From a virus: a stretch of 24,740 nt of DNA. The notes beneath the pieces are model-generated. The model had not been told where the DNA came from. It made no database searches and saw only the letters and a list, made by a program, of their open reading frames with translations. The stretch spans positions 1-24,740 of the IMG/VR virus record IMGVR_UViG_3300013006_002408; one strand, 5' to 3'. This document shows positions 1 through 24,740 of this stretch, one piece after another; positions within the stretch are counted from its first letter, which is position 1; each line of letters starts with the position of its first letter. Made by a program: the position numbers and the translations under genes.

Positions 1-420
1 TTAACCATCAAAAGAAAAGAATGTGATCGGAGATAGTATTATATTAGCGATTTTGTCCCCTATATAAATATCGATCTTAGATCTTTCTCCCAAAAATCTT
101 TCATTGTCTGTCATCATCAGTGGACCTTTAGGTATATTAACATTAGTTACCATTAATAGCAACTCTTTCTTCTCTTGTGGGAAGATAATTTCTTGGAATG
201 GATATAGTCCATTTCTTATGTAATTTTCTTTTCTTGGGTAGATTATCCCAAAGTATCCTTCAGGAATTTCGACTTCAATAAAAGTTTTTATAAATTTTCT
301 TTCTCCTGGAAGGACATAACATCTTTCTCCGCTAGAAATGCTATATACAGCGTTCTTATATTCGTTTGTGGGTTTCATTCCCTTGTTATGAAGAGAAGTG
401 AATACGATTTTAGGATTCAT
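1..420 (-). CDS. Divergent dUTPase-fold protein, probably non-catalytic
   Basis: 139 aa, complete. The layout follows trimeric dUTPases: an entry strand with LPGERKFIKT (residues 37-46), the hallmark IPEGYFGIIYPR (52-63, compare IPEGYYG-x-APRSG in true dUTPases) and a closing strand GDKIANIILSPI (121-132, compare GDRIAQ). The catalytic signatures are missing. The Gly-Tyr-Asp motif after the entry strand reads AVYSISSG, the PRSG serine motif is PRKE, and no Gly-x-Ile-Asp/Tyr motif III is seen. It lies directly downstream of dCMP deaminase on the same strand, overlapping it by 11 nt, which fits dUMP/dTMP supply. I infer either an inactive dUTPase homologue (a structural or regulatory role) or a very diverged enzyme. 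The fold call is fairly good and the activity is doubtful. Confidence 0.6.
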   Translation of the reverse strand: MNPKIVFTSLHNKGMKPTNEYKNAVYSISSGERCYVLPGERKFIKTFIEVEIPEGYFGIIYPRKENYIRNGLYPFQEIIFPQEKKELLLMVTNVNIPKGPLMMTDNERFLGERSKIDIYIGDKIANIILSPITFFSFDG

Positions 421-826
421 ATTTAATTAATTCTATTCCGTGAAATTTTAGTATTTCGTAAGCTGATCGATCATTTGGATAGTCTTCAATATATAAAACT
501 TTTTGTATTCCATACGAAGATATATTCATTGCACAACACGCGCAGGGCAAAAGAGTGGATGCTAAGATAGTAGGATTGTCAAGCCTAGAGACTGAAGATA
601 AAGCATTAGCTTCTGCATGAATTATGTATTTTCTACGATTATCTCTATCTGACCAAAAGATATCATCTGTTTGAGCCTTTGGTTTGATTCCATTATAACC
701 AACACTTAAAACTCTACCATTATCATCTAGAACACATGCTCCGACTTTTTTATATGGATCTTCAGACCTTTCTTTAACTACATTAGCTATATTAATAGCC
801 ATATCTTCGAATGATATTCGATTCAT
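410..826 (-). CDS. dCMP deaminase (zinc-dependent)
   Basis: 138 aa. Converts dCMP to dUMP, feeding thymidylate synthesis, in the cytoplasm. The cytidine/deoxycytidylate deaminase zinc site is complete: HAE at residues 70-72 (His ligand plus the proton-shuttle Glu) and P-C-A-C-C at 94-98, where Cys95 and Cys98 supply the other ligands. An upstream VGACVLDDNGRVLSVGYNG segment (28-46) is the standard beta-hairpin and substrate loop of the family. Length is typical of phage and ComEB-like dCMP deaminases. It is the first gene of a two-gene minus-strand unit with the dUTPase-like ORF and is divergent from the gene at 945. No Shine-Dalgarno is obvious before the ATG. Confidence 0.93.
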   Translation of the reverse strand: MNRISFEDMAINIANVVKERSEDPYKKVGACVLDDNGRVLSVGYNGIKPKAQTDDIFWSDRDNRRKYIIHAEANALSSVSRLDNPTILASTLLPCACCAMNISSYGIQKVLYIEDYPNDRSAYEILKFHGIELIKYES

Positions 827-893
827 TGTTTCTTAATGGACATTGAAATAAATATTATTATGCCTAAAATAACGCTCATTGTCATAATTTAAA

Positions 894-921
894 TTATACA
901 TAAGATTTATAGAAAAAGCAA
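894..921 (-). promoter_or_regulatory. Sigma-70-like promoter for the dCMP deaminase unit
   Basis: Read on the minus strand, TTGCTT (921-916) is followed after 16 nt by TATAAT (899-894). Predicted transcription starts near 887, leaving a leader of about 60 nt before the ATG at 826. It interleaves with the plus-strand promoter at 910-938, so the two units share a divergent control region. Seen in sequence only; activity is inferred. Confidence 0.45.
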
Positions 922-938
922 GTTTTGTTTTATATAAT
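910..938 (+). promoter_or_regulatory. Promoter predicting a leaderless mRNA for the gene at 945
   Basis: A perfect TATAAT (933-938) lies 6 nt before the GTG start at 945, so the expected transcription start falls on or beside the start codon. The -35 position holds TAGAAA, a poor match to TTGACA; the same TAGAAA is found at the same distance before the TATAAT at 6074. No ribosome-binding site fits between the box and the start codon. Confidence 0.5.
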
Positions 939-944
939 AAACAT

Positions 945-1352
945 GTGACTATTACCGAGGCTAGCAATAAGCTATTAGAGTATTTCTCAAAGAAAACCTT
1001 CTTTTCATTTGAGGAGAACTATCAAGATCTAATTATTTTATCTGAGAATCCAGAGTCAACTAAAATTGCCTTTATTTTAGCTTTAGATGATCTTGAAAAA
1101 AGCGAGTTACTAAAGAGTCATCAGATAGGTAAAAGAAAAGTATATATTTTAAAAAAGCCTTTAAACTCCTATGATCAAAATGTCACTATCAGCGGATTTA
1201 CTTCGAGCCTTATTGCTAAAGTAATTAACGACTTCTGCGACCAGATCAAAGATCAAAAAGATTACTGTGATGCTAAGTTTATCTCTGAGAAAGATATAAG
1301 AAATTTGGTATTTTTAGCTAGTTTAAAAACTCCTAAAAAAGAAGATTCTTGA
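945..1352 (+). CDS. Unknown small phage protein, possible winged-helix
   Basis: 135 aa, GTG start (an ATG two bases earlier runs straight into TGA). I do not recognise the family. The first 75 residues alternate helices with a short basic hairpin: EASNKLLEYFSKK, then KIAFILALDDLEKSELLKS, then GKRKVYILKKP. This resembles a winged-helix layout with a wing at about 61-70. The second half is mostly helical and ends in a lysine-rich tail. There is no signal peptide, membrane segment or metal motif. It is the first gene of the plus-strand early-looking cluster and is probably translated from a leaderless mRNA. The DNA-binding suggestion is a weak inference. Confidence 0.6.
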   Translation: MTITEASNKLLEYFSKKTFFSFEENYQDLIILSENPESTKIAFILALDDLEKSELLKSHQIGKRKVYILKKPLNSYDQNVTISGFTSSLIAKVINDFCDQIKDQKDYCDAKFISEKDIRNLVFLASLKTPKKEDS

Positions 1353-1377
1353 CTTCTAATTTAAAATAAATTATAAT
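1349..1377 (+). promoter_or_regulatory. Near-consensus sigma-70 promoter, leaderless dNMP kinase mRNA
   Basis: TTGACT (1349-1354), a 17-nt spacer and a perfect TATAAT (1372-1377) are followed after only 6 nt by the ATG at 1384. It overlaps the end of the preceding gene. It matches the host housekeeping sigma consensus, so it is expected to be an early promoter. The predicted +1 coincides with the start codon. Confidence 0.7.
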
Positions 1378-1383
1378 TCCGTA

Positions 1384-1977
1384 ATGCAAAATAAAATAAT
1401 TGGCGTAGCAGGATGCGCTAGATCAGGTAAAGATACTTTTTTTAATATACTTCAAAAATATATACCAGAAGTAGAACAAGTTGCTCTAGCTTTCGAATTG
1501 AAAAAGGATTTAGATGATTTTGTTAAATCTAAAATCGGTATATCCGTATTTACAGATGACACGAAAGAAAAGAGCTTGATCCGTGGCTTAATGGTGGAAT
1601 ATGGTAAGATTAAAAGACATCAAACCGAGGGAGCATATTGGACTTGCTTGGCTCAGAAGAAAATTAATGAAATTTTAAGATCTGATAAAATACCAGTTAT
1701 CACAGATGTAAGATATGATATTTATCCAAAGGATGAGTTTCATTGGCTTAAAAATGATAATAATGGAGTAATGGTTCATATCACTAGAATGTTTGGTGAT
1801 GATGAAATCCCTCCAGCTAATGAAGAAGAATCTATTAACAATGAAAAGTTAAGAAGCAAAGCAGATTACTCTATCGAATGGAATACTGTAGAGTCTAATC
1901 ATATTGCATCAGAAGATGAAAATTTAAACGAAATCGTGAAAGGATTTATAAAATATTATGATAAATTTAGAAAGTAA
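1384..1977 (+). CDS. Deoxynucleoside monophosphate kinase
   Basis: 197 aa. Phosphorylates dNMPs to dNDPs with ATP, salvaging nucleotides from degraded host DNA; T4 gp1-like family. The P-loop is at the extreme N terminus: GVAGCARSGKDT, with Walker A at residues 10-18. An EYGKIKRHQTEGAYW segment and ITDVRYDIYPKDE around 100-120 match the substrate and LID parts of phage dNMP kinases. A C-terminal segment (NNEKLRSKADYSIEWN) resembles the family's closing strand. It sits behind a strong sigma-70-like promoter with the start codon at the predicted transcription start. The downstream sigma factor overlaps its 3' end by 20 nt, implying translational coupling. It belongs with dCMP deaminase and ribonucleotide reductase in the phage's dNTP supply. 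Confidence 0.88.
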   Translation: MQNKIIGVAGCARSGKDTFFNILQKYIPEVEQVALAFELKKDLDDFVKSKIGISVFTDDTKEKSLIRGLMVEYGKIKRHQTEGAYWTCLAQKKINEILRSDKIPVITDVRYDIYPKDEFHWLKNDNNGVMVHITRMFGDDEIPPANEEESINNEKLRSKADYSIEWNTVESNHIASEDENLNEIVKGFIKYYDKFRK

Positions 1978-2560
1978 ACCTGACGGGTACTTAATTAAGA
2001 GAGTACAAAAAACCAATTGTGAGGAAAGCTTATCTATCCTTATCAAAAGGCATACTCCATTATGCTATAAGATATATAAAAAATATACTCCGTCTTTTAA
2101 TGTAAAGAATATTGATTTAAATGAAGTATATCAACAAAAAGATTATACAGTATATAGAACTGCTATGTCTTTTAAACCAAGCAAAAAAGTAAAATTTTCA
2201 ACTTGGTTAGGCAACCAGATTAGATATCAGTGCTTAAATACTATAAACAAGAAAGAAGATCTAATATATTTAGATCAAAAAGATATAACATTTTTAATAG
2301 ATCGAAGCTCTCATTCTCAAGTCAATAGTAAACTAGATGATTTAAAGGATTATATGGTATCTTTATTAGAGCAGATTAAAGATCAAAGGATATATGAAAT
2401 ATTCAATATGAGATACTTTCAAGATCCTTCTAGTCAGACTTGGACTAAAATTGCTAAAAAATTGAATATGAGTACCCAGAATGCAATTAATCTACATAAT
2501 AAAGGTGTACAAATTTTAAAAAATAAGTTGACAAGTAAGGATTTGTTTGATAAAATATAA
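1958..2560 (+). CDS. Sigma-70 family RNA polymerase sigma factor
   Basis: 200 aa. Expected to direct the host core RNA polymerase to phage promoters. The N-terminal half carries region 2: SLSILIKRHTPLCYKIYKKY (25-43), then FKPSKKVKFSTWLGNQIRYQCLN (72-94), matching the sigma 2.3/2.4 F-x-T-W-L-x-x-I-x-N pattern. The C-terminal part has region 4 with its helix-turn-helix: IYEIFNMRYFQDPSSQTWTKIAKKLNMS (145-172), then QNAINLHNKGVQILKNKL. Regions 1.1 and 3 are absent, as in small phage and ECF-like sigmas. It starts inside the kinase gene (20-nt overlap). It is one of two sigma-like genes in the window. Confidence 0.85.
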   Translation: MINLESKPDGYLIKRVQKTNCEESLSILIKRHTPLCYKIYKKYTPSFNVKNIDLNEVYQQKDYTVYRTAMSFKPSKKVKFSTWLGNQIRYQCLNTINKKEDLIYLDQKDITFLIDRSSHSQVNSKLDDLKDYMVSLLEQIKDQRIYEIFNMRYFQDPSSQTWTKIAKKLNMSTQNAINLHNKGVQILKNKLTSKDLFDKI

Positions 2561-2564
2561 AAAT

Positions 2565-2570
2565 AAGGAG
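2565..2570 (+). promoter_or_regulatory. Shine-Dalgarno AAGGAG selecting the ATG at 2586
   Basis: AAGGAG ends 15 nt before the ATG at 2586. This is a longer gap than usual, but it is one of the few clear Shine-Dalgarno sequences in the window. It argues against the in-frame TTG at 2547 that lies inside the sigma gene. Confidence 0.5.
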
Positions 2571-2585
2571 ATACTAAAAAACAAA

Positions 2586-2906
2586 ATGAGTGAAACAAAT
2601 AATAAAACTGATTGGTCAAAGCTAGAGCTTGGTGCTCTCTGGAAGAGGAAGAGTGCAACCCAAACATATCTAAGTGGATATATTAAGGTTGATGAACTCG
2701 GTACTCAAAAAGAGGTCAAAGTAGTTGTGTTCTCTAATAAGAACAAAAAAGACAATGAAAAGGCTCCAGATTTCAGAGTATATCTTTCTGAACAAAAGAA
2801 TGCTGGTGAAAATAAAGCAGTAGCTGCGACTAAAAGTGCTCCAGTAGCAACCGCTAAAAAAGTAGCTGTTGTAGCTGCTGCATCTGAAGACGAAGATATT
2901 CTGTGA
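2586..2906 (+). CDS. Small basic/acidic-tailed protein, DUF736-like or SSB-like
   Basis: 106 aa from the ATG that follows the AAGGAG. The folded part (about 1-70) reads LGALWKRKSATQTYLSGYI, then EVKVVVFSNKNKK, then KAPDFRVYLSE. It recalls small phage proteins related to DUF736, with a predicted beta-barrel and a conserved APDxRVY strand. It is followed by an Ala/Lys/Val-rich linker and a short acidic C terminus, SEDEDIL. That layout (small beta domain, flexible linker, acidic tip ending in hydrophobic residues) resembles single-stranded DNA-binding proteins, whose tips recruit replication partners. The SSB-like role is inference. Its stop overlaps the GTG of the glycosyltransferase (GTGA). 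Confidence 0.75.
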   Translation: MSETNNKTDWSKLELGALWKRKSATQTYLSGYIKVDELGTQKEVKVVVFSNKNKKDNEKAPDFRVYLSEQKNAGENKAVAATKSAPVATAKKVAVVAAASEDEDIL

Positions 2907-3991
2907 GTAAAGAATTTGCATTACATTTACCTGTTAATGCAGTAAGCTTTGGGCAGGTTTCAGTTGGAATCTTAAGAGAAATCTATAAGAGAAAACTGGA
3001 ACCCTGCCTATTTCTTATTGGTTCTCAAGCAGACCTTAGCGTATATAATACAGATACAAATTTCAACAAATGGATTCAAACATGTGCTGATAAAGCTATC
3101 AAGTATCATAGCAGATCTAATCCTGTATTTAAGTTATGGCATTTAAATGGTTCTTTAGAGAGCTACAGCAATAAACAAGTCTTGTTGACGTTTTATGAAT
3201 TGGACTCTCCAACTTCAGAGGAAATTAACATCATTAAGAATAATGATAAAGTACTTGTATCTTCTGAATATTCAAAAAACGTATTTAAAGATGTAGGTTT
3301 AACTAATGTAGAGTATTTGCCATTGGCTTTTGATAGCGACAGCTTTTCCGTTAAGAATAATTCAAAAGTTTTAAATGACAGAATTACCTTTAATGTTGTT
3401 GGTAAACTGGAAAGAAGAAAGCATCATGCTAAGATTATTAAAGCTTGGGCAATGAAGTATGGAAATAACAAAGACTATTATTTAAATTGTTCAGTTTATA
3501 ATCCATTTATCAAAGCTGAAGATCAGCAAAAATTAATTTTAGATATTCTAGATAATAAGAAATATTTTAATATTAACTTCTTGGGCTTTATGCCAACTAA
3601 TAGTATTTATAATGATTATTTGAATAGTTCAGATATAATTATTGGTATGAGTGGTGCAGAAGGCTGGGGTTTGCCAGAATTTAATAGCTTATGTTTAGGT
3701 AAACACTCGGTTATATTAAATGCTCACGCATACAAAGGCTGGGCAAACGAAGAGAATTCTACTTTAGTTAATCCTAGTGGAAAAGCTGAAGCCTATGATG
3801 GGGCTTTCTTCAAGAAGGGTACCATCTATAATCAAGGCAATATCTTTGATTTTGATCATAATGAATTCCTTAAGGCTTGTGATATTGCTATAGATAAAGT
3901 TAAGAAGAGCAGAGTAAATACTGCTGGAATAAAATTACAAGATAAATTCACATACGAAAAAATGGTAGATTCAATTCTATCCTATCTATAA
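2903..3991 (+). CDS. GT-B glycosyltransferase (GT4-like)
   Basis: 362 aa, GTG start overlapping the previous stop by 4 nt. Transfers a sugar from a nucleotide-sugar donor; the acceptor is unknown (phage DNA, virion protein or host glycan). The C-terminal Rossmann domain is clear: FNVVGKLERRKHH (163-175) gives the Lys/Arg pair that contacts donor phosphate. GAEGWGLPEFNSL (251-263) is the E-x7-E region. The second Glu position holds Asn261 while Glu259 lies two residues earlier, so the classical E-x7-E is altered. The N-terminal half shows a WHLNG segment and a VLVSSEYSKNVFKDVG acceptor-side helix. No membrane segment or signal peptide is seen, so it is probably cytosolic. The next gene starts on the last base of its stop codon. 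Confidence 0.88.
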   Translation: MSKEFALHLPVNAVSFGQVSVGILREIYKRKLEPCLFLIGSQADLSVYNTDTNFNKWIQTCADKAIKYHSRSNPVFKLWHLNGSLESYSNKQVLLTFYELDSPTSEEINIIKNNDKVLVSSEYSKNVFKDVGLTNVEYLPLAFDSDSFSVKNNSKVLNDRITFNVVGKLERRKHHAKIIKAWAMKYGNNKDYYLNCSVYNPFIKAEDQQKLILDILDNKKYFNINFLGFMPTNSIYNDYLNSSDIIIGMSGAEGWGLPEFNSLCLGKHSVILNAHAYKGWANEENSTLVNPSGKAEAYDGAFFKKGTIYNQGNIFDFDHNEFLKACDIAIDKVKKSRVNTAGIKLQDKFTYEKMVDSILSYL

Positions 3992-4344
3992 TGCCAGAAT
4001 ATTTATATCAACATCCATCTTCTGGAGAAACTATTAGCATTATTCAAAGTGTTCATGACGATCATGAGTATATTGATAAAAAGAAGATTAAATGGAATAG
4101 GGTTTATACTGTTCCTCAAATGGGAGTTGATACAAAAATGGATGGCTCTATGGACTCTAGAAAATTCGCTGAAATGACTGGCAATAAAAAAGGTACTATG
4201 GGTGATCTATTCGATCAAAGTAAAGAGCTATCAGAGGCTCGTAAGAAAATTCATGGTGGCAAAGACCCAGTAAAGCAGAAGTATTGGAAAGAGTGGAGTA
4301 AGAAACGAAAAGGGAAGAAACATCCTGAGATGTTCAAAGACTAA
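3991..4344 (+). CDS. Small conserved phage protein, FmdB-like N terminus without cysteines
   Basis: 117 aa, translationally coupled to the glycosyltransferase (TAATG junction). The N terminus, PEYLYQHPSSGETISIIQSVHDDHEY, resembles FmdB-type zinc-ribbon proteins, which begin MPxYxYxC. All cysteines are absent, so no zinc site is possible. The middle (MGVDTKMDGSMDSRKFAEMTGNKKG) and the C-terminal Lys/Trp-rich helix (YWKEWSKKRKGKKHPE) suggest a nucleic-acid or head-associated protein. Function is unknown; the FmdB relation is pattern-based and weak. It is the last gene before a convergent junction at 4345-4364. Confidence 0.7.
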   Translation: MPEYLYQHPSSGETISIIQSVHDDHEYIDKKKIKWNRVYTVPQMGVDTKMDGSMDSRKFAEMTGNKKGTMGDLFDQSKELSEARKKIHGGKDPVKQKYWKEWSKKRKGKKHPEMFKD

Positions 4345-4346
4345 TT

Positions 4347-4371
4347 AAAAACGTTTATTTCAAATTAAACG
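4347..4371 (-). terminator. Intrinsic terminator for the 5265-4365 minus-strand unit
   Basis: On the minus strand CGTTTA and TAAACG (4371-4366 and 4357-4352) form a 6-bp stem with an 8-nt loop, followed by TTTTT (4351-4347). The stop codon of the gene at 4365 lies in the stem. It is a modest terminator sitting between convergent genes. Confidence 0.5.
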
Positions 4372-4628
4372 AATTCTAATTTAAGTTTTAGTGGATTGAC
4401 TGGTTGACCTCTATCGAATCTTTTTATAAATTTCGTTCCTTCTGTTGGCATTACAGCGGAATAAGATTTACCATTCTTTAAGAATATCTTAATCTGATCA
4501 GCTAATACAGAAACTCCATCTAAATTCCTAATACTAGCCTTCAATGACTTTGCTATAGCGCATCCTTGAGGGTCAGCTAGTGACCCTTCTTGAATATTTT
4601 TATTTGTTACTTTGATCTCTTTCTTCAT
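4365..4628 (-). CDS. Conserved phage protein of unknown function (small)
   Basis: 87 aa. The pattern KVTNKNIQEGSLADPQGCAIAKSLKASI in the first third, followed by a short strand-turn-strand (VSVLADQIKIFLKNGKSYSAVMP) and FIKRFDRGQPVNPLKLKLEF at the end, recalls a small protein seen in many phages and mobile elements (I-x-V-T-x-x-D-I-x-x-G ... C-x-I-A-x-A-L). No function is established to my knowledge. It overlaps the start-proximal gene of the same strand (4600-5265) by 29 nt, so the two are co-translated. A terminator follows directly. Confidence 0.7.
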   Translation of the reverse strand: MKKEIKVTNKNIQEGSLADPQGCAIAKSLKASIRNLDGVSVLADQIKIFLKNGKSYSAVMPTEGTKFIKRFDRGQPVNPLKLKLEFV

Positions 4629-5265
4629 TTTGCGTTTCCTTTACTTTATAATCATAGTTATTATTGTCTTCTGTAATCCATTTGGGACTATTTTCAGCAG
4701 TATATATATGACTATTTATTTTTCTTTGCAACAATAATTCATTTGGTTTTGTTGCGAAGCTTGGATCGAATACTTTTATTCTATTATTGGGTTGTATTGC
4801 GAAATTACCATTATATAATTCTATAACATGCCCAGCTTTATGCTGATCAGGTTTTTGACTAAATCCAAAATTCATTTCATTATAATCGCTATGAGCCCAA
4901 TCTAATGTGAAAAGATAACGACCACTATATTGTTCTCCAGACCTCCCAGTATATTTAATGACTTTATTTTCTAATAAATAAAAAGTAGTTACAGATATAT
5001 GATAACTGAAGCTATCCCAAAGCTCTAATTCGTTTAATTCCATATCTGGAGCATCTTCTTTAGAGCAGAAGGCGCTAATAGGTGCATGCCACCAAATACC
5101 ACCATCTTCCATAAGAAAATTAAAAAGTGGAACTTGACTAGGCAAACTAGTAACACCAAAGATTAAGCACTTGTATCTTTTTTCAAAACTATCTTCTTGA
5201 TTTCTTAAATAGTTTCCTCTAACAAAACATTCGATAGGAGGTATATTAGCGTTTAAGTAAGCCAC
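4600..5265 (-). CDS. Conserved phage protein of unknown function
   Basis: 221 aa, GTG start. Motifs such as CFVRGNYL, IFGVTSLPSQVPLFNFLMEDGGIWWHAPISAFC, LELWDSFSYHISVT, GRYLFTLDW and KPDQHKAGHVIELYNGNFAIQPNNRIKVFDPSF match a protein I recall from many large phages, where it stays uncharacterised. It is rich in Trp, Tyr and Asp/Asn and has no catalytic signature I can name. It has no signal peptide or membrane segment. It forms a two-gene unit with the 87-aa protein and is divergent from phoH. A GTGTAAATA box lies 9-17 nt upstream of its start. Confidence 0.75.
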   Translation of the reverse strand: MAYLNANIPPIECFVRGNYLRNQEDSFEKRYKCLIFGVTSLPSQVPLFNFLMEDGGIWWHAPISAFCSKEDAPDMELNELELWDSFSYHISVTTFYLLENKVIKYTGRSGEQYSGRYLFTLDWAHSDYNEMNFGFSQKPDQHKAGHVIELYNGNFAIQPNNRIKVFDPSFATKPNELLLQRKINSHIYTAENSPKWITEDNNNYDYKVKETQNEERDQSNK

Positions 5266-5273
5266 GGCTAATT

Positions 5274-5282
5274 TATTTACAC
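5274..5282 (-). promoter_or_regulatory. Candidate phage promoter motif GTGTAAATA
   Basis: GTGTAAATA on the minus strand begins 17 nt before the GTG start at 5265. The same nonamer occurs on the plus strand 15 bp away (5298-5306), so both divergent genes carry it. It is one member of the (G/C)TGTAA(A)TA set described in the findings. Confidence 0.45.
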
Positions 5283-5297
5283 TTAATTTAAAATATG

Positions 5298-5306
5298 GTG
5301 TAAATA
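5298..5306 (+). promoter_or_regulatory. Candidate phage promoter motif GTGTAAATA before phoH
   Basis: GTGTAAATA begins 23 nt before the ATG of phoH at 5321 and mirrors the minus-strand copy at 5274-5282. No TTGACA-like -35 is at the expected spacing. Confidence 0.45.
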
Positions 5307-5320
5307 GTTATGGAAACCTC

Positions 5321-6046
5321 ATGTCTAAAAAGCATAGAAAAGAACAAAAAGAGGACAAGTCGCCAGTAGTTCCTCAAAGAGATAAAATTCAACAACCACT
5401 GAATATTAGAGATCTTAATTGGACTGAGAATCAAAAAAAGTTCATCCAAACTCTACAAGATAAATCTACTAAGATGGTCTTCTGCAAAGGGCCAGCAGGA
5501 ACAGCTAAAAGCTTGTTAAGCGTTTATTGCGCTCTTCATGCAATTAATAATAAGAAGGTAGGAGAAATATTCTATATTCGTAACCCTGTTGAAAGTAGCA
5601 CTCATAATCTAGGATTTTTAAAAGGTGATCTTCATGAAAAATTAGATCCATATTTACAACCTTTAATGGACAAGCTTCATGAATTGCTACCTAAAGGTCA
5701 AGCAGAGCTATTATTAAAACAAGAGAGAGTCAAAGGTCTTCCATTAGGATTCTTAAGAGGACTTAGTATTAATGCTAGTTATATTATATGTGATGAAGCT
5801 CAAAATTTAAGTATTCATGATCTTTTGTTGGTTAGCACTAGAATGGGTAAATTTAGTAAATTAATATTTATTGGAGATATTCGTCAATCAGATATTAAGA
5901 ATAGTGGATTTGAAAGAATATATCAGCTTTTTGATGATGAAAAAAGCAAAAGCAAGGGGATAGTGACTTTTAAATTTGGAACAGATGATATTATGAGAAA
6001 TGATATTCTTGCTTATATAATTGAGAAGTTCGAAGAGGTTCATTAA
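5321..6046 (+). CDS. phoH: PhoH-like ATPase
   Basis: 241 aa. P-loop ATPase of the PhoH family, common in aquatic phages. The real role is unsettled; bacterial PhoH2 is linked to RNA unwinding, and links to phosphate starvation are by name only. The N-terminal tail is charged (residues 1-25). Then DLNWTENQKKFIQTLQDKS precedes Walker A GPAGTAKS (57-64), a YIRNPVE strand and Walker B IICDEAQN (155-162). The sensor-like segment KLIFIGDIRQSD and a C-terminal helix complete the single RecA-like domain. Length fits the PhoH core without the extra PIN domain of PhoH2. It opens the block leading to the terminase and is preceded by a GTGTAAATA box. Confidence 0.92.
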   Translation: MSKKHRKEQKEDKSPVVPQRDKIQQPLNIRDLNWTENQKKFIQTLQDKSTKMVFCKGPAGTAKSLLSVYCALHAINNKKVGEIFYIRNPVESSTHNLGFLKGDLHEKLDPYLQPLMDKLHELLPKGQAELLLKQERVKGLPLGFLRGLSINASYIICDEAQNLSIHDLLLVSTRMGKFSKLIFIGDIRQSDIKNSGFERIYQLFDDEKSKSKGIVTFKFGTDDIMRNDILAYIIEKFEEVH

Positions 6047-6073
6047 TATTTAGAAAAAAATATATTTAAAGCA

Positions 6074-6079
6074 TATAAT
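6074..6079 (+). promoter_or_regulatory. TATAAT box predicting a leaderless mRNA for the gene at 6086
   Basis: TATAAT ends 6 nt before the ATG at 6086, exactly the same geometry as at 933 and 1372. TAGAAA (6051-6056) lies at the -35 position with a 17-nt spacer, as it does upstream of the gene at 945. Confidence 0.5.
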
Positions 6080-6085
6080 TGAAAT

Positions 6086-6472
6086 ATGCTGAAAACATAT
6101 TGTAGTTCATGTGGAAATTCCATACAGTATTTGGAGGTTAAACCTAATTTCTGTAATAAGTGTGGAGTGAATTTAAGTACTGGTAAAGTAAATCAATCTC
6201 CAAAGTCAGTTGTTCCAGAGATTGAAATTATACAAAAACCAAATATTTCTAGTTTGAATTGGGATATAGAAATTAATAGACCAAAGGGTAGTAAACTTAA
6301 AGATTTAGCTAAAGGAGAGAAAGAAAATATCTATCCTCGAGATGGCGATGAATCGATTAAATCTAAAGAAGATTTTTTAAAACAGTTTCAAAAAGAAGCT
6401 GGCACATTAAGAAGAGGTACTCAAAGTGATGATAACGATGACAGTACCGATAATGATGAAGATGATTCGTGA
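6086..6472 (+). CDS. Zinc-ribbon protein with acidic tail
   Basis: 128 aa. The N terminus is a two-knuckle zinc ribbon: C-S-S-C at 6-9 and C-N-K-C at 23-26. The middle is hydrophilic (NISSLNWDIEINRPKGSKLKDLAKGEKENIYPRDGDE). The end is strongly acidic (DDNDDSTDNDEDDS). Such proteins often act as nucleic-acid or polymerase-binding adaptors, and position directly before a sigma-like gene (4-nt overlap, GTGA) would suit a transcription co-factor. This role is inference only and I do not recognise the family. Confidence 0.7.
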   Translation: MLKTYCSSCGNSIQYLEVKPNFCNKCGVNLSTGKVNQSPKSVVPEIEIIQKPNISSLNWDIEINRPKGSKLKDLAKGEKENIYPRDGDESIKSKEDFLKQFQKEAGTLRRGTQSDDNDDSTDNDEDDS

Positions 6473-7146
6473 AAAAATCCACATTTGAAGAAAGATTTAG
6501 TGAAATTAATGTAGAAATCTACAAAAGAAAACATAAATGGAATTTAACGTCTCTTGCTTGGATGGATTTTGATGATGTCGCTCAAATATTAAGAATACAT
6601 ATACATAAAAAGTGGAGCATGTATGATGCTGATCAACCATTGGCTCCTTGGATAAATAGAATTGTCAGTAATCAAATAAAGAATTTAATAAGAAATAATT
6701 ATGGTAACTACTCTAGGCCATGTCTAAAGTGTGCAGCAGCTGAAGACGAAGATCATTGTTCGATCTATGGAAAACAATGCAATGCTTGTCCATTATATGC
6801 AGCTTGGGAAAAGAACAAGAAAAATGCTCATGATACTAAATTGCCATTAGCTTTAGAAAATCATACAAAAGAAGTTCATAAAATGCAGGATGTAAAAATT
6901 GATATTGAAAAAAGCGCTAAGAATCTGCATACAAAGATGGAACAAGTTTTAAAACCTGCAGAATGGAAAGTATATAAATTATTATACATAGACCATCGTG
7001 ATGAAGAGCAAGTCGCTGCAAGCATGGGTTATAAAACAAATGAAAAAAATCGTACGCCAGGATATAAACAAGTACAGAATATTAAGAAATCGATAATGAT
7101 TAAAGTCAAAAAATATCTTTATAGTGACGATATTGATATATCATGA
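6469..7146 (+). CDS. Second sigma-70-like factor with a cysteine-rich insert
   Basis: 225 aa, GTG start. Residues 30-78 look like sigma region 2: MDFDDVAQILRIHIHKKW, then PLAPWINRIVSNQIKNLIRNN. Residues 160-216 look like region 4: LKPAEWKVYKLLYIDHRDEEQVAASMGY, then YKQVQNIKKSIMIKVKKYL. Between them lies a five-cysteine cluster (Cys85, 88, 97, 104, 107, pattern C-x2-C-x8-C-x6-C-x2-C-P), probably a zinc site not found in ordinary sigmas. It is coupled to its neighbours by 4-nt overlaps on both sides. Its place just before the terminase genes suggests a late sigma, as T4 gp55 is. Confidence is good for sigma-like and lower for the late role. Confidence 0.72.
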   Translation: MKKSTFEERFSEINVEIYKRKHKWNLTSLAWMDFDDVAQILRIHIHKKWSMYDADQPLAPWINRIVSNQIKNLIRNNYGNYSRPCLKCAAAEDEDHCSIYGKQCNACPLYAAWEKNKKNAHDTKLPLALENHTKEVHKMQDVKIDIEKSAKNLHTKMEQVLKPAEWKVYKLLYIDHRDEEQVAASMGYKTNEKNRTPGYKQVQNIKKSIMIKVKKYLYSDDIDIS

Positions 7147-8222
7147 ACAATTTAGAGCTAACAGATGAGCAAAAAAAACAAATACTCGATGAGTGGAACT
7201 CTAGACGAGATGATCCTCCTTCTCTTTCAGATCTAACAAAACTAATTTTTGGAGAAGGGCTTGATGGAAGAAGTCAGCAGGGGAAAGCAATCAAAATTTA
7301 TTTAGCTTCTAGACAGATTAATCCTAAAAAAAGTCATGAATACGAAGCAAAGGGATTAATTGAATTAACTGAAGAGCAAAAAGAATATATTAGCCATAGC
7401 TGCTCTACTATGACTTCTGTGGAAATAGCAAGAATCATTTTTAAAAATAATCAATTAACTAATTTAAATCAAGAAACAAGAACTGTTGCAGAGCATATTA
7501 AGACTTTAGATACAAAAATTGTATATGCTGATCCAAGTAATGTACCAGAAGGTAATTATAAAGCGCCAGCCACATTTAATAGATGTTTATCTAGAATCAA
7601 TAGATATGTTCATGAGGGTATAGATGAAGGTAAATTAACTGGTAAACAAAAGAGAGATATACAGTCTCTAATAGGATATTTACATACTTATCGTTTTTTA
7701 CATCAAATTAATACTTACCAAGATGAGCAAGAGCGAGAGCTTTTTGAAAGTAGTTTTATCAGATATACTTATGATAAGAATGACCTAACTCAAGAAGAAG
7801 TGGATCAATATATCGTGCTTTCAACTGAAGTAATTATATCTTCTAATATACAAGAAACCATCGCCGTGCTACAAATTCAAATGGATGAAGCAGTTCAAGC
7901 TGGAGAAAAGATATCTATGTCATTGGTGGAAGCTATTAGTACCTCCAGAAATGAATATAATCAATCTGTTGGTAGACAACAAAAATTACTGCAAGATCTA
8001 AAAGTCAAAAGAAGTGATAGATTAAGTAAGCAAGTAAAAGAAAATGCTTCAATATTAAATCTTGTAGAACTATGGAAAGAAGAAGAGAGTAGGAAAGAGA
8101 TGCTGAAAATGGCAGAGATGAGAAAAGAATTATTAACTAAAGAGATTGAAAGACTCAGCACGATAGATGAAATTAAAGCTAGGATTATGGGTATATCTAT
8201 AGATGAAGTCTTGAACGGATAA
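7143..8222 (+). CDS. HTH/coiled-coil protein, candidate small terminase subunit
   Basis: 359 aa. Two HTH-like repeats open the protein: LTDEQKKQILDEWNSRRDDPPSLSDLTKLIFG (5-36) and LTEEQKEYISHSCSTMTSVEIARIIFKNN (75-103). A middle helical domain (about 140-230) and a long C-terminal coiled coil rich in Glu/Lys (about 265-345) follow. DNA-binding plus oligomerising helices, and its place two genes before the large terminase, make it a candidate small terminase. It is longer than classical TerS proteins (about 150-200 aa), and I see no diagnostic motif. It overlaps the sigma gene (ATGA) and ends 1 nt before the nuclease gene. Alternative: another DNA-packaging or transcription protein. Confidence 0.7.
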   Translation: MNNLELTDEQKKQILDEWNSRRDDPPSLSDLTKLIFGEGLDGRSQQGKAIKIYLASRQINPKKSHEYEAKGLIELTEEQKEYISHSCSTMTSVEIARIIFKNNQLTNLNQETRTVAEHIKTLDTKIVYADPSNVPEGNYKAPATFNRCLSRINRYVHEGIDEGKLTGKQKRDIQSLIGYLHTYRFLHQINTYQDEQERELFESSFIRYTYDKNDLTQEEVDQYIVLSTEVIISSNIQETIAVLQIQMDEAVQAGEKISMSLVEAISTSRNEYNQSVGRQQKLLQDLKVKRSDRLSKQVKENASILNLVELWKEEESRKEMLKMAEMRKELLTKEIERLSTIDEIKARIMGISIDEVLNG

Positions 8223-8223
8223 A

Positions 8224-9156
8224 ATGCAAGTAGAATGTAAAGTATGTAATGAACTTTTTTCTGCAGATAAAATTTTACATCTGCATTTGAGGGCTCATAA
8301 AATAAGTATAGCAGAATATTATCAAAAGCATCATCCCAGATATGATCTCTATACTGCTGAAATGATAAATTTTAAAAATAAAGATCAGTATTTCATTGAC
8401 GATTTTAATAATAAAAATAATCTTAAAGCTTATATTAAAAATCTAGAGCTTGATGGACTGGAAAACTTTTTAACAAATATGCTAATTAAAAGAAAAGAGT
8501 CTAAAAATCTAGTATTCTCTCCTACTCAAGTTGAACTACGCTCTACTATAATGCCATCAATAGTCACTTTTAATAAGTATAAATTAAATTATTATAATAT
8601 ATGTGATAAAATTGGACTTAAAAATAAGTTCTTTAACTACGAAGGTGAAGAGTTAAAATTTGAAGAATCAGAAGATCATCAAATAATGGTAGATACAAGA
8701 GAGCAGAATCCTCTTAGACTTAAATATAAACAACAAGTGGCGAAACTAGATTTTGGAGATTATACGCTAAACGATTTAGAGAGATGCTGTTTTACCGCTG
8801 TAGAAAGAAAGAATCTTTCGGACTTTATTGGGACTATGAGCGCTGGTTATGATCGATTTAATAATGAGATAGAAAGAGCTAAAAAGGCTAATTACTATTT
8901 AATTATACTTATTGAGGAGTCTATAAATGATGCACTTTCATTTAATTATCTGCCTCATATATCTAAAAAGATAAAAGCGACTCCAGAATTCATATTCCAT
9001 AGAGTAAGGGAATTGTCTCAAAAGTATGATAATATTCAATTTGTATTTGCTGATGGTAGAAAGAAAGCTTCAGAATTGCTTATCAAAATATTAACTGGTA
9101 ATTGTTTTTCAAAAAAATATGATTTACAATTGTTAGTTGATTTAGGTATAATTTAA
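8224..9156 (+). CDS. C2H2 zinc finger plus ERCC4/XPF-type nuclease
   Basis: 310 aa. The N terminus carries a zinc finger with Cys5, Cys8, His21 and His25 (ECKVCNELFSADKILHLHLRAH). A linker helical region follows. The ERCC4-type nuclease core has VDTRE (Asp157, Arg159, Glu160), GDY (178-180) and V-E-R-K (193-196) followed by Asp200, matching the V-D-x-R-E ... G-D-Y ... E-R-K-x3-D signature of XPF/Mus81 nucleases. This core cleaves branched or flap DNA. The partner HhH domain of XPF is absent. Sitting 1 nt before the large terminase, it may resolve branched concatemers before packaging (inference) or act in recombination. Family call strong, substrate uncertain. Confidence 0.87.
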   Translation: MQVECKVCNELFSADKILHLHLRAHKISIAEYYQKHHPRYDLYTAEMINFKNKDQYFIDDFNNKNNLKAYIKNLELDGLENFLTNMLIKRKESKNLVFSPTQVELRSTIMPSIVTFNKYKLNYYNICDKIGLKNKFFNYEGEELKFEESEDHQIMVDTREQNPLRLKYKQQVAKLDFGDYTLNDLERCCFTAVERKNLSDFIGTMSAGYDRFNNEIERAKKANYYLIILIEESINDALSFNYLPHISKKIKATPEFIFHRVRELSQKYDNIQFVFADGRKKASELLIKILTGNCFSKKYDLQLLVDLGII

Positions 9157-9157
9157 T

Positions 9158-10993
9158 ATGTGGTATTCTCCAGATAAATATAATAGGCCTAATTTAGTAG
9201 ATACTAATAAAGAGCTGCTAAAAATTGAAGGTCCAATGATGGACAAAGAAGCTAGAATAAGTTTAGCAAAATTCTTAAGAACAAATTTGGGAATCACAAC
9301 TGAATTAATCAGTGGAATTAAACTTGCTCCATATCAAGAAATAACTTTAAAGGCATTCTTTAACCGTAATTTCAATATGTGCATCTTCGGTCGAGGTTGT
9401 GGAAAAAGTTTCATAGCTAGTGTGTATTGTTTTCTCCAGTGCATTTTTGAACCTAATTCTAAAATTTTAATAGCTGGGCCTACATTCAGAACAGCAAGAA
9501 ATATATTTACTAATCTTGAAAAAATAGTAAATAGTAAAGAAGCTCAATTATTACAACAAGCTTTTGGAGTCAAAAGCAAAAGAAATGATTTATTTGAATG
9601 GCAGATTAATGGTGGAAACATAGTGGCTATACCTTTGAATGGTGAAAAGGTTCGAGGTTTCAGAGCAAATGTTCTTGTGTTGGATGAGTTCCTACTTATA
9701 CCAGAAGACATAATTAAGAATGTACTTATGCCGTTCTTAGTCGCCCCACAGAATATGAAAGAAAGAATTCAAATAAGAGAGATGGAGGATAAGCTTATAT
9801 CTGAAGGATTGATGAAGCATGAAGACAGAATGGTTTTTCCAAATAAATCTAAAATGATAGCCTTATCTTCTGCAAGCTATACATTTGAAAATTTATATAA
9901 AACTTATAAAGAATGGATATCTAATATTTATTCTGAAGATAAAGTAAAAGATGCTACATATTTTGTAAGCCAAATGGGATATGATTCATTGCCAGAAGAA
10001 ATGATAGATAAGACTATTATAGAAGAAGCCCAAGCTGGTGGATTAAGTCATAGTGGATTTTTAAGGGAATACTGTGCTCAATTTACAGATGGCAGTGACA
10101 GTTATTTTTCAGCAAAGAAAATGCATGAATGCACTATCCCTGATGGTGAATCTCCTACTTCTAAAATATATGGAGACAAAGATAAAAAATATATAATAGC
10201 TATTGATCCGAGTTTTAGCAATAGTCCAAGCTCTGATTATTTTGCTATGAGCGTACTTGAACTAGACGAAGAGAAAAAAGATGCAACTATAGTCCATTCT
10301 TATGCAGTAGCTGGTGGAGATCTTAAGGATCATATTTTATATTTTCATTATTTAATGACTAATTTTAATGTGGAAATGGTTATTATTGATAATGCTGGAT
10401 ATCAATTTATCGACTCAGCAAATGAAAATGAATTATTTAAAAAATCAAACATTGATCTTAAATTTTTTGATGTTAATTCTGATGCAGAAGGAACAGAATA
10501 TGATCTAATGTTGAAAGATGCAAAAAGACAGTTTAATAAAGAAACTAAAAGAATATGTTTCAAACAAGTATTTACTATTGAATTCATTCGTAAAGGTAAT
10601 GAATATCTTCAAGCAAGTATAGATCATAAGAAAATATGGTTTGCTAGTCGTATATCTGCAAATGGAGATGCATTTGGAAGAGTAACTGGTCATAATATTA
10701 ATATAGAAAATACTGGATTTGATAATCTAATTGATTTTGTTGAGAACCAAGATGACATGATATATGGCACAAAGAAAGAATGTAGTTTAATAGAAATAAA
10801 AAGCACAAGTCGAGGACTTCAATCTTTTGATTTACCTCAACACTTAAAAAGAAATACTAGCGCTACTAGAGCAAGAAAAGATAGATATACAGCTCTTATG
10901 TTAGGTAATTGGGCTAGTAAGATATATTTTGATTTAGTTAAAGTAGAGAATAAATTAGAAAACGACACATTTACTCCTATAATGTTAAAATAG
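9158..10993 (+). CDS. Terminase large subunit (packaging ATPase-nuclease)
   Basis: 611 aa. Motor that pumps phage DNA into proheads and cuts it. ATPase domain: a Q-motif-like YQEI (59-62), Walker A GRGCGKS (78-84), an AGPTFRTARNIF strand, Walker B LVLDE (173-177), and an ALSSASYT coupling motif (235-242). The RNase H-like nuclease follows, with acidic residues in AIDPSFS (Asp350) and MVIIDN (Asp411) and a late acidic stretch ENQDD (527-531). Full length for a TerL. It is downstream of the ERCC4-type nuclease and directly upstream of the portal gene, the usual packaging order. Confidence 0.95.
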   Translation: MWYSPDKYNRPNLVDTNKELLKIEGPMMDKEARISLAKFLRTNLGITTELISGIKLAPYQEITLKAFFNRNFNMCIFGRGCGKSFIASVYCFLQCIFEPNSKILIAGPTFRTARNIFTNLEKIVNSKEAQLLQQAFGVKSKRNDLFEWQINGGNIVAIPLNGEKVRGFRANVLVLDEFLLIPEDIIKNVLMPFLVAPQNMKERIQIREMEDKLISEGLMKHEDRMVFPNKSKMIALSSASYTFENLYKTYKEWISNIYSEDKVKDATYFVSQMGYDSLPEEMIDKTIIEEAQAGGLSHSGFLREYCAQFTDGSDSYFSAKKMHECTIPDGESPTSKIYGDKDKKYIIAIDPSFSNSPSSDYFAMSVLELDEEKKDATIVHSYAVAGGDLKDHILYFHYLMTNFNVEMVIIDNAGYQFIDSANENELFKKSNIDLKFFDVNSDAEGTEYDLMLKDAKRQFNKETKRICFKQVFTIEFIRKGNEYLQASIDHKKIWFASRISANGDAFGRVTGHNINIENTGFDNLIDFVENQDDMIYGTKKECSLIEIKSTSRGLQSFDLPQHLKRNTSATRARKDRYTALMLGNWASKIYFDLVKVENKLENDTFTPIMLK

Positions 10994-11002
10994 GTGTAAT
11001 AT
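10994..11002 (+). promoter_or_regulatory. Candidate phage promoter motif GTGTAATAT before portal
   Basis: GTGTAATAT begins right after the terminase stop and 25 nt before the portal ATG at 11019. It belongs to the (G/C)TGTAA(A)TA set. No recognisable -35. Confidence 0.45.
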
Positions 11003-11018
11003 CTAAAAATCACTAAAA

Positions 11019-12899
11019 ATGGCTAAAAATATCAAAAAAGACGAAAAAATAACTAACTTCACAACCACAGACGCAGAGCCTCTAATGGCTTTGGGTGGTT
11101 TAAAAGAAGCTAAAGCATCTGATAAAGGCCGAAGAAATAGAGCCGCTACAATAGAACGTACAGATAAGTATGCTAATATATCTAATGGTTTAATACCTTT
11201 CAATAGATCAACTACTAATATTCATAGTTCTTCTAATATGGATGTTAGAGATGCTGTTATATTATGCCAAAAGTGCTATTATAATTTTGCTATCTTTAGA
11301 AATACTATAGATTTAATGACCGAGTTTAGCTCAAGTAAGATCTATTTTAAAAATGGAAGTAAAAAAAGTCGTGATTTTTTTGAAGCCTTGTTTGATAAGA
11401 TTAACCTTTGGAGCTTTCAAGATAAATTTTTTAGAGAGTATTATAGATCAGGAAATGTATTCATATACCGCTTTGATACTAGCATAAAAGAAGATGATTT
11501 AATTAAAATCACTCAAACATTTGGAATTAGCAAAGCTGGTGTCGCTATTCTTCCTGCTAGATACATTATCATTAATCCTGCAGATGTGCAAATTGGTGGA
11601 AATATAAGTTTCGTTTCTAATTCTTTTTATAAAGTTCTAAGTGACTATGAATTAGAAAGACTTAGAAATCCAAGAACAGAAGAAGACAAGGAAGTATATA
11701 ATTCTTTAACTGAAGAAGTTAAGCAGAGTATACAAAAGAAAGCTAACGTGGCTATTATGCCTCTTGACACAGCAAGATTAGTTGCAGTTTTTTATAAGAA
11801 ACAAGATTATGAACCATTTTCTGTGCCAATGGGCTATCCAGTTCTTGAAGATATTAACGCTAAAGCTGAGATGCGTAAAATGGATATGGCCGTAACAAGA
11901 ACAACTCAACAAGCTATCTTACTAGTTACCATGGGAAATGATCCAGAAAAAGGTGGAGTAAATCAAAAGAACTTAGAAGCTATGCAAAGCCTATTTCAAA
12001 ATGAGAGCGTTGGTAGAGTACTAATAGCAGACTATACAACCAAAGCTGAATTTGTTATTCCAGCTATTGCTGATATACTTGATCCTAAAAAATATGAAGT
12101 CATTGATAGAGATATTCAAATTGGTCTAAATAACATTTTGATTGGTAGTGAAAAGTTTGCTAATCAAAGCATCAAAGTTCAAGTATTTATTGAAAGATTA
12201 AAGCAAGCTAGAGAAGCTTTTATCCGTGAATTCCTCTTTCCAGAAATAGTAAGAATCAGTAAGAGCTTAGGATTTAAGAATTATCCTACTCCTTATTTTG
12301 AAGACATTGATCTCAAGGATGATATTCAATATTCTAGAATTTATAATCGTCTCATGGAGCTTGGAGTATTGACTCCAGAAGAAGGATTATTAGCTATTGA
12401 AACTGGTCGCTTACCTGATCCAGAAAGCTCTTTAGAAAGTCAAAAGAAATATAAAGAATTTAGAGATCAGGGATATTATGTTCCTGTTGTTGGTGGCAGT
12501 CAACCTCAAACTGGTCGTCCAACTGGAACTGGAACTCCACAAACTACAAAAAATGTTAGTCCAATTGGAACTGGCAAACAATCAAAAGCAGAATTTAGTG
12601 CTACAAAAGTAAGCGAAAATTTTGCACTAGCTTCTAAACTTGAAGATCATGTATCAAATTTAATTAAAGAAAAATTTAAAATCAAGAAATTAAGTAAACA
12701 ACAAAAAACTATAGTCAATGATATTTCTAAAATGATTATATCAAATGAGGATTCTGCAGGATGGATAGAGACTGCTGCAAGTTATGTTGAAAATCCAGTA
12801 GATAAAAATAAAGAAAATATAAATGAAGTTTTAGAAATTGCCGAGAATCACCAAGTAGACTCTTATATTGCTGGAATATTAAGAAATAGTAAAGTTTAG
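11019..12899 (+). CDS. Portal protein
   Basis: 626 aa. Dodecameric head vertex channel through which DNA enters and leaves. The middle (about 85-460) shows portal-family features: VILCQKCYYNFAIFRNTIDLMTEFSSS, FREYYRSGNVFIYRFD, RYIIINPADVQIGG, RLVAVFYKKQDYEPFSVPMGYPVLEDI, and the long clip/stem helices up to VFIERLKQAREAFIREFLFPEIVRI. The C-terminal 150 residues are Gly/Thr/Gln-rich then helical, like barrel tails. The call rests on these patterns plus position directly after the large terminase. The gene ends at a convergent junction with the tail-fibre block. Confidence 0.88.
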   Translation: MAKNIKKDEKITNFTTTDAEPLMALGGLKEAKASDKGRRNRAATIERTDKYANISNGLIPFNRSTTNIHSSSNMDVRDAVILCQKCYYNFAIFRNTIDLMTEFSSSKIYFKNGSKKSRDFFEALFDKINLWSFQDKFFREYYRSGNVFIYRFDTSIKEDDLIKITQTFGISKAGVAILPARYIIINPADVQIGGNISFVSNSFYKVLSDYELERLRNPRTEEDKEVYNSLTEEVKQSIQKKANVAIMPLDTARLVAVFYKKQDYEPFSVPMGYPVLEDINAKAEMRKMDMAVTRTTQQAILLVTMGNDPEKGGVNQKNLEAMQSLFQNESVGRVLIADYTTKAEFVIPAIADILDPKKYEVIDRDIQIGLNNILIGSEKFANQSIKVQVFIERLKQAREAFIREFLFPEIVRISKSLGFKNYPTPYFEDIDLKDDIQYSRIYNRLMELGVLTPEEGLLAIETGRLPDPESSLESQKKYKEFRDQGYYVPVVGGSQPQTGRPTGTGTPQTTKNVSPIGTGKQSKAEFSATKVSENFALASKLEDHVSNLIKEKFKIKKLSKQQKTIVNDISKMIISNEDSAGWIETAASYVENPVDKNKENINEVLEIAENHQVDSYIAGILRNSKV

Positions 12900-12916
12900 A
12901 AAATTTATAATATATT

Positions 12917-13255
12917 TTATATTTGTTGAGGTGGTCTAAAAACTGTTATCCAATTTTTTTGTAACTCATCCCAATAAATAAAATGATTCTCTTGCGTTTG
13001 TGGAGGATCAATAGGTGCAACCCATTTATATTCTTCGTTTAATATCCATGATGGATATGGTTTTGGAGCAATAAAAATATCTTTATTTGAAATATTCATA
13101 TATGTTCCTCCAGGGCCAGCATCATCATCTGAGTTGTATTGTAAGATTTTAAATCCTGATGGAAAATTTAAAATGTAATCTTTAACAAAAGATTCATCTT
13201 CAACTACTATTGTGTTGATTATATTATTATTTAAATCTATAATGGCGTAGTTCAT
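12917..13255 (-). CDS. Small tail-fibre-associated protein
   Basis: 112 aa from the ATG at 13255. Further upstream in-frame starts would overlap the fibre gene and add an unlikely hydrophobic leader. The sequence starts MNYAIIDLNNNIINTIVVED and contains a PKPYPSWILNEEYKWVAPIDPP segment followed by YWDELQKNWI. That is the pattern of a small protein found beside tail-fibre genes of many aquatic phages (x-PPxPxPSWxLNxxxxxWxAPxPxP). Its function is not established; fibre chaperone or tip component are possibilities. It follows the glycine-rich fibre gene with a 1-nt gap on the same strand. Confidence 0.75.
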   Translation of the reverse strand: MNYAIIDLNNNIINTIVVEDESFVKDYILNFPSGFKILQYNSDDDAGPGGTYMNISNKDIFIAPKPYPSWILNEEYKWVAPIDPPQTQENHFIYWDELQKNWITVFRPPQQI

Positions 13256-13256
13256 T

Positions 13257-14222
13257 TTAATCAAAACGTAAGGTACCAGAGGAAGTAAATACATGATAAC
13301 TTTTATCATCATTTACATTATAAGTAATATTATTTCCTCCAGTACCAACTATAGTACCAGAATATCTTACTACTACTACTCCTTGCTTTGCTCCACCTCC
13401 AAATGCATTATTGCCTCCTCCATACCATTTAGCAGCTCCTAAAGGGGTGGCAGAATTACCACTATATGCAGTATTATATCCACCACCAGCACTTAGTCGA
13501 GTTACAACTTCTGAATTAAAACTATTAAATGGCGGAACTTGCTGTAGATAAGCATCAGTTACATAACCATTGTCATACACTCCAACGCCAGCAAGTTCAT
13601 AACCATTCGCACCTCTAAAGGTATAACCTCCTCCTTGACTTCCAGCATATTGACTATTATTTGAGAATCCACCTCCACCTGCATTCCCTTGTTTAGCAAC
13701 GTGGGTTGCGGAGCTAAATGTTATACCGTCAATTGTAACCCCATCCTCGAATCCAGTGCCACCAGGATTACTACCTCCTCTATGTCTCTGTCCACCTCCT
13801 CCTCCTGAGCCTCCAGGACTTCCATATCCTAACCAAGACGCACCATATCCACCTCCTAGCGCTGTTTTTCCAAAGCCACTAGAGTCTCCTCCTCTGCTCC
13901 CAGTAGTACTTCCTGCTCCTATAACAATAGAATAATTTGTTGCCACAACTGGAACGATGCTCACCCATTCTATAAGACCACCTCCTCCACCTCCTGCTTC
14001 ACCTCCTGAAGCGCCTCCTCCAGCAACAATTAAAACTTCTATAGTGCTTGGCATTCTACTTTTACCGTAGCCATCGCTCATAGCTATTGCGCTTAGAGCT
14101 GTTGTTTTTTTAAATAAAGCTCTTACAGTAGATTGATTTAAATTAATGCTTGTTGTACCAGCTAATCCAAGCTCACTATTAACATTACTAAAACTAATTG
14201 GGCCAGAAGATTGTAACGCCAT
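13257..14222 (-). CDS. Glycine-rich tail fibre/adhesin
   Basis: 321 aa. The start ALQSSGPISFSNVNSELGL, then VRALFKKTTALSAIAMSDGYGKS, is the conserved N terminus of glycine-rich phage tail proteins. Residues from about 65 form a typical beta-prism or polyglycine-sandwich region, with runs such as GGGASGGEAGGGGGG, GSPGGSGGGGGQ and GAKQGVVVVRYSGT. The end, TYNVNDDKSYHVFTSSGTLRF, matches the GxxxHxFTSSGTFT closing strand often seen in such fibres. Predicted to be virion-exposed and receptor-binding. It lies 6 nt downstream of the S74 fibre on the minus strand. The glycine-rich loops are expected to vary between relatives. Confidence 0.85.
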   Translation of the reverse strand: MALQSSGPISFSNVNSELGLAGTTSINLNQSTVRALFKKTTALSAIAMSDGYGKSRMPSTIEVLIVAGGGASGGEAGGGGGGLIEWVSIVPVVATNYSIVIGAGSTTGSRGGDSSGFGKTALGGGYGASWLGYGSPGGSGGGGGQRHRGGSNPGGTGFEDGVTIDGITFSSATHVAKQGNAGGGGFSNNSQYAGSQGGGYTFRGANGYELAGVGVYDNGYVTDAYLQQVPPFNSFNSEVVTRLSAGGGYNTAYSGNSATPLGAAKWYGGGNNAFGGGAKQGVVVVRYSGTIVGTGGNNITYNVNDDKSYHVFTSSGTLRFD

Positions 14223-14228
14223 AAAATT

Positions 14229-15614
14229 TTATTTATGTTTTAGTTTTTCTATTTCTGAAGATAATTCTTTAATAGCTTCTATTAATAAAGGTATTAATTT
14301 TTCGTAATAAACTGTTTTATAGTTTTGTCCTGTTTTAGAAATTGTTTTACCTTCTGAATCAGTCGAGCAATCAATTGGAGCTAAGGTAACAATTTCTGGT
14401 AATATTTTTTCTACTTCTTGAGCACTAATTCCAACTTGTACTGAATCATTATTGTAACCAAGTTCTTTTGCTGTAGAGTTTTCTTTATAATAATAGCCAT
14501 TTAAAGAATTGACCTTTTCTAATGAATTTGATATTTTGCCTATAAAATTTTTAAGACGTTCATCTGAATAATATGCTGTAATATTATTTGTAGCTCTAAT
14601 TTCACCAGCTGTTGTACTTGCTGCTGTACCAATACCAAGAGAGTTTACTTGATAATTATTCGCAGTATTTAAAGCGTTTGCTGTTGTGGCTGTGGTAGCT
14701 AAGGTAGCTGTTGCTGAATTTCCAGTGCACGAACCAGAAGATCCACTTGTATTTCCAGTGACATTTCCAGTTAATGTAGCAGTAATAGTTCCAGCGCTAA
14801 AATTACCACTAGCATCTCGCGCAACAATTGCAAGAGCAGTATTAGCGTTTGTTGCAGTCGTGGCGCTATTAGAAACTTTAAGTGCGGTACTAATGGTTCC
14901 TAGTTTGGTATCAGCTATAGCTGCACTTGCGCTAATATCAGTGTTAACTATGCTAGATCCAAGAGAAAGTTTGCTGTAAACAATAGCAGCACCAGTGCTG
15001 ATATCATTATTAACTATGCTTGTTGTTAAAGCTAATTTAGAATAAGCTATAGCTGCACTAGCACTTACATTTGCATTTGCAATAAGTCCCCAACTCGGAG
15101 GTAAATTTCCTGCGCTAATTAACACTTGACTAGAAGTGCCAAAATTTGTTCCAGTGTCTCCAAAACTGATTCCTCCTGAAGCTGTAATACGTAGGCGTTC
15201 GGTAGGAACAACTGCTCCTCCCGCTGTTCGAGAAGCTGCTGCATCTGTAAAGAATCTAATTGCTCCTGCAACTCCTCCAAATGAGTCAATACGAATACCA
15301 GCCAATCCCTGTGTTCCAGTGAAAGATGAAATGTAAGAATCAGCAGATACGCTTCCATGAAAACCAACGGAAAAAACTAATCCTGCTCCAGAAAATGATG
15401 AGAATATACTGTTATATCTTGACGCTCCATTTGTTCCAGCCCATGTTATTCCTCTACCTGCCGTTGGACTTCCAAGATCAAGCTCGTCCTGCGGATTTGT
15501 ACTCCCGATCCCAACATTACCATCGTTTTTTATAAATAATCTACTAGTATTTAGAGTTTGTAAATCTATACTTGAACTCGAGTTTATACCTTCTAATTGT
15601 AATATTCTTGGCAT
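14229..15614 (-). CDS. Tail fibre with C-terminal S74 autoprocessing chaperone domain
   Basis: 461 aa from the ATG at 15614 (MPRILQLEGINSSSS). A longer frame upstream encodes an improbable hydrophobic run and is not used. The N-terminal part reads LFIKNDGNVGIGSTNPQDELDLGS, a classic fibre motif. The middle holds three repeats of a D-I-S-x-x-A-A-I-x-Y-S-K-L unit and Ala/Thr/Ser-rich collagen-like stretches. From residue 350 comes the intramolecular chaperone of peptidase family S74: SDERLKNFIGKI, GISAQEVEKILPEIV, YEKLIPLLIEAIKELSSEIEKLK. This domain trimerises and cleaves itself off, with Ser350 of SDERLK as the expected catalytic Ser. First gene of the minus-strand fibre block. Confidence 0.9.
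   Translation of the reverse strand: MPRILQLEGINSSSSIDLQTLNTSRLFIKNDGNVGIGSTNPQDELDLGSPTAGRGITWAGTNGASRYNSIFSSFSGAGLVFSVGFHGSVSADSYISSFTGTQGLAGIRIDSFGGVAGAIRFFTDAAASRTAGGAVVPTERLRITASGGISFGDTGTNFGTSSQVLISAGNLPPSWGLIANANVSASAAIAYSKLALTTSIVNNDISTGAAIVYSKLSLGSSIVNTDISASAAIADTKLGTISTALKVSNSATTATNANTALAIVARDASGNFSAGTITATLTGNVTGNTSGSSGSCTGNSATATLATTATTANALNTANNYQVNSLGIGTAASTTAGEIRATNNITAYYSDERLKNFIGKISNSLEKVNSLNGYYYKENSTAKELGYNNDSVQVGISAQEVEKILPEIVTLAPIDCSTDSEGKTISKTGQNYKTVYYEKLIPLLIEAIKELSSEIEKLKHK
14898..15075 (-). repeat. Three tandem fibre repeats (about 22 aa each)
   Basis: The fibre gene encodes ANVSASAAIAYSKL, NDISTGAAIVYSKL and TDISASAAIADTKL, spaced by SIVN-type linkers. The DNA copies share the core agctatagctgcact. 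This is a protein-level beta-helix or stalk repeat that could expand or contract by recombination. Confidence 0.75.
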
Positions 15615-15620
15615 GCCTAA

Positions 15621-15628
15621 TATTACAC
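15621..15628 (-). promoter_or_regulatory. Candidate phage promoter motif GTGTAATA before tail fibre
   Basis: On the minus strand GTGTAATA is followed by six bases and then the ATG at 15614. It is the only motif of this set close to the fibre-block start and supports the 15614 start over the longer frame. Confidence 0.45.
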
Positions 15629-15745
15629 ATAAAAAACTTACTATAATTGTAGCCCTAAAACAATTAAAATTGTACACACAAAAGAATAGGAATAAAAATT
15701 TATTCACAAAACCCAATTTTTTAGCTTTAAAATAGTTTAATAATG

Positions 15746-15753
15746 CTGTAATA
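15746..15753 (+). promoter_or_regulatory. Candidate phage promoter motif CTGTAATA before nrdA
   Basis: CTGTAATA begins 26 nt before the nrdA ATG at 15772. It lies in the 157-nt divergent region shared with the tail-fibre unit. No matching -35. Confidence 0.4.
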
Positions 15754-15771
15754 TAAGATCTAGTAACTCTT

Positions 15772-18030
15772 ATGAGTAAACAAATTTTAATCAAAAAAAG
15801 AAATGATACTTTAGAAAAATTCGATATAGAAAAAATAAATAAAGTTATCAAATGGGCAATCGACGGCTATTCAAATGTTAGCTTAACTGATATAGAAATC
15901 AATGCTAAAATTAGCATGAAAGATGGAATCTCATCAAAGGAAATTCATTCTCTACTAATAGAAAGTGCCGCTAACCTTATATCTATATCTAGTCCTAATT
16001 ATCAATATGTAGCAAGTAGACTTCTTAATTATCAACTAAGAAAAGAAGTTTGGAATGGCAAACACGCTCCAAGATTAATAGAATTTATACAAAACAATGT
16101 AAAAAATAAAATTTATGATCCTATTATATTAGAGAAGTACACAGCAGATGAGATCAATAAGATTGGAGAATTTATAGACCACGAAAGAGATTTCATATTT
16201 ACCTATGCTGGCATCAAACAGCTTTGCGATAAATATTTAATTAAAAATAGAACCACTGGAGTCATCTATGAAACTCCTCAATTTGCTTATCTATTAATAG
16301 CAGCTTATAGTTTTATTAACTATCCAATTGAAACAAGACTCAATTATGTAAGAAAATTCTATGATGCTATTAGCAAGCATAAAATTAATCTTCCAACGCC
16401 AATTATGGCAGGAGTAAGAACTTCTAGTAAAAATTATGCAAGCTGTTGTTTAATTGGTGTGGATGATACAAGAGAAAGCATTACTGCTAGTGCTACAGCA
16501 GTTAGTATGGCTACAGCAAATAGATGTGGAATTGGTATTGATGTTTCAAAAATCAGAGCTATTGGATCTCCAATCAAGAATGGAGAAGTGGTTCATACTG
16601 GATTAATTCCATTCTTAAAAATTTATGAAAGTAGCGTAAAGGCTTGGCAACAAAATGGATTAAGGGGTGGAAGTGCAACTTGTAATATTCAATGGTGGCA
16701 TTATGAAATTGAAGATGTAGTAGTATTAAAAAATAATGCTGGCACAGATGATAATAGAGTTAGAAAGCTCGATTATACAGTTGGTATGAGTAAACTATTC
16801 TATGATAGAGTTCTTAAAGATGAAGATATTACTTTGTTCAATAATGCTGAAGTTCCAGAACTTTATGAAGCTTGGGGAACAAAAGACTTTGATAAAGTTT
16901 ACAAAGAGTGCGAATCTAAAAGATTAAAGATAAAAAAGAAAGTTTCTGCTAGAAAATTGTTTTCTCTTATAGTTAAAGAAAGAGTAGAAACTGGTCGTAT
17001 TTATATTCTTAATATTGATCATGCTAATGATCATGGAGCTTGGCTTGATAAAGTAACAATGAGCAATCTATGCACAGAAGTTATTCATCCTACTATTCCT
17101 TTAAATGATTATAATGATAAAAATGGGGAAATTGGAATGTGTATCCTTTCAGCAGTTAATATGCTAGAGATAAAAAATTGGCAAGATCTTGAAAAGACCT
17201 GCGATCTAATCGTGAGATTTCTTGATGAAATCATAGATATTCAAGAGTACTTTAATATTGCTGCTGAAAATTTTGCTAAAAAACGTAGAAGTTTAGGAGT
17301 TGGAATTACAAACCTTGCAGCTTATCTAGCTAAAAATGAATTAAAATATAGTTCTGATAAATCTTTAACAGTCCTTGATGAATGGATGGAACATTTTCAA
17401 TACTATCTTCTTAAGTCTAGCCTTGAAATAGCTAAAGAAAAAGGCAAGTGTGAAAAATTTAATAGAACAAAGTATTCTCAAGGACTATTGCCCATAGATA
17501 CATATAAAGATAAATTAGATGAAATTGTTAAAAGAAAATTATCTTTAGATTGGGAACAATTAAGAAAAGATATAAAAGAGTTTGGACTAAGACACTCTAC
17601 GCTTTCGTCTTGTATGCCTTGCGAAAGTAGTTCAGTTATTCAATGCTCTACAAATGGTGTTGAACCAATTCGTAGTCTTATGACTTACAAGACTAGTAAA
17701 ATGGGCAAACTTCCAGTCATGGTTCCAGGAATAGGAAAATATGAAGAGAACTATGAGCTAGCTTATGATCTTAAAGATAACATTGGACTATTGAAAATTA
17801 ATGCTGTTATTCAAAAATATATTGACATGGCCATATCAACTAATGTATACTACAATTATAGTCATTATGAGAATAACATATTGCCAGATTCTAAAGTCAT
17901 GAAAGAAATAATGTATGCTTATAGTCTTGGGTTAATAAGCTTGTATTATAATAATACAGATGATGGTGATAAAGAACAATCTATGACTCAAAAAGAAGAT
18001 GATTGTGCTAGCGGAGCGTGTAAATTATAA
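15772..18030 (+). CDS. nrdA: Class I ribonucleotide reductase, large (alpha) subunit
   Basis: 752 aa. Reduces NDPs to dNDPs with the NrdB partner. An ATP-cone occupies about 1-90 (ILIKKRNDTLEKFDIEKINKVIKWAI). Catalytic residues line up with E. coli NrdA: Cys225 in YASCCLI, Asn432, Cys434 and Glu436 in SNLCTEVIHP, and Cys457 in GEIGMCILSA. The late motif PCESSSVIQCSTNGVEPIR is present. The C terminus ends CASGACKL, giving the redox shuttle pair Cys745/Cys750 that takes electrons from thioredoxin or glutaredoxin. All key residues are intact, so it should be active. An adjacent Cys226 is an oddity beside the catalytic Cys225. nrdB starts 5 nt after the stop. Confidence 0.97.
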   Translation: MSKQILIKKRNDTLEKFDIEKINKVIKWAIDGYSNVSLTDIEINAKISMKDGISSKEIHSLLIESAANLISISSPNYQYVASRLLNYQLRKEVWNGKHAPRLIEFIQNNVKNKIYDPIILEKYTADEINKIGEFIDHERDFIFTYAGIKQLCDKYLIKNRTTGVIYETPQFAYLLIAAYSFINYPIETRLNYVRKFYDAISKHKINLPTPIMAGVRTSSKNYASCCLIGVDDTRESITASATAVSMATANRCGIGIDVSKIRAIGSPIKNGEVVHTGLIPFLKIYESSVKAWQQNGLRGGSATCNIQWWHYEIEDVVVLKNNAGTDDNRVRKLDYTVGMSKLFYDRVLKDEDITLFNNAEVPELYEAWGTKDFDKVYKECESKRLKIKKKVSARKLFSLIVKERVETGRIYILNIDHANDHGAWLDKVTMSNLCTEVIHPTIPLNDYNDKNGEIGMCILSAVNMLEIKNWQDLEKTCDLIVRFLDEIIDIQEYFNIAAENFAKKRRSLGVGITNLAAYLAKNELKYSSDKSLTVLDEWMEHFQYYLLKSSLEIAKEKGKCEKFNRTKYSQGLLPIDTYKDKLDEIVKRKLSLDWEQLRKDIKEFGLRHSTLSSCMPCESSSVIQCSTNGVEPIRSLMTYKTSKMGKLPVMVPGIGKYEENYELAYDLKDNIGLLKINAVIQKYIDMAISTNVYYNYSHYENNILPDSKVMKEIMYAYSLGLISLYYNNTDDGDKEQSMTQKEDDCASGACKL

Positions 18031-18034
18031 TCCT

Positions 18035-19099
18035 ATGAAAACAGTTTTAAATTTAAAAAACGTAGACTATACTAAACAACCTTTGTTTCTTGGTGAAGAC
18101 TTAAATTTACAAAGATATGACCGTTTTAAATATCCTATATTTTTTGAATTGTTCAAAAAGCAGAATGAAAACTTTTGGTGGCCTCACGAAATTGCTCTTG
18201 GTAAAGATAGAAGTGACTATCAAAACTTAACTGATACTGAAAGATTTGTATTCGATAGTAATTTAAGATTTCAAACTCTTGGTGATAGTATGCTTTCTCG
18301 CAGCATTCATTCTCTTAAAGATTATGTAAGCAATCCAGAACTTGAAATTTGTATGAATACTTGGGCTCAATTTGAAGGCATTCATAGTTATAGCTATTCC
18401 TATCTTCTTAATAATGTCTACCCAGATCCAACTAAATTTTTTGATAGCATAATGCAAGATAAAGAGATCACAAGTCGCGCTGAACTTATTAGAAATAACT
18501 TTGATAAAATCCTTGGCGATGATGAAAAGAAAGATCCTAAACAAAAGATTTTTGATGCTATTCTTTCTATTAACGTAATGGAAGGACTTGTGTTTTATGT
18601 TTCTTTTGCTTGTTCCTTTTATTTTGGATATCGTGGCAAGATGGAAGGTAATTCTAAGATCATAAAATTCATTCAAAGAGATGAAGCTCTACATTTTGCT
18701 ACATCTCAAAATCTTTTAAAGATACTTCGTGATGAAGATGAAGAAGGTTTCACATCTATTGTAAAGAAAAATGAAGACAAGATTTATGCTTTCTACGAAC
18801 AAGCAGCAAAGAATGAAAGTGAATGGTCTCAATATCTCTTTAGTAATGGTAGTTTACTTGGATTAAATGCTGAGGTTTTAGATGGTTACTCTAAGTGGCT
18901 TTGTGATAGCAGATTAAGAAGCTTAGGCTATAAGAAGATCTTTAATCAAAAGGATAATCCTATAGCTGGATGGCATGATAGCTATTTAGACAGTAGTAAA
19001 GTACAAGTTGCACCACAAGAAACAGAAATTTCATCCTATAAAATAGGAGCTAGAAAAACAGATATTTCTGATGAGGATTTCTCTAATTTAAAACTATAA
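18035..19099 (+). CDS. nrdB: Class Ia ribonucleotide reductase, small (beta) subunit
   Basis: 354 aa from the ATG at 18035, 4 nt after the nrdA stop; an upstream in-frame start inside nrdA is not needed. Holds the diiron-tyrosyl radical that initiates catalysis in NrdA. Iron ligands can be placed: Asp84 (QTLGDSM), Glu114 and His117 (QFEGIHSYSYSY), Glu183 (NVMEGLVFYVSFACSF), and Glu217 and His220 (QRDEALHF). Tyr121 matches the radical Tyr122 of E. coli, so this is a class Ia-type radical protein rather than a Tyr-less class Ic. The C terminus (ISDEDFSNLKL) is the acidic/hydrophobic tail that docks on NrdA. Confidence 0.96.
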   Translation: MKTVLNLKNVDYTKQPLFLGEDLNLQRYDRFKYPIFFELFKKQNENFWWPHEIALGKDRSDYQNLTDTERFVFDSNLRFQTLGDSMLSRSIHSLKDYVSNPELEICMNTWAQFEGIHSYSYSYLLNNVYPDPTKFFDSIMQDKEITSRAELIRNNFDKILGDDEKKDPKQKIFDAILSINVMEGLVFYVSFACSFYFGYRGKMEGNSKIIKFIQRDEALHFATSQNLLKILRDEDEEGFTSIVKKNEDKIYAFYEQAAKNESEWSQYLFSNGSLLGLNAEVLDGYSKWLCDSRLRSLGYKKIFNQKDNPIAGWHDSYLDSSKVQVAPQETEISSYKIGARKTDISDEDFSNLKL

Positions 19100-19112
19100 C
19101 AGTATATATAAT

Positions 19113-19121
19113 GTGTAATTA
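19113..19121 (+). promoter_or_regulatory. Candidate phage promoter motif GTGTAATTA
   Basis: GTGTAATTA begins 14 nt before the GTG at 19127. A TATAAT (19107-19112) overlaps immediately upstream, so either element could be used. Confidence 0.4.
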
Positions 19122-19126
19122 TATAT

Positions 19127-19459
19127 GTGAATTTAGATATCAACATACTATTTAATTTAGTTTTGGGAGCGTTATCTTTCCTAGGAGGATGGCTATTTAC
19201 CAGAGTATTTTCGCTTTTTGATAAGCAAGAAAAATTGATGAAAGATTTGAATGATAAAACTTTCAGTGACTTTATAATTTTAAGAAAAGAGCTAGAAGCA
19301 GAGAGCAGAAAAAACGAACAAGATATTGCTGATCTAGCTTTAAAAGTAAGCACAACTTATGCTACGAAAGATACTGTAGAGAATGCTATGGAAAAGATTG
19401 AAGACAAGCTTGATAGGAATTTTGAATTGATTCAACAATATTTTTTCGATAAAAACTAA
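19127..19459 (+). CDS. Small membrane protein with coiled-coil tail
   Basis: 110 aa, GTG start. The N-terminal segment ILFNLVLGALSFLGGWLFTRVF (about 7-28) is a single membrane helix. The rest is a hydrophilic helical stretch: KQEKLMKDLNDKTFSDFIILRKELEAESRKNEQDIADL, then TTYATKDTVENAMEKIEDKLDRNFELIQQYF. This layout is common in small phage inner-membrane proteins found near lysis genes or holins, where the C terminus reads YVxKDDLxxAxxRIExKLDKI. No lysin is next to it here, so a lysis role is only a possibility. It is preceded by GTGTAATTA. Confidence 0.75.
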   Translation: MNLDINILFNLVLGALSFLGGWLFTRVFSLFDKQEKLMKDLNDKTFSDFIILRKELEAESRKNEQDIADLALKVSTTYATKDTVENAMEKIEDKLDRNFELIQQYFFDKN

Positions 19460-19464
19460 TTTAG

Positions 19465-19473
19465 CTGTAATAG
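19465..19473 (+). promoter_or_regulatory. Candidate phage promoter motif CTGTAATAG
   Basis: CTGTAATAG starts 14 nt before the GTG at 19479, the same distance as the copy at 19113 from its gene. Confidence 0.4.
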
Positions 19474-19478
19474 ATTAA

Positions 19479-20000
19479 GTGATCGTAACTCATAAAGATA
19501 TTGAATATCTTTCTAAAAAACTAGAATTGTCAGAAGAGAAGACCTTCTGTTTAATAAATGACCCAGAAGCCATAGAAGTAATACTAACAAAAGCATCAGC
19601 GCAAGACTTGCATGGTGAAGAGGTAGTTGGCATCAGTTTCAAGCTTTTTGCAGTTCTATCTATTTTAAAATATAGCCAAGATTTAGATTATGATTTTAAT
19701 GAAAAAGAATACATAAGTGATACTATAAGTAAAAAGTATCCAGTTATAAGTAAAGACAAGCTAGAAGATGAGTTTATTTTTAATATAAAGAAAGATGAAG
19801 ATACTGCTCAGTACTTTACTGTATTCTTAGGATTCTTTCACAAGAAGCTAGAAAGACCAAGAAGGTGTTATCCTAATCAAAAGACTTACTACATGATAGC
19901 TAAACAAGGATACGAGAACTCAAACAAAGAGAAGATAGCTTATCATCTTAACAATTGGATTAAAGTATTAAGAACAATCAATACTGAAATCTGGTACTAA
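19479..20000 (+). CDS. Unknown phage protein
   Basis: 173 aa, GTG start chosen by distance to the CTGTAATAG box and the gap after the previous gene. The sequence is acidic and helical in the first half (HKDIEYLSKKLELSEEKTFCLINDPEAIEVIL). A more basic, aromatic second half follows (FFHKKLERPRRCYPNQKTYYMIAKQGYENSNKEKIAYHLNNWIKVLRTI). No transmembrane segment, signal peptide or metal motif is seen. I do not recognise the family. It is the last plus-strand gene before the RNA island at 20001-21057. Confidence 0.7.
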   Translation: MIVTHKDIEYLSKKLELSEEKTFCLINDPEAIEVILTKASAQDLHGEEVVGISFKLFAVLSILKYSQDLDYDFNEKEYISDTISKKYPVISKDKLEDEFIFNIKKDEDTAQYFTVFLGFFHKKLERPRRCYPNQKTYYMIAKQGYENSNKEKIAYHLNNWIKVLRTINTEIWY

Positions 20001-20074
20001 TCTTGTATTTATTAACTTTTCTTTAATATCCCATAGAAGACTTTCCCTCATATATATCATATTAAGGTTGTGTC

Positions 20075-20281
20075 TAGTATACAGTCCCTACTTTTCTTTT
20101 AACTCCCATTTTCCTCTTTCGAGGAAACAGACTACGGCACTTATAGGAGCGAGGTGGCTTACTCCTGTACATGCTGCCGTCCCATACATCCACACATTAA
20201 TTCCCGAGCCATATTATGCACAAGGGAAGTTTTCATAGTCGCAAGTCTTCACAGCGTTGCTATCTCTCGGACTATATACTA
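20075..20281. ncRNA. Unassigned structured RNA candidate, about 200 nt
   Basis: A 13-bp helix closes the element: TAGTATACAGTCC (20075-20087) against GGACTATATACTA (20269-20281), 12 of 13 paired. Inside are TTTCCTC/GAGGAAA (20110-20127) with a 4-nt loop, and ACGGCA/TGCCGT (20134-20139, 20175-20180) enclosing TATAGGAG/CTCCTGTA (20142-20149, 20162-20169). The loop of the latter (TGGCT, 20155-20159) can pair with AGCCA (20207-20211), forming a pseudoknot. A UUCCC/GGGAA pairing (20201-20205, 20223-20228) is also possible. Strand is unsettled. Minus gives a GAAA tetraloop, a fully paired closing helix (one G-U) and a TTGACA promoter upstream. Plus gives G-U pairs that extend the inner hairpin and pseudoknot. 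I cannot match it to RNase P, 6S, SRP or group I RNA. Confidence 0.5.
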
Positions 20282-20339
20282 AATAATTTTCTATAAAACT
20301 ATCAAAATTGCCTATGATTAGAAGGCTATGTCAATTGGT

Positions 20340-20368
20340 ATGATACAAAGAACTTGGAAATTTGTCAA
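20340..20368 (-). promoter_or_regulatory. Minus-strand sigma-70-like promoter toward the structured RNA
   Basis: Read on the minus strand, a perfect TTGACA (20368-20363), a 17-nt spacer and TATCAT (20345-20340). Predicted start is near 20333, about 50 nt before the closing helix of the RNA candidate. No protein gene on the minus strand lies downstream, so a non-coding or antisense transcript is the natural product. Confidence 0.5.
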
Positions 20369-20389
20369 ATGTTTTTATATAATTTTTTC

Positions 20390-20605
20390 ATGGAGCTCAT
20401 TAAAAATCAAAACTCATGGATGAAATTCACAAAGAGTAAAGCTAAAAGCTATAATCTAGCAGAGGATAATATTGATAAGAATTTCAAACCCGAAGAGTTT
20501 CCTTGCTTAGTTCAATCATATATAAATTCAGATGTTAATGGTTTAAAATTGAAATTCGTTTTCGCTTATAAAAAAGATTGCAAAAAACTAATAGATAAAG
20601 TATAA
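20390..20605 (+). CDS. Small unknown protein
   Basis: 71 aa from ATG at 20390 (MELIKNQNSWMKF); a longer frame from 20354 exists but would run through the minus-strand promoter. It is lysine-rich, with a KPEEFPCLVQSYINSD segment and a KLKFVFAYKKDCKKLIDKV end that reads like a short beta strand plus helix. No Shine-Dalgarno is seen. Its last codons contain the -35 and -10 of the tmRNA promoter. I do not recognise it, and it may be a chance frame in an RNA island, but amino-acid composition and the tidy end argue for a real gene. Confidence 0.4.
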   Translation: MELIKNQNSWMKFTKSKAKSYNLAEDNIDKNFKPEEFPCLVQSYINSDVNGLKLKFVFAYKKDCKKLIDKV

Positions 20606-20606
20606 T
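20578..20606 (+). promoter_or_regulatory. Sigma-70-like promoter of the tmRNA gene
   Basis: TTGCAA (20578-20583), a 17-nt spacer and a perfect TATAAT (20601-20606). Predicted start near 20613, giving a leader of about 26 nt before the mature 5' end at 20639 that RNase P would remove. The box overlaps the stop codon of the 71-aa ORF. Confidence 0.6.
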
Positions 20607-20638
20607 GCGTGTAAGGTAGTTTATAGTTCTTTCTAATT

Positions 20639-21057
20639 GGGCCCGTAATGGTTTCGATTTTAAAAAATGGAATTGAAATGCAAGTAGAGTTGAAGTAGAC
20701 TCTTTAAACAGCTTCAAAAACACTTAACTGCCAAAACAGCTAAGCTAAAAGGTAGTTTCTCATTGAGAGTTTCTCACAATAAGAAGCACCTAATCGCAGC
20801 CTAAAAATCTGCGACCTGTTACCTATGACACATCTAATAGGATAATGGGTATTTAGATGTATGTCTTTAAATCCTTTTTATTTAATTTTTAAAGATATTA
20901 TTCAGGGTGGATATGGCTAAGGTTGTATTCATTTTTAAATAAATAGCTATAGCTCAATTGCTTATTCGACACTATAGCGAAATAACGGAATAAGATAAAC
21001 TTGTAGTATTTTAATTTGACTTTTTAAAAGACAAGAGTTCAATTCTCTTCGGGTCCA
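20639..21057 (+). ncRNA. ssrA: Phage-encoded tmRNA
   Basis: Rescues stalled ribosomes by acting first as alanyl-tRNA and then as a short mRNA. Acceptor stem GGGCCCG (20639-20645) pairs with CGGGTCC (21050-21056), including the G3-U70 wobble read by alanyl-tRNA synthetase; A at 21057 is the discriminator and CCA is not encoded. T-arm AAGAG-TTCAATT-CTCTT is at 21033-21049. Long helix H2 pairs TTTTAAAAA (20658-20666) with TTTTTAAAA (21021-21029), continuing as AATTGAAAT with ATTTTAATT. PK1 is AGAGT/ACTCT (20686, 20699) with TGAAG/CTTCA (20691, 20712). A late pseudoknot has GCTATAG/CTATAGC (20946, 20972) and CTTATTC/GAATAAG (20961, 20988). The stop codon of the tag sits in a hairpin loop (TCGCAG/CTGCGA), as in bacterial tmRNAs. 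Longer than most (about 419 nt). Confidence 0.93.
20730..20804 (+). other. tmRNA tag-peptide reading frame
   Basis: From the likely resume codon GCC (20730-20732), 13 nt after the end of PK1, an open frame of 24 codons ends at TAA (20802-20804). The tag begins AKTAKLKGS and ends KKHLIAA. The TAA lies in the loop of a 6-bp hairpin (TCGCAG 20794-20799, CTGCGA 20808-20813), the normal position for a tmRNA stop. The Ala-Ala C terminus is the protease-recognition end; the residue before it is Ile rather than the usual Leu or Val. Which codon is the true resume codon is inferred. Confidence 0.7.
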
Positions 21058-21084
21058 AGTATTTAACATATCAGCATTAATTTT

Positions 21085-21093
21085 GTGTAATTA
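21085..21093 (+). promoter_or_regulatory. Candidate phage promoter motif GTGTAATTA
   Basis: GTGTAATTA starts 16 nt before the ATG at 21101 and is followed by ATATCATGGC, the same junction as in the second paralogue. TTAACA (21063-21068) lies at a -35 distance. Confidence 0.45.
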
Positions 21094-21100
21094 TAATATC

Positions 21101-21403
21101 ATGGCTAAATATTTTAGAGAAGTGGGATTTGAAAATGTTGCATTAACAGCAAGCTCTTCTATAAATGGATCATTAATTATAGCTGCACCTGGAGCAGGAT
21201 TAAGTATATATTTACTTGGAGCTTCTACTTTTGATGATATCAGACTGCATGAAACAAATGGCTCTGGAGCAAATATAGTAAATATAGGTGGAGGAATGTC
21301 TGATTTTCCATCTACAATAAAAGTAACAGAAAATAAAGGAGTTTGGCTTGTGGCAAGTGCAAACACTGGAGTAACTCTTTTTTACTACATAGATAACTCT
21401 TAA
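21101..21403 (+). CDS. Small beta-rich protein, first of a tandem pair
   Basis: 100 aa from ATG 21101; an in-frame TTG at 21083 would place the promoter motif inside the gene and is rejected. The sequence starts MAKYFREVGFENVALTASSSINGSLI and ends VWLVASANTGVTLFYYIDNS. It is full of short beta-strand patterns (GLSIYLLGAS, NIVNIGGGMSDFPSTIKVTE). No signal peptide or cysteines. About 40% identical by eye to the next gene, with matching start, YLLGA, SDFP-x-TI-x-VT and LFYY motifs. Position among head-type genes suggests a virion decoration or tail component, but I do not recognise the family. Confidence 0.78.
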   Translation: MAKYFREVGFENVALTASSSINGSLIIAAPGAGLSIYLLGASTFDDIRLHETNGSGANIVNIGGGMSDFPSTIKVTENKGVWLVASANTGVTLFYYIDNS

Positions 21404-21405
21404 AG

Positions 21406-21414
21406 GTGTAATAA
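21406..21414 (+). promoter_or_regulatory. Candidate phage promoter motif GTGTAATAA
   Basis: GTGTAATAA starts 16 nt before the ATG at 21422, the same distance as in the upstream paralogue, and is also followed by ATATCATGGC. Confidence 0.45.
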
Positions 21415-21421
21415 CAATATC

Positions 21422-21709
21422 ATGGCAAAATATTATAGAGAAGCAGGTTTTGAAGGAGTAGCTCAAGTTGCCAATACTCTATTATCTGGAGTAGTATTGT
21501 CAGGTCAAGGACCAAATACAACAATTTATTTACTAGGAGCAAATGCTCACTCTAATACAGTTTTAAAACAAAATAATAATAATGGAGCAATCATAGCTTA
21601 CATCGCAGCTGGTAATTCTGACTTTCCAGCAACGATTGCAGTAACTGGAAATAATCATATTTTCTCATCAGGCAACGACGCATGTTCTTTATTCTATTAC
21701 GTTGAGTAA
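21422..21709 (+). CDS. Small beta-rich protein, second of a tandem pair
   Basis: 95 aa. MAKYYREAGFEGVAQVANTLLSGVVLSG matches the first paralogue nearly residue for residue at its start, and TTIYLLGANAH, SDFPATIAVTGNN and ACSLFYYVE align with the same positions there. It is slightly shorter and richer in Asn and Gly. No membrane segment is seen. The copies have diverged in their loops, so the duplication is old or under diversifying selection. It is probably a virion surface protein, with function unknown. The next gene starts 3 nt after its stop. Confidence 0.78.
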   Translation: MAKYYREAGFEGVAQVANTLLSGVVLSGQGPNTTIYLLGANAHSNTVLKQNNNNGAIIAYIAAGNSDFPATIAVTGNNHIFSSGNDACSLFYYVE

Positions 21710-21712
21710 TTT

Positions 21713-22876
21713 ATGAAAAGACTAGAAATCGATTTTAGTTCTAGTTTAGCTAAAAAAGGCAAAGCACCACTTAATAAACCATTTCGTCTTCCTTCTGGAA
21801 GCAAAAAGAAATTTGGTGTTTATGTCAAAAACGATAAAGGTAATATCGTAAAAGTTACTTTCGGTGATCCGAACATGTCGATAAAAAGAGACAATCCAGA
21901 AAGACGCAAAGCATATAGATCAAGACATGGTTGCGATAATCCTGGCCCAAAGTACAAAGCTAATTATTGGAGTTGCAAAATGTGGAGTGCAAAACCAGTT
22001 AGTAAAATTACTGGAAGTGAAGAAGAGATTACTTTGGAGATTGATGTTCAAGCCAAGAGTAAAGGTCTTTGGTATAATATTCAGCAAAAGAAAAAGAGAA
22101 TGGGCAAAAATTATAAACCAGCCAAACCTGGTTCAAAAGATCGCCCAACTCCAGAAGCACTTAAAAAAGCTCAAGCAGAAGATTACTCTAACGAACAATA
22201 CGAATGGGATGGCGAAACAGAATTTGATCAAATTGTATTTTTAGAAGACAAATCTTTAGCTCAAGTTGAAGAAGTTGAAGAAGCAGAAGATGACTTTGAA
22301 GATTACAAAGAAGATTTTTATAGTATGATAGTTGGTTCAATTAACTCTATATATCAACATTCAAAAAATGTAATTGAAAAATTAAATGATCCAATGGTAA
22401 AAGAAAATCTTACAGAACCATTCTTACAACAAATGGCAATTCTTGCAGAAGACTATATGATTACAATTCACAACTATGTAATGTTCAATAAAGAAAATGA
22501 AGAATCAAATGCTTCAATGATGTTTAAAGTTGGCGATAAAGTTAAAAATGTAAATGCAGAATGTAAGCACTATGGTAGCGAAGGAATCGTTAAAGAAATT
22601 CGTGACTTACCAGAAGATATGGGATATGCAGTAATGTATGAATGCACAAACGATGGATCAACTTGGAAAAAAGGGGATATGCTTGGTAAAACAGAAATTC
22701 AACTAGTAAAAGCTTCTGATAAATATCAAATAGAAGCAGACGAAGAATACAAAAAAATGACAACCATTGAAGCTCAAAAATTCAATGAGTTCTTAAAAAA
22801 ATGTGTTCCTACAAAAAAAGGTGATGACAAATCTAAATTTAAATCTTGCCTTGAAGACTACAAAAAAAATAAGTAA
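21713..22876 (+). CDS. Prohead/core-like structural protein
   Basis: 387 aa. Residues 30-91 carry a conserved module: KKKFGVYVKNDKGNIVKVTFGD, then RDNPERRKAYRSRHGCDNPG, then ANYWSCKMW, with Cys74 and Cys88. I know this module from capsid-region proteins of large marine and freshwater phages, often near prohead protease or core genes. A Lys-rich linker and an acidic coiled segment (VEEVEEAEDDFEDYKED, about 190-210) follow. Then comes a helical part and, near 270-335, an SH3/KOW-like domain (KVGDKVKNVNAECKHYGSEGIVKEI, then GDMLGKTEIQLVKA). It may be internal-scaffold or head-associated; the exact role is not known. Its 3' end overlaps the next gene by 53 nt in another frame. Confidence 0.75.
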   Translation: MKRLEIDFSSSLAKKGKAPLNKPFRLPSGSKKKFGVYVKNDKGNIVKVTFGDPNMSIKRDNPERRKAYRSRHGCDNPGPKYKANYWSCKMWSAKPVSKITGSEEEITLEIDVQAKSKGLWYNIQQKKKRMGKNYKPAKPGSKDRPTPEALKKAQAEDYSNEQYEWDGETEFDQIVFLEDKSLAQVEEVEEAEDDFEDYKEDFYSMIVGSINSIYQHSKNVIEKLNDPMVKENLTEPFLQQMAILAEDYMITIHNYVMFNKENEESNASMMFKVGDKVKNVNAECKHYGSEGIVKEIRDLPEDMGYAVMYECTNDGSTWKKGDMLGKTEIQLVKASDKYQIEADEEYKKMTTIEAQKFNEFLKKCVPTKKGDDKSKFKSCLEDYKKNK

Positions 22877-23387
22877 ACTCGGGAACTGGAAAACAAAAAC
22901 ATTACTTGTTGGGGTTGCATTAATCGTATCTTGGGTCGCTTGCTTAAAAATTGGTTTTGAACTTAAAAAATATAACAATATAACCAATCTTCCAAACTCT
23001 TGTTTTGTTGATGCAATGATTTATGCTTCTCAATGTAATCTTCTTTTAACAACAAATAGTGAAACATGGAACAATATTTATGGTTTTACATTCTATTATA
23101 AAGATGATATAAAAAACATAATTGGTCACGCAGTTTGTGTTTTTGAATATAAGAATAACTTATGGATTTATGATCCTAATTGGGGAACATCGCCAATATG
23201 TAAAATTGGAGACAAAAGACAATATAGAGAAAAAATAAAGTTGTACATCAATAAAACTTATCCTATAATGGTGATAGAGGACTTTATGCTAAATGATTGG
23301 ACATACGTTGAAAAAATAAAGAAAAATAAAATGAACAAAATTTACAATGAAGTGTCTATACATTTAGATGAAGATAAAAAGGAGTAA
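22824..23387 (+). CDS. Membrane-anchored putative papain-fold cysteine peptidase
   Basis: 187 aa from ATG 22824, preceded by AAAAAGGTG. Earlier GTG starts at 22803 and 22821 are possible. A basic N terminus (KTTKKISKLGNWKTK) leads into one membrane helix (TLLVGVALIVSWVACLKIGF, about 27-44), so the rest is probably periplasmic. The outer domain shows an ordered Cys-His-Asp set: Cys60 in LPNSCFVDAM, His102 in GHAVCVFEY and Asp117 in WIYDPNWG. That matches transglutaminase/C39-type cysteine peptidases (C ... GH-A-x-V ... YDPNxG). Substrate unknown. The start lies within the preceding gene, and the protein heads the exported cassette. A lytic or processing role is possible, but none is proven. 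Confidence 0.65.
   Translation: MTNLNLNLALKTTKKISKLGNWKTKTLLVGVALIVSWVACLKIGFELKKYNNITNLPNSCFVDAMIYASQCNLLLTTNSETWNNIYGFTFYYKDDIKNIIGHAVCVFEYKNNLWIYDPNWGTSPICKIGDKRQYREKIKLYINKTYPIMVIEDFMLNDWTYVEKIKKNKMNKIYNEVSIHLDEDKKE
23380..23384 (+). promoter_or_regulatory. Shine-Dalgarno before the exported protein at 23394
   Basis: AGGAG preceded by an A-run, 9 nt before the ATG at 23394. It is a strong, well-spaced site in a genome where most genes lack one, which fits the idea that this gene came from another source. Confidence 0.55.
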
Positions 23388-23393
23388 CTATAT

Positions 23394-24125
23394 ATGAAAA
23401 ATAACCTATTTAAAAAGGTACTAAAAAGCACAGCCGCAAAATTAATTGCGGCTTTTTTAATGCTCAGTAGCGGTCAGTCAAAAGCTGCACTTAGCGTAAT
23501 CAATGGCGATTTTAGCGATCTGACTGGCAATACTTATGTGGGTGACGTCTGGTATAATGGCATTCCCAGTGGCTGGAACACTGACTTTCCAAACACAATT
23601 TACACAGTCAAGTATACTGGCATCACTAATGGCACTTATGATTACGTTGCCAACATTTCTCAACTCACCTCTACATCTCCTAATTTCTATGCTCTTTATC
23701 AAAGCGTAGGAACTACAGATTATACAGGTGATGTTACTGTAAAATTTGATTTAACAAATATTAATGGCGGTGGATATGATGTTGGTGTTGCAATCTTTCA
23801 AGGTCCCAATTTTAACACTCTACTTGCGAATCGTAGCATTCAGGATGTGTTCCCAGATGCTAACGGTGTTCCTCAAAACGGTGTTGGAACCTTTGAGCTC
23901 ACAGCATTGAATGTCGCATCTGGAAGCTTACTTCAGATCGCTTTTTGGACAACTGGAGGCACTCCAGGCTTGGACAATGTCTCGATAATCCCTGAACCCA
24001 CAACATTAGATTTAATCTCACTACCAGTAACAGCGGGTGCTTACATGGTGGACATGATCTCAAAGAATATCTATTCGTGTGGAATAAACCCTAAAAAATT
24101 TAACGCACTTACCATTGTGTACTAA
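23394..24125 (+). CDS. Exported beta-sandwich protein with a PEP motif
   Basis: 243 aa. Residues 1-31 are a Sec signal peptide (KNNLFKKVLKSTAAKLIAAFLM, cleavage near QSKA-AL). The mature part, VINGDFSD, then GWNTDF, NGTYDYVANISQL, TVKFDLTN, SLLQIAFWTTGGTPGLDNVSI, is the jelly-roll pattern of PEP-CTERM exported proteins in Verrucomicrobiota and Proteobacteria (NGDFE ... GLDNVSV). IPEPTT (199-204) matches the PEP sorting motif. The following residues are not the expected hydrophobic helix plus Arg cluster but SLPVTAGAYMVDMISKNIYSCG, so the sorting tail is degenerate. Base composition is less AT-rich than its neighbours. It is probably captured from a host; function unknown. An intrinsic-terminator-like hairpin lies in the signal-peptide codons. 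Confidence 0.8.
   Translation: MKNNLFKKVLKSTAAKLIAAFLMLSSGQSKAALSVINGDFSDLTGNTYVGDVWYNGIPSGWNTDFPNTIYTVKYTGITNGTYDYVANISQLTSTSPNFYALYQSVGTTDYTGDVTVKFDLTNINGGGYDVGVAIFQGPNFNTLLANRSIQDVFPDANGVPQNGVGTFELTALNVASGSLLQIAFWTTGGTPGLDNVSIIPEPTTLDLISLPVTAGAYMVDMISKNIYSCGINPKKFNALTIVY
23432..23458 (+). terminator. Intrinsic-terminator-like hairpin inside the signal-peptide codons
   Basis: AGCCGCAA and TTGCGGCT (23432-23439, 23446-23453) form a perfect 8-bp GC-rich stem with loop AATTAA, followed by a T6 run (23453-23458). It lies about 40 nt inside the gene at 23394, so it could stop most transcription from upstream (attenuation) unless ribosomes keep it open. Structure is seen; function is inferred. 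Confidence 0.65.
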
Positions 24126-24128
24126 TTT

Positions 24129-24740
24129 ATGAAAAAAATAATACTAACAATACTAACAGCAATAACACTAACTGCTAATTCACAAGCGGTTGTTTTCTTG
24201 TGGAATAATACTGGAACAAATTGGACATCTCCAACAAGTTGGACTAATGGAGTACAACCTGCATCAACTAGCTCTAGTACTACAACAGATGAAATTCAGT
24301 TTGGTAATTTTGGAGCAAATAATAATACTGTTATTTTAACTTCTACCAGAGCTGCGCAGAATATAACATTCTTAACAAATGCCAATGCATATGCTCTTAA
24401 TAGTTTTAATGGCTCTCAAACATTATCAACTAGCAGAGGTATCACCAACAATTCTACTGCTACTCAAACATTTAACATATTGCTAGAAAATGCTAACAAT
24501 AGTAATACCTGGTTTCAAACTGCAGGTGGAGCATTGGTATTCAATAATGTAGCTTCACTTACTACTGCTTCTTCTAGTACATCCAGAACATTAACTCTAG
24601 CAGGAGACGGTGCATTCACATTCAATAAAGAATTAAAACAAGGAGGGTTATCAACTGCTGGTAAAGTTATATACACAGGCAATGGCACAGTCACATTCAA
24701 TGGCACAAATACTCTGGGCGGTGGATTTGACATCACAGGA
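24129..24740 (+). CDS. Exported autotransporter-type beta-strand repeat protein (partial)
   Basis: 204 codons, open to the window edge, so only the N-terminal part is seen. MKKIILTILTAITLTANSQA is a signal peptide with likely cleavage after SQA. The mature part begins VVFLWNNTGTNWTSPTSWTNGVQP, then DEIQFGNFGANNNTVILTSTR, then GGALVFNNVASLTTAS, then TLTLAGDGAFTFNKEL and GNGTVTFNGTNTLGG. This is the W-x-N-x-x-N-W opening and T-L-x-L-x-G-x-G-x-x-T-F repeat pattern of autotransporter-associated beta-strand proteins, abundant in Verrucomicrobiota and Planctomycetota. It forms a beta-helix outside the cell or on a virion. It starts 3 nt after the PEP-motif gene. Whether it ends in an outer-membrane domain or acts as a fibre cannot be seen here. 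Confidence 0.75.
   Translation, partial: MKKIILTILTAITLTANSQAVVFLWNNTGTNWTSPTSWTNGVQPASTSSSTTTDEIQFGNFGANNNTVILTSTRAAQNITFLTNANAYALNSFNGSQTLSTSRGITNNSTATQTFNILLENANNSNTWFQTAGGALVFNNVASLTTASSSTSRTLTLAGDGAFTFNKELKQGGLSTAGKVIYTGNGTVTFNGTNTLGGGFDITG

Follow-up and report, generated by a model that had tools for sequence, protein, structure and literature searches.

The window, which is the whole stretch of DNA analyzed here, is 24,740 bases long; it is a viral fragment of metagenomic origin from IMG/VR and carries a one-piece tmRNA gene on its plus strand (Table 1). This is the sole gene that ARAGORN calls in the window and the sole Rfam match in it: RF00023 aligns over its full length (model positions 1-374 of 374) to positions 20639-21058 with 94.7 bits, compared to a cut-off of 47 (E 4.9e-36). 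An initial annotation had proposed a complete tmRNA gene at this locus, and ARAGORN returned identical coordinates (20639-21057). The same annotation had named an alanine G3-U70 pair, an H2 helix, a PK1 pseudoknot and an internal tag frame with its stop in a hairpin loop; we see all of these, the G3-U70 pair lying within a 7-bp acceptor stem, and PK2 as well. The gene has the standard order rather than the permuted two-piece order, as indicated by both ARAGORN and the full-length match to the one-piece model. The discriminator is the A at 21057, and CCA is not encoded (the gene ends in GGTCCA, followed by ag).

Two other features held up in part. The late pseudoknot, whose stems GCTATAG/CTATAGC and CTTATTC/GAATAAG each have 7 bp, exists in the window and is missing from most relatives. 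The proposed promoter, TTGCAA-17-TATAAT, exists as well, and relatives have comparable sequences upstream of their tmRNAs; sigma-70-like matches in this AT-rich stretch occur at near chance density (6 found, compared to 4.4 expected). Assignment of the window to a tailed phage is borne out by its terminase, NrdA, NrdB, PhoH and tail fiber genes, which are accompanied by genes for a sigma factor, dNMP kinase, dUTPase and dCMP deaminase.

Several genes follow the tmRNA on the plus strand. Directly after it are two similar tandem genes (21083-21709; 106 and 95 aa) that look duplicated. The next gene (21713-22876) encodes a protein of 387 aa, which has at least 598 relatives in viral contigs and a conserved N-terminal domain in common with roseophages and pelagiphages. 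Positions 23394-24125 encode a secreted-looking protein with a PEP-CTERM-like end (PEPTTLDLISLP), which is unusual for a phage.

Table 1. Coordinates of the features discussed, as positions of the window
Feature	Position	Strand	Evidence or remark
Terminase large subunit	9158-10993		
NrdA, NrdB	15772-19099		
Conserved structured RNA, divergent from tmRNA	20074-20282	-	42 distinct homologues; compensation; G-U versus A-C counts
Sigma-70 consensus promoter of structured RNA, TTGACA-17-TATCAT	20340-20368	-	11 of 12 positions match
Conserved 71-aa protein, no known family	20390-20605	+	Directly upstream of tmRNA; 50 loci
Candidate tmRNA promoter, TTGCAA-17-TATAAT	20578-20606	+	Overlaps small ORF end
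One-piece tmRNA gene, mature part	20639-21057	+	ARAGORN; RF00023, 94.7 bits; covariation over 65 relatives
Acceptor stem, 5' strand GGGCCCG	20639-20645	+	Pairs with 21050-21056; G3 (20641) pairs with U (21054)
Pseudoknot PK1	20686-20716	+	RF00023 match; drawn structure, covariation
Tag reading frame, AKTAKLKGSFSLRVSHNKKHLIAA	20730-20804	+	ARAGORN; pN/pS; stop TAA at 20802-20804
Hairpin with tag stop codon in loop	20794-20814	+	Paired in 100% of cells; compensation in 3 of 6 pairs
Pseudoknot PK2, second stem ACATCTA/TAGATGT	20815-20860	+	Drawn structure, covariation
Late pseudoknot, two 7-bp stems	20946-20994	+	In 12 of 65 relatives
T arm, AAGAG-TTCAATT-CTCTT	21033-21049	+	Stem hypervariable between phages, pairing kept

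The tmRNA is the last element of a conserved cassette that begins with a divergent structured RNA of ~210 nt on the minus strand, followed by the gene for a ~70-aa protein. When the sequence preceding the tmRNA was used as a DNA query, 42 distinct homologues of the structured RNA were found. On the minus strand, 19 of its 37 predicted pairs are compensated, and G-U pair cells number 153, compared to 13 for A-C; TTGACA-17-TANNAT precedes the RNA in all 44 loci tested. The RNA lies upstream of the tmRNA, usually by ~340-360 nt, in 33 of the 59 loci with enough upstream sequence. It contains an invariant GGAGTYAAAAGAAAAGT, with motif homologues in 55 viral contigs, and occurs in some contigs (L009, L010, L011 and L021) without an adjacent tmRNA. 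Three homologues searched against Rfam 15 gave no plausible match at E values up to 5. Two other readings of this upstream element were dropped: an omega-RNA or TnpB remnant, because the RNA is conserved, has a promoter to itself and lacks a neighboring tnpB, and a 5' leader or riboswitch belonging to the small ORF, because the G-U and A-C counts and the promoter indicate the other strand.

The ~70-aa protein was found at 50 IMG/VR loci, of which 46 lie within 4 kb of a tmRNA called by ARAGORN and 44 have the structured RNA, in a search that covered the whole IMG/VR collection with a query alignment built from tmRNA-adjacent genes. The genes of remoter members lie close to the 3' end of the tmRNA, on the opposite strand. 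The 71-aa protein of the window has no sequence match in Pfam, PHROG or PDB. AlphaFold predicts a confident fold with a helix and a beta-hairpin (pLDDT 90), for which a fold search returned nothing significant, the nearest entries being uncharacterized phage proteins at E >0.05. An SmpB relative was considered for this protein and rejected, as there was no sequence match and SmpB was not among the fold matches. The protein and the divergent RNA probably belong to the functional module of the tmRNA, and both appear to be new, in that no family in the searched libraries matches them.

Conservation of the tmRNA structure was assessed in a set of 65 phage tmRNAs, all distinct, that IMG/VR contigs carry. 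The reference structure, derived from the window sequence, has 95 pairs and comprises the acceptor, H2, PK1 to PK4, the stop hairpin and the T stem. Standard pairs make up 91.1% of pair cells, compared to 82.2% in shuffles (sd 0.3). Two-sided compensatory change occurs in 41 of the 95 pairs, a count that none of 500 shuffles matched, and the covariation score is 0.237, compared to 0.101 in shuffles. When the partners were slid, pairing fell to 32-51%; a structure drawn from one of the sequences is favored over slid versions by that alone, and the compensatory changes are stronger evidence than this comparison. G3-U70 is kept in all 65 genes. In the T stem, 98.5% of cells are paired and all five pairs show changes on both sides; H2 (98-100% paired) and PK2 (95-100%) both show compensation. 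Pairing is 87% in the first stem of PK1 and 63% in the second, partly through misalignment, and 81% and 45% in the two stems of PK3; PK4 as drawn is present in only 12 genes.

The tag encoded within this structure is also conserved. Two divergent types were found, AK[TSP]AKLKGSFSLRVS...LIAA, to which the 24-residue tag of the window belongs (ARAGORN), and AKTAKYKGHISARVSLVE..ASVA, with the first 15 residues largely common to both. The tag is under purifying selection as a protein: pN/pS in the tag frame is 0.36 for type I and 0.20 for type II, compared to 0.9-2.1 in the other two frames. Together, the covariation of the structure and the pN/pS of the tag frame indicate that selection acts on the RNA as well as on the peptide. 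Four tmRNAs (L231, L236, L237 and L238) are hybrids, joining an SVA-type tag to a window-type 3' pseudoknot region, which we read as evidence of within-gene recombination. Quite different tmRNA tags (ADNIVDMAPSLAEADAILAKYGWAEEAAVAA; GNKNRVKAFGLKAKKLALAA; GVNQLALAA) occur in three related or neighboring phage records (L160, L163 and L164).

The tRNA-like ends vary in a different manner from the interior of the gene. Pairwise diversity in the T stem is 0.52-0.535, compared to 0.01-0.30 in every other segment, and the 65 genes contain 30 sequence combinations of acceptor and T arm. The gene of L176, for example, has the tag of the window gene and almost identical flanks, and differs from that gene at 3 interior positions, compared to 14 across the two ends; its ends are those of L208 and L248, though these two carry the other tag type. 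On a scale of phylogenetic signal along the interior tree that runs from 0 (shuffled) to 1 (perfect), the ends show little signal (0.20-0.32), compared to 0.52-0.55 for the flanks outside the gene; interior segments mostly score 0.6-0.9 (0.34 for segment 286-295), values that are biased upward because the segments belong to the tree itself. Positions 8-13 and the T stem are ~380 nt apart and unpaired with each other, and they are strongly associated, by 1.66 bits, compared to 1.08 for the top of 2000 shuffles. The simplest reading of these sequence patterns is recombination that swaps both ends, with compatible pairs alone surviving. This modular exchange of tRNA-like ends suggests that the domain is under a pressure for which we have found no description.

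Related phage contigs were gathered with two proteins, and 22 of the resulting 49 records have an RF00023 match above the cut-off. We also scanned viral contigs and 84,980 bacterial and archaeal genomes (GTDB) with a degenerate pattern for the tag start. The pattern occurs in 82 viral contigs, ~69 of which have an ARAGORN tmRNA bearing this tag; related contigs with this tag family are fragments of 4-225 kb. In the cellular genomes it matched 55 contigs, with no tmRNA among them (ARAGORN) and nearly all matches inside long protein-coding frames, in a scan that is blind to cellular tmRNAs with a different tag. No tmRNA in ~650 Bacteroidota and Pseudomonadota genomes matched the pattern GGGCNNGNNNTGGTTTCGAY.

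Other searches were aimed at the host and at named relatives. The window terminase matched none of 397 Pelagibacterales and no close isolate (best match <60% identity, less than half covered). It matched one Flavobacteriales bin at 67%, and this bin is probably mixed because it holds three other terminase-like matches. A phage tRNA with a CAT anticodon has best matches of 89-91% in both Bacteroidota and Pseudomonadota, and the nearest relatives of NrdA are those of the Pelagibacter phages Mosig and HTVC008M (~52%). A DNA search of named phages with the tmRNA found short chance matches only.

We consider it very probable that the feature in the window is a functional phage-encoded one-piece tmRNA that supplies ribosome rescue with a phage-specific tag. 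The suggestion of the initial annotation that the phage supplies or redirects ribosome rescue and tagged-protein decay is partly supported, in that supply or redirection of rescue is the best reading. The small protein and the structured RNA of the cassette, and the hypervariability of the tRNA-like ends, had escaped that annotation. It did point to smpB as a gene to look for in the phage; smpB (PF01668) was found in none of the 49 related phage records and in 10 of 10 control bacteria, an absence that applies to these phage records, which are fragments and may be incomplete. We infer expression, processing, partners and benefit as follows. The tmRNA would be transcribed during infection, its 5' end would be trimmed by host RNase P, and CCA would be added. 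Host AlaRS would charge it with alanine via G3-U70, and it would be bound by EF-Tu and by host SmpB, whose fit is predicted. It would then enter ribosomes that have stalled on cleaved or truncated mRNAs, switch them to the 24-codon tag frame and release them at UAA. Because no smpB was found in the phage records and no cellular tmRNA with this tag was found, the tmRNA most likely uses host SmpB, AlaRS and proteases. The phage would gain its own rescue supply while the mRNA and the tmRNA of the host are possibly being attacked, and the tmRNA would most likely keep ribosomes available during mRNA cutting.

The fate of the tagged products is less clear. In model bacteria, the tag end recognized by ClpXP is LAA. 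The tags described here end in IAA or SVA instead of the usual LAA, so decay of tagged products is uncertain. Rescue might occur with the long basic tag (AKxAKxKGxxSxRVS...IAA or SVA) being read differently, leading to slower decay, to another protease or to sorting. We regard this as possible, if doubtful: proteases can still accept variants that end in alanine, whereas the conserved basic start common to both tag types, the unusual ends and the lack of a cellular tmRNA with this tag in the pattern scan of ~85,000 genomes all fit a different fate. The length of 24 residues fits it too, compared to a commonest tmRNA tag length of 10 aa (PMC11915505). This possibility is compatible with a phage-encoded supply of ribosome rescue and touches only what happens to the tagged product.

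Three other readings compete with that of a phage-supplied rescue. The phage tmRNA could mainly block host trans-translation, by titrating SmpB or by occupying stalled ribosomes, as suggested by mycobacteriophage DS6A, in which a tmRNA consisting of the tRNA-like domain only inhibits the host tmRNA, and titration of SmpB may be the cause (PMC4131195). The lack of smpB in the related phage records would suit such a decoy, but it is weakened by the selection on the tag, since purifying selection on the peptide is unneeded by a mere SmpB decoy, and the tag frame, stop hairpin and PK1 are conserved; we therefore think it improbable. Still less likely is that the gene is a functionless passenger, acquired from a host ssrA together with an attachment site or when a prophage excised imprecisely. 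Although integration at ssrA is common (PMC11915505), covariation and tag selection are kept across dozens of divergent phages, the gene lacks CCA, no similar cellular gene was found, and the window proteins searched gave no integrase family match. Host DNA or a chimeric assembly, conceivable for a record of metagenomic origin, is hardly credible, because phage genes surround the tmRNA and metagenomes that are independent of each other contain the same cassette with almost constant spacing.

It appears that these phages come with their own form of the bacterial system that rescues stalled ribosomes. The family bears on the question of why phages carry tmRNA: dozens of related phages clearly keep the gene by selection. 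We speculate, tentatively, that the locus is a dedicated trans-translation cassette, in which the linked protein and the divergent RNA might act together with the tmRNA, for example as cofactor and regulator or decoy, and its ends might be exchanged as coupled 5' and 3' modules, possibly for a match to host factors or escape from host nucleases or integrases. A selected gene with a tag seen in no cell searched, often accompanied by two further conserved elements, makes concrete tests possible.

Phage tmRNAs are already known, so the gene itself is not a first. The initial annotation was inexact in describing them as rare and mostly from very large phages: a tmRNA was present in 402 of 18,146 phage genomes (2.3%; PMC9004378), and mycobacteriophages have them too (PMC4131195). 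Like the bacterial one-piece ssrA (RF00023), the tmRNA described here has a tRNA-like domain with G3-U70, H2, PK1, a tag frame with a stop hairpin and several pseudoknots. It differs in being phage-encoded, in its basic 24-aa tag ending in IAA or SVA, in lacking an encoded CCA, in an acceptor that starts with GGGC, in its hypervariable T stem and in a drawn late pseudoknot that most relatives lack. Huge phages with tmRNA and SmpB (PMC7162821) likewise carry ribosome-rescue genes, whereas no smpB was found in the 49 records related to the window. The Methylophilales phage Melnitz and pelagimyophages (PMC9004378) are also aquatic tailed phages; their tmRNAs are of the permuted two-piece alphaproteobacterial form, some with a glutamine riboswitch, compared to a one-piece form with a divergent RNA here, and one-piece forms are rarely marine (PMC9004378). 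Complete tmRNAs on tailed phages are also known from mycobacteriophages (Bxz1, Wildcat and others) and from Bacillus phage G (PMC4131195), whereas the tmRNA of the window belongs to another phage lineage, encodes another tag and lies in a cassette with an apparently new RNA and protein.
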